From assembly GCA_020152595.1 (NCBI GenBank), contig JAIGNY010002039.1, forward strand, positions 788,501 to 852,500: DNA of 64,000 nucleotides, given 5' to 3'. The notes beneath the pieces were generated by a model, which worked only from the letters and a program-made list of their open reading frames with translations, did not search any database and was not told the DNA's origin. The position numbers and the translations under genes were made by a program. Numbering within the stretch: the stretch's first letter is position 1; each line of letters starts with the position of its first letter. The DNA is from Chiridota heheva. Taxonomy: Eukaryota > Echinodermata > Holothuroidea > Apodida > Chiridotidae. Below are positions 1 to 64,000 of this stretch, in pieces.

Positions 1-173
1 TCTTATCATCAGAATCAACCAAGCTTGGAAGTCAGCATGTTGCAGTTTCTCTTTGCTTCAATTCAAAAGACCACATCCTCCTCCCTGAGGGACTCGTGGC
101 CCTCCATGCTGTCCCTCCTGAAAGATGCCCTGCAGCTCAACCTCAGCCCACCTGGCCAGTTCCTCTTATTTGG
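1..173 (+). CDS. DOP1: DOP1 coding exon a (5' end cut by window)
   Basis: Open from base 1 in frame 1, reading [16 protein letters not shown] and then [19 protein letters not shown] and PPGQFLLFG. It ends in phase 2 (codon GG|A) before the donor GTGAGT at 174. The reading is continuous with the next exon ([10 protein letters not shown]). Whether an acceptor lies just upstream of the window cannot be seen. Confidence 0.92.
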
Positions 174-3100
174 GTGAGTTTACCTTTTGAATATTCATTT
201 GTTATTACTCATTGTGCTCCTTAACCTTTATTACACCATTTCATTTAACATTGACTTTAAATCTTCATGTTGGAGACTTTCAGTGTATTTTTACACAAAA
301 GGGAGATATTTGATTAATCAAGAGACTTCAGAATAACATCTTTTCAACATGACCTTGTCACTGATGGTAAAAGGCAGAGTCTTGAGAACGTGTTTGGTAT
401 GCAATCATTTCTAGTGAAAATTGTCAAAGATAGGTGGCTATCAGTTTGAGTATATTGATGGTAGATACATTGAAACTCCTGTGAATCATAATAGGTCTTT
501 TTTTTTTGTTCCCCCAGAATACTGAATGAAATTGTCCAGAAGGTGAATATTTTTGAAGAACGCAAGGACCAAAGAGACCTACAAGAGATATGCCAGAAAT
601 TAGTAGAGGCTTGTAACCTCATAGCGGGCTCCAGTCTTGAGCAGACCACATGGCTCAGAAGGAATATGACAGTCAAGTTCAGTGTGCAGGAAAAGATGTC
701 GGAATCAGAGGGTGAGAAAACTGTGTTTTTTTAACCTAGTAACCACATGAGGTGCAAGTACATGGTTGTAATTATGTATTCTCAAGGTCAACTCCTTCAA
801 CACTATCACAGATCTCTTCCACAGTAACCCACCCCCAAAAATGCCTCCTTTTCTTCTTCATCACCTCAACTACTGCAATTATATATGACCCCATCTTTAC
901 CTTCTCTCTTTCCTCCTCCCTCACCTCTCAGCCCCTTTTTTTTTAATTTTATATAATCCTCTTTGGCACAAGTTCTCCATTGTTGTTAAACCCTGCCAAC
1001 CAACCATTAAAGGTTGGCGTGTCACTATCATAGGGGAAAACAATCAATGCATATTTCAAAAGTGTAATAGAATGTTTTTTTTTTCTTAAGTAGATCACTG
1101 TTGAAAACTACATTAAATGATGATTTGAAAGCTTGGCTCTTGTACCAAACAATGCAGCAATTCTTTAGAATTATTTCAAAGAAAAGTTGTGTGAAAGTAA
1201 ACTAAAATCTACAGATCAAATATTGATCTCTGTTGGTGTTGATATTTTGCGGTTGAATTTATTTTTATTGGGTAAAATATCTCTTTTCAAAGATGCAAAA
1301 TTACTGGAATTGACTACCAACTGTAGACTTCCCTTCATGAATATTCAGTAAGGTACTCCTTGTTATTTACAGCATCAGACTCGGCCATCAATGCAGATGA
1401 AACAGACGATGAAACCCAACTGCAGAACTCAGGAACTGGCCCCAACCCAACTTCAACAACTCCAGATGTCAATAGTCAGATATACTCCCAGTACAGTGTC
1501 CATGCTCTAACACTCCTTGCTGAGGTATGTTGTATATTTCGGTAATAGTGATGTCAAGTTTCTCATAATTCTTTGTGTATTTTCTTGAAATATTTTCTGA
1601 GATTTATGACTTTTAACCATTGGATATATTAAGAGAATTCTGAACCGACGACTAGTGGAGTGCTTACGCACATTCCCCAACGTCAGAGAAAGTATCAGAA
1701 ATGAGAAATATCCCTACCTGTGAAAATGTGGTCACATGGGGGTAGGGGGAGGGTGAGAAGTCATGTGTAGGAGAAATTTTGGCTTTGATGAAAATATTTT
1801 TGGCTTTAATGAAAATAATTTTGGCTTTAATGAAAATAATTTTGGCTTTGATGAAAATGATTTGGCTTTGATGAAAATAATTTTGGCTTTGATGAAAATA
1901 GTTTTGGCTGATGAAAATAATTTCGGCTTTGATGAAAACAATTTCGGCTTTGATGTGGAATATTATAAAAGCATTTCATGGAGTCATTGTGTTTCTTTCT
2001 CAATATGTTTTATAGCTCTTAGCCCACTTGCTGGATCTCATTTATGGAAGTGAAGAAAAAGAGAAAGTAGTTCCCATGCTCACGTCCATCATGCATAATG
2101 TTACACCGTACCTCAAGAATCACAGGTAAGTAAAGTCGTCGTCACAGCATTTGGGTGCGGCAGTAACTTTTATGACCTCAAAAGGAATATGGTCGTGTAG
2201 AGGCAACATTATGTAGAGGCAATATTGCTATAAATTCTATTAAAAACAATGATAATAGCAAAAAAAAATCATCAAAATCGGTTAATCATTCATTCACCAT
2301 TTTACAGTGTTTTTAAATCTTGCATATTTTATAATATTATCTGTCATAATTCTTTTGAGTAGAATTTTTTTCTCTTCTTCCTCTTCGCCATGCCCTAATA
2401 AAATTGAAGCAGAAGACTTTTTCATTATTTTCAGTGACTAAGATTTAGGCAAGAAATATAAAGAATTATATAAAGATTTTGAGCTGTCTGTCCAGTTATA
2501 CATCACAAACTTCACTTTTTTTTTTCTCTCAAAATTCAAACATTGATCCGCTAAGATTTGAATATTTTTTCAACCAATGTAGAAATTGCGATCTGTCCAT
2601 AGACCTTTAATATAAATTTGTATGGGTTGAACATATAATGATGTAAACACATGATGATCCAAGAGGCCTATTAAAAACCTTATCTAGAAACCCCTCAGCA
2701 CAGAAACCACAATATACCTACTAATTATCATCCTACCTAAGTACTTTTTATTCTTTCTCTTAAGTCCTCCAGGCCCTAATTGGAGAAAACTATTAGTGAA
2801 TCAAATGGTTGGCGTGGCCCATATAATGATATCTCCAAACCACAAATCACTAAAAGTACTGTGTAGCTGTGTATAGCCAGCAATTTAGTTTGCTCACATT
2901 CACTGTGGTTAATCAAGCATTAGTGTTAATGGAAGAGTCTAGGAGAGTGAGACTTAGTGGAGACAGGGGTTTGAAATATGATTTCCCGACTTGTTCGATT
3001 TGCCAATCGGGACTTGGGGTTGAAAAGTAATAGGCCTCTTGGATCATCATGCATGTTATTTATAAAGGTATGGAATGCCGGCAAATGCTGAAAAAGTAGG

Positions 3101-6100
3101 AAATTTGGGGTAATTGTTGATATATTGACCTAAAAAGACAGTGCAATCCAGGTTTTGCTCAAGACCTTTTGATTTACCCACTTTATCCATTCTGCTTGTG
3201 TATCTTTAGGTATCAGGGTAAAAAAATTCTGCACTGTTTGTGTAGAAATGACTGAAATCAAGACTAGTCGTCACAACCTAATATTACTTAAAAGTCTTAT
3301 GTATTCTAATTTTGTTTCCCTGAAATTTTGTGACTTAAAAAAACCATTGGATATTTCATGAAAGCAGTCAAATAATCTAGTACAGGTAATTCTGATTTAC
3401 CACCTTAAGAAAGTTTGAGGGGAAATAATTTAAATTCCTTAAATACATTTTACGATTGTGCAGAACATGAGGATGAGGGCGACAACCTTTATACACTAGA
3501 CTTACTACACCAGTCATTTCTATACGGGTGAGACAGAACTTTAATTGAAAAAACGGAGTTAGATTCTTCGCCTTTTTACTTCTTTTGAGTTCCTCTTTCA
3601 TACGAGAACTTGCTTGACCACTGATCTAATTCTTTAACATTCTCTCCTTGCAGCGCACCCAATGTGCCAAGCTTCCGTGCCTGCACATCATTGCTCTCCA
3701 GCTTGAGTGGCTATCAGTACACTCGCAAAGCCTGGAAGAAGGATGCCTTGGAATTGTTCCTGGACTCATCCTTCTTCCAGATGGACCCAAGTTGTACCAA
3801 TGGGTAAGTTCTATGGTTTGGATCTTGGGTCACATTTGTAGATTTTTGTGTCTGAGTGGTTGAAACTTTCTTATCAAAAATATTTGTATAAGAAATAAGT
3901 TTTTTACTGGAAAAAAAAAAAACACAATTGATTTTTAAATAGTTTATGAATTTTAAATATATTTGTCTTTGTTCTTTTACTATTGGTCATTATTGAGTTC
4001 TTGCTTCCTCAAGCCATTATGTTGATTATATATTTGTTGTCATTGTATATATTGTAATGTGAAAAGGGGCCAATGGCCTGTAACAAAATAAATGTATGTG
4101 TTATTGTCTGATATTTGAGGGGAACCAAATAGTAGGGTTGGTTGCAGAAGGAGGCCTTCCTGTGTACACCTTGACAAAAAGAGTGAATTTATACGTTGGG
4201 GTGTCAAGCCTTATATATTTTGTTCAGATACTTTATAGTCAGCAGAGAGGATTCAAGGCTCATAAAACGTCCTGGTAAGTAATTTCTGCAACCAGTCCTA
4301 AGAAGGTTGTTGTTTTTCTGTTTTGACAGATGGAGGGTGATCATTGACAACTTGATGACACATGACAGAACCACATTCAAAGACCTCATGGGTAAGGACA
4401 GTAAAGCTTATTTTGATTGGTATTTAGTAAGAAGAAATGACATGTATTAAACTTAAGATTAAGGGAATAGAATGTTGCTGGTATTTTGAAGTATCTTGAC
4501 CCCAAAAGAACTGAGAACAAGAGGCCTTGGTCTCAACCCCAAAAGAACTGAGAACAAGAATCCTTGGTCTCAACCCCAAAAGAATTGAGAATAATAAGCT
4601 TGGTTTTAACCCCAAAAGAATTGAGAATAATAAGCCTTGATTTTAACCCCAAAAGAACTGAGAACAAGAAGCTTTGGTTTCAACCCCAAAAGAACTGAGA
4701 ATAATAAGCCTTGGTCTCAACCCCAGAAGAACTGGGAATAATAAGCTTTGGTTTCAACCCCAGAAGAACTGAGAATAATAAGCCTTGGTCTCAACCCCAG
4801 AAGAACTGAGAATAATAAGCTTTGGTCTCAACCCCAGAAGAACTGAGAATAATAAGCCTTGGTCTCAACCCCAGAAGAACTGGGAATAATAAGCTTTGGT
4901 TTCAACCCCAGAAGAACTGAGAATAATAAGCTTTGGTCTCAACCCCAGAAGAACTGAGAACAAGAAGCCTTGGTCTCAACCCCAGAAGAACTGAGAATAA
5001 TAAACTTTGGTTTCAACCCCAGAAGAACTGAGAATAAAAAGCTTTGGTTTCAATCCCAGAAGAACTGAGAATAAAAAGCTTTGGTCTTAACCCCAAAAGA
5101 ACTGAGAATAATAAGTCTGGTCTCAACCCCAGAAGAACAGAAGAAGTGAGAATAAAAAGCTTTGGTCTCAACCCCAAAAGAACTGAGAATAATAAGCTTT
5201 GGTCTCAACCCCAAAAGAACTGAGAATAATAAGCCTTGGTCTCAACCCCCAAAAAACTGAGAATAATAAGCTTTGGTCTCAACCCCAAAAGAACTGAGAA
5301 TAATAAGCCTTGGTCTCAACCCCAAAAGAACTAAGAACAAGAAGCCTTGGTTTCAACCCCAAAAGAACTGAGAATAATAAGCTTTGGTTTCAACCCCAGA
5401 AGAACTGAGAATAATAAGCCTTGGTCTCAACCCCAAAAGAACTGAGAATAATAAGCCTTGATCTCAACCCCAGAAGAACTGAGAGTAATAAGCCTTGGTC
5501 TCAACCCCAAAGAAGTGAGAATAAGAAGCCTTGGTTTCAACCCCAGAAGAACTGAGAATAATAAGCCTTGGTCTCAACCCCAAAAGAACTAAGAACAAGA
5601 AGCCTTGGTCTCAACCCCAAAAGAACTGAGAATAAGAAGCCTTGGTCTCAACCCCAAAAGAACTAAGAACAAGAAGCCTTGGTTTCAACCCCAAAAGAAC
5701 TGAGAATAATGGGCCTTGGTTTCAACCCTAAAAGAACTGAGAACATTAAGTATAGGTCTCAATAGCAATTTATAACTTGCTTGAAAGATAATGGTAACAA
5801 TGAAATTGAAAAGAATTGATTTCTGGTCTTAAATAGCAGTTGAAAATTATAAAACCTTGCTTGAAAAGAAATTAAACAATTACGCAGTGGGATGACCCCC
5901 ACAGATACAATATTGCGGAGCTGCTTTAAATTGGATTAGCCAAGATCTTCCAACTTGCAAATTTCTGTTTTGAACATTAAAAAAAAGATAGTCATTGTAT
6001 TCATATTCTCTATTGTAGTCAATTTGTTGTACCAGATTCGACGTAATAAGCGTCCATACTCTAATACTGTAAGCGCCCACCCAACATTTTCTTTCACAAG

Positions 6101-9100
6101 TAGCATGGTTTAACATCAGTATCTTATCTATAATATTATTAACATATTATATTTATATCATTTTTTTGCTTAAACTTATTCAATGTGTTAATGTACAATG
6201 GTCCCCTATCATATAGATGATAATAGATAATAAGCGGTTAATTGCAGTAAAACAACAGCAATGTCTTGTGTTTTATCAAATGAAAAATAAAATTTCTTGA
6301 GAGGATATTTATTACATTGCTGGCTTTATAAAGATATAAATGACAAATACATGCATAGCTTTTTGATTTAACAAGGACATTCAGGGCATTGTTGGCTTAA
6401 TGAATACATTTGTGGCTTAATAAAAACATTAATGGCATAATGAATACATTAGTGGCTTAATAAACACTTTACTGGCCTAATGAATACATTAGTGGCTTAA
6501 TAAAGACATTAATGGCTTAATAAAGACATTAATGGCTTGATGAATACATTAATGGCTTAATGAATACATTAGTGGCTTAATAAAGACATTAATGGCTTAT
6601 TAAATACATTAGTGGCCTAATAAAGACATTAATGGCTTAATACAGACATTAATGGCTTAATACAGACATTAATGGCTTATTAAATACATTACTGGCTTAA
6701 TAAAGACATTAATGGCTTATTAAAGACACCAATGGCTTAATACAGACATTTATGGCTTAAAACAGATATTAATGGCTTAATGAATACATTAATGGCGTAA
6801 TGAATACATTAGTGGCTTAATAAAGACATTAATGGCTTATTAAATACATTAGTGGCTTAATAAAGACATTAATGGCTTAATAAAGACATTAATGGCTGAA
6901 TACATACATTAATGGCTTAATGAATACATATGGTGTAATAAATACATTAGTGGCTTAATAAAGGCATTAATGGCTTATTAAAAACATTAATGGCTTAATA
7001 AAGACATTAATGCTTATTTAATACATTAGTGGCTTAATAAAGACATTAATGGCTTAATAAAGACATTAATGGCTTAATAAAGACATTAATGGCTGAATAC
7101 AGACATTAATGGCTTAATGAATACATTGATGGCTTAATGAATACATTGGTGGCTTAATAAAGACATTAGTGGCTTAATAATGACATTTATGGCTTAATAA
7201 AGACATTTGTGGCTTAATACAGACATTAATGGCTAATGAATACATTAGTGGCTTAATAAAACATTAATGGCTAAATAAAGACATTAATGGCTTAATAAAA
7301 ATATTAGTAGCTTAATGAATACATTAGTGCCTTAATAAAGACATTAATGCTTAATAAAGACATTAATGGCTTAATAAAGACATTAATGGTTTAATAAAGA
7401 CATTAATGGCTTAATACAGACATTATTGGCTTAATGAAAACATTAATTGCTTCATGAATTCATTAGTGGTTTAATAAAGACATTAATGGCTTAATAAAGA
7501 CATTAATGGCTTAATAAAGACATTAATGGCTTAATAAAGACATTAATGGCTTAATACAGACATTAATGGCTGAATAAATACATTAGTGGCTTAATAAAGA
7601 CATTAATGTTTTAGTAAAGACATTAATGGCTTAATTAATACAGACAATAATTTTACCATGTTTTCAAGAAAGATTTAACTAATAAAAATAATGATTTGAG
7701 AAAAACCTACATTCCTTTTATAATTTTTTGAGGATATCTTTAGGGAGTGTTACTAATAATACTGAAGTACAAATATACACCCTATTAAATGCTTCTCTTC
7801 ATAGCTCGGGTAGCAGCATTCCAGAATACTTCCCTCAACCTCTTTGCTAGCAAAGAGCTGGAAATGGAACAGAGAGCGCAATTCCTCAAACGATTGAGCT
7901 TCACTATCTTTTGTAGCGAGAGTGATCAGTATACCAGATCTCTTCCAGATATCCAAGAACGGCTGGCTGAAAGTCTAAGACTGATACAAGTTCCAGTGGT
8001 TCATGAACAGGTATCCTTTCTCATTACCGCCAAATTTATCTACAAATTGTCTTCTCGCTCTTTCAGTCAAGTCTTAAATTGATTAAAGTCAAAAGGTGTA
8101 TAGAAAAAGCATAGTGTTGTTAGCTTCGTTTATAAGATTTAGGCCTCCAGTCCATAACAATACAAGTACATCATGTATGCAATGACGTACAACATATAAA
8201 GAAGATGATAATACATTAAATGTAAGTTACCAAATTTGTCAATTTACGATACCTTTTCTCATCAATTTACGGCATTGAAAAGAAAGTTTGAAATAATATA
8301 CCAGGTATGTTTTCAAAGATTCTGCTAGTTAATGTGGATGGTAACAATAACTCTACTGCAGACCTAGAAAAACTGGATGGCTCTGGCAGTTAAATTCATG
8401 GGAAAAAATGGGAATTTGAGGGAAGAATTTAAAAAAAAATTGTTTTCAGATTTCTTGAGTAAGCAACAGTATAAGTGGTAAATATGTCCCTAAAAATGTC
8501 CCCCATGTAACTGTGCAATAAAAAGTGCATTAAATTGTGAAAAGGAGTTTATAAAGATGTATTTTCACATTAATATTAATTCTGTCATGATTTATCATGG
8601 GAAGATTTTTAATACCCTGATTCAAAACTGTAGATTTTTGACACCTTGATTCAAAACTGAACATTTTTGACACCCTGATTCAAATCTGTAGATTTTTGAC
8701 ACCTTGATTCAAAACTGTAGATTTTTGACACCTTGATTCAAAACTAAAGATTTTTAACACCCTGATTCAAAACTAGATTTTTGACACCTTGATTCAAACT
8801 GAAGATTTTTGACACCCTGATTCAAAACTAGGTTTTTGACACCTTGATTCAAAACTAAAGATTTTTGACACCCTGATTCAAAACTAGATTTTTGACACCT
8901 TGATTCAAACTGAAGATTTTTGACACTCTGATTCAAAACTGTAGATTTTTGACACCTTGATTCAAAACTGAAGATTTTTGACACCTTGATTCAAAACTAG
9001 ATTTTTGACACCCTGATTCCAAACTGTAGATTTTTGACACCCTGATTCCAAACTGTAGATTTTTGACACCCTGATTCCAAACTGTAGATTTTTGACACCT

Positions 9101-12100
9101 TGATTCAAAACTAGATTTTTACACCTTTATTCAAAACTGTAGATTTTTGACACCTTGATTCAAAACTGGCAAATATTATAATTAATTCCAACTCTGTTCT
9201 ACTGGTCCATCCCATTCAAAAGTTTTCAGATTTTGTTGTTGTTGTAAACCCCTAAAGTTCTCTGATTATTAGTGCATCAACATTTGTAAAACCAAAACCT
9301 CTCTGTCCTTACGAGTAAGTCTCTGTGTTTCTGCAACAGAAGCAATCATATTTGATATCCCAGTTTTTGTTTCACAGTGTCTCTGTATTTTGGACAGCTT
9401 TAGGAGAGGGGAGAAAATGTTAAGTCATGTAGATATACTGTACCTTAAATAATTTGTCCAAGTCTTTATGTTTAAAATATGTTTTATTCTGTGGGTTTTG
9501 AGTTACATTCAGAGATTGAATATAAAATTACCTTAAATTTCACTCAGAAAAAAAAAGAAAAATAAAAACAAAAAGTAAAAAGATTGTTCTTTCACATTTG
9601 ACATGCTTTGACCTTACATGGAGAATGCTTATTCTGTGTGTCTATCCAATCCTTGCAGGTTTTCCAGTGCTTCAGAGTTTTGCTGCTACGATTCTCTTCC
9701 CATCACCTCACTGGACTCTGGCCGACCATGATTTCTGAGATGGTGAGTGTTTTGCTTTTAAAATCATGATGGTGATATTGGAAAATAGCATCCTTCATCT
9801 CTATTGTGATGTGGAATGCGATATTTTCTTTAAAGTTATGTTATCTTAAAAAGTTATTAATTTAGATCAAATATAAACTGCTTTTGCTTTTTTTCTGACC
9901 ATCAAAATGAAGTCTTGTCATATAGGAAAGAATGAGATTAGTAGATCTCAGTATAAGACCTAATGTGGAAACTCCCTCACCCAAATAGTAATCTTCCTAT
10001 ACAGCATAAACAACCATGGCAGTGTCTAATGCCCTCTCTCACCTGCTGCAGGCTATTTCAGCTTGATATACCAATTCTACTTGAATACTTTCGCCAACGA
10101 AGTTGGACAGAGGTTATGTTTTGCATCCGTTTGTCCATTTGTTTGTCATCAACCAAAGATTTTGATTAAATTTGGTGTGTGGTTTTGTCTCATGCTTAAT
10201 GAAGAAGTGATTAAAATTTGGGTCATATTGGAACAGGGGAAGGGCAGAAATCGGGGTGGGGGGAGATGTTTTGGGGCGAATTGTCTGTCATCACTATATC
10301 ACGAACTGATGATTGGATGTTGATTAAATGTGGTGTGTGTTTTTATTGTTATCACTTCAGGAAGAAGTGATTAAAATAAAATTTGGGACATATTGGAACA
10401 GGCGAGGGGCAGAAATGGAGCGGTAGTCTTTTGGGCGAGATCTGTCAAGACTTATATAGTTGAAACTTTCTAATGGAATGTGCTTAACAATGAATTTATG
10501 CCATGAAAAGAAATGAAAACAATCAATTTTCTGGACTCAATGAAAATCAAATCAAGCAGTTTCTGGTATCAAAGAGAATCAAAACAATTGGCTTCTTGCA
10601 TGAAGAAAAAGATTGAATGTGAGTCTTACCTCAATAGAACTCAAACAATGAATGCTTACCCTGATTAAAACTGAAAACAATGAAATTAATGATCAGAGGG
10701 TAGATCCTGAAGTGTTTAGAATGCAAATGGCAATACAGATCAACAGTAAAAAGAAATTATTTGGGATATAACTTGGTGGGCCTAGGATTTCTCTGGTAGA
10801 TTATATTGGGGATAGTGAATGAACAGGAGCGAATTCTCTACAGCGGTGATTCTTAATAGGCAGCCCGAGGGGCCAAATCTGGCCTGCCAGACAGTTCAAT
10901 CTGGCCTGCGAACAATAGTTATTAAATAATGCAATACAGTGCATTGCATGTAAGATCGATCCGAATAAGACCGGTAAAAATTGCAAAATTCTCGTTCATC
11001 AGGGCTTTTCTTAGGCAGATCAGCTCGCTAAAACATTGTGGCTCATCAAATAAAATGTTATCTTTAGTTCTGCTATAAATTACGCTCGTGGCTTGTTAAA
11101 GCATGGAGATAAGTTAAAGGAAGGTGGATATGAAAACCGCTGGCATCTGGCGTACTTCCTTCTAATCGCGCACACTCTCAACTTGTTTGTATTCAGGGAT
11201 TGTTTTGACAGGTTTTGTTTGTCACATGACACTGGTTTTGCCACGCAATTGGCCAATGGCCTGATTCTATTGTAAAATGATGGCCCTTCAAAAAATTTAA
11301 TTAAGAACCCTTGCTCTACAGAGTGCCAAAATTCTAGTTTCTATTGCATTGCACCTTTATTTCACCTTTTACACTACTGCTTCCTTAGTATTTTTTTAGG
11401 TACCGTATTAATTAAGCTCTCTGGCACCAGAGCAGTCACTTACGACCTTAAAGATATATAGACAAGGATAGTGTTAAGGAAAATGGAACCCTGTGTTAAA
11501 TATATGGGGCTAATATTGAGCCGCCATTTTGAGGGCCTCGCATGATTGTGCGTATAAAGCGTACGATAGTCTGTACTGTAAGTCTACGCATACGGACGAT
11601 GAGAGTTGTAACTTAACTGCATAGTCAGGTGACTATCTTATGAAGCCCCCAAAATGACATCAGTCCCAAATCTTTATCATTAGCGCTATAGGAAGTGTTT
11701 AAACTTCACTTTACACTATCCTTGATATAGACATCAACATGTGCTTAAGTGTATGACAATATGCTATAAATTCCATGAAAATAGCCAAACTTTCTTCAAA
11801 ATTAGTTAAGAAATTGACCATTTTGAATTTTTGGGGCATTATTATGATAATTTTGCAATTTGTTTTATATATTTTTTTAATTGCGACAAAACGTAGGAAT
11901 TTTCTTTAGGTTTATATGTTGTTTATCGATCCTTCACCAACATTCTTTGGATGGAAGCAGTTGAATATGACCAACTGAATGGCCGTGTGGTTTTAATCTT
12001 CATCAACCCCAATCAAAATGTAGCAGGAGAAAACAGTGTGATGATTTTCAGTGACTGACATTTATGACAGAAATTTAAAAAATCAGATTAGATTTTGAGC

Positions 12101-15100
12101 TGTCTCTTCTTTCAAACAACTTTTGCATGCATTGAAAATTCTTCAAATTTTGATCAGCCATAGTGTAGTAACTAAGATGGATGGTGTTATACTTAAAAGA
12201 CTATGCTCTTCAGACTTGAAAGCGTTATCTAGTGAGTTTACCTTTAAAAAAAAAGTACAGGTGATGTAAATGAATATATTTTCCCCTTCTTGATGACTTC
12301 AGGTTCAAGTTTTCCTCCACCTGGAAGAACAACTGAGCTCTGCTTCGGGTCAGTCCCCAGACGCGACCAAGAAGTCGGCTTTCCGACGAGTAGCAACAGC
12401 CGACATTGCCAGCTTCTTTCAGAGCAGCAGCTCGGGGTCTAACAGCAGCTTGATTCACAACAAGTCATGGCTGTCCCTGTACCTGTCCACGTGCAAGCTG
12501 CTGGATTTAGCATTGTGTCTACCTTCAGATACACTGCCGCAGTTCCAAGTGTAAGTTACATTCTGTTTTACTGATGCCCTCTGTCACTTTTTCAGGCTCT
12601 CTCGCCTTGCAAACCACTTTTGCTAAGTTTGTGCCACTTACAGTACCACCATTTTAGTTGTCATTTTTTAGGATTCTCACTCATTTTTATTTGTACCCTG
12701 AGATATTTCAGATGTAAGTTAAAATCTCGCTGACATTATTGGCATAAAAGACAAGATCTGCCTGTTTGGCTTATTATAAGATTTCTGCTTAGTACAGTGT
12801 AGTGAGGTACTTGCACCACAAATGTTGATAGCTTCCTGACTACTAATAGAGTGATATGGACAGGCAGACATGAAATTATTTGGATTAGCACAAATATATT
12901 TATATTTTTGCAATAAAGATAAGTCAGTAAAAGTTGATGGACAGCTAGGTGAACTAATTATGCCCACCAACAAAATTTTGGAGGTCTCATTTTGAATTAG
13001 AAATGAGTCACTTAAAAGTCGATGGAAAGCTAGGTGAACTAATCATGTCCACCAACAAGTTTTTGGAAGTCACATTTTAAATTAGAAATGTGTCACTTAA
13101 AAGTCGATGGAAAGTTAGGGTAACTAATCATGTCCACCAACAAATTTTTGGAGGTCTCATTTTGAATCAGAAATAAGTCACTTAAAAGTCGATGGAAAGT
13201 TAGGGTAACTAATGATGTCCACCAACAAGTATTTGAAGGTCTCATTTTGAATTAGAAATGTGTCACTTAAAAGTCGATGAAAAGCTAGGTGAACTAATCA
13301 TGTTCACCAACAAGTTTTTGGAGGTCACATTTTGAATTAGAAATGAGTCACTCAAAAGTCGATGGAAAGTTAGGGTAACTAATGATGTCCACCAACAAGT
13401 ATTTGAAGGTCTCATTTTGAATTAGAAATGTGCACTTAAAAGTCGATGAAAAGCTAGGTGAACTAATCATGTTCCCCAACAAGTTTTTGGAGGTCACATT
13501 TTGAATTAGAAATGAGTCATTTAAAAGTCGATAGAAAGCTATGGGAACTAATCATGTCCAACATCAAATTTTGCATTTTGAATTAGAAATGAGTCACTTA
13601 AAAGTCGATGGAAAGCTATGGGAATTAATCATGTCTAATATCAAGTTTTTGGAGGTCACATTTTGAATTAGAAATGAGTTACTTAAAGTCGATGGCAAGC
13701 TAGGTGAACTAATTATGTTCACCAACAAGTTTGTGGAGATCACATTTTGAATTAAAAGTGAGTCACTTAAAAGTCGATGGAAAGCTATGGGAACCAATCA
13801 TGTCCGACATCAAGTTTTGGAAGTCACATTTTGAATTAGAAATGAGTCACTTAAAAGTCAATGGAAAGCTATGGGAACTAATTATGTCTAATATCAAGTT
13901 TTTGGATGTCACATTTTGAATTAGAAATAACTTACTTAAAAGTCGATGGAAAGTTAGGGTAACTTATGATGTCCAGCAACAAGTATTTGGATGTCTCATT
14001 TTGAATTAGATATGTGTCTCTTAAAGTCGATGGCAAGCTAGGTAAACTAATTATGTTCACCAACAATTTTTTGGAGATCACATTTTGAATTAAAAATGAG
14101 TCACTTAATAGTCGATGGAAAGCTATGGAAACCAATCATGTCCAACATCAAGTTGTGGAGGTCACATTTTGAATTAGAAATGAGTCACTTAAAAGTCGAT
14201 GGAAAGTTAGGGTAACTAATCATGTCCAACATCAAGTTTTTAAAGATCACATTTTGAACTAGAAATGAGTCACTTAAAAGTCGATGGAAAGCTAGGAGAA
14301 CTAATCATGTTCACCAACAAGTTTTGGAGATCAAATTTTGGATTAGAAATGAGTCACTTAAAAGTCGATGGAAAATTAGGGTAACTAATCATGTCCACCA
14401 ACAAGTATGGGAGGTCTCAATTTGAATTAGAAATGGGTCACTTAAAAGTCGATGGAAAGGTAGGTGAACTACAATATGTTTTGGGAAGTCACATTTCGAA
14501 TTAGGAATGTGCCACCTCTACTACCATCATTACATGTTACGTAACCATCTCTTTTATACAGATACAAGTGGGCTTTCGTTGGTGAGAATTTTGAGAGTCA
14601 GTCAGACACACAGTTCATTCCACATGTGGCTAGGGTAGCCAAACTCCTAAGGGCAAAACAGGTAAGGTTTGCTCTCATTCCATTAATTACTATTTACTAA
14701 GATAATCAAATCAATTGTATTTTGAAGTGACATGTGATATGATATGAGTTCTGTAATATTGTGTGTGTACGTGGTGCATATTCAACTAAGATTTTTGAAA
14801 TTTTCACCCTTTAGAAAAAGGCTATTTGTAATCGTAGCTAAAAGTGATTGTAAAGGATTAGTTCAGTGGTCAAGCTTTTCCATCTTATATGAAAGAGGAC
14901 TTCAAAAGAAACAAAATAGTGAAAAAAGCGTTCAAAAATGTTATTCCGTTAAGAAGATATTCAAGTTTACAGCTTAATTGTATAGAAATGACTGGTGTAG
15001 TACACGTACTGTAAGTCTACTATGGAGAGTTAGTGTCTTCATCCTCACATTCTTAACAATTGTCAATGTATTTTAAAGAAAGTTTATTTAATTTCTTTTT

Positions 15101-17106
15101 GAATAATATTTTCCCTCAAACTCTCTTCAGGTGGTATATTATAAATACCCTTCCTAGATTCAGTTTTACAGTTTTAACATATCTCATAGTGAATGAATAT
15201 CCTGGAACAAATATTTCATGATATGCAATGATATTACAGTTAATACAAATTTTGTAAATCAATCAGCCAATGGAAGAAGAAGCATCAGAACCACAAAACC
15301 TTTTGGTTCTGGTTAACATATCTCATGGTTTTTAAGCCACAAAATCGCAGGAGAAAATATGATTAAATTCATAAATACTTGAGGAATCAGAGGCTGTGAT
15401 GTCACAACTAGTCTGATTTCAGTTGTTTCTACACAACTGACACTAAACTTTAAACTTAGATATCATCCTTAACGGAATAAGATTTTTTCTTCTTAAGTCC
15501 TCATCCAAATAAGATAGACATTACTACCACAACATTAGAACGTGCGCACAGACCATGACCCATCTGTGTACCACTAATAGCATAAAGCTGATATATCGTT
15601 TATGATGTTTACGTCTTTTAGCACTTTAAGCTCCGCCCACCATGCATATTAATGACACCAGTTGATAACTTAAGCATGTACACAATAACAAACAAAACTA
15701 CCATGCCAAATATGATGCAAAATGACATACACTTGCTCATTTATCACTTTTTATACATTTTCAAAATATTTGTAAGGGGGGACATTTCCCCAGAAAAAAA
15801 ATACTAAATAAAGTTTTAATAAAATCCCCCAAAATACCAAAACCTTAGGCCAAATTTCCCCCCAAAAGGTCAACTGGCATTTTCAAGCAATAGTTTGGCA
15901 TTTTCAAGCCATACTTTGGCATTTTTGAGCCATAGTTTGGCATTTTTGAGCTATAGTTTGACATTTTCAAACCTTAGTTTGGCATTTTTGGTGGTATCCC
16001 TTAGGTCTCTTCCCCCCCATCAAATTTGAATGCTGCCCAGCCCACTATGTATATTAATGAAATTCAACGATTTTACAATATGAACATGTACACATCAGCT
16101 AACATCATAATTATACTAAACATGAAACAAAACAGACGTGTGGTTGTTAAAAAATTAACATTTCAAGATTTTTACTTTAAGCCCTGCTTACTCATTAATA
16201 TGCATGGCATCGTCAAAAACAATAGGGCACATCTATAGACCATGGGCTATCTGTGTACCACATATGACATGGATCCAGTTTATCGTTCTTGAGATAACGT
16301 GTTTACAAGCTCTTTTCAGCAAAATCATTTTAAGCTCCGCCCACTATGCATATTAATGAAATTCATCATTTTTAAGCCATGAACATGTACACACCAGCTA
16401 ACATCATAATTAGACCAAATATGAAACAAAACAGACATGTGGTTATTAAAATATGAACATTTCAAGGTTTTTACATTAAGCCTCGCCTGGGCTATCTGTG
16501 TATCACATATGACGTGAATCCAGTGCTCCATTCTTGAGATATCGCGTTTATGAGCTGGCTGTCATATACACCCATACACATTTATACACCCATACATACA
16601 TACATACACAAACACACACGCCATCATGGCCCCATAGTTTCCAAATGCTACTGCATTGGAACCAAAAATCAAAGGAATTCTTTCAAATGATTCCCAAATC
16701 ACCTCAATGGGAAATAGTAATTTTCTAAACTTTTTAGTACAAACCCCACTACTTCTAGTTTATAGTTTTGAACATAAAGCCCACACAGTAAAAACAATTT
16801 TACCTCATTTTTCAGAACAATGGACCCGTCAAGCCCAACCTGCAACGGATCAGCCCAACCCGACCGTATCTTGCCATGACGAGTATCAAATCCATCGATG
16901 AACTTCTACCATTCTTCAACACACTCTGTTCAGTGGACCTTGCACTGAAAAGCGAAACCCCGGTCAAGAGTCATCTGTCACAGAAAAAGCCTGAAAAATC
17001 ACTTTTGGATGGTTCGTACAAGTGGGACGAGGGCGGCACAGCATTGTGTGATGATGAGTTTATTGAGCGTCTTATTGAGCGGGATTTTCTTGTACCACTC
17101 TTCTAG
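1..17106 (+). CDS. DOP1: DOP1 (Dopey) family protein, 3' part of gene, 11 coding exons
   Basis: Joined exons 1-173, 518-711, 1373-1524, 2016-2125, 3654-3803, 4330-4391, 7805-8010, 9659-9742, 12303-12550, 14562-14661 and 16816-17106 give 1,770 nt, a 589-residue C-terminal part plus stop. All junctions are GT-AG and keep one frame. The protein matches the DOP1 C-terminal region as I remember it: [81 protein letters not shown] and the end [13 protein letters not shown]1 proteins are large cytosolic scaffolds on Golgi and endosome membranes. They act with MON2 and P4-ATPase flippases in endosome-to-Golgi retrieval. The N-terminal part lies outside the window. I cannot say whether this is DOP1A- or DOP1B-like; invertebrates usually have one copy. 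The introns are packed with minisatellites and mobile elements. Confidence 0.93.
518..711 (+). CDS. DOP1: DOP1 coding exon b
   Basis: The acceptor is a T-rich tract ending CCCCCAG (511-517) and the donor GTGAGA starts at 712. It encodes [31 protein letters not shown] and [14 protein letters not shown], one of the best conserved stretches of the family. It ends in phase 1. Confidence 0.93.
1373..1524 (+). CDS. DOP1: DOP1 coding exon c
   Basis: The acceptor is TTATTTACAG and the donor GTATGT is at 1525. The first two thirds encode a low-complexity acidic, Asn/Thr/Pro-rich linker ([16 protein letters not shown]), which is variable in this family. The end, [15 protein letters not shown], is conserved. 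It ends in phase 0. Confidence 0.92.
1763..1960. repeat. Minisatellite, 21-bp unit, about 9 copies, DOP1 intron
   Basis: The unit contains GGCTTTGATGAAAATAATTT. The period is a multiple of three, so both strands stay open by chance. It ends about 55 bp upstream of exon d. Confidence 0.9.
2016..2125 (+). CDS. DOP1: DOP1 coding exon d
   Basis: The acceptor is TTTTATAG (to 2015) and the donor GTAAGT starts at 2126. It encodes [20 protein letters not shown] and then [16 protein letters not shown], matching the DOP1 block that follows the LTLLAE motif. The exon is 110 nt and ends in phase 2. Confidence 0.92.
2205..2580 (+). repeat. Dispersed repeat, copy 1 of 2
   Basis: It shares ordered blocks with 11,750-12,160: GCTATAAATTC, then TTTTCAGTGACT, then AGATTTTGAGCTGTCT and AAATTCAAACATTGATC-like ends. 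Identity is patchy (judged by eye). No protein is recognised. It is a decayed interspersed element in a DOP1 intron. Confidence 0.5.
2650..3051. mobile_element. 402-bp non-autonomous TIR element (MITE-like)
   Basis: The ends are inverted repeats of 24 bp with perfect identity, including ATGATCCAAGAGGCCTATTA at 2654-2673 and its reverse complement near 3028-3047. The interior has no coding potential. No certain target duplication is seen at the ends, so the superfamily is open. Confidence 0.75.
3230..3560 (+). repeat. Dispersed repeat, forward copy (partner at 14,980-15,480)
   Basis: Blocks such as TGTGTAGAAATGACTGAAAT, ACCACCTTAAGAAAGTTTGA and CTACACCAGTCATTTCTATA appear in the same order, in reverse complement, at 15,480-14,980. 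Both copies are intronic in DOP1. Confidence 0.6.
3654..3803 (+). CDS. DOP1: DOP1 coding exon e
   Basis: The acceptor is TCTCCTTGCAG and the donor GTAAGT starts at 3804. It encodes [36 protein letters not shown] and [14 protein letters not shown], a highly conserved DOP1 helical-repeat segment. It ends in phase 2. An out-of-frame reading that starts just upstream is a shadow. Confidence 0.94.
3985..4095 (+). repeat. Possible LINE-type 3' tail
   Basis: The stretch around 4061-4094 reads AAAAGGGGCCAATGGCCTGT and then AACAAAATAAATGTA. This resembles the 3' ends of CR1/L2-type LINE remnants in marine invertebrates, as I remember them. No coding sequence is attached. A weaker cousin is at 30,500-30,540. 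Confidence 0.3.
4330..4391 (+). CDS. DOP1: DOP1 coding exon f (62 nt micro-exon)
   Basis: The acceptor is TTTTGACAG (4321-4329) and the donor GTAAGG is at 4392. It encodes [20 protein letters not shown], matching the family's W-x-x-IIDHLLTHE-x-x-x-FKDLM block. It is only 62 nt long. The intron after it (4392-7804) holds two large minisatellites, so gene predictors could miss it. Confidence 0.92.
4490..5755. repeat. Minisatellite, ~37-bp unit, about 34 copies, DOP1 intron
   Basis: The unit contains CCCCAAAAGAACTGAGAATA followed by ATAAGCCTTGGTCTC. Variants (AAAAG/AGAAG, CTTTGG/CCTTGG) are interspersed along the array. There is no reading frame of note. Confidence 0.93.
6375..7645. repeat. Minisatellite, 20-bp unit, about 63 copies, DOP1 intron
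   Basis: The unit is CATTAATGGCTTAATAAAGA, with variants (GTGGC, TGAATA, TACAGA). It ends about 160 bp before exon g. Variant runs look locally homogenised: blocks of the pure unit occur at 7,480-7,560. Confidence 0.93.
7805..8010 (+). CDS. DOP1: DOP1 coding exon g
   Basis: The acceptor is CTTCTCTTCATAG and the donor GTATCC is at 8011. It encodes [36 protein letters not shown] and [20 protein letters not shown], the conserved block that aligns with the QRQAFAVFSGE-x-DQY region of vertebrate DOP1. It ends in phase 0. A longer open reading continues into the intron but is not supported beyond the donor. Confidence 0.93.
8370..8640 (+). mobile_element. Dispersed element, copy 1, abutting a minisatellite
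   Basis: It is homologous by eye along its length to 36,060-36,310. Shared blocks in order include GGAAAAAATGGGA, TTTCTTGAGTAA-CAACA, AAAAATGTCCC-CATGTAA, GCAATAAAAAGT, TATAAAGATGTAT and TTCTGTCATGATTA. In both places the match runs directly into a minisatellite, with a different unit each time. It may be a Helentron-like or other element that carries tandem repeats. Confidence 0.6.
8615..9168. repeat. Minisatellite, ~28-29-bp unit, about 20 copies, DOP1 intron
   Basis: The unit contains TTTTTGACACCTTGATTCAA followed by AACTGTAGA. Length variants of 25-29 bp occur. It starts where the dispersed element at 8,370 ends. Confidence 0.92.
9169..9658. other. Intron remainder, no feature seen
   Basis: AT-rich DOP1 intron sequence. 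I see no reading frame, repeat or RNA gene here up to the acceptor of exon h. Confidence 0.6.
9659..9742 (+). CDS. DOP1: DOP1 coding exon h
   Basis: The acceptor is CCAATCCTTGCAG and the donor GTGAGT starts at 9743. It encodes [20 protein letters not shown] and WPTMISEM in 84 nt, phase 0 at both ends. The motif LLLR-x-SxxHLTxLWP is a DOP1 hallmark. Confidence 0.94.
10063..11345 (+). mobile_element. RTE-like non-coding retroelement copy, interrupted by a hAT-like insertion
   Basis: It matches 60,450-61,265 in order: TTTGGTGTGTGGTTTTGT, ATTGGAACAGGGGAAGGG, AATGGAATGTGCT-AACAATGA, CAATCAATTTTCTGGA, CAAACAAT and the tail CTCTACAGAGTGCCAAAATTCTAG. The tail (in the other copy preceded by GGCGGAGGTATGCG) resembles, from memory, 3' ends of RTE-clade retroelements. 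The copy is split by the insertion at 10,844-11,313. Confidence 0.6.
10844..11313. mobile_element. hAT-like non-autonomous DNA transposon, 470 bp
   Basis: It is flanked by a perfect 8-bp direct repeat CTCTACAG (10,836-10,843 and 11,314-11,321), the hAT-type duplication length. The ends are imperfect inverted repeats, CGGTGATTCTTAAT and CAAGGGTTCTTAAT. The paralogous retroelement copy at 61,240-61,247 has one CTCTAGAG, i.e. an empty site. There is no transposase frame. Confidence 0.82.
11463..11724. mobile_element. 262-bp TIR element with 7-8-bp target duplication
   Basis: The ends are CAAGGATAGTGT at 11,463 and its exact reverse complement ending at 11,724. They are flanked by ATATAGA at 11,456-11,462 and 11,725-11,731. 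If the terminal C is counted in the target, the duplication is 8 bp (ATATAGAC). The size fits P- or hAT-like MITEs. Confidence 0.8.
11750..12160 (+). repeat. Dispersed repeat, copy 2 of 2
   Basis: Counterpart of 2,205-2,580. It starts ATGCTATAAATTCC and includes TTTTCAGTGACTGACATTTA and GATTTTGAGCTGTCTC. It contains no coding sequence. Confidence 0.5.
12303..12550 (+). CDS. DOP1: DOP1 coding exon i
   Basis: The acceptor is GATGACTTCAG and the donor GTAAGT is at 12551. It encodes [20 protein letters not shown], then a Ser-rich variable linker ([12 protein letters not shown]), then [20 protein letters not shown] and DTLPQFQ. It ends in phase 2. Its GC content is clearly higher than that of the surrounding AT-rich introns. 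Confidence 0.94.
12915..14515. repeat. Minisatellite/satellite, ~85-bp unit, about 19 copies, DOP1 intron
   Basis: The unit contains GAGTCACTTAAAAGTCGATG, AACTAATCATGTCCACCAAC and TCACATTTTGAATTAGAAAT. At least three sub-variants (AGCTAGGTGAACT, AGTTAGGGTAACT, AGCTATGGGAACT) recur along the array. This suggests multi-unit amplification. The array ends about 45 bp before exon j. Confidence 0.93.
14562..14661 (+). CDS. DOP1: DOP1 coding exon j
   Basis: The acceptor is CTTTTATACAG and the donor GTAAGG is at 14662. It encodes [20 protein letters not shown] and [13 protein letters not shown]. The YKWAFV motif follows directly on the DTLPQFQ of the previous exon, as in other DOP1 proteins. Phase runs from 2 to 0. 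Confidence 0.93.
14980..15480 (-). repeat. Dispersed repeat, inverted copy (partner at 3,230-3,560)
   Basis: Its reverse complement carries the blocks TGTGTAGAAA-CAACTGAAATC, ACCACCTGAAGAGAGTTTGA and ACTACACCAGTCATTTCTAT in the same order as the forward copy. No coding content. Confidence 0.6.
15534..16560 (+). repeat. Array of ~300-bp dispersed-repeat units (family also at 28,920-30,300)
   Basis: Each unit runs through GACCATG-CTATCTGTGTACCA, ATATGACATGGATCCAGTT, GATA-CG-GTTTACAAGC, AAGCTCCGCCCACTATGCAT, ATTAATGAAATTCA, CATGAACATGTACACA, AGCTAACATCATAATTA and ATGAAACAAAACAGACATG. About three partly degraded units are present. The short 21-bp repeat below interrupts them. Confidence 0.75.
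15875..15995. repeat. Short tandem repeat, ~21-bp unit, about 6 copies
   Basis: The unit is close to GGCATTTTTGAGCCATAGTT. It is purely tandem and non-coding. Confidence 0.85.
16564..16622. repeat. CA/CATA-rich microsatellite
   Basis: Runs of CACCCATACA and CATACATACA with CACACACA. It starts at the end of the ~300-bp repeat array. Confidence 0.8.
16816..17106 (+). CDS. DOP1: DOP1 terminal coding exon
   Basis: The acceptor is CATTTTTCAG (to 16815). It encodes [40 protein letters not shown], a family-variable lysine-rich linker, then [18 protein letters not shown] and the TAG stop at 17104-17106. Right after the stop, a stretch of about 27 nt containing the stop (TTCTAGGGGG...GTAAAGAG) is repeated nearly exactly once and a third time in part (17101-17182). 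Confidence 0.94.
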   Translation, partial: NNGPVKPNLQRISPTRPYLAMTSIKSIDELLPFFNTLCSVDLALKSETPVKSHLSQKKPEKSLLDGSYKWDEGGTALCDDEFIERLIERDFLVPLF

Positions 17107-17644
17107 GGGGGATGTTTCTGGTAAAGAGATTCTAGGGGGATGTTTCTCGTAAAGAGGGTATGTTATATTTGTAAAGAGAGAGAATGTTGTCTTACGAAAC
17201 TTCTTGACCTTCACTAATATATCTGATTCATAATGGTAATTTCACTTCTGCAGCGATAATTAATTGGCTTGTTGGTGTATGGTCGGTGATTGTGTAAGCA
17301 TTTTGACCAATCAGAAATGTTGGATTATATTGCATTTTTATCTCCAATGTTAATATGATAAGCGATCTTTAAGGTGATAAAGAAAGTTGTGCAAATTTTT
17401 TGATCAAATTAATTGTCTGTCTGGTCGTTAATTCAGATTCGTTCAGCTACACGCTCATCTTTTTGTATTGAGCAGACTTTGTGAAAACAGACCGACATTC
17501 CTTAAGATTTTGGGGAAGAAGTTCATTTTCCAAGATCAAAATTATAAAGAGGCGATATTATCATTTCTCTAGATCAAAAATTAAAGGTGTTTGTTCTTCA
17601 TTTAATATTCCTTGATGGTGGTCAGAAGATAATTTTGTCAGGTA
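17107..17644 (+). other. Start of DOP1 3' UTR / downstream region
   Basis: Besides the stop-codon-proximal duplication (17,101-17,182) it holds only AT-rich unique sequence. I see no AATAAA here. ATTAAA occurs near 17,580 and again near 18,674, the latter with T/G-rich sequence after it. The 3' end of the transcript cannot be fixed. Confidence 0.4.
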
Positions 17645-18470
17645 GTGTGTGCAATGGAAGGGAGGAGGTGGTGTGTGTTTGGAAGGGAGGAGGTGGCGTG
17701 TGTTTGAAAGGGAGGAGGTGGCGTGTGTTGGGAAGGGAGGAGGTGGCGTGTGTTGGGAAGGGAGGAGGTGGCGTGTGTTTGGAAGGGAGGAGGTGGCGTG
17801 TGTTTGGAAGGGAGGAGGTGGCGGCGTGTTTGAAAGGGAGGAGGTGGCGTGTGTTTGATAGGGAGGAGGTGGCGTGTGTTTGGAAGGGAGGAGGTGGCAT
17901 GTGTTTGGAAGGGAGGAGGTGGCGTGTGTTTGGAAGGAAGGAGGTGGCGTGTGTTTGGAAGGGAGGAGGTGGCGTGTGTTTGGAAGGGAGGAGGTGGCGT
18001 GTGTTGGGAAGGGAGGAGGTGGCGTGTGTTGGGAAGGGCGGAGGTGGTGTGTGTTAGGAAGGGAGGAGGTGGCGTGTGTTGGGAAGGGAGGAGGTTGCGT
18101 GTGTTGGGAAGGGAGGAGGTGGCGTGTGTTAGGAAGGGAGGAGGTGGCGTGTGTTGGGAAGGGAGGAGGTGGCGTGTGTTTGGAAGGGAGGAGGTCCCGT
18201 GTGTTGGGAAGTGAGGTGGCGTGTGTTGGGAAGGGAGGGATGGCGTGTGTTGGGAAGGGAGGAGGTGGCCTCTGTTGGGAAGGGAGGAGGTGGCGTCTGT
18301 TGGGAAGGGAGGAGGTGGCGTCTGTTGGAAAGGGAGGAGGTGGCATCTCTTGGAAAGGGAGGAGGTGGCGTCTGTTGGAAAGGGAGGAAATGGCATCTGT
18401 TGGGAAGGGAGGAGGTGGCGTCTTGTTTGCAAGGTAGGAGGTGGCGTCTGTTTGCAAGGGAATGGGGAAG
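17645..18470. repeat. G-rich minisatellite, 25-bp unit, about 33 copies
   Basis: The unit contains GGGAGGAGGTGGCGTGTGTT followed by TGGAA. Long open frames on both strands are by-products, not genes. Variants near the right end read GTCTGTTGG instead of GTGTGTTGG. Every unit carries closely spaced G runs on the + strand. Confidence 0.95.
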
Positions 18471-19159
18471 GGGTTATTGTCAAGTTTTGCATTGGAATGC
18501 AGTTGATCAAATCCAAATTGATGGGTGCAGTTTGAGTATTCTCAGGTTACGTGTTAATCTATAATTGTGATTCATTCCTTCAATATTTTTCAATACAGTA
18601 ATTTTTTAACTCGTGAAAGTGTTCTTCAATTCGTCTGCTGAACTTTATTCAAGTACTTTTCTGTATTTCATTATTAAACCTCATTATATTCTATGGTCTT
18701 TCTCATGTTTGCTTGAGCCTTAACTTTTCAGTCATTGAAATCATTTTTTAAGGCTCCTTCCAAACATTATTTAAGAGACTGCCAACGATACTGTTTTGCC
18801 ATCTTCTCGGGTATAACTATGTAAGAATTATTGGAGCTTTTATTGTATTGAAGAGTGGTAGTATGCATGCCATATGATCAGGTCATATTTTCTTAATATA
18901 AAGCTTTAAATTATGTTTAGGGCGGAATGGAGGGGTCTGTTCCCCATGTTTTTCAGAAATAGCAGTTTGGTTGACTCCTTTGATGTCATCACAGTAGGAC
19001 CATCCTCCGCACAGCTTTCATAGGCTGCAATATATTTTAGTTGAGGAAAACATGATTGTGTGAGAGAGGTGGGGGAGGGGGGGGATGGATGAACATCTTT
19101 TAATTATGCATATAATTCAATACAAAAAAGTAACAATGATTGCAAATCTTTGGTGGCAA
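18471..19159. other. Intergenic, no gene seen
   Basis: AT-rich sequence with a short poly-G tract at about 19,076-19,084. No frame or RNA gene is recognised. Confidence 0.5.
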
Positions 19160-19162
19160 GTA

Positions 19163-19555
19163 CACCCCTTGTTCCTGTGGGGATCCCCTTGTTCATATTC
19201 CCCTTGTTCTTATGGGGAATCCCCCTTGTTCCTATGGGGATCCCCTCTTGTTCCTACGGGGATCCCCCTTGTTCCTATGGGGATCCCCCTTGTTCCTATC
19301 CTATCCCCCTTGTTCCTATTCCTCTTGTTCTTATGGGGAATCCCCCTTGTTCCTATGGGGATCCCCTTGTTCCTATGGGGAACCCCCTTGTTCCTATGGG
19401 GATCCCCCTTGTTCCTATGGGGATCCCCCTTGTTCCTATGGGGATCCCCTTATTCCTATCTATCCCCCTTGTTCCTATCTATCCCCCTTGTTCCTATGGG
19501 GATCTCCCTGTCCCTATGGGGATCTCCCTGTCCCTATGGGGATCCCCCATGGCTC
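19163..19555. repeat. Minisatellite, 21-22-bp unit, about 18 copies
   Basis: The unit is CCCCTTGTTCCTATGGGGAT plus C or CC. Each unit contains the short palindromic core CCCC...GGGG. Apparent proteins of about 160 residues here are repeat translations. Confidence 0.95.
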
Positions 19556-19559
19556 TTTG

Positions 19560-21930
19560 GATGCACTCCTGTCAGTTTCTTTCTCACAAAGTTGTAGTTG
19601 GTGTTATTATTGATCATAATTAATCTGGGGTGGACGCAAAATTTACACTAAAATAATAATTGTAATTCATAGAATGTTACTCAGGAAGTAACAAGTTGAG
19701 TGTCTCAAATGTCTTTACATTTTGGTAACAACACATTTGAAAACCTTATATCAAGTCACTGTTTCACATTTGAATTTTTGTCTCTTGAGAGCATGTTTAC
19801 CTTTACAAGAATATAGCTTTAAGGTGGTGTCCGCAGAGGTAGGGAACAACCCCCTTCACCAGGGAACTCGATCCCCTGTCAAAGATTGAAAAAAAAAAAA
19901 AAATCAGGGGGCTGTGAGCATTAAAGAAAATATGGATTCTAACTGACATTTCCATCGATGTTAGTTCCCCTGCCCAGGGACACTAGCCTTCCCTCTTGGA
20001 CGAATCCTACACGTGGGGTCACTCCCCATGTAGATTTTGTCATTTGATGGATTTAGAATTTGAGGGTAAATGATTATTTTATACTGTTAGATTTGGTCTC
20101 TTCAGAAAAAGAATTCTGATTTGGGTTGTACATGAGTGATTTATTCATGTATCTAAAATTCTTGAAAATGTATCCATATCCAGCTAAAGAAATAAACTTC
20201 CATCAGTAATATCTTGAAAGCAATTGGTTTGAACCTTGCAATATTGGTAATAATTTCCAAGAACAGGTTGCTTTCAAAAATGATGTTCCCATTGCAGAGA
20301 ATATCGTTCATGTTCACTAAAGTTGTCTGCACTATTGACAGTTCTTTCAGTTCCACTTACTTCAGCTGGTCACTTTTGTCATGAAACAAATAGCAATCCG
20401 AATATTGTGTGCTTTGTTTACTTTCACGCCACATAGTGGTGGGTAAGTATGAGATAAGATGCTCGGGGTCTAGGGCAAAAACAGTTCAAATCAAGACGTA
20501 AATTGCAGCGTTTATATAAAATAATATAACAACAAATATTATTTTTCGGAAGTGTGAAGGGTAATTCTCCTCGGCAAATCCGAGCCACTATATTGAAAAT
20601 GATGAAGATCAAAAAGGTCCATCACCTATTTTGTCATTATCAAGCATAGGTGTCTGCCAATTTTTGGGGCTGTTTTAACACACATTCCTTTCCTTAATTT
20701 GTACAGGCCCTCTAGGACTGGGAGTAATGTCCCCCTTATCTTCTCAGTGGTAATGTTTGAGAGTTATTTCTGTGGGAAGCATCGCATTCATTCACGTATT
20801 TATTTTTTTAAACTGGTTTTCATAAGTTTTTATATTTGACAGTTCCACAAAATGTAGTGATGGGAAAGCCGTTTTTATATCAAAGTTCATTTAGAAGACA
20901 AATTTTGTTTTGTTTTTGATGCTGGTGTAATATTTGTGATGTTAGATATTTTTTATTCATATGTAAGAATTTATTAGAGGTTTTTCACATGTCTGAAAAA
21001 GTGCATTATTTGTGCAATAACATTTTGTTTCAGTTCAGTGTATCTATTTTCTCTTTGAATTTCATGCAGAGTATTCAGAATGAGAGTTAAGAAATGAAGA
21101 ATTTTAATGATCAAAATTAACGACGAACAAGAGAGAATCTAGAACAAAATAAAACAATAGCATTTTAAAGTAAAGACCGATGAAACTTACTGTATTTTCA
21201 TTAAAACATTTTTTCACACCTGTCGAAATGTTACTCATCAATTATTTTTTGTGATAAAAGTTTTCTGAGGGAATTCTTATTTCGTAGGAAAAAGTGAAAA
21301 TATATTGTCAGAAAACACTTGTAATGTTTACTTGTGGACAGTTTATTTGGGATACTGATCATTGATGATGGGAGGGAGGAATAAAATTAATTAATAATAA
21401 TCATTAGTTAAATTAAAATGGTAATAAATTAAGAATTATGATTAATCAGATATGTGGGTTACTGATATATATATATTGTATAATATAAGATATTTGACAC
21501 AAACATTGCAGAAAGTATTTATGTAGAGAACGGATATGTGAGAATACACTTTCATACCTTGAAGTAATGTGGTCTTCTCTTTTGTAGTAAGCCAAGTTTT
21601 GTTTTAACTGCTATTCAGACCTCTGTTGAGGCAAACTTTCCAGTGTTCCCATTTTCTTTGCTATTGTGACACTCTTTTCAGGCGAGAAGTTTGTTTGTAA
21701 ACTAGATGCAAATTACTATTAAACAAAAGCTTATTGTACTGAGTTCTTTTCAGGTGAAAAATTCCAAAAATACTGGCAATATTCCATAAATTAAACATTT
21801 TGCGATCGCTGCTGATGATGGACTGATCGCTATGACTCCTTTCTGCCTCACAGGATGAGCAAAATAAACTAGATAAGAACACATCACATGCTGTGACTTT
21901 ATGTACTAAAAGAAACAGAAATACATGAAA
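19560..21930. other. Intergenic, nothing recognised
   Basis: AT-rich unique-looking DNA. Short reading frames have no recognisable motifs and no exon signals that I trust. There is a TA-rich tract near 21,460-21,490. Confidence 0.5.
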
Positions 21931-22044
21931 GAAGTACAAGATTCATGGCATCATTTATGATTCGGTTCTTACAATTTCAATAGGGGATAAAGAATAATAC
22001 ACAATTTACACAACTAAATTTACACAACTAAATTTTCCTCTCTT
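21931..22044. repeat. Left direct repeat flanking an RTE-like fragment
   Basis: Shares ATTCATGGCATCATT, ATTTCAATA, GGATAAAGAATAATA and ACAATTTACACAACTAAA with 22,844-22,942, in the same order and spacing. One 15-bp piece (TTACACAACTAAATT) is doubled here. Confidence 0.75.
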
Positions 22045-22843
22045 GAGGACTTAGATTTTGCTGATGATATTGCTCTACTTTTATCTACATATCAACACAT
22101 GCAAACCAAAGTGACCAGGCTTAATCAGTATGATGCAAAAAGTGGGCTAAGAATTAATAAGGATAAGACAGAGCTCATAAAAGTTAACAGCAAATGTGCA
22201 AACTAAATTTTATATCGATAACCAACAACTAAATGAAGTAAATAAGGTTCAGATATCTTGGTGCAATAGTAAGCTTACAAGGTGGTGGCGAGGAAGATTT
22301 CCAAAACAGAATCTCTCAAGCAAGAGTAGCATTTATAAAGTTTAATAAGATATGGAACTCAAGCACATTCTCAATATATACAAAAATACAACTGTTTAAC
22401 TCTCTTGTTATTGTCTGTACTCTTGTATGGTTGCGAGACTTGGAGAGTTAATGTAGCAGATAATAAAAAGCTGGATACATTTATGTTCAAATGCTACAGG
22501 AGAATTTTGAAGATCAGATGGCCGTATGTAATGTCTAACAATGAAGTACTGAGAATCACTAAACATGACAAAATTAGCACTGAAGTAAAAAGGTGGTGGT
22601 GGATTGGTCATGTGATGCGCATGAGCACTATTAAGCACTGTGTGACAGGTATGATGTGGAAACCAGAGTCCGGGAGAAGGAAAGCTGTTCGTCCTAGAAC
22701 GACCTGGAGAAGGACAGTCGGGAAGGAGAGGAAAGTGATGGGATGGAGCTCATGGACAGAAGCCAGACAAATTGCAAATAACAAGTCCAGTGGAGAGTGT
22801 GCACTGCAGCCTTATGGGCCAGAGGAAACTAGGTGAGGTGAGG
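22037..22843 (+). pseudogene. RTE-like non-LTR retrotransposon, broken ORF2 3' end
   Basis: The first part reads LEDLDFADDIALLLSTYQHM, with the FADD reverse-transcriptase catalytic motif at 22,057-22,068, then GLRINKDKTELIKVNS. After frame breaks the frame 22,405-22,836 gives LLSVLLYGCETWRV, LDTFMFKCYRRILKIRW, RWWWIGHVMRM, RPRTTWRRTVGKE and, in a shifted frame, WRVCTAALWARGN. These are the C-terminal motifs of RTE-clade ORF2 proteins. The N-terminal endonuclease and most of the RT are missing. It is flanked by direct repeats of about 95 bp. Confidence 0.88.
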
Positions 22844-22942
22844 TGAGTACATATTCATGGCATCATTAAGATTCAATTTTACATTTTCAATAAGAGGATA
22901 AAGAATAATAAACAATTTACACAACTAAACTTTCCTACTCTG
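22844..22942. repeat. Right direct repeat flanking the RTE-like fragment
   Basis: Counterpart of 21,931-22,044, roughly 80-85% identical by eye. Confidence 0.75.
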
Positions 22943-25674
22943 GCAAACTTAACCTCTCTGCCCACTACGGGCTTTGTTAATCCGATTCCCGTCATCCAGA
23001 ACGGTTAGCAAACAGTTCTGCTTATCACTTTTGCTAAAAACTCAAAAGATTTGGAAAAGTGCCAATGGATTAAAACTTGCGAGGGGCTGAATCAACATCT
23101 AAATGTCAATGCATTGGTCATGCATGATTGTGGATTTGAGGTTTGTTTTCCCACGTAGTTACCATGTTGCTATGGTGGGCGTGGCCTATTTCATAACCTG
23201 GAAAGGTTAATTCACTTTAATAACTTCCAATTTTTCCTGGTGCAGAATTCTAAAACCACCTTGCAAAAAAGTAATTTCTTAAAACTTGCAATAGAAGCAT
23301 TTACTTCTGGTCCTTAATTATTTTGTACATTGAAATATTTTGCATAATTACTTTACTGAGGCAAACGATGTGGATGACGTGCCAGCTGCAGAGTTTTCTT
23401 ACCTACAAACAACTTGCAATGATTCTTTGACTCAAATTAATTTGCTTGCATAAGTTTCGTTTTGTTGAAAGTAAGATATTCCTAATTTTCATTGTTTGGC
23501 ACATAATTTGATAAGCTACTTAAACCTACTAACAAAGTACTAAGAAATTTTCTCAAATGAATACGATTACCACTTAAGTGCTGTTAATGTATGATGACGA
23601 CAAAACGAGTAAAATGCAAGAAAGGAGCATACCAACTTGCAAAAGAGTATCAAATACTAAGTACTCCTTAGTTCCTAACAAGCATCAGGGAAATTAGCAC
23701 CTGCTTGAAATGAGTCGCAGCTAATCAAGAAGAGTCGCTTATCAAGAAGAGTCTATGTGACTATCAACTGCCAGGACTATCAACTATTCCCACTGCACAT
23801 CTTAAAATAATATAACAAGATGATAGGCTGTAATATAAAAGATGATGGGCTAAGAAGGGTTAGTCACCACATAAATAGGCAAAACTAACACCACCACCAC
23901 CACAAAAGTCAAATACAGAAAACAAAAGAGTTTTAACTCTTCTTGAAGAGGATGTCAGCAGCATAGTGAGTGCCCAATTTCAACCACCTTGGCAAAATTT
24001 AACCACATTTATGATGACCATGACATAGGTTTTCATGTGACTCTCACTTGATTATTTGGACAATTTGATAGAGAATTATTGTACAATTTTTGTTGGTTGT
24101 AATAGCAGAAATTGGAGAAAAAAAAGCAAATATAATATTAGCTCTCATCAACTCATGTTCTTGCTCGTAAAAATTGGTGAAATTGTTATGACGTCAGGCA
24201 AACAACATAGGCCTAGTGTTAGTTTTTTGGTTTCTTTTCGGGACTTGGTGGAATATTATGCTTTTCATATTAATAAACTATGTTATAAACTCAAATTAAA
24301 TATTTTTTTTTGTGTCATGCCCTCTTTAATTGAGCCCGATTTCCACTAATTAGATGCTTTCTTCTTGAATTGTGCAGTTAAGAATAACAATTGATTGAGT
24401 TTATCTTGATAGTACTGATGATGGGACACTACATTTTGCTAGTATACCTGCTGGGTAAATAGGCACATTTAACACACAGTGGTTGAAATTCTTGTCCATT
24501 GCAGAATGTTTGAATTGACAAAAATGTTTTTACCAAAAATTGAACTAACGACGCCACAGATCTCAAATCTAACATCATAGATTATTTCAGAGAATAGGAG
24601 AATAAGTTAAAAACTTGATGAATCAATATTTGTTTTCAAAACAAACAAAAAATTATAAATGTGTTCCTTAAACGGTTGAAATTATGACCTATTATATTAT
24701 CACTACAATAAGTTATTAGTCTGAATTATTTCTACATTATATGATATATTCCTGAGTGTATATACACGCTGAACAACCTAAAAAATTAATCACTTACAAA
24801 ATTGAATCAATACTGCATAATAGGACAGAATTATCGTAAAAGTTTACACTATCAATTTGAAAATAAAATTATACAAAATTACTTTGATAGAATAAAACTG
24901 GATATGAAGATCTCCCACACTAAGAAATCATCGAAAAATATAATCTGAAATGAAAGAAAAAAAGAATATTACAAATCATTCACAAAGAACTACTGAAATT
25001 TACATTCAAAGGCATAAAAAGTGGGGGGCGGGGGCATGTTTTAGCCTGCTTAAATGCTTTCTGCCGCCCCACCTGTCTGACTAAATGCTTTCTGCCCAGT
25101 TGAAGAGCATGGTGGGAAACTGTTAACATAAAATAGAGAAACAATTCAGTAAAACTCAACAAAATGTTTGTAAAATTATGGGAAATGTTTTGTACAATTT
25201 GCCATCATTTCCCAAAAATTGAAGTAATTTACCAAACATGAAGTAAATTTTTTAAAACCTATTTTAATAAAGGAAGAAAAATTCATCAAAATTGGAGAAA
25301 AGCTTCCCAAAATAAATGATATTTCATGAAAATTGAAGATTTTCCGATTAACTGCAACGTTTTTATGGAAACTTGATTTACCAGTGCAAGAGGTCACCCT
25401 TCCTATGCCTCTGAGTACATTTTGTTTTGAGCTATGGCTGAACAAATTCAACTTTGAGGTTTTTTTTTCTTCACATACCCAAATTTGTTTTGCATGAAAG
25501 GGTGGACAGTAGTTCAAGGTCTTTGAATAATTATTTATAGTTCTTCCCTGAATTTCCATACTTGAAATTAGGAGAAAATTAACTTGAAAAAAAATCAAAT
25601 ATGGTTAGGATTGGCAACAAACTCTCTGGTGGAATTATAAGTTTTCCATAACAAAATTATGACAGAGGAGTCTT
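22943..25674. other. Intergenic, nothing recognised
   Basis: AT-rich DNA with a (CAC)n-like bit at 23,890 and a small duplicated TTAAATGCTTTCTGCC near 25,055-25,096. Longer readings at 24,056-24,349 and 25,176-25,598 have low-complexity composition and no known motif. Confidence 0.5.
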
Positions 25675-25678
25675 TTAA

Positions 25679-26584
25679 AGGACTGGTGACATGTAGAAGC
25701 AAGTTTGTTGTAAACTGATGTTTGACACTCACTAAATACTAAGTAAACCCTATTTCTTCAAAATAATAGTTTAAAAAGTGTGAAAATTGCATTAATCTGA
25801 AGTTCAGAATAACCACTTTCTGTGGCGTCAGCAAATTTATTTAAAAATGTGATGTTGCAAGTTGTAGATCCCTGCAGAACTGCCTGTGTGAACGCGTACA
25901 AAGTAATTACAGACCTAAAATGTCGTCAGCAAATAGTTAAGAAATTTCATCCTCTGATACCTCAGATGCAGAGATTCCTTTTCAGGAACTTGACGGAGAC
26001 ATTATAGACCCCCATGGTATACCTGAAGATGCAATCAACCATAAATGTTTGAGATATTACCGGGAGAAGTTAGCCACCCTTGAGCTGGCTGAACGTAAAG
26101 TTCCAGACCTAAACATTCATATATCATCACAACAAACCCTTCGCGAATGCCTTCACAACATTGACACCACAGATTTAAGGTAACATACGAATACATTTTG
26201 GAAATATTTAGCGCCTCTCAGTCTCATCCGGTAGATTTACTGATTCATACAATTCTCTCTTTTTCGTCCAAGTTTTACCATCATGTGATCTACTTCCTGG
26301 AAATCACCATAAGAAAGCTAAAAGCTTAGGCCTACAACTGGACTCGAGCTAGTTGTAGCTGATAAATACATGCATTGTTTGTGTAGGCCTGCATCCAACT
26401 TGACACGACACAAAATTTTAATAATAGAAATTAGACTAGCAAGTCGTTTATATGAGTGGCAAAAATGGGTTTTTCTACGATTGTAAAAGACTGAGAAAAT
26501 TTTCGAACTACATATGTATTAGAAAGTTGTTCCAAATTATAAAATACATCAGTTGATACCAAAATTGCTAGGTGTCACCAGTCC
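25679..26584. mobile_element. 906-bp TIR element with TTAA flanks and an exon-like interior
   Basis: TTAA lies at 25,675-25,678 and 26,585-26,588. The left end AGGACTGGTGACATGTAG pairs with the right end (reverse complement GGACTGGTGACACCTAG). About 45 bp of imperfect inverted match extends to a shared ACTGATGT. TTAA targets are used by piggyBac and Kolobok elements, but I cannot assign the superfamily. The interior holds the reading frame 25,941-26,179. Confidence 0.72.
25941..26179 (+). CDS. Exon-like open frame inside the TTAA element (hypothetical)
   Basis: Eighty codons without a stop, reading EISSSDTSDAEIPFQELDGD, IIDPHGIPEDAINHKCLRYY and REKLATLELAERKVPDLNIH. It ends at a good donor (AAG|GTAACA at 26,179/26,180), with an acceptor-like TTCCTTTTCAG at 25,975-25,985. 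An ATG at 25,920 (MSSANS) precedes it but hits a TAA at 25,938, one frame-slip from continuity. The composition is protein-like (acidic, then helical). I do not recognise the family. It could be the first exon of the autonomous element's protein or a captured host exon. Confidence 0.4.
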
Positions 26585-26734
26585 TTAAGTTCTTAAAATG
26601 CTCCAACTATCAAACCAAACAGAAAAAAAAAACAGAAAAAAGGCCTGACCAGTCAGTGACTGCCCGATGGACAACTAAGATTATCTACTTGTAGAAAGTA
26701 ATCCATTAGTAAGGTGGGTGGTAGAAATAAGCTT

Positions 26735-26793
26735 AAAAATCTATGGACAAGTGGAGATAAGGTTGCACGGACAAGTGGAGATAAGGTTGTTCC
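26735..26793. repeat. Small tandem duplication, ~25 bp x 2
   Basis: GGACAAGTGGAGATAAGGTT occurs twice in direct succession. Confidence 0.85.
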
Positions 26794-26994
26794 TTACTTA
26801 AATATCCAGAAATAACTCTAAAAATAAATACTACCATCACAATCAGTTCAAACTTGACCAACTTTACTGCCAATTTGTGAATTTTTAAGTCAAATACATG
26901 ATGTAAGAATCCCCTTTGTCAATCAATTGTTTTTAATATTTTACCACAATCTTTAAATGGTGCAGCAGCTTGTTTTGAGGATTGACAAAAATAT

Positions 26995-27715
26995 TACAGG
27001 TTTTGAAAAATTATAATAATTCACCAGTTTCAAATATTAAAATTATCAAGAGAAATCTATATAATTCTCAGCAGTTTTAAAGATCAAAATTATGACAAGA
27101 AATCTATATAATTCTCATCAGTTTCAAATATTAAAATTATCAGAGAAATCTATATAATTCTCAACAGTTTCAAATATCAAAATTATTAAAGAAATCTATA
27201 TAATTCTACCAGTTTCAGATATTAAAATTTTGACAAGAGAAATCTATATAATTCTCACCAGTTTCAAATGTAAAATTATCAAGAGACATCTATATCATTT
27301 TCACCAGTTTCAAATATCAAAATTATCAAGAGAAATCTATATAATTCTCACCAGTTTCAGATATCAAAATTATGACAAGAAATCTATATAATTCTCACCA
27401 GTTTCAAATGTAAAATTATCATGAGAAATCTATATGATTCTCACCAGTTTCAAATATTAAAATTATGACAAAGAAATCTATATAATTCTCACCAGTTTCA
27501 AATATTAAAATCATTAAGAGAAATCTATATAATTCTTACCAGTTGCAGATATTAAAATTTTCAAGAGAAATCTCTATAACTCTCACCAGTATCAAATATT
27601 AAATTTATCAAGAGAAATCTATATAATTCTTAACAGTTTTAAATATTAAAATCATCAAGAGAAATCTATATAATTCTCACCAGTTTCAAATATTAAAATG
27701 ATCAAAGGAAATCTA
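26995..27715. repeat. Minisatellite, ~46-bp unit, about 16 copies
   Basis: The unit contains AATCTATATAATTCTCACCA followed by GTTTCAAATATTAAAATTAT and CAAGAG. Copies vary between 40 and 47 bp. It lies 350 bp beyond the 3' end of the MGST3-like coding region. Confidence 0.93.
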
Positions 27716-28071
27716 CAGAATTACAGTACATAGGATTTTTCAACTGTTTCTCAATCTCAACTTACAACAAAAAAACCCACGTCAGACATAATACTAAATC
27801 AAGTTTTTCTAATTCTTAAAAACAGAATTCTACCCAGATTTTGATGCTCTAGGTACTTAACATCTCTTTTTTTAAAGCTAAGGTTATACATAGATGTTCA
27901 TTTGACCGTTTGATAAACCAGTTGTGTAACACAGGTGAATGAAGCCGCACTGTGGTTGGAACCCTAAACCTCTAACTTGTTATAAAAGAAAACATTTTCT
28001 CTCGCTGTGCAAACACCTTTCAATGAAATATAAAATGAAATGATTTATCCTGTATGACTTACTATCTTTGG

Positions 28072-28175
28072 CTACAGGACGTTCAACATGTGAAGCCCCA
28101 GAGAGACTGTAGTGCCGATGAGCCCCGCAAGAGAGAGAAAACACAAGATGGCCCCTGGGGTTCGTGCTTTCGGAT
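28072..28175 (-). CDS. MGST3: MGST3 exon 5 (TM4 and stop)
   Basis: The acceptor is TTGTATTCCGGCAG. It encodes DPKARTPGAILCFLSLAGLI and GTTVSLGLHMLNVL, then TAG (28,074-28,072). This matches the EPSKR-x-RGA...GLVGTTV end of MGST3. A GTAAGT lies 10 nt after the stop, so a further untranslated exon is possible. The intron before this exon is about 7.5 kb and contains the 33-bp minisatellite. Confidence 0.9.
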
Positions 28176-31100
28176 CTGCCGGAATACAACAAATGTGTTC
28201 AAGATAATTAATCAGGTCTATAGTTGAGGAGGGGATGGGAAGTAGAATTTTAATAGTGGCCCATTTTAAGATCCTTCTTTAGTCCATGTCTGGCAAGTAG
28301 AGCACCATTCAAGTCATTCCTTTCCAAGGGTAGCATGTAACTGTTATGTTATCCAAGGGTAGCATGTAACTGTTATGTTATCCAAGGGTAGCATGTAACT
28401 GTTATGTTATCATTTTAATTCCCATAAGCTTAGCCATACAGACAAAATATTACCAAGGCCTGTCAGTGTGTCATCTTATTCTTCATATTATGGATTAAAT
28501 GCTGCAAGCCCCAAAAATAGGAATTGAGTAAGTAAAGGGCAGAATTTAAAATGACCTGGGAAAGGACGAATTCCAACTCTTTCCATTCTTCTTGCTGACC
28601 CCATGGAATCTGGCCGCATGCTACTAATTAAACCCTAACTCTTCAAAGTTCAATTAACTATGCTGAAGATTTATTGGAGATAATGCATAGAAAACTAATT
28701 TGGGCTGTCATGATACAGGTAAGTCAGTATGGCACTAATAATCAAAGAACCAGAAAACCAAAGGTTTTGAGGTTCTAATGCAGAATATGGATTTTGAGTT
28801 TGAACTATTGCATACTAAATGTTATAACACAATGTGCTCAACGTTACAATGACAACCAAATACATGTAACATAAGAGTTTTTACAAGAATGGAATTCACA
28901 ATTAATTACATTCAACCAGTGTTCAACCATGTTAAGCCCCGCCCATTATGCATATTATTGAAATTCAACATTTTTTTGTACCCATGAACATGTATACAGA
29001 AGCTACCAACCAAATTCCACTACATATAAAACAAAACATATGCACTTGTTAAAATATGAGCATTTTTAGATTGAAACATTAAACCCTCCCCCTACTCGTT
29101 AATATGCATTCGTATATCACACTACCTATAATAAGTGTTTGGTACAGAATTTCTTTCATTATGAAAATATTTCAAATGACTGGGATACAAATATCAAAAG
29201 GATCAGAATTTTGGAATAAATCCAGAACATCAATGATGCTGAAGCTCAACTTTATCTCCTAAATGTTAAAAAGAGTCGTAAAGATGATATCGCAAAAAGA
29301 TGAAATGAAAGTTCAAGCATACATCCATCACTAATTTTAATATTCCCATGGAATTTCACTTTAATATATTTGATAGAGGACAATGAAAGAAACAGATTGG
29401 TGAAATCACAAAGTTGATATCTTATTCTTACAAGAACTTATTGAATTTGAAATATTTTTCTTGTCTGTGTAAAAGAGATTGTTGGTCTGAATCTTGAGTC
29501 ATCATTATGATGTCATTACAGCACTTCCTGTACTATTCTTTATGTATATTTTTGAAAATTAATAGAATAAAATTGTTGACAAGCCCCGCCTACTCATTAA
29601 TATTCATGACATCACTACCACAACACTAGAGCATATGTTTGTTTGTTTGATGAGAGCATATGTACAGACCATGACCCATCTGTGTACCTGATATAGCATA
29701 AATCTGATATCGTTCATGAGATACAGTATGGTGTTTACATCACTTAGCACTTTTACATTAAGCCACGCCCACTATGCATATCAATGACGTCTGTTGATAA
29801 CATAAGCATGTGCACAATAACCAACAAAATAACCATGCCCTATATGATGCAAAATGGATGTACACTTGTTTATTCATCAGTTTTTTCAAAGTATTACATA
29901 AGCCCCACCCAGTTATTGATGTGCATGAAATTACCACCAAACACATTACAGTCACATCTGCAGTGCATGAGCATGTATCTGAGTAACACACATGACATGA
30001 GTCCAGTTCATAGTTTTTGAAATATAGTGTTTACAAGCTTTTTGTTTACAAAATCATATTAAGCTCTGCCTAGTCACTGGCCACTATGCATATTAATGAA
30101 AGTTGATGTTTTTATACCATGAACACACACACTAGCTAACATCATTATTATAATAAACATGAAAAAACAAAACAGACATGTGATTGTCAAAATAAGAGCA
30201 TTTCAAGATTTTTATATTAAAGCCCGTCCATTCATTAATATGCATAACATCACCACCAAAAAAGTAGCGCACAAGACCATGGACTATCTGTGTACCAAAG
30301 TCCTGTAAACTACCCTGACCTGTGTATCCCCTTTGTTCATTCAGTAAATAGGTCTTTTGAATGCTTCGTTTTCAGCACATTTAAAGTTGTTTCAAAGGAA
30401 GTACTGTTGCTCCATAAATAAAATGTGTTATCTTCACACTGGATAATCATGCTCATGTACAGAGTGCATTCACATTTCTTTACATTGTGTATATGATTTT
30501 GTCAATGTAACAAGGGTTGATGACCTAAAACACCCAATAAATGAATGGAACTGAACACTATCATACCAGATAGACATGCCTGATTAAGATAAATCTGTAA
30601 TCTGTGGCAGATTTAGGAGGGGTACAACAACCCCCTCCATAAGCGACAAATTAAATACATTTAAAAAAGAGAAGAAAAACCATCATAATCTTAAAAGTTT
30701 GTAAGCATATACACCCCCACCCTAGTATTATCTAATGCATCTCACACCCCCACCCTAGTATTATCTAATGCATCTCACACCCCCACCCTAGTATTATCTG
30801 GTGCATCTTACACCCCCACCCTAGTATTATCTGGTGCTTCTAACACCCCCACCCTAGTATTATCTGGTGCATCTTACACCCCCACCCTAGTATTATCTGG
30901 TGCATCTTACACCCCCACCCTAGTATTATCTGGTGCTTCTTACACCCCCCCCACCATAGTATTATCTGGTGCATCTTACACCCCCACCCTAGTATTATCT
31001 GGTGCATCTTACACCCCCACCCTAGTATTATCTGGTGCATCTTACACCCCACCCCCAACCCTAGTATTAACCTAGTATTATTTGGTGCATCTTACACCCC

Positions 31101-34100
31101 ACCCTAGTATTATCTGGTGCATCTTACACCCACACCCTAGTATTATCTGGTGCATCTTACACCCCCACCCTAGTATTATCTGGTGCATCTTACACCCCCA
31201 CCCTAGTATTATATGGTGCATCTCACACCCCCACCCTAGTATTATCTGGTGCATCTATTATCTGGTGCATCTTACACCCCCACACCCCCACCCTAGTATT
31301 ATCTGGTGCATCTTACACCCCCACCTAGTATTATCTAGTATCATCTGGTGCATCTTACACCCCACCTAGTATTATCTGGTGCATCTTACACCCCACCCCA
31401 GTATTATCTGGTGCATCTTACACTCCCACCCTAGTATTATCTGGTGCATCTTACACCCCCACCTAGTATTATCTGGTGCATCCAACCCTAGTATTAGTAT
31501 CTTATTTGGTGCATCTTACCCCACCTAGTATTATCCATCACCCTAGTATCATCTGGTGCATCTTACACCCCCAACCTAGTATTATCTGGTGCATCTTACA
31601 CATCCCCACCCTAGTATTATCTGGTGCATCTTACACCCCACACCTAGTATTATCTGGTGCATCTACACCCCACCCTAGTATTATCTGGTGCATCTTACAC
31701 CCCCACCCTAGTATTATCTGGTGCATCTTACACCCCCACCCTAGTATTATCTGGTGCATCTTACACTCCCACCCTAGTATTATCTGGTGCATCTTACACC
31801 CCCACCCTAGTATTATCTGGTGCATCTTACACCCCCACCCTAGTATTATCTGGTGCATCTTACACCCCCACCCTAGTATTATCTGGTGCATCTTACACCC
31901 AACCTAGTATTATTTGGTGCATCTTACACCCCCACCTAGTATTATCTGGTGCATCTTACACCACACCCTAGTATTATCTGGTGCATCTTACACCACACCT
32001 AGAATTATCTGGTGCATCTTACACCCACACCCTAGAATTATCTGGTGCATCTTACACCCCCACCCTAGAATTATCTGGTGCATCTTACGCCCCCACCCTA
32101 GTATTATCTGGTGCATCTTACGCCTCCACCCTAGTATTATCTGGTGCATCTTACACCCACACCCTAGTATTATCTGGCATCTGCATCTTACACCCACCCC
32201 ACCTAGTATTATCTGGTGCATCTAACACCCCACCCTAGTATTATCTGGTGCATCTTACACCCCCCACCTAGTATTATCTGGTGCATCTTACACCCCACCC
32301 TAGTATTATATGGTGCATCTTACACCCACACCCTAGTATTATCTGGTGCATCTTACACCCCCACCCTAGTATTATCTGGTGCATCTCACACCCCCACCCT
32401 AGTATTATCTGGTGCATCTTACACCCCCACCCTAGTATTATCTGGTGCATCTTACACCCCCACCCTAGTATTATCTGGTGCATCTTACACTCCCACCTAG
32501 TATTATCTGGTGCATCTTTCACACCCCACCCTAGTATTATCTGGTGCATCTTACACCCCCACCCTAGTATTATCTGGTGCATCTTACACTAGTATTATCT
32601 GGTGCATCTTACACCCCCACCCTGGTATTATCTTATCTACACCCCCACCTAGTATTATCTGGTGCATCTTACACCCCCACCCTAGTATTATTTGGTGCAT
32701 CTTACACCCCCACCCTAGTATCATCTGGTGCATCTTACACCCCCAACCTAGTATTATTTGGTGCATCTTACACCACCACCCTAGTATTATCTGGTGCATC
32801 TTACACCCACACCCTAGTATTATCTGGTGCATCTAACACCCCCACCCTAGTATTATCTGGTGCATCTTACACCCCCACCCTAGTATTATCTGGTGCATCT
32901 TACACCCCACCCTAGTATTATATGGTGCATCTTACACCCCCACCCTAGTATTATCTGGTGCATCTTACACCCCACCCTAGTATTATCTGGTGCATCTTAC
33001 ACCCCCACCCTAGTATCATCTGGTGCATCTTACACCCCCACCCTAGTATTATCTGGTGCATCTTACACCCCCACCCTAGTATTATCTGGTGCATCTTACA
33101 CCCCCAACCTAGTATTATCTGGTGCATCTTACACCCCCACCTAGTATTATCTGGTGCATCTTACACCCCACCTAGTATTATCTGGTGCATCTTACACCCC
33201 ACCCTGGTATTACATCTGGTGCATCTTACACCCACACCTAGTATTATCTGGTGCATCTTACACCACCACCCTAGTATTATCTGGTGCATCTTACACCCCA
33301 CCTCTGGCATCTTACACTCCCCCCACCCATTATCTGGTGCATCTTACACCCCACCCACCCTAGTATTATCTGGTGCATCTTACACCCCCAACCTAGTATT
33401 ATTTGGTGCATCTTACACCCCCACCCTAGTATTATCTGGTGCATCTTACACCCCACCTAGTATTATCTGCATCTTACACCCCCACCCTAGTATTATCTGG
33501 TGCATCTTACACCCCACCTAGTATTATCTGGTGCATCTAGTATTATCTGGTGCATCTTACACCCCCCCACCCTAGTATTATCTGGTGCATCTTACACCCC
33601 CACCCTAGTATTATCTGGTGCATCTTACACCCCCAGCCTAGTATTATCTGGTGCATCTTACACCCCCACCCTAGTATTATCTGGTGCATCTTACACCCCC
33701 ACCCTAGTATTATCTGGTGCATCTTACACCCCCACCCTAGTATTATCTGGTGCATCTTACACCCACACCCTAGTATTATCTGGTGCATCTTACACCCCCA
33801 CCCTAGTACACCCCATTATCTGGTGCATCTTACACCCCACCCTAGTATTATCTGGTGCATCTTACACCCCACCCTAGTATTATCTGGTGCATCTTACACC
33901 CCACCTAGTATTATCTGGTGCATCTTACACCCCCACCTAGTATTATCTGGTGCATCTTACACCCCCACCCTAGTATTATCTGGTGCATCTTACACCACAC
34001 CCTAGTATTATCTGGTGCATCTTACCACCCTAGTATTATCTGGTGCATACCTAGTACCTATCTGGTGCATCTTACACCCCCCACCCTAGTATTATCTGGT

Positions 34101-37100
34101 GCATCTTACACCCCACCTAGTATTATTTACACCCCCACCTAGTATTATCTGCATCTTACACCCCCACCCTAGTATCATCTGGTGCATCTTACACCCCCAA
34201 CCTAGTATTATTTGGTGCATCTTACACCCCCACCTAGTATTATCTGGTGCATCTAACACCCCCACCCTAGTATTATCTGGTGCATCTTACACCCCCACCC
34301 TAGTATTATCTTGGTGCATCTTACACCCCCACCTAGTATTATCTGGTGCATCTTACACCCACCCTAGTATTATCTATCTGGCACACCTAGTTATCTGGTG
34401 CATCTTACACCCCCACCCTAGTATTATCTGGTGCATCTTCACACCTAGTATTATCACACCCTAGTATTATCTGGTGCATCTTACACCCCACCCTAGTATT
34501 ATCTGGTGCATCTTACACCCCCACCCTAGTATTATCTGGTGCATCTTACACCCCACCCTAGTATTATCTGGTGCATCTTACACCACACCCTAGTATTATC
34601 TGGTGCATCTTACACCCCCACCCTAGTATTATCTGGTGCATCTTACACCCCACCCTAGTATTATCTGGTGCATCTTACACCACCCTAGTATTATCTGGTG
34701 CATCTCACACCCCCACCCTAGTATTATCTGGTGCATCTTACACCCCCACCCTAGTATTATCTGGTGCATCTTACACCCCCACCCTAGTATTATCTGGTGC
34801 ATCTTACACCCCACCCTAGTATTATCTGGTGCATCTTACACCCCACCCTAGTATTATCTGGTGCATCTTACACCCCACCCTAGTATTATCTGGTGCATCT
34901 TACACCCCACCCTAGTATTATCTGGTGTAGTATTATTTGGTGCATCTCACACCCCCTACCCTAGTACTATCTAGTGCATCTTACACCCCCACCCTAGTAT
35001 TATTTGGTGCATCTCACACCCCTACCCTAGTACTATCTAGTGCATCTTACACCCCCACCCTAGTATTATCTGGTGCATCTTACACCTCAACCTAGTATTA
35101 TCTGGTGCATCTTGCACCCCCACCCTAGTATTATCTGGTGCATCTTACACCCCCACCCTAGTATTATTTGGTGCATCTCACACCCCTACCCTAGTACTAT
35201 CTAGTGCATCTGACACCCCCACCCTAGTATTATCTGGTGCATCTTACACCTCAACCTAGTATTATCTGGTGCATCTTGCACCCCCACCCTAGTATTATCT
35301 GGTGCATCTTACACCCCCATCCTAGTATTATCTGGTGCATCTTACACCCCCACCCTAGTATTATCCGGTGCATCTCAGTCTTTTTCGTAAATAACAAATA
35401 AAACCATAAACATTCCTTGGGCTCAACTAGGAGTAATATTATTCATGTTTTGCAGTAATAGCAGTGAAAAATGAAAAACCGTATATGGCTAAAACAAATC
35501 ATGGTGTGCAGCTGGAGTGTGTGCGTCTTTTATTTTTTTGAAGAAGGGAGGGGGGGGGGGTGGGGGAGGTCAGATGGTCAAATGGTGCTTCCACCATGAA
35601 CACATCCTGGATCTGTCACTGTATGTGATATGGATATCTTACCTCCGCTGTAGTACCCAAAAGCATAGACGAGTCGCCCAATACACCACACACTGCCGAA
35701 AGCTGCAGAGAGCAACTGCGATGAAAAAATAACAATAATAAAAGAACTTTAAAGGAATATTCTTGTGATTTTATTAATGGATTTCATTAGAAGATGAATA
35801 TTAAAGGAATAAATTAGCTTCAACATTTAGATATCTGATGATACCTTTGAGGATTCAAACATTCGCTCTCTGTCTTGAAAAGTGTCTGGTGAAGTAAGTT
35901 TAATTCAACAGTGTGATGTCATTGCTCCACTTCTCAAATCAATCTTGAAAATCTTCAGTTTGCATCTAGATGTGTATCATCCCGTGAGCACTGTGAAACA
36001 ATAGATACTGTTCTTACCAACAACTAGGCCATTCAATGGTCCGTCCAGAGCTGGAAAAATCTATGGTTCCAGCAGTTATAGCCGTGGAAAAAATGGGACT
36101 TTGCAGGAAGAAAAAAAACTATCATAAGAAACAATTTCTTGAGTAAACAACATTATGTGGTTAATGTTTGCTCTAAAAACGTCCCCATGTAATTGTGCGA
36201 TGAAAAGTACATTGATTACTAAAGAGGGAAATATATAAAGATGTATCCATGACATTAAAATTATTTCTGTCGTGATTATTTTTTGGAAAAAGATTTTCAA
36301 CACCTTTATTTTTTTCAACAGTCTGTCATTTAGACCCTTGAAGTGGTCTGAACAGACCCTTGAATGGCCTGAGAGATCTAACTTCGAGTCTGTCACATTA
36401 GTCACCAGACCTTTGAATGGCCTGAGAGATCTAACTCCGAGTCTGTCACATTAGTCACAGACCCTTGAATGGCCTGAGAGATCTAACTACGAGTCTGTCA
36501 TATTAGTTACAGACCCTTGAATGGCCGGAGAGATCTAACTCCGGGTCTGTCACATTAGTCACCAGACCTTTGAATGGCCTGAGAGATCTAACTCCGGGTC
36601 TGTCACATTAGTCACCAGACCCTTGAATGGCCTGAGTGATCCAACTTCGGGTCTGTCACATTAGTCACAGACCCTTGAATGGCCTGAGTGATCCAACTTC
36701 GGGTCTGTCACATTAGTTACAGACCCTTGAATGGCCTGAGAGATCTAACTTCGGGTCTGTCACATTAGGCACCAGACCCTTGAATGGCCTGAGTGATCCA
36801 ACTTCGGGTCTGTCACATTAGTCACAGACCCTTGAATGGCCTGAGAGATCTAACTTCGAGTCTGTCACATTAGTCACCAGACCCTTGAATGGCCTGAGTG
36901 ATCCAACTTCGGGTCTGTCACATTAGTCACAGACCCTTAAATGGCCTGAGAGATCTAACTCCGAGTCTGTCACATTAGTCACAGACCCTTGAATGGCCCG
37001 AGAGATCTAACTCCGGGTCTGTCACATCAGTCACAGACCCTTGAATGGCCCGAGAGATCTAACTCTGAGTCTGTCACATCAGTCACAGACCCTTGAATGG

Positions 37101-40100
37101 CCCGAGAGATCTAACTCCGAGTCTGTCACATTAGTCACAGACCCTTGAATGGCCTGAGAGATCTAACCGAGTCTGAATACAGACCCTTGAATGGCCGGAG
37201 AGATCTAACTCCGGGTCTGTCACATCAGTCACAGACCCTTGAATGGCCTGAGAGATCTAACTCCGGGTTTGTCACATTAGTAACAGACCCTTGAATGGCC
37301 CTGTGTTGGTTGAGCTAAAAATGAAATCAGTGTGCTAAAATGAAAGTATGCAAGAATCTGACAAGAGGGAAGCTACAGTATTTGTAGCAAATGTTAACTT
37401 ACTGGATGCTGAAGTCCTCCAAACGTGAGGAAAAACAAATAGAATGGCAAACTCTCCAAGCTGCAAAAGAGAGGAAACAGGACAATAAATTTGAATAAAC
37501 TACTCAATGAGATTTGTGCTATTCTTATATCATTTTTGTACTCATTGCTCTGTAATTTTACCATCCTGTTGGTAAATAGTTCCGACATATCATAACTGTG
37601 AGTTGTAATGATTCTAGTTTGCTTGCTTGTTGAGGTTTAACGACACTCTTGAGTTAGATGTGTCAGTAGGATATAGTGAATCATGATGCAAGAATAATGA
37701 GATAGTTAAGAAGACAAATTTTAGGAGAGGAATAGGAAGGGTTGAGAGGAGAAGAAAGGGAATGGTGGGGAGAGAAATGGTAAGGAGGAGGAAGGGAATG
37801 GTAAGGAGAGGAAGGGAGGGGAAGGGAATGGTAAGGAGAGAAAGGGAAGAGAAAGGAAATGGTAAGGAGAGGAAGGGAGGAGGAAGGGAAGAAAATGGAA
37901 AGGAGAGGAAGATGAGAGAGGAAGGGAATGGTAAGGAGAGGAAGATGAGAAGCAGGGAGGAGGTAGGGAATGGTAAGGACAGGAAGATGCGAGACGGAGG
38001 GAGGAGGAAGGGAATGGTAAGGAGAGGAAGATGAGAGAGGGAGGGAGGAGGAAGGGAATGGTAAGGAGAGGAAGATGAGAGAGGGAGGGAGGAGGAAGGG
38101 AATGGTAAGGAGAGGAAGATGAGAGAGGGAGGGAGGGAGGAGGAAGGGAATGGTAAGGAGAGGAAGATGAGAGAGGGAGGGAGGAGGAAGGGAATGGTAA
38201 GGAGAGGAAGATGAGAGAGGGAGGGAGGGAGGAGGAAGGGAATGGTAAGGGAGAGGAAGATGAGAGAGGGGAGGCGAGGAGGAAGGGAATGGTAAGGAGA
38301 GGAAGATGAGAGAGGGAGGGAGGAGGAAGGGAATGGTAAGGAGAGGAAGATGAGAGAGGGAGGGAGGGAGGAAGGAGGAATGGAATGGTAAGGAGAGGAA
38401 GATGAGAGAGGGAGCGAGGAGGAAGGGAATGGTAAGGAGAGGAAGATGCGAGACGGAGGGAGGAGGAAGGGAATGGTAAGGAGAGGAAGATGAGAGAGGG
38501 AGCGAGGAGGAAGGGAATGGTAAGGAGAGGAAGATGAGAGAGGGAGGGAGGAGGAAGGGAATGGTAAGGAGAGGAAGATGAGAGAGGGAGGGAGGGAGGA
38601 GGAAGGGAATGGTAAGGAGAGGAAGATGAGAGAGGGAGGCGAGGAGGAAGGGAATGGTAAGGAGAGGAAGATGAGAGAGGGAGGGAGGAGGAAGGGAATG
38701 GTAAGGAGAGGAAGATGAGAGAGGGAGGGAGGGAGGAGGAAGGGAATGGTAAGGAGAGGAAGATGAGAGAGGGAGCGAGGAGGAAGGGAATGGTAAGGAG
38801 AGGAAGATGAGAGAGGGAGGGAGGAGGAAGGGAATGGTAAGGAGAGGAAGATGAGAGAGGGAGGGAGGGAGGAGGAAGGGAATGGTAAGGAGAGGAAGAT
38901 GAGAGAGGGGGAGGGAGGAGGAAGGAATGGTAAGGACAGGAAGATGAGAGAGGGAGGGAGGAGGAAGGGAATGGTAAGGAAAGAAAGATGAGAGAGGGAG
39001 GGAGGGAGGGAGGAGGAAGGGAATGGTAAGGACAGGAAGATGCGAGACGGAGGGAGGAGGAAGGGAATGGTAAGGACAGGAAGATGCCAGACGGAGGGAG
39101 GAGGAAGGGAATGGTAAGAAGAGGAAGATGAGAGAGGAGGTTCTACAATGATTCTAGGCCACCTTTTTCTATGTAAACTGATTTTTTTCATGCACAGTAT
39201 TCATGTCTGCATGGCAAGATATTTCATGTGACTTTTTCTGCTCTCTTGTTTCTCAAAACAACCAACTTCTCAGATAAAACAAACTGCTAAAAACTGCATC
39301 AAATAAATTTAATTCATACCTGAAAATATTCTCGTAATACAAGTTTATTGTTTATTAAAATATCTGAAAATTTACGATATTTTGATGAATTTATCAATTA
39401 TGTTTAAACATTTATACCTGAGAATATTCTAGTTATTATTTTGTTAAAAATAAAATTTGAGTAAAAAAATAAAAGGAATTAATTATATATAAAAAAAACT
39501 AAGAAGCCCATAGTAAACTTACCTCATCAAAGTCTCGTAGCAATTTATTGCTACACGAGGATTTTTCCAACAATCTTACCCTGGGGAAAACTTTTCCCCA
39601 TTCTAAGATTGTGACTTTAACATTCTTGGATGGGATTTGACACACTGTGGCTTTGAAACTATATAGCCCCCTTATATACACCTCATATTCAACAGATGCC
39701 TTGCAACAGACCATAGTGCAGAGAAATTATTTGTTTATTTGTTGAGGTGTAATGGCACTGTACCAGTCAGAGTCAAAGAGAATTTAAAACCTAAAAGATA
39801 ATCTAAAAACCTACAATGGAGATGAAAGACCCTTTCTTTTGATAGACAGGCTCAATTATTTTTTTCAAACGCTGCTACATGCAGTTTTACCTAGCTTTTG
39901 ACATACCCCACATATTTGGAAAATACGTACTTCATTTTACCTTTCATATTCAGGCTAAATTGTCTCTACACCATGATTTTGCATAAAACAACCATTCTGC
40001 ACACTTCTGCTTGTCCACATTGAAGTTATACAAATCATGCTAAAATGAACTCTTCATAATTTGTATTTCATTCTACTCCTTTGTTCATTTGGTTGAAATA

Positions 40101-43070
40101 AGATTTTTAGAGAGTATTGTATTTGTATTTCACTTTAGGCATATGCCAGGGAAAGCACACGTAAGTCACAATGACTTGTTTTCAGTGTGGACCTAATCAA
40201 TTTGCCAAGATGGAAAGTAGATGAACACTGGGTTAACACCCTGCTCTTTTGAGAAGTGTTCAGAGAACCAGGAAGGGGGTGAAACTCATACCATTGGGAC
40301 CAACGGCTTTACGTCCCCTCCGAAGGATGGTGAGCGCCAGCCAATCATTGGCCACTTTTAACAAAGGTTGGGTGGGGGAGAAGGTGTGATGCAGAAGACA
40401 GACTCTGCGCTTGATGTCAGCATATATCGTTCTGCATATCTGTGGCAAAATCACTGGTTAAATCGCTGTTGGACTTCAACCTGGAATCTCCAGCATCTCA
40501 GTCATACGCTCAGCCGACTGAGCTTCCTGCCTCCCTTCTTAGTAATCAGAACAAGAAAGAAGTATGTTGTCTTTTTCAGCATCATGCCAAAAAGTTTCTC
40601 TCTAAGCCTACCCACACTCGACACCTGAGTTAATTTTAAAAACTCAGTATGACAATTACCAACCCAACTTCCTGTTCAGTGTATTGTGTTTCCACTCAAA
40701 ACAATGAATGCCTGCCATTCCCATCCAAGCCACAGCCAAGTAGTCCAAGGCTACTTGTGTGTATAAGATTACACAAAGCCAGACCTGAATAATCAAAGCA
40801 CTTTTGTGATTGAAATCACTCATCCGTCTTAGATGTCTTAGTGGGAAAAGTTTGTTTTCAAACTGGGGATAAAATTAGCTGTGATCATATGCCTGAGGTA
40901 ATATGTGCATTAACTGTGAATGATTGACCGACCATTTCTTCTAAGGAAAGATATTGCTTCATGATCACCTCATCCCACCAATCAATACTTCATCTGACTC
41001 CTCATTAGTCCATTTGACAAAAGGCAACTTCTCTTCCATTAAAACCAATCAGAAATGTGGTATACTGGATCTTATGGACAGCTATAAAGGGTTTTTTTTC
41101 TTATTAAATATCAAAAGCAGCATTAAATTCTTCTTCTAGTTTTAATCCATTTTTCACTGTGGCAAAAATATACTGTCAAAGGAAGGTTTTTTTAGGGAGT
41201 AAATGCCAAAAAGTTTTCCATCCTCCATTGTGGTGACACCAAGTGACACAGAGTGTAAAGAAGTCTGCATTATGGGGGAAATTGGGGATTAACACACCAT
41301 GAGGGAAATCTGGGTGATCTTTTCTGTCCTTCACTCCACATAGGCAAGAATTGCCTTTTACTTTATATAGGGGCAAAACCCTCCCTTAGCAGATTTTTCT
41401 TTTCAATTTTGTTTTACTTAGCCCCCTCCCAACCCTCCCTTGGCTCTGCAAAAACAGTTGTGATACTTGTAAATATGGAATGTTTTGGTCAAAAACTATT
41501 GCTCTTTAGTTTTGCCCCGCCATGCCACATACATTTCTGATTGTTTTTCACTGTGGAACAACTCGAGTGATAAAACTTCCAAAGTTCTGACCCCCCACCC
41601 TGTCCCCTTTATGTACAGGTGTTGTCCCTGATTGAATACCAAGAAGGCCCTTATGTACTCACCCATTCTGGTGGGCCCTCTGCACACAGTTGAATGCTTT
41701 ACTTTTCTCACTGTACATGGTGGGGTACTACAAAAGAAAAAAGGGTCAAAAATTACATTCCTGTCAAAACTTGAAAGAATTAGGCATAGTTCAGTGCAAA
41801 TACAAATTTTCTGCAATTATTTTAAAATAATGATTTGCTTTTGGAAAATACTATATAGTTACCCTGAATGAATGGAAAAGTATAACATGGAGACTGGATA
41901 AATTAAGTACACTTCATTCAATATAATAGGGCTGTCACAATATATTCAATTATCGCGCTATCATGATGGTGATTGTTCTATGTTAAACTACCCTGACCAA
42001 CATATCGTGATATGCAATAATAACATGTACACTGCATGTTGCAGCAATGTTTTGTGAAACATAATTTTATTTCAAATAAATGAGATTTTAACTAAATATT
42101 TGCAGCAAATCTGATTCTTTTATCATTTCTTTCCTTAGCTGGAAGGTTTTATGAGATCTGCATGATAAACCTAAGCAATTTTCCAAAATTAATTACATAG
42201 ATATCGCAATATGGTGAAATATCACAATATATTTTATCCAAGATGAGCGATATCTGATTTACCATATCATAACAGCACTAACCTCCAACTTAAAAGAGTA
42301 AAATGTAACGGGAGGAGTCATTTGGTGGGTGGTCACAACCAAAACAAGTTTTCAGCAAAGAGCTATTAACATTCTATTGGGTTTAAGTGCAATAGGCTGA
42401 AATTTTATAGCAAGAGTTGTTCATGATGATACATGCAGTTTTGCAAAAAAAGCAACACATTTTGGACAAAACTTAGTATAATAGTAAATTGCTTAGTGTT
42501 TATTTAGGTAAACTTACTATGCATTTTGTAGGTTATCATTTTTCATCATTTTTTATTTATTTGGATAAAGTTTAATTTTTAACACAAAAAATTAAGAAGA
42601 ATAATTTCAATTATGTAAACCAAACGAAAACAATCATGAAAAATATCTTCAAATTTTCTAGTATTTTAATAACGGAATAAAGTTATATTGCAAGAAACAC
42701 ATTTGCCAAAATGATACTACTGTACTATATCAGGATTTGACCCAAATATTTATTATCTTATTATTAAATAGCATCGGGTTGTTGTTTTGAAAATGTAAAC
42801 AACACCTATCCTGAATATCCTTGATTATGTAACCAATGACTGTTGCTGTCAACAGAACCACGCAAAAAAGTACATGCACACACAAAAAAAAAATTGTCAC
42901 TGAAAACCACTACAGAATCAACTTTTGTATGTGGAGTTTGGAGACTTACAGGTACATCATATTTCTTGCGAGCAAAGACCCTTTCTCGCCCAGATAGAAG
43001 AAAACAATGAAGCAGAAGATCACCACAAACAGGATGTAGGCATATCGTCTGGTACCTTTATTTCTACCAT
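28072..43070 (-). CDS. MGST3: Microsomal glutathione S-transferase 3-like protein, five coding exons
   Basis: Coding exons on the minus strand, in transcript order: 43070-42950, 41727-41663, 37460-37403, 35715-35643 and 28175-28072. All introns are GT-AG with compatible phases. The product is about 140 residues, the usual MGST3 length. Hallmarks are VFARKKYDVP/YPTMYS after TM1, FNCVQRAHQN (the MAPEG glutathione-site motif), LPFYLFFLTFGGLQHP (TM2), GRLVYAFGYYSG (TM3) and GAILCFLSLAGLIGTTV (TM4). MGST3 is an ER or outer-mitochondrial membrane enzyme with glutathione-dependent peroxidase and leukotriene C4 synthase activity. Exon 1 needs two one-base insertions to read through (near 43,043 and 42,980). 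The gene is therefore a recent pseudogene or carries sequence errors. Its introns hold three large minisatellites. Confidence 0.88.
28318..28410. repeat. Tandem triplicate, 29-bp unit
   Basis: Three nearly exact copies of AAGGGTAGCATGTAACTGTT plus ATGTTATCC. The near-identity suggests a recent expansion. Confidence 0.9.
28920..30300 (+). repeat. Array of ~300-bp dispersed-repeat units (family of 15,534-16,560)
   Basis: About four degraded units with the same ordered blocks: AAGCCCCGCCCATTATGCAT, ATTAATGAAA, CATGAACATGTA, ATGAAA-AACAAAACAGACATG, CATTAATATGCAT and GACCATGGACTATCTGTGTA. The stretch 29,310-29,590 belongs to another family that is inserted or joined here. Confidence 0.75.
29310..29590 (+). 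repeat. Dispersed repeat, copy 1 (partner 60,090-60,380)
   Basis: Shared blocks: ATATTCCCATGGAATTTCA, TTTTAATATATTT, AGAGGACAATGAAAGAAACA, GATTGGTGAAA, TTTTTCTTGTCTG, ATTATGATGTCAT, ACAGCA and CTTGTACTATTCTTTA. About 80% identical by eye. No coding content. Confidence 0.75.
30705..35385. repeat. 4.7-kb minisatellite, ~33-bp unit, about 140 copies (MGST3 intron 4)
   Basis: The unit contains CTAGTATTATCTGGTGCATC followed by TTACACCCCCACC. Length varies by C-run slippage (31-34 bp). Full 33-bp units are multiples of three, which produces many chance frames (SIIWCILHPHP, MHQIILGWGCK). It also has truncated and fused units (for example 32,580-32,640, 33,300-33,330, 34,370-34,460) and a right-edge variant with CTAGTGCATC. 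It is wholly intronic. Confidence 0.96.
35643..35715 (-). CDS. MGST3: MGST3 exon 4 (TM3)
   Basis: The acceptor is TTTTTTCATCGCAG and the donor GTAAGA. It encodes LLSAAFGSVWCIGRLVYAFG and YYSG. The GR-x-x-YA-x-GYY motif is typical of MGST3. It ends in phase 1 and joins exon 5 as GGA G|AT CCG. Confidence 0.92.
35870..35945 (+). repeat. Short dispersed repeat, copy 1 (partner 61,545-61,650)
   Basis: Shares CTTGAAAAGTGTCTGGTGAA, GTAAGTTTAATTCAACAGTG and TGATGTCATTGCTCCACTT with 61,588-61,642, where the first half is also tandemly doubled. Confidence 0.65.
36060..36315 (+). mobile_element. Dispersed element, copy 2, abutting a minisatellite
   Basis: Homologous to 8,370-8,640 (blocks listed there). 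It ends GATTTTCAACACCTTTATT, after which the 52-bp array begins within 25 bp. It lies in MGST3 intron 3. Confidence 0.6.
36330..37305. repeat. Minisatellite, ~51-52-bp unit, about 19 copies (MGST3 intron 3)
   Basis: The unit contains CAGACCCTTGAATGGCCTGA followed by GAGATCTAACTCCG and GTCTGTCACATTAGT. Variants are AGTGATCCAACTTCG and GGCCCGAGAG. It ends about 100 bp downstream of exon 3 on the MGST3 strand. Confidence 0.95.
37403..37460 (-). CDS. MGST3: MGST3 exon 3 (TM2)
   Basis: The acceptor is CTCTCTTTTGCAG and the donor GTAAGT. It is 58 nt and reads LESLPFYLFFLTFGGLQHP. This matches the vertebrate NTLE-x-YPPFLFFLAVGG-x-x-HP block. Phase runs from 2 to 0. Confidence 0.92.
37740..39140. 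repeat. Purine-rich minisatellite, ~44-bp unit, about 31 copies (MGST3 intron 2)
   Basis: The unit contains GGGAATGGTAAGGAGAGGAA, GATGAGAGAG and GGAGGGAGGAGGAA. Extra GGGA steps vary the length. The + strand is almost all purine, so a 525-codon frame on the other strand is an artefact. The repeated GGTAAGGAGA resembles donor sites on the + strand, but the gene here runs on the minus strand. Confidence 0.96.
39141..41662. other. MGST3 intron 2, mostly unrecognised
   Basis: Apart from a short dispersed motif at 39,741-39,780 (GTTGAGGTGTAATGGCACTG, cousin at 47,372-47,412 with CAGTCAGAGTCAAA in both) nothing is recognised. A minus-strand exon-like stretch at 39,499-39,714 with donor GAG|GTAAGT is discussed among the rejected items. 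Confidence 0.5.
41663..41727 (-). CDS. MGST3: MGST3 exon 2 (glutathione-site motif)
   Basis: The acceptor is TTTTTTCTTTTGTAG and the donor GTGAGT. It encodes YPTMYSEKSKAFNCVQRAHQ and N, then GG in phase 2. FNCxQRAHQN is the most conserved MGST3 segment. Glycine instead of the usual Thr/Ser follows HQN (codon GG|C across the junction). Confidence 0.9.
41927..42280. mobile_element. Probable ~354-bp TIR element (MITE)
   Basis: The left end TAGGGCTGTCACAATAT and the right end (reverse complement TAGTGCTGTTATGATAT) form imperfect inverted repeats. The interior is full of CGATATCG/ATATCACAATAT-type short palindromes, as in common hAT-like MITEs. No clear target duplication. It lies in MGST3 intron 1. 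Confidence 0.5.
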
Positions 43071-43106
43071 GATGTCTGTCTCTAAGATGACTTCAGAAAA
43101 CACCTA
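42950..43106 (-). pseudogene. MGST3: MGST3 exon 1 (start codon, TM1) with two apparent frameshifts
   Basis: The acceptor-like TCTTTTTGCAG ends at 43,107. After 36 nt of untranslated sequence the ATG is at 43,070. Frame 1 gives MVEIKVPDD, frame 2 gives YAYILFVVIFCFIVFFYLGE, and frame 3 gives VFARKKYDVP up to the donor GTAAGT. Read in series these give the expected N-terminus and first membrane segment. With one base added at each slip the coding part is 41 codons, exactly in phase with exon 2. Each single frame alone hits a stop. Confidence 0.8.
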
Positions 43107-43640
43107 CTGCAAAAAGAAAAAGATTTGGATATAGCATCAAAGGTGGAAAAAAATATTTAACTTTCAAATTCTTATAAGAAATTGTGCAAGTATATCGCAA
43201 CAACAATAATAAAACCAAATGCTCCACACCTTTTCCCCTCTCCCCTTGTTTCCTCCTTTTCCTTTTCTTTCTGGAGATGTACAGAACATTATGGAATATG
43301 AGGGGTGCTGTGATTTGGATTCAGGGTGGGGGAGGGAGGGAGAGGAATATCGCCGACCCAATGTACACGTATCTTTTGGAATTGCCGTTGACTTTACACA
43401 CCAAGTTAAGCAGTAATTTCGCAAGAACCCCTGCTACAAAGTTGGACAGAGGTTATGTTTTCACCTTTCGGTGGGAGGGGAGGGAGGGAGAGTGCCTTTT
43501 CCACCTTTGAGGTTCTGTGATTTGAGAATCGGTGAGGGGGAGGGGGGCGAGGGGTTGAAATTCCGGAGATGGGCTATGATTTTGATTCCAGGGACGGGGT
43601 GGTATTTGGAGGGATGTCACCAACCCCCTGGTACACATAT
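43107..43640. repeat. G-rich region with a direct duplication
   Basis: 43,362-43,442 and 43,631-43,712 are two copies of one sequence: TACACGTATCTTTTGGAA, TTGACTTTACACACCA-GTTAA and AGCCCCTCCCATAAAGT-type blocks. Each is preceded by a G-rich stretch. AAGTTGGACAGAGGTTATGT at 43,440 is also found at 10,100, so this is a dispersed family. No gene is seen. Confidence 0.6.
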
Positions 43641-43712
43641 CTTCTGGAAAGGTCCATTGACTTTACACACCATGTTAATTGGCAATTTTGTGAGAGCCCC
43701 TCCCATAAAGTA

Positions 43713-44930
43713 ATAAACAGAATCAAGTTCAAAATCTTTCATTAACTGTGTCCTGAAATTTTCAAACACATCTGCCAGAAGACAAACATCTTTCTGTAGG
43801 TATATGACGTAATAATTTTTCTTACTTACACATTGGAATGTTCCCCATTTTTTTCTCGCATGTTTATAGTCATCTGGTTTACATTCTTTATTATTCAAAC
43901 CATCATATAATTCTTCGATTAGAAGCAGGTGGTGTTCGTTTTTTTCTCTCGAACGAATCCATATATACATAAGGGTATACACCTTTGCGGTACCAAGTCA
44001 GTCAATCTTGGTAATTGACCAAGAAAATGGAACTTCTCCTTACCTTTACCATTTTCATACAGGTTTTTCAGAAGTTGGTTCAAAGAAGACGACATAAACT
44101 GGAGAGTGTCTTTGAATACCAGTGCACCATTTGAACATTTAATATCAAATCCTAGATATTTTTCATATTTGTGATGATTGCATGTTACTTTTTCTCCATT
44201 TTGTAAAGAAGAAATAATAATGTGAAAAACAGAAACTTTAAGGTTGTGAAAAAATACTGGTATATTTGAATAATCTTTCTCTAAACTAAGTTTTCTATTA
44301 CATATATCATGTGCTGCACCGCGGAACTTGCCAGTAAAGTGATTATGATCTCTCACTTCATGATGGAGGCTGTCTTGTTCTAATTTACCTCCAAAGAATC
44401 TTTTCCTACATAACAACAATTTGTAGCTTTGTTGGATATTCTTTCATCCTCTGGAGTAATTACTAATTTTTTTGATTTGCTATTATGTGGTTTCTTATTT
44501 CTTATGAGTTGCTGATAATGATTGTAAAAACTTTAATCCAAGATTTTCCGATTCTTCTTCTGTTGTAGCTGTGAATGATTCCTGATAAAATACCCCACAC
44601 AACCATATAAAATAACTACAAACCTTGTGCTTCTTGAGTTATTTTAGTTTTGGCACTAGATTCAGAAGCCAATGGACTCAAGGGAGCCATTCAACTCAAA
44701 AATGCATTCAAAATCTGCATCAATGACAAATAGTGTTTTTTCAATATTTTTGTAGTTCCAAACTTTAGTATGTTTTTGGCATGCCCGTTTTTGAGTTCTT
44801 TTTGGTTGGGTAACATTTTTGTAAGCTGGAGTTCTTATGTTTATACAATTTTCACGATGATCAACTCTATTCTTTCAGAAGTGAAATGTTGTTTACATAA
44901 ATTGCAAAAAAATTTTGCTTTCCATTTTAA
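43713..44930 (-). pseudogene. Polinton/Maverick-type protein-primed DNA polymerase B, exonuclease half, broken
   Basis: Read from 44,930 downward in several frames: a Cys/His zinc-binding stretch (CNLCKQHFTSE), VIDADFECIFE (exonuclease motif I, D-x-E), TPEDERI, CNRKLSLE after VRDHNHFTGKFRGAAHD, IPVFFHNL, DTLQFMSSSLNQLLKNL, and YVIYLQKDVCLLADVFENFR (YxxxD exonuclease motif III). This order is typical of the type-2, protein-primed family B polymerase of Polintons and relatives. The match stops at about 43,713, where a dispersed repeat starts, so the palm domain is absent. Several stops and frameshifts show it is dead. No integrase, capsid or TIR is seen. Confidence 0.82.
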
Positions 44931-45369
44931 AATAGAATAAAATAATAAATTTAGCTATGAGAATATAGTGACCACCTCAGGGCACAATGGGACCATCTTT
45001 CGACAAAACTTTGTTGTATAAAAATAGTAGACTAATTCGTATGATACTAGGATCTTGTTTACTGTAATATACGGGATGTACTGTATATCATTCAATGATT
45101 TTATACTATTTGGATCATATTATTATCCCTTTCTATCTTTGGAATATCCTAAGTGCCACGGGAAACTTAAATATTTTCAATTTTGTCTTTATGTTTTTTG
45201 TAGTTAAAAACTCTAAGTTTATTAATCTCTACCAGAAAAAGATGTGCAAGAATTGACCAAAGAAACATTTATCATCTTTATTTTTGATATTTTATGCACA
45301 TTTTTTATCAAAAATCAGTTTTGGGGTTAGAATAAATTTTGAATCATACAAAGGTTTAGATTGTGTAAT

Positions 45370-45700
45370 ATTTATATAGATTTTTTTATATCAAGAATTA
45401 TACTGCCAGACTGTTTGTAAATATTTTAAAATTTTCCTCAATATCTTTCATAAGTTTAATCATTGTTTCAGGAGTTGATTCTTTAGTAAGCATTTCCAAT
45501 AGTTTTGTTTTGAGATAGTAATTTTTTTCTGAATTTGTTGCTTGCTATCTTCATCTATAAACTTTTTTCCTTCTACAATTTTTAATGTAAATTGTGTTTT
45601 AAATGCTCCTAATTAATCATATTGTTTTATAGACAGAGTGTTTTAAACTTTTGCCAATTCAACCAAATCAATTTCAACCAAAGTTAGTCTATCTTTTCCA
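45370..45700 (-). pseudogene. Possible N-terminal part of the Polinton-type polymerase, below the LINE insertion
   Basis: The minus strand reads VGKDRLTLVEIDLVELAKV and then, with frame breaks, FKTQFTLKIVEGKKFIDEDS and LLEMLTKES. Lysine-rich, AT-rich and on the same strand as the polymerase remnant. Assignment rests on position and composition only. Confidence 0.4.
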
Positions 45701-45711
45701 ACATTATTTGT

Positions 45712-45734
45712 AATAATAATAATAATAATAAAAA

Positions 45735-45783
<49 letters not shown>

Positions 45784-45784
45784 C

Positions 45785-45832
<48 letters not shown>

Positions 45833-45848
45833 TAATAATAATAATATA
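45712..45848. repeat. (AAT)n microsatellite, likely LINE 3' tail
   Basis: About 130 bp of AAT repeats with a few interruptions. It lies immediately 3' (in the minus direction) of the CR1-like coding end, where such LINEs carry short-repeat tails. Confidence 0.85.
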
Positions 45849-46640
45849 CAGTTCTTTTGAAGTGCAACACACACTAAAGTCTCATTGTGCTGAAAAAACA
45901 AATAAAATAAAAGAGGGGGAAAATAGGGAAACAACTTATAGAAGTGAGAAAATATGTGTTTTCAACAATGATTTAAAGTCCGTTACAGTTTGAGACTGTT
46001 TGATAGGTGTTGGTAGATTGTTCCAGAGAAATTCAGCTGAAGATTGAAACGAACGATGACCATATGACTTTGTAGAAGCAGAAGGAGGTAGGAGCGATAA
46101 CTTGGAACTAGAGCATAGACGGCGAGTCGATGTACATGTGGATAAGATCCTGTATGTAAGTGGTAGCAAGGTTGTGGACACATTTGAATGTTAACAGAAG
46201 AATTTTGAAGTTGATGCGCGATTTAACAGGGAGCCAGTGTAAGTTGTGAAGGATTGGAATTGCATGAGTGAATGGTTTGCAACGTGTGACCAGTCTTGCA
46301 GCAGAGTTCTGTATGCATTGCAGTTTAGTGAGTTAAGAATCGGGGAGACCATATACTGTAACAAGCTATTACAGCTATCCAAGCGTAAGGACACAAATGC
46401 ATGTACAAGCATTTCAGTTGCTTGTTGATCCAGGTAGTTACAGATTTTTCAATCTTGTATAGAGCATAAAAGCTGCCCGGCAGATGTTATTAACATGTTG
46501 GTTGATATTCAAATTTTAAGCAAGCTTTATGCCCAGATTCCTAGCACTCATTACGAGCTCAACACAATTGTTACCAATATGGAATGGTGGGATTGAAATG
46601 ACAGATCTGAAGCGTGAAATTTGTGAACGGTAGCAGCCTT
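45849..46640 (-). pseudogene. CR1-like LINE, ORF2 C-terminal fragment, broken
   Basis: Minus-strand readings give SARNLGIKL and NMLITSAG, then MLVHAFVSLRLDSCNSLLQY, then ILLLTFKCVHN, RRLCSSSKLSLLPPSASTKS, YGHRSFQSSAEFLWNNLPTP and FKSLLKTHIF. This is the characteristic end of CR1/L2-type ORF2 (FVxSRLDYCNSLL...GxRSFxxxxxxLWNxLP...FKxxLKTHLF). At least two frameshifts. The element is truncated at its 5' end, and about 90 bp of 3' UTR leads to the (AAT)n tail. Confidence 0.88.
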
Positions 46641-46649
46641 CACCTCTGC

Positions 46650-46890
46650 TAATAAAGAAGGATCAAAAATATGTTCAGGGGTCGTGAGGATTTATAAATT
46701 CTCTTTTAAAGTATTTCTAAAGCTTTTTCTTTATCTGTAGTAAACTTGATTATCTTTTTTGCAACTGACTTGATGTTATTTTTTTGTTTAATCTTGTGTA
46801 GCATCATTGATAAATTTATCAAAAATGCTATCAATTTTTTGAACTCTTTTCGATCCAGCCATTTATTTTGATTAGAAAAAAATCTCTTTA
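46650..46890 (-). pseudogene. Possible N-terminus of the Polinton-type polymerase, above the LINE insertion
   Basis: The minus strand from about 46,862 reads MAGSKRVQKIDSIFDKFIND and ATQ, then broken FTTDKEKALEIL and REFINPHDP. Composition matches the segment at 45,370-45,700. The CR1-like LINE would then be nested in one polymerase gene. Confidence 0.35.
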
Positions 46891-47534
46891 GATCATAAAT
46901 GGCTGAATCAAAATGATTGATTATGTATCATAGCATGCATTACACCATGATCTGAAAGCAAATCTTAAGATTACCATAGCAACGCTAATTGTCTGCTTGT
47001 TTGCTTGATATATTATGTACACAGGTGCAATCTTAAAATGATTCAAATTTGTGTTGTACAGTATAACAAAATGAGTTGGCAAAAGTGTAGAACACCATGA
47101 GACAATTATCATCCATATGTTTGTGTTGTATAACAAAATGAGTTGGTGGAAGTATAGTGCACTGTGAGACAATTATCATACACACATTTGTATTGTATTA
47201 GAAAATAATCTTATACCTGATGCGGACGCCTGAGATAAAGTTGCAAATGTATTAAGAAAAACAAAACATTCAAAATTGATTTTAAATACAGATCAACCAA
47301 CTGATTATTGTATTATCTATACTTCTCACAATAAATGTTAATAATCTACCATGGGAAATTTGGATTGGATTGGTTTGTTGATGTTTAACGGCACCGCGAC
47401 AGTCAGAGTCAAATGTGCCACCAGGGAATTTTGGCTTAAAACAATGTTTAGTGAAGGAAAAGAAGATTTGCTAATCTTTTCACCACAATTATTATTAATA
47501 TTTTTTAACTCTTTTTTCAGCCATTTATTACAAC
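46891..47534. other. Intergenic, small duplication only
   Basis: TTGTGTTGTATAACAAAATGAGTTGG-type sequence occurs twice (47,047-47,075 and 47,122-47,146, about 70 bp apart). The motif at 47,372-47,412 recurs at 39,741. Nothing else is seen. Confidence 0.5.
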
Positions 47535-47573
47535 AGTAGTATAGTAAGTTAATTGTGGTGAACTCCTGTTTAA

Positions 47574-48637
47574 CCCTTACTCTACCAGGGCTTTAGAAAA
47601 AGCGACCCCAATTTTCGTAACTTTTTTTTTATATGCATTTTTGACAACTTTCCTTTCATTTTCTTTCGTTACAAGTTTGGTTGGAATAGATGCTAAGTTA
47701 TTTATCTTTTGAGTAATTAAAACCAATTTAGGAAATATTAGACAGAATTATGCAAATTAAGCAATTTTTGGCTAAATTTGGTCAACAAATGGTCAATCTT
47801 TGCAGAAGTATAACTACTTGTCAGTATTGAAAACAGAGATTTGTATTACATATTTAGATTTATTTTGAATTTTCCTTTCTAATGATACTAATCTACATTT
47901 TTTAGAAAGGGTAAGCTTTTATCATCAAAAATGATAAAAGTCAAACGTCCCCTGAAAGCTGCAGCAGAAAAATAATTACGCAGTGGTCACGGCGGGACTC
48001 GAACCCGGAGCGCTCGCACGCTAGTCGCGTACATTTCCTCTGCGCTACGTGGTCGTTGAAATTGGATAGCTGTAATTTTGTTCTTATAGGATAGGTTCTA
48101 AATAGAGGGGGGTATGCCTTTATTTATATGTCAAATGAAAGGAAATTTCAAGCGCTTTCGAACGGCGGTTCAACCAAGCATGCGTGTTGTAAGGTTTGGG
48201 TTTCACGATTTTTTGAACAAAACCGGTCAAAAATGGCAGAAATTCATGAAATTTTGCAGAAATTTCACTAGAACAAAAGATTGGACGTAGGGATTATAAA
48301 AATTATACCAGAAACCAATACTATCATTTCTTAGGACTTTCGTGTTTGACTTTGAAGCAAAAATGTAATCTTGAAATTATCGTAAGATTTAAAAAAAAAA
48401 AAAAAAAAAAATGGATTTTTTTTAGCAATTATTGATTTTTACCCTTTTTCGATGTAATTTTTCTAAAAATTATGTAATATGACCCCTAAAAAAAGTTTCA
48501 TTTTGTGAAAGAACTATCCGAGTACTTTAAAATGATACCAAGACTACTCGTATAGGACTGTGGTAAAGTCCGATTTTATTTTTAGAAAAAGGTGGTTTGA
48601 AATCGCGATAGTATCGCCAAGCGTGGTAGAGTAAGGG
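47574..48637. mobile_element. piggyBac-like TTAA element, 1,064 bp, non-autonomous
   Basis: Flanked by TTAA at 47,570-47,573 and 48,638-48,641. The inverted ends start CCCTTACTCTACCA and are identical for 14 bp, then diverge slightly (GGGCTT/CGCTT). CCC termini and TTAA targets are the piggyBac pattern. The interior has no transposase. It has a hairpin at about 47,927-47,949 (CTTTTATCATCAAAAATGAT) and a tRNA-like segment at 47,984-48,054. Confidence 0.82.
47984..48054 (-). tRNA. tRNA-like sequence (tRNA pseudogene or tRNA-derived element)
   Basis: On the minus strand, 71 nt with an A-box-like TAGCGCAGAGG (48,047-48,037), a B box GGTTCGAGTCC (48,005-47,995) and a four-pair T stem (CGGG/CCCG). 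The acceptor halves GACCACG and CGTGACC pair at five of seven positions. The anticodon arm does not fold cleanly, so I do not name an amino acid. It is probably a pseudogene or a Pol III promoter remnant carried by the transposon. Confidence 0.5.
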
Positions 48638-49006
48638 TTAATGTGGTAACTAAAATTTACTGTTAAATTTTACTTAGATTAATCAGGAGATCAGTACTAA
48701 TCTTAATTAGTGCTGAGCTCCTGTTTAATATAACTAAAATTTTAAGAGCAAATTTTAGTTACATTAATCAGTCAGTACAATTAACTTACTACCCTAATCC
48801 TGACCTGGGGCCTTACAAATAGCTACTGACAACTGATAATATATGTATGGCCGGGCCTGGCAAATAGCCACTTCGTACTAAATAGCACAAATATTCATGC
48901 CCAAATCACGTAGTGACCCAATCCTCCGGATTAGAGCATGAACGCATGAAACCGAACCACATACTGAAACAAAAGTCAATGGGCTACAACACACCACGTT
49001 CATAAA

Positions 49007-49032
49007 AGTTGCACTAAAAATTTAGTGCAACT
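49007..49032. other. Perfect 12-bp inverted repeat (hairpin)
   Basis: AGTTGCACTAAA, two bases, TTTAGTGCAACT. No element around it is recognised. Confidence 0.85.
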
Positions 49033-51113
49033 CAAATTGCGACATGAAAACTTTCAGACTATTCTTGTCTAAATGGTCAACCATACATGTACATACTGAA
49101 CTTTGATTCCATCTTCAATAAATTGAATGCATTTTAAGATAGGCTATTCGGAAGACAAAGTTTTCGCTCTTAAAACAAAAGTTTGTTCAGAAAAATGATC
49201 TGCGATTAACCAAAACAACATACGTATGCATGCTTCCATCTATGATCACGAGCATAAACTGAAATGTGAAAGCGTTTAAAATGATTAACATTTTTTTGGA
49301 TGGCAGCCCAATTTTTTTGATGTTTGCGCGTACGTATATCTACCGTGCGTTGTTAGCTCTAAGTGTGTTCATGCACATTCCGCAATTATGAGAGAAAACT
49401 TTACGCAACTTAATTTTTTGTATCTCCTATTTAATTGTAACTAGCCTACTAACTTACTTACATGAATGCATGCAGTTGCCATATTAAACGCGGTGGACAA
49501 TCTGTAACATAATGGTGGATGGAAAAATCTTTCGCACAACTTTTTAATAAAAATGCCATTTCGTTGAAGCTGTAGGACGTTTAAGTTAATTTAGGTAAGT
49601 TAATAGTATTGACTTGTTTAACAATATTTTGAGCTGTACGCCTAGATGCCTAAGTGTAATTGATTTTTGAATCTTTTCATGAATGAATTTTTATCATTTT
49701 GAGACACGCAAATCTAAGTGTTCTGTTTAACGTGGCTATTTCAATTTGCCATTGTATTGCATTGTTATGCTTCCTGACTACGTACGTTAGGCCTTTGGCC
49801 TACACAGTATTTCGATTTCAATAATTTGTTGCCACACTCGCGCAATCGATATGCCTGATGCGACAGTTTGATGCAACTAGCCTTCGTGTTTCTCTATTAG
49901 TCTTAACCGAAAACAATTAATTACTAGTTCAACTTACCGGAATAATAAAACAGAAAATGAAACGCTGTACAGGCCGAGGTTTTTAGATCTTGAATGACAA
50001 TTTAAACTTAAAAGTCAGTTTGACGGTGAGTTATCACTGCAATTAATGTCACTGTCAGCGTGAGTCTGCACTTTATAATATAATTATAACCCTTGAACTT
50101 AAGCTTGAAAGCTATAAAAAGAAAGCATGACGCTAATTAGCCGGCTATGTGGACCCTAGAAATGACTTTGCAAAAAGTGTTGATGTCATAAAGGCAAATC
50201 AAAGACAACTTTTTGTGCATTTCTTTGAAACTTATTTACCTCTTCATATAGTCCTAAATTACTGAAGGCATTTTTAGTTCTGCACTTTGGATACTATATC
50301 AACATTAGGAACAAACAGTGGCGTCAGTATATAAACCCTTTTTATTGAGGGTGTTTAAAATGACAAATTTACCAACGAAAGAGTTCGACGCTACCGACAA
50401 ATTTATATTCCCCTTTCAGGAGAACAATTTCGACGTTATAGAAATAACGTCCAAATTTTGAAGGAAAAAAAAAAAAAAGAAAGAAGAAGAAAAAGGTCAT
50501 CGGTCCAAAATTGCAAACGATTTTTCACCGTCTTTGATAGAAGTTTTACCGGCGCAGACTTTGATTTACCGGCAGGTCTTCAATTTTACCGACATATTTA
50601 CCGGTTCCCCCCCCCCCTCCCCCCTCCCCCTCTCCACCGGTATATACGCTCTTGGAACCAATGTAGTCGTCATGGCGTGTGGGTGTATGTGGGTGTGTGA
50701 ACTTGTCTTTACCCACCCGAACTATGGACATATTCCATGTTTACACACCTTCGATGACATATCTACAACCGACAACGTCCTCTGTATTGTGTTAAGGGAT
50801 AGAAATTACTGGGTTTTTTTTCCTTCCTCAAAACTTCCTCAAACGCATTTCGGTACATGTTACCTTTTAGATAGAATAAGTTGAACATGTGTGTGTAACA
50901 TATTTTTCAATAGCGCCATCCTATATATATATATATGTTGTAAGTTTGTTACGTCACCGGTCACATTTATATCAGTGATTGGTCACCAGTTATATAAGAT
51001 ATTGCGCCCACGACATCAGTGGTAGCCTGGTAGGGGGCATGTGTGTAGGTGTGTGAGTGTGGGGGGGCGTTTGCTATGATATTCATTGAAGGACCTTAAT
51101 CTGACAACACACC

Positions 51114-51170
51114 AATCGTTTAAGGACCCAGGTCGCGTTTAAGGACCTGAACACACGTCCTTAAACGGTT
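51114..51170. other. Inverted repeat with internal repeat of the arm
   Basis: AATCGTTTAAGGAC at 51,114 pairs with GTCCTTAAACGGTT at 51,157 (one mismatch). GTTTAAGGACC also occurs between the arms at 51,137. Confidence 0.7.
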
Positions 51171-52064
51171 TTCAATGCTATAGACAAGAACATCTTTCAT
51201 TTAAGAGGGCACTTGAGAAGTTTTACAGATGTTCTTAATGAACCAGTTGAATCTAAAATCACACTATCTTCAGAGTGCTAAAATTCCACACTGATTTATT
51301 TTTAAAATGGATTGCGCAACAAATTCTTAACACAGTTACCCACGGATTCGCCATGAGTCCTTAGTTGTTTAGTAAAACATTATACAACACACACATAATT
51401 CCTTAGATAAATAGTTGTCTCAGATCTTGTCCAGGCTGCCAGGGTTCTTACTGCTAAGCAAAACCTAAAATTGTGTTCTATGTCGTCAAAAAAAAGCATA
51501 AATCAGGACTGTAAATATTTTTGTTTATTTTAAGTCCCCTTACTCCACAAGCAATTAACAATGATAAAACATTAGTTGTTTTAGCTCTACTACTTCATTA
51601 TTGGTTTGTATCTTTGTATCCTCAAATGGATAGTTTGATGTCAAGGTCTTCGATCAGTATGTGAAGTATAGTACGTATGTGTCTACGGACGAGTGGTGTG
51701 TGTGTGTGTTTGCTTGTGTTTGTGTGTGAGGGGTTGGAGGAGCAGTGTTATTAAAGAAACTTGTGTTTGAAAAAAAAATCCGTCTGAACGTGGGGTGAGG
51801 GGAGGGGGTGGGGGTTCTAAGAGCCTTTATCCAGACAATACCAGACAATAACAAAATGAACATATATTCAGTGAGCATTGCATTAAAGATCTGTGAAAGC
51901 CGTTTTTAACTACTAAAAGAAAGTTATCAGAACAGTATATGCATTTCAAATATTCCATTTTCAGTTTCCAATTTGTTGACCGAAATTTTAGGATTTTTCG
52001 GTTGATAAAAGATTTGTGGTGCATATGGTTGCACTGGTGTTATGTTACCATCGAATGTTCCTAT

Positions 52065-52395
52065 TAGTGGGGCGGATATGTGACTGAGGTGTGCACTTCT
52101 GGATAGAAGCGTGAAAATTTGCACAAAGGGGTTTTTGAGTATGCTGATTTCAAAAATTGCGGGAACCACGATGTCACTCCAACCCTTCCCGCCAAAAAGT
52201 CGAAAATTCAAAATGGCCACCACAAACACGTTTTTGCCCATAAATCAGCTGCTAGTGCCCCGATTGCCATAATCTTGGTGTCTATATCTATGTTCTTGAG
52301 GTCAAGAAATCCAATAAAACCCATGCGAAACATCAAAAGATCCATCTTCTTGCCAAAAAATTGAAAATTCAATTCAAAATGGCCGCCACAAACTT
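52065..52395. repeat. Left terminal inverted repeat
   Basis: Contains GTGCACTTCTGGATAGAAGC, TTTTTGAGTATGCTGATTTC, AAAATTGCGGGAACCAC, AAAATGGCCACCACAAACAC, TAATCTTGGTGTCTATA and CTTGAGGTCAAGAAATCCAA, each found inverted on the right. Confidence 0.88.
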
Positions 52396-52439
52396 ATATG
52401 AGAATCTCATGAGAAAAGAAAAGTTCTCTATCTGCCCTC

Positions 52440-55400
52440 GTTGGGATGATTCCAGGGAGGTCAAATGCAACACAACGTGTAGATGACAACGATGTAAGCA
52501 CAGCTGCCTTTTCCATCACACAGTTACCTGTCTTCAATGCCGTCAAACGAGGTAGGAGAGATTCTGTAGCAGCACGGCACAATTCGGACTGTGAGACGGT
52601 TCTCCCATTGTATCTTGGCCTGCTTATTTACAACCGAACGCACAAACGTGATCTCATTGACAATCTATTTGAAAAGGGTCTGTCGGTGTCATATGACAGA
52701 GTTTTGCAACTGTCTACTGATGAAGCTTATAGAATAATTGACATATATGAGAATGAGGGCATTGTCTGTCCTTCAAACCTCAGAGACCAACTGTTCACCA
52801 CTGGAAATCTTGATGATATAGATCACAACTTGTCATCCACCTCAAGTCGTGATTCTTTTCATGGCACCGCAATATCAATAACACAGCACATCACAAATGA
52901 CATTCCTGGTGTTGCTAGGGTCCTTCAGGAGATTCCCGAAAACAGGGCCCAACCAAAAGTCGAAATCTATCAAGTCATTACCAAAGTCATATACTGATGT
53001 GCCACCGGTTTCGCTCCTGATAATGTCATCCCAACAGTAGAGGATGATGAAGCAATTCCAATATCTGCGGAAACGAATGATGATGAAATGCAGAAGTTTT
53101 GCTTTGAAAAAGTGAGGACGAAGTTGGCTAATGAAAATCAAATTGATCAGGTGAAGACGGACATATCATGGTCAGCCTACTTTGCCAGCTTACAGGTGTC
53201 TCTACCCAAGACATCTGCAATTATCTCTCTCTTACCATTATTTCGAGATCAAGCACATTCACCGCTATGGTCAAGCATGGGATGAATATCATCAAACAGA
53301 TCACGGTTCGTGTCAACCCAGGACAGATACCACTGCTCACTGTCGATCAGCCATTATATGCAATTGCAAAACGAATTCAGTGAATATGGCCAGAAGAGTA
53401 TGGTGAAAGACATTACGTTGTACTGATGGGGGGTCTCCATATAGAAATGGCCATGTTGAAAGTAATTGGCGGCTGGCTTGATGGTAGTGGTTGGACCTTT
53501 GTTATGACTTCGGCCAATGTTACAACTGAGGGACGTGCAGCTGGTCTGCAGAAAGGTTCACACACATCCAGAGGTCAGTGGGCACATCAAGTAACCGCAG
53601 CGGCTCTGTACATTCTCCTTCACAGGTCATATCCTGAGTATCAAATCAACACATCAGATGATGAACAAATACACTATGATGAGTGGTGTAAACAGATGGC
53701 TTCAAAGCATCCTCAGTTCGATTACTGGTACAAAGTCTAGCAGTTGGAACTTCTCTTCCTACAGTTCCTTAGATCACAGCGTGAGCAAAGATATGTTGCC
53801 TACGTGCAGTCACTTGGAAAGATTATTCCATGGATGTTCGCTCTTGACCACTACCACTATGCTCGCTGGATGACCGTTCATGTGAGAGACCTACAATCCC
53901 TTGAGATTAACTGCCCTACCACACATGCAGAGTTCCTCAAAGGCAACTTTGTGACACAGAAAACTATGCACAAATTCTCAGCACTAGCCCATAATCAAGT
54001 TCATGAACAGCTAAATGCAATGGTGAAGGGAGATGGAGGCATAATAGGTATCACTGAAAATGAAGCAGCACTAGCAAGGTGGATGGTGGCAGGTCCAGAA
54101 ACAGCTAGACTTCTAATGGAGTAATATGACAAACATGCTAGGGAAAAGAAGGACACAGAACGCCACCATGAACAAATACCAAGTGTACAGAAGACTTTCT
54201 TATCTCACGTCAAGAGTGTCACTGATGTAATGGATGAACTTGGCAACCCCTTTGCTGATACAAGCACAGACCTCTACGCACTTGACACCAAAGTGATAAT
54301 GTCTGATAGTGTGGTAAATGCTATAAGGTCTGCAGAGGACATAGGCAAAACACAGTACAAGAAATTTGTTGCCGAGCGTATCAATGGCACAATCACTGCA
54401 TTCAAAGACACCATACATAAGAACAATCTGCCTTTGTTAGATTCTAGTTCACGAAAGAAACCTGCAAAGTCCGCTTCCAAGATTTCCAACCTGCATAGTG
54501 ATGTTTGTCTCTTTTCACGGATGTATATATCGTGTCAAGCTAGAGAAAGCGATATGGATGCCTTCTTCAGCCATGAAAATCATGCCTGGCCTCCATCATT
54601 GGCATCAAATGGTATTATGCATCAAACATGCAAATCTGACTTGATGGGATGCCTGGAGACAATGGTACCATAGCCAGAATCTGTTTCAAAAGTTGACGTC
54701 AAAATTGTTGACGGTGCTGCCCTTCTGCACATGCTTGATCCAAAGAAGTCCAAACTTTCTGTCAAAACATTCCAGGACTATTTACAACTGGTGTTCTTGC
54801 CTTACATAGAACTCATGTTACAAGACGTTCTTCGTGTAGATGTTGTCTGGGATGTCTACAGGAGGACAGCCTAAAGACACAAACACGACAGAGCCGTGGA
54901 TCTGGTAATCATCTCCGGGTGGACAACAACACCAATATTCCTGTTAACTGGAAGAACTTCCTTCGCTGTGATGCAAATAAAGACAGCCTGTTCCGACTTC
55001 TAGCCAATGCAATACAAGAGTTTCAACCTCCCCCAGAGAAGCAAGTGACCTCCACACATGGCCAGAATGTTGTATCATCTCCCATGACTGAACTTTCAAG
55101 CTTGTCCTGCACTCATGAAGAAGCGGACACACGGCTTCTTTTTCATGCTTCCCATGCGTTCCATCATGGATTTACCAAGCTGATGATACACGCAACAGAT
55201 ACTGATGTGGTGGTTATTGCGCTTGCAGTGTCCAGCGTTTTACAGGACTGTGAAATATGGATAGCATTTGGTCATGGTGGTAGACTACGTTACATCCCAT
55301 GCCACCTAATTGCAGCGGAATTAGGCAATGACGCATCATGGGGTTTACTTTTCTTGCACGCAATATCAGGATGTGATACTGTCTCTGCCTTTCATGGAAT

Positions 55401-55920
55401 TAGAAAGAGAACCGCTTGGGCTGTATGGTGCAGTATGCCTTATCTCAAACCAATTTTAGCTCGGTTATCCCATGCTCCATGCCAGGTTTCCCCCAGCGAC
55501 TTGGAGCAAATAGAGAGATATGTTGTTCTCTTGTATCAGCGAACATCATCACTCAACCATGTGAATGAAGCCAAGAAGCACTTGTTCACTCAAAACCGTA
55601 AGATGGAAAACATTTCTCCAACGTTACACGCCCTGGAACAGCATGTGAAAAGGGCTGTTTATCAGGCAGGGCACATCTGGGGACAGTCACTTATAGGAGA
55701 CCCTGAAGTTCCATCGCCAGATTTATGGGGCTGGGAGAGAGTAAGAGGTGATTCCCCATGGACTCCATGCTGGACCACTCTTCCAGAGGCAGCCAAAGCT
55801 TGTCAGGAACTGCTGAAATGTGGATGCAAAAAGTCTTGTACAAAAAGATGCAAGTGTGTCTGCGCAAATCTCAAGTGTACACAGTTGTGCTTCTGTTCCG
55901 GACAGTGTAGCAGAGAATAA
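52440..55920 (+). pseudogene. Transposon-encoded protein with PIN/FEN-like core and CXC-like tail, broken
   Basis: Reading through several frames: LPLYLGLLIYNRTHKRDLID, NLFEKGLSVSYDRVLQLST, DDIDHNLSSTSSRDSFHGTA, VNPGQIPLLTVDQPLYAIAK, GGLHIEMAMLKVIGGWLDGS, AHQVTAAALYILLH, FLKGNFVTQKT, HAWPPSLASNG, then the intact part 54,919-55,920. This last part has THEEADTRLLFHASHA, THATDTDVVVIAL-like ATDTDVVVIALAVS, GRLRYIPCHLIAAELG and LHAISGCDTVSAFHGIRK. The acidic spacing (E-AD, D-TD, GCD) resembles XPG/FEN PIN nucleases. The C-terminus is CGCKKSCTKRCKCVCAN and CTQLCFCSGQC, CXC-like. Stops at 52,995, 53,381, 53,738, 54,122 and 54,671 and a frameshift near 53,215-53,260 kill it. Related proteins are common, unnamed, in cnidarian and deuterostome genomes as I recall. 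Confidence 0.75.
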
Positions 55921-56229
55921 AGCAAATCTGAACATATGAGATACTGACAGCGATCATGTAATTATTTTTAACATAATGTATGACACACTATTTGACTGCT
56001 TTACCTGAAAAAGGTATACCATGCTCAATTGTGATATACTTTGATCTGACAAATAAATGCTATTATATGGAATTGTTTTCAACTTTTCACCATAATATTT
56101 CATATGTATTCTATCGACTTGGTATAGATAGTAAGATCACGGTGATTGGGGCAGGTTTTTTGGTCAAAAACTTGTTTTGTGAGGGCATTTTAATTGTATC
56201 TGTTTTACTATTCACAATTTAATGTACGT

Positions 56230-56510
56230 CATGATATTTTATGTTTTCTATTGGGTTCCTTGACATAAAACAGGTATAGATACCAATAAATGATGGCTGG
56301 ATAGCCATTTTATGGCCAACAATGGATTTGCGACGGCCATTTTATGGCCAACAATGGATTTGCGACGGCCATTTTTAATTCTAGGTTTTTCGTGGAAAGA
56401 TCTTATGATAGTTTACGTGGGTTTTATTGGGTACATTGACCTCAAAAACATATGTCTAGAGACCAAGATTATGGCTATTTGGGCACTTAGATCCGTTTTA
56501 TGGTAAAAAA
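56230..56510. repeat. Subterminal repeats of the long-TIR transposon
   Basis: Units of about 170-190 bp continue inward from the right TIR. Each carries CGGCCATTTT, then TCTTATGAT-GTTT, then GTTTTATTGG, TTGACCTCAA-AACATA, and GACCAAGATTATG or a degraded form. About three to four units lie on the right (from 56,230) but only one on the left. A doubled GGCCAACAATGGATTTGCGA occurs at 56,312-56,370. Confidence 0.7.
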
Positions 56511-56849
56511 GCTTTCTTGTGGCGGCCATTTTGAATTTTGAATTTTTTTGGGGGGAAGATGTATCTCATGATGTTTGGCATATGTTTTATTGGATTTCTT
56601 GACCTCAAGAACATAGGTATAGACACCAAGATTATGTTAATCGGGGAACTAACATCTGATTTATGGGCAAAAACGTGTTTATGGCGGCCATTTTGAAATT
56701 TCGACTTTTTGGCGGGAAACGTTAAAGTGACATTGTGGTTCCCGCAATTTTTGAAATCAGCATACTCAAAAAACCCTTTGTGCAAATTTTCATGCTTCTA
56801 TCCAGAAGTGCACACTTTAAGTAAAAATTGTTACATATCCGCCCCACTA
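56510..56849. repeat. Right terminal inverted repeat
   Basis: Inverted counterpart of 52,065-52,395, about 85% identical by eye. It ends CCGCCCCACTA at 56,849. Confidence 0.88.
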
Positions 56850-56859
56850 TATACTCATT

Positions 56860-58940
56860 GGGAAATTAAACTGCACCTCAGAGAAACAGATGCTCTGTCC
56901 AGAGCAAGCAGGTTTCCGCTCAAACCGATCAACAGAGGACCATGTCACAGTGCGCAAAGAATTAAAAACTCCTTTCAGAATATAAAATCTCACACTGACT
57001 GTTTGACTTAAAGAAGGCTTTTGACAAGGTCTGGGAGGATGGACTCATGCTCAAGCAATATGGTGTTTCCAATGATATACGCTTGGATTAACCATTACCG
57101 ACATAATTTTAAAGCCTGTGTGCAGCTTTATGGACACAAAAGCCGCAAGCAACTGCTAAAACAAGGTGTTCCATAGAGAGGAATCCTCTCACCTACCCTC
57201 TTTATCATCTTCATCGATGATCTCATTAATGAACTGCCAAGAAACGTTCAAAGGCAATCTACCGTTACAAAAAGTCCAGATATGGCTATAATAAAGTTTA
57301 TATCTGGGTAAATAAAGTTTGATCTGGCCAAATCAAGCCAGACAAAACCTTGATTAAAGTCAATTTGATACAAAAATAAAGTTCAATCTGGCCAGATCAA
57401 GCCAGATCTGGATATTATTATCTGGCCCGGATCAAACTTCATCTGGCCAGATCAAGTTTAAATTTGTATCTGCCCAATATTTCATATGGCCAGATCTGGT
57501 CCAGTTATATCTGGGCCAGATCTGGAATTTATATCTGGGCCAGATCTGAAATTTATATCTGGGCCAAATCTGGAATTTATTCATATCTGGGCCAGATCTG
57601 GAATTTATTTATATCTGGGATAGATCTGGAATTTATATCTTGGCCAGATCTGGAATTTATATCTGGGCCAGATCTAAAATTTATATCTGGACCAGATCTG
57701 GAATTTATATCTGGGTCAGATCTGGAAGTTGAGTAAGGGTATGCTGACGACCTGGTACTATGGTAATAAGAAGTGTATATCTTTACAGCACAGGTGTGAG
57801 ACCAGGAAGCATTAAACAAGATAGATGCGTGGACCAAAAGATGGTCTCCATCAATACATCCAAAACAACTTTCACAATATTCAGTCACTCCTCCAAATTT
57901 CAGACTGTGACGCTGACATTAGATGAAACGTCTTAACAGAAGAGCCCAATCCTACTTACCTTGGAGTGACCTTTGACCGCCGTCTCTCATGGAAACAACA
58001 GATCAAAAAGTGCTGTACTAAGGCCAAGTTGAGACTTACTATCATGAAGAAGCTGACAGGAAGTACTTGCTGAGCTGATCTACATATCCTAAAAATACTC
58101 AACACAGGCAGCGTTAAGCCAGTGGCAACATAGGGACTCTCCGCCTGGGCCACTACAGCAAATTCCAACTTTGATCAACTGAACAGAGTGCAAAGTCAAG
58201 CTGAACGCCTTATGACTGGTGCCATGCATGAGATCCACTCCAATTAACAAGTTGGATGAAATTACAGGTCTACAGTCTCTAGCTGACAGAACAAACACGA
58301 AGATCCTTACCCAATTGTTAAAACGACTCTAAACCACCCAATGTATAACAGAATGCAAAACCCAACAAAGACCAGACTAAAACCTGTCCGGCTTGAACAT
58401 GATTCCAAATTAATCCCAACTCACGTGTCTCATCCACCCTTAAAAAAAAAAAAAAAGACTTGCTTCCTTCAATACAAACCAACACCCCTGGAACTGAAAA
58501 GAGAGGTTCACAAACTGACTCTGAGCGAAAGGCTCTGGCCATGGAATACATCTGTCAAAACTATTCTAGAGACACCTGGACACATGCTTACACCGATGGT
58601 TCTGCAACAGAGGCCACCAGAGACGAAGCAGCTGGAGTCTTCATCAATTACATCGATGGTGAAGAAAATCTCGCACTGCCAACTGGGAAATATTCCCTAA
58701 CTTCCGAGCAGAAACAGAAGGCCTATGCGCAGCAGCTACAGCAACCTCTGGTAATGTAGCAAGAACAAAAGGCCAATTGGTGCTGCTATCTGATGCCCTT
58801 TCAATCCGTCAATTACTCAAGCGCTCTAATAACAAGGAGATGTATGCTTTAACAAATTCTCTCACTTTTATATGTCATGTTTCTCAAAAAGTGAAATACA
58901 GTGGATACAAAACCACTGTCGACATAAGAGGAAATGAGAA
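56860..58940 (+). pseudogene. Non-LTR retrotransposon with RT and RNase H, broken and split by a minisatellite
   Basis: Readings in order: EQAGFRSNRSTEDHV, LKKAFDKVWEDGL, GVP(stop)RGILSPTLFIIFIDD, LINELPRNVQ, then a 480-bp tandem array, then YADDLVLW (RT catalytic motif, 57,740-57,763), LSINTSKTTFTIF, NPTYLGVTFDRRLSWKQQIK, AKLRLTIMKKL, and RNase H motifs YTDGSA (58,588), FRAETEGLCAAA, VLLSDALS and DIRGNEK. RT followed by RNase H points to the I/Jockey-like group of LINEs. Many stops. The 5' end abuts the long-TIR transposon and the 3' end passes into the GAA microsatellite. Confidence 0.87.
57262..57735. repeat. Minisatellite, 24-bp unit, inside the RT gene
   Basis: The unit contains ATATCTGGGCCAGATCTGGA plus ATTT, each with a palindromic CCAGATCTGG. 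The left third is irregular (AAGTTTGATCTGGCC-type), the right part regular. It separates LINELPRNVQ from YADDLVLW, which are nearly adjacent in intact LINEs. Confidence 0.92.
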
Positions 58941-58964
58941 GAAGAAGAAGAAGAAGAAGCTGTA

Positions 58965-58995
<31 letters not shown>

Positions 58996-59855
58996 TGAAG
59001 AAGAAGAAGAAGAAGAAGAAGACGAAGAAGAAGAAGATCAGAAGAAGAAGAAGAAGAAGAAGAAGAAAGAAGAAGAAGAAGAAGAAGAAGAAGAAGAAGA
59101 AGAAGAAGAAGAAGAAGAAGAAGAAGAAGAAGAAGAAGAAGAAGAAGAAGAAGATGAAGAAGAAGAAGAAGATGAAGAAAGAAGATCAGAAGAAGAAGAA
59201 GAAGAAGAAGAAGAAGAAGAAAGAAGAAGAAGAAGAAGAAGAAGAAGAAGAAGAAGAAAGAAGAAGAAGAAGAAGAAGAAGAAGAAGAAGAAGAAGAAGA
59301 AGAAGAAGAAGAAGAAGAAGAAGAAGAAGAAGAAGAAGAAGAAGAAGAAGAAGAAGAAGAAGAAGAAGAAGAAGAAGAAGAAGAAGAAGAAGAAGAGAAG
59401 AAGAAGAAGAAGAAGAAGAAGAAGAAGAAGAAGAAGAAGAGAAGAAGAAGAAGAAGAAGAAGAAGAAGAAGAAGAAGAAGAAGAAGAAGAAGAAGAAGAA
59501 GAAGAAGAAGAAGAAGAAGAAGAAGAAGAAGAAGAAGAAGAAGAAGAAGAAGAAGAAGAAGAAGAAGAAGAAGAAGAAGAAGAAGAAGAAGAAGAAGAAG
59601 AAGAAGAAGAAGAAGAAGAAGAAGAAGAAGAAGAAGAAGAAGAAGAAGAAGAAGAAGAAGAAGAAGAAGAAGAAGAAGAAGAAGAAGAAGAAGAAGAAGA
59701 AGAAGAAGAAGAAGAAGAAGAAGAAGAAGAAGAAGAAGAAGAAGAAGAAGAAGAAGAAGAAGAAGAAGAAGAAGAAGAAGAAGAAGAAGAAGAAGAAGAA
59801 GAAGAAGAAGAAGAAGAAGAAGAAGAAGAAGAAGAAGAAGAAGAAGAAGAAGAAG

Positions 59856-59887
<32 letters not shown>

Positions 59888-59912
59888 GAAGAAGAAGAAG
59901 AAGAAGAAAACT
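58934..59912. repeat. ~1-kb GAA/AAG microsatellite
   Basis: Almost pure AAG repeats with scattered AGAAAG, GATGAA, AGATCAG and GAGAAG interruptions in the first half and about 470 bp of uninterrupted repeat in the second. The poly-E, poly-K and poly-R frames of about 300 codons are artefacts. It begins at the AATGAGAAG codons (NEK) of the RNase H region. Confidence 0.97.
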
Positions 59913-60089
59913 GTATCTTAAATCTTTAAAGGAGCCGTTTAGAATTTATCATTTGCTTTGTATTTTTTTCTTACATTTGACCAATTTAATTTTTTTATGT
60001 CAATAATTCCTTAGCAGAAATCTTGCAATTTATCAGGGTGTAATATTCATCCCCGAAATCATCAAAACATCCCAATTTTCGCTTAATTT

Positions 60090-60380
60090 CCTTAAAGTAG
60101 AAGCGCTATAATTGTTACTCAAAGGGGCAAATTCAATTTCATCCTTCTCAAGATCATCTATATTCCCATAGAATTTCATTTTAATATATTTAGTAGAGGA
60201 CAATAAAAGAAACAGATTGGTGAAAAACAAATAAATACCTTATTCCTACAAGAAATAATTTGAATTATTTTTTCTTGTCTGCGTAAAATAGATTATTTGT
60301 CCGAGTCTCAGTATTTATTATGATGTCATCACAGCATTTCTTGTACTATTCTTTACATATTTCTTTGAAAATTAATTTCG
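60090..60380 (+). repeat. Dispersed repeat, copy 2 (partner 29,310-29,590)
   Basis: See 29,310. The blocks ATATTCCCATAGAATTTCAT and ATTATGATGTCATCACAGCA are shared. No coding content. Confidence 0.75.
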
Positions 60381-60449
60381 TATATTCTAAATGATTGGGA
60401 ACATTTTTGTCTTCAAAAAATATTAAGTCTGTGCTTGTAACTTGTATTT

Positions 60450-61265
60450 GAATAATGCAAAATTGACGGGGGGCATGTTTTCACCCTGTTTGTCTGTCAT
60501 CAAGACATCTCAAAACTGATGAATGGATTTCGATTAGATTTGGTGTGTGGTTTTGTTACTGCTTATAGGAGAAGTAATTAAAATGTGAGACATTGGAACA
60601 GGGGAAGGGTGAAAACGGAGGGGTGGGGACATTTTAAAGTGAGTTTGTCTGTCATAAAGATATCTCAAGAACTTATAACTGTATCTAAATTGAAATTGGT
60701 ATGTGGTTTTATTATTATTTCCTAAAGAAGCGATTAAAATTTGGGACTAATTGGAATAGGGGAAGGGCAGAAATTGAGGGGTGGGGATGTTTTAGGATGA
60801 GTCCTGTCAAGACTGAAATTGAAACTTTCCAATGGAATGTGCTAAACAATGACTTTGCGCTCTAAATGAAGATCCAAGCAATCAATTTTCTGGATTCAAA
60901 GAGAATTACATCAAGTATTCTCTGGAATCAAAGAAAATGAAACAATTGGTTTCTTCCATAAAAAGAAAATGATGGAATGTGAATCCTGGCTGGATAGAGC
61001 TCAAACAATAATGATGCTTCACTTGAATAAAACTGAAAACAATGGTATGGCCTCAGAAGAAACCCAGTCAGAAGATATTCTTCAAGTGTTCAGATTGCAA
61101 ATGTTCATTACCGATCAAAACTTGGGGATGACTCTTGGTTGGCCTAGAATTTCTGAGGCAGATTATATGGAGTACGGGGATCAAATGACTCTAAGATTTG
61201 TCTAGGCATGTTGGAATTGCAACGGGGCGGAGGTATGCGCTCTAGAGAGTGCTAATATTCTAGTA
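60450..61265 (+). mobile_element. RTE-like non-coding retroelement copy with intact 3' tail
   Basis: Partner of 10,063-11,345. It ends GGGCGGAGGTATGCGCTCTA and GAGAGTGCTAATATTCTAGT. It contains an internal two-fold repeat (TTTGTCTGTCAT...AAGATATCTCAA twice). The frame 60,969-61,205 is probably chance. It preserves the empty target site of the hAT-like insertion. Confidence 0.62.
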
Positions 61266-61499
61266 CAGTAGTAGCGGTTTCCCTGGTATTCATTTATTGA
61301 GTTTATAGATCTCTCTTTTTATTTTTCCTTTGTTCTGTAGAATTTGTTGTCTCTGATTCCAAATCACCTACAGTGTAAACACGGAAACTGTGGACATTTA
61401 CATTCATGTACCGACTTAGAGAATTTTCACGTTAATTTTTAAACAAAATTACATGATGGAGGACTATTAATGCAACATTGAAAAAACACCCCATTTGAT

Positions 61500-61650
61500 T
61501 CCGTTTGGGAGTTATGACAATTTAAACATTCATACAGCGTGTTAAAAAGTGACTGGTGCAGTAAGTCTAATTCATACAGCGTGTTGAAAAGCGACTGGTG
61601 CAGTTAGTCTAATTCAACAATGTGATGGCATAGCTTCACTTTCAATGCAA
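61500..61650 (+). repeat. Short dispersed repeat, copy 2, locally doubled
   Basis: ATTCATACAGCGTGTT-AAAAGCGACTGGTGCAG is present twice in tandem (about 45-bp unit). The second copy continues into the block shared with 35,870-35,945. Confidence 0.7.
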
Positions 61651-61897
61651 TTGTTTGTATTTCTTCCAAAATTGATAATTTCTTAGTAAGTTATTTGAAA
61701 CATTTGTTTGTTTGTGCGGCTCATTTAGCTACGCCACTTCTGGTGTACGAAAGCCATGGTGGTATTCTTCCATTTATGACTTATCACAACAATTTAAAGA
61801 TTGCGTACATTGATATGAAAGAAGTATTATTAAAACAAACTGCTGAGAAAGAAAAGGTCGCTATTTCATTTCAAAGATTTGACTGCAGGGCTCGTTA

Positions 61898-62700
61898 ACC
61901 TACAGTGATCAGTACCTCGTTACCTTACAGTAATCAGTACTTCGTTACCTCAGAGTGATCAGTACCTCGTTACCTTACAGTGATCAGTACTTCGTTACCT
62001 TACAGTGATCAGTACCTCGTTACCTTACAGTGATCAGTACCTTGTTACCTTACAGTGATCAGTACCTCGTTATCTTACAATGATCAGTACCTTGTTATCG
62101 TTTCCCTACAGTACAGTGATCAGTACCTTGTTTCCTTACAGTGATCAGTACCTCGTTACCTTACAGTGATCAGTACCTCGTTAAATTTCAGTGATCAGTA
62201 CCTTGTTACCTTACAGTGATCAGTACCTCGTTACCTTACAGTGTTCAGTACCTCGTTACCTTACAGTGATCAGTACTTCATTTCCTTACAGTGATTAATA
62301 CCTCGTTACCTTACAGTGATCAGTACTTCATTTCCTTACAGTGATCAGTACCTCGTTACCTTACAGTGATCAGTACTTCATTTCCTTACAGTGATCAGTA
62401 CCTCGTTACCCTACAGTGATCAGTACCTCGTTAAATTTCAGTGATCAGTACCTTGTTACCTTACAGTGATCAGTACCTCGTTACCTTACAGTGATCAGTA
62501 CCTCGCTACCTTACAGTGATCAGTACCTCGTTACCTTACAGTGATCAGTACCTCGTTACCTTACAGTGATCAGTACCTCGCTACCTTATGGTGGTCAGTA
62601 CCTCGTTACCTTACAGTGATCAGTACCTCGTTTCCTTACAGTGATCAATACCTCGTTACATTACAGTGACCAGTGCCTTGTTACCCCACAGTGATTAGTA
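61898..62700. repeat. Minisatellite, 25-bp unit, about 32 copies
   Basis: The unit contains TTACCTTACAGTGATCAGTA plus CCTCG. TGATCA is palindromic. Variants (TTTCCTTACAG, TTAAATTTCAG) recur at intervals. Confidence 0.95.
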
Positions 62701-64000
62701 CAATATACTGTGTGATGTCATACTTGCACCTCCAGAAAAATTGTTTATGTAAATCTTTGAAAATAAATGCAGTTTATGTTATTATGAATAAAGAGATGGA
62801 AAAGGCATTTTTTGTTATGCCTCATCTTAAAAAATAAACAAAATATTTTTGCAATAATATATAAAGTGGTAACTCAATTTTAAACGAAATGCATAAAAAT
62901 GTCTTGGAACTGCATTTGCTGGGATTAACCCAGGATTTTAAGCGGTAGGGAGGAGGAGGGGGTACGGGAGTCCAAACCTTGGAATCCAATTTCAAGTCAT
63001 GAAAATAAATGGCCTTAGTGTTAGAAGTGTTTCGGTGAAATTCCAGGGGGGGGGGGGGGGACCTAACCCCTTACCGCCCTCTGGTTCCGCCCTTATGATA
63101 TTACTCTATTAAATTAGACTTGCTGTATCTGTCAAATTTTTTCAATACACATCGGATCGCTCAAAATGAAATATCTAAGCGTGTGCAAAACATTTCCGCC
63201 TATCAATGATTGATTATCATGATCATTGATATCATCTTAATTAAAAATGCAGGTGTCCTTTTTACTTTGCAAAACAAGCCGGTATATATTCCGAGAACTG
63301 ACAAACAAGTTTGCAGAATTTCAGTTTTTGAGCCAATATGAGATTCTTTTATTAGTTAAAAGTTCTTGCTTTTTAATAAGTTTTAATTGATTTTGTTATC
63401 ATAATTATTTTTCTCGAAAAAGTGTCTGTGCGGCGAGTTTGGACTGTGATGATTGTTTATGGTTCAAAATTGTATCCTTTAACAAATGAGACAAGACAAA
63501 ACACATCAGCAGCAACGGCCTCTTTAACTAATTCAATACTGCACATATGGAGGGAGGGAGGGGGCAGGGAAATTGGATCGGGGAGGGAAGTTCGAAGAAA
63601 CGGTCGTTTTTACGAGGCAATCTTGAATGTCACCTCTCTTTTCAACAGTTCAGGTCACTGGAGGAGGAAAAAAAGACGAGAAGAGAAAACAGTTTAGTAT
63701 CACCAGCTGACCAGAAAATGTATTGACGATAAAACATTTAAAATTCACATATTTTGTATGCCTAAGAAGATAATTTTGTCTGAACATAAACTTATGTTCT
63801 TGTTTGTTTTTTTTTCTTTCAAAAAGTAAAGTTTTTCTCAAAAATATAGTTGGAAGGGTTAATAAACCTACGGACCCCGAGCAAAACAAAACCGAGACTA
63901 TAGGGCCTAAGAACTGACACTGCGATATGTCAGTTATGGGGGCCTCGAACGCCGAAAGTCACAAGGACCCAGGGGACTCTATTTGCGCCACTAAAAGTAA
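62701..64000. other. Intergenic, no gene seen
   Basis: AT-rich DNA with a G-rich stretch at 62,945-62,965 and a 15-bp-plus poly-G run at about 63,046-63,060. The reading at 63,422-63,697 is low-complexity and unsupported. Confidence 0.5.

Follow-up and report, generated by a model that had tools for sequence, protein, structure and literature searches.

A multicopy transposon of Chiridota heheva, most likely of the AcademX lineage, with a predicted DDE core and a predicted FEN/XPG-type nuclease

Structure of the element and its copies in the genome

Positions 52065-56849 of the window, the 64,000-nucleotide stretch of Chiridota heheva DNA analysed here, belong to a real multicopy DNA transposon family. 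The features of this copy are listed in Table 1. The first-pass annotation had set inverted ends of about 340 bp at these coordinates, which proved correct: the outer 20 bases (52065-52084 vs 56830-56849) were 95% matched, and the right terminal inverted repeat (TIR) was 87% identical to the left across 337 columns when the whole end was compared by BLAST. Inverted arms of 279 bases each (52089-52367 and 56537-56815) were 90% complementary. In the left TIR, a GGCC(A/G)CCACAAAC motif occurred twice at a spacing of 166 bp. On the right side, GGCCATTTT-type motifs were found at 56332, 56364, 56521, and 56683 (spacings of 32, 157, and 162 bp), i.e., in the TIR and further inward. Imperfect repeats with the core GGCC(A/G)CC / GGCGGCC within 52065-52420 and 56309-56849, at intervals of 157-166 bp (32 bp in one case), are possible binding sites for the transposon protein.

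Table 1. Features of the transposon copy in the window (positions are those of the window).
Feature	Position	Strand	Basis or remark
Target-site duplication, left copy, TAT	52062..52064	.	3 bp
Left TIR	52065..52420	+	Starts TAGTGGGGCGG
Internal-deletion junction	52400..52440	.	41/41 bases shared by the window copy and five others
Decayed gene, matching residues 353-1520 of P0001, a relative	52425..55920	+	Sequence match
Predicted RNase H-fold DDE transposase core with helical insertion	52791..54115	+	Predicted fold, conservation
DDE core sites	First D cluster 52812-52826; second D 53345; E 54005	+	Conservation
Predicted FEN1/EXO1/XPG-type nuclease and C-terminal tail	54701..55917	+	Predicted fold, conservation
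Nuclease acidic sites	54710; 54839-54859; 55114-55134; 55192-55212; 55366-55386	+	
GxGKKTAW-like stretch	55393-55419	+	In predicted nuclease
CXC-type cysteine tail	55819..55917	+	
Right TIR	56517..56849	-	Ends CCGCCCCACTA
Target-site duplication, right copy, TAT	56850..56852	.	3 bp

Elsewhere in the window, an open frame at 43919-44443 (- strand) presumably resembles the Polinton/Maverick DNA polymerase B region, and another at 22339-22836 (+ strand) presumably resembles the C terminus of a LINE-type reverse transcriptase protein. Short tandem repeats form long open frames at 17548-18546, 19064-19623, 32949-34005, and 37614-39200, and a trinucleotide repeat of about 1 kb (58884-60006) leaves several frames open (poly-Glu, poly-Lys, or poly-Leu).

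The 1.1-Gb assembly (3,744 contigs) was searched with both the left end and the gene. With the left end as the query, 40 places including that of the window copy, out of 247 candidates, were scored, with identities of 96-100%. Selected on this basis, 21 copies were read, namely the window copy plus 20 of the 21 left-end places that followed it (C1586 was left out); the longest were 5.6-5.8 kb. The gene sequence was present in all 21, and both termini (exact outer 11 bases) were present in 19, a single terminus being found in L020 and L022. At the second end, the alignment covered just 66 columns in L009 and 103 in L025. The sequence flanking L025 resembled, by eye, a PHD-type, cysteine-rich coding stretch and may be another repeat. 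The search with the gene yielded 113 matches from 105 scored of 1,630 candidates; many were 93-97% identical to a 393-aa stretch of the window copy, and the longest frame without an internal stop within a match was 1,184 residues. Ten of the 16 top gene matches, those on contigs outside the left-end list, were examined from the gene side and were all close copies. All ten had right-end sequence within 1.1 kb of the gene end, with partial rearrangement in L034 and L037; in eight, the terminal 11 bases matched exactly. The same ends therefore surround the same gene in many copies, as the first-pass annotation had anticipated; gene copies free of TIRs at most loci, which it had named as counter-evidence, were not what the close gene-side copies presented. 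On these counts from both sides, chance capture of a cellular gene between repeats was rejected.

Of the 19 two-terminus copies, 18 had identical 3-bp flanks, against a chance expectation of about 0.3 (1/64 each). In none of the 19 did the match extend beyond 3 bp, and L010 had no match. Since the duplications differed between copies (TAT, ACT, ATG, CAA, CTG, and others), the insertion site is not fixed.

Between the ends, the window copy carries, as first annotated, one decayed gene on the + strand. Five stops interrupt its frame, which also changes twice. Residues 1-352 of the relative P0001 are missing from it, so that the N-terminal ~350 residues are deleted. The junction of this deletion was shared with five of the 20 other copies (L009, L011, L018, L019, and L021). 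Their flanks differ, which indicates that the deleted derivative moved to several sites, and its mobilisation would most simply be attributed to protein from other copies. Because its deletion recurs at other sites, the window copy was likely moved in the same way. A second deletion junction beside the left end, near P0001 residue 146, was common to L012, L017, L023, and L028 and is distinct from that of the window copy.

Predicted enzymes of the transposon protein

Relatives of the protein were sought with the window gene read through, X being placed at stops and frame changes. From 7,381 candidates, 546 relatives were obtained at E 1e-3 or better, in agreement with the first-pass annotation that similar unnamed proteins are abundant; most of the relatives are indeed unnamed. 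Among the best 120 of the 546, 93 were 1,300-1,650 residues long, one was a 'Tesmin/TSO1-like CXC domain' protein of the annelid Capitella teleta, and one, from the coral Oculina patagonica, was annotated as a hypothetical protein. Full-length relatives, read by eye, carry two N-terminal CxxC ... HxxC modules, which are probably zinc-binding. Pattern matches in viral contigs (84) and in prokaryote genomes (42) were followed up by tblastn, which confirmed none of either set as relatives.

For residues 671-1037, a nuclease fold of the FEN/XPG type was predicted with confidence. The PIN/FEN-type fold suspected at first pass was thus recovered by prediction; the CxC tail and the acidic clusters of the C-terminal part, reported together with it, were present as well. 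Among the best 120 of the 546 relatives, 116-120 cover the acidic sites, and in these the sites were near-completely conserved. Both the predicted fold and the pattern of conserved acidic sites are those of the FEN/XPG superfamily; we presume that these sites pair with FEN1's own residues. EXO1, FEN1, and XPG share this fold and the order of the acidic sites, whereas the nuclease here belongs to a transposon protein, in which it follows a transposase core. When the family sequence profile was compared with the PDB, one weak unrelated match was obtained, and EXO1, FEN1, and XPG were not found. In a viral fold library, the top matches were mostly FEN/XRN-type or unnamed proteins.

Upstream of the nuclease, an RNase H-fold DDE core was predicted, with the P element transposase (6p5a) as the closest fold at 8% identity. 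Its catalytic-type D, D, and E residues were near-invariant across relatives and, together with the fold prediction, indicate a core of the DDD/E type. The first-pass annotation had recognised no DDE motif in the protein, which did not hold. In the Pfam scans, the window pieces matched neither a transposase nor a nuclease family, and the relatives scanned matched no transposase family, showing besides DUF6589 just weak matches under the curated cut-offs; the oversight is understandable in light of these scans. A Foldseek search with the DDE half gave no significant match.

DUF6589 (PF20231) was the sole Pfam family above cut-off, found at E 0.01 or better in 12 of the 34 relatives scanned. Its matches in the relatives P0112 (154-346), P0064 (835-944), P0109 (718-877), and P0083 (831-957) all span the catalytic-type E, and two of these four exceed the curated cut-off. 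In Pfam, this family is entered as being of unknown function; its overlap here with the E-bearing part of the predicted core suggests that DUF6589 is part of the transposase core. A literature search on DUF6589 found nothing.

Classification of the element

Taken as a whole, the locus is very probably a decayed, internally deleted copy of a multicopy transposon, most likely AcademX, encoding a predicted P-element-like DDE core, a predicted FEN/XPG-type nuclease, and a CXC tail. P element and hAT (Hermes) insertions are flanked by 8-bp duplications, and to our knowledge neither the P element transposase nor hAT (Hermes) has a FEN-type nuclease domain. The P element superfamily was rejected on the basis of the 3-bp duplications here versus these 8-bp ones. 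The AcademX nuclease is said to have been called XPG by Kojima in 2020.

The assignment to the AcademX lineage of the Academ superfamily was made from published descriptions, not from reference sequences, and relies on the predicted nuclease, the 3-bp duplication, and the length of the longest copies (5.6-5.8 kb), which fit those descriptions. Academ is counted among the superfamilies with a DDD/E transposase (PMC9587614), and duplications are given as 3- or 4-bp for AcademX and 9- or 10-bp for AcademH, their length being one that, according to the author, 'seems related' to the encoded enzyme, a nuclease in AcademX vs a helicase in AcademH (PMC10045372). Curated Academ elements of bivalves have a mean length of 5,565 bp, and a few ORFs are noted in Capitella teleta (PMC10294476). 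A DDD/E transposase with a nuclease, a 3-4 bp duplication, a length of ~5.6 kb (the mean in bivalves), and animal hosts are thus common to AcademX, as described, and to our element (PMC10045372, PMC9587614, PMC10294476). The second enzyme is a predicted nuclease here, and the duplication is 3 bp in 18 of the 19 two-terminus copies; among the few features that these descriptions make comparable, no difference from AcademX was found. AcademH, placed in the same superfamily by description, differs in its helicase and 9-10 bp duplication (PMC10045372). KolobokE and KolobokP likewise combine a DDE transposase with a second nuclease, but these nucleases have other folds (PD-D/ExK and His-Me finger, respectively) and the duplications are TTAA (PMC9587614). 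The Kolobok superfamily was rejected, since the duplications here are 3 bp and varied, versus TTAA-specific 4-bp ones.

A DDE + FEN-nuclease superfamily that is separate from Academ and not yet named appears improbable. The likeness to Academ is known by description and not by direct sequence comparison, DUF6589, a family without known function, was the only one matched above cut-off, and the word AcademX is confined to a single paper of the literature searched, all of which would be in accordance with such a superfamily. However, the DDE transposase, the nuclease, and the 3-bp duplication are all as published for AcademX in the papers cited above, and host range and length agree with Academ (PMC10294476). 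A literature search for XPG and DDE in a DNA transposon returned nothing related, and in one for Academ transposons and XPG, none of the matches listed concerned Academ transposons, going by titles and the starts of abstracts. The element is probably a new family within a known kind of transposon rather than a new transposase class.

Possible roles of the two predicted enzymes

Both folds of the transposon protein, and hence both active sites, are predictions. That the nuclease sites are conserved suggests a need for the nuclease, and is compatible both with second-strand cleavage and with flap removal. In the probable mechanism that we propose, the cysteine/histidine modules at the N terminus of intact copies, together with the CXC tail, would bind the long ends, the DDE core would cut the 3' ends and join them to target DNA at a 3-bp stagger, and the FEN-like domain would likely cut or trim the complementary 5' strand, acting in second-strand cleavage or flap removal. 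A bolder and rather doubtful version is a one-chain, two-enzyme transposition in which the P-element-like DDE core would cut and join the 3' strands while the FEN-like domain would make the 5'-strand cut. This division would set the 3-bp duplication, and the protein would be a eukaryotic single-protein counterpart of Tn7 TnsB + TnsA.

It is also quite possible, at somewhat under even chances, that the DDE core makes all strand breaks and that the nuclease is a passenger or acts only after integration, clearing 5' flaps from the joined ends much as host FEN1 presumably does for retroviruses. The predicted fold places the nuclease in the 5'-flap-cutting family. The two Academ lineages with different second enzymes, which differ in duplication length (PMC10045372), were also counted on the side of this alternative. 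A pure passenger is made less likely by the nuclease sites, which are almost completely conserved in those 116-120 of the best 120 relatives that cover them. The proposal made at first pass, that the FEN/PIN nuclease acts as the transposase and founds a class outside the DDE/HUH/tyrosine types, has become very improbable. It would agree with the confident nuclease fold, the near-invariant acidic sites, and the lack of a Pfam transposase family in the proteins scanned; however, an RNase H-fold core closest to the P element transposase, with near-invariant D, D, and E, is predicted in the same chain. This is the finding that the first-pass annotation had itself named as refuting its proposal, and the nuclease was rejected as the sole transposase since this core is predicted and conserved. 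Moreover, FEN-type enzymes are hydrolytic, we know of no strand transfer by them, and a short, regular duplication such as 3 bp is the product expected of DDE strand transfer.

With a DDE core and a nuclease predicted in one chain, the element does not open a new transposase class, and its interest lies in being a clean two-enzyme transposon family. A large set of mostly unnamed 'CXC-tailed' animal proteins can be explained as transposon-encoded, with two enzymes predicted in them, and DUF6589 gains a likely function as part of a transposase core. With near-invariant residues at both predicted active sites, the family provides a system for asking why some DDE transposons have a second nuclease.
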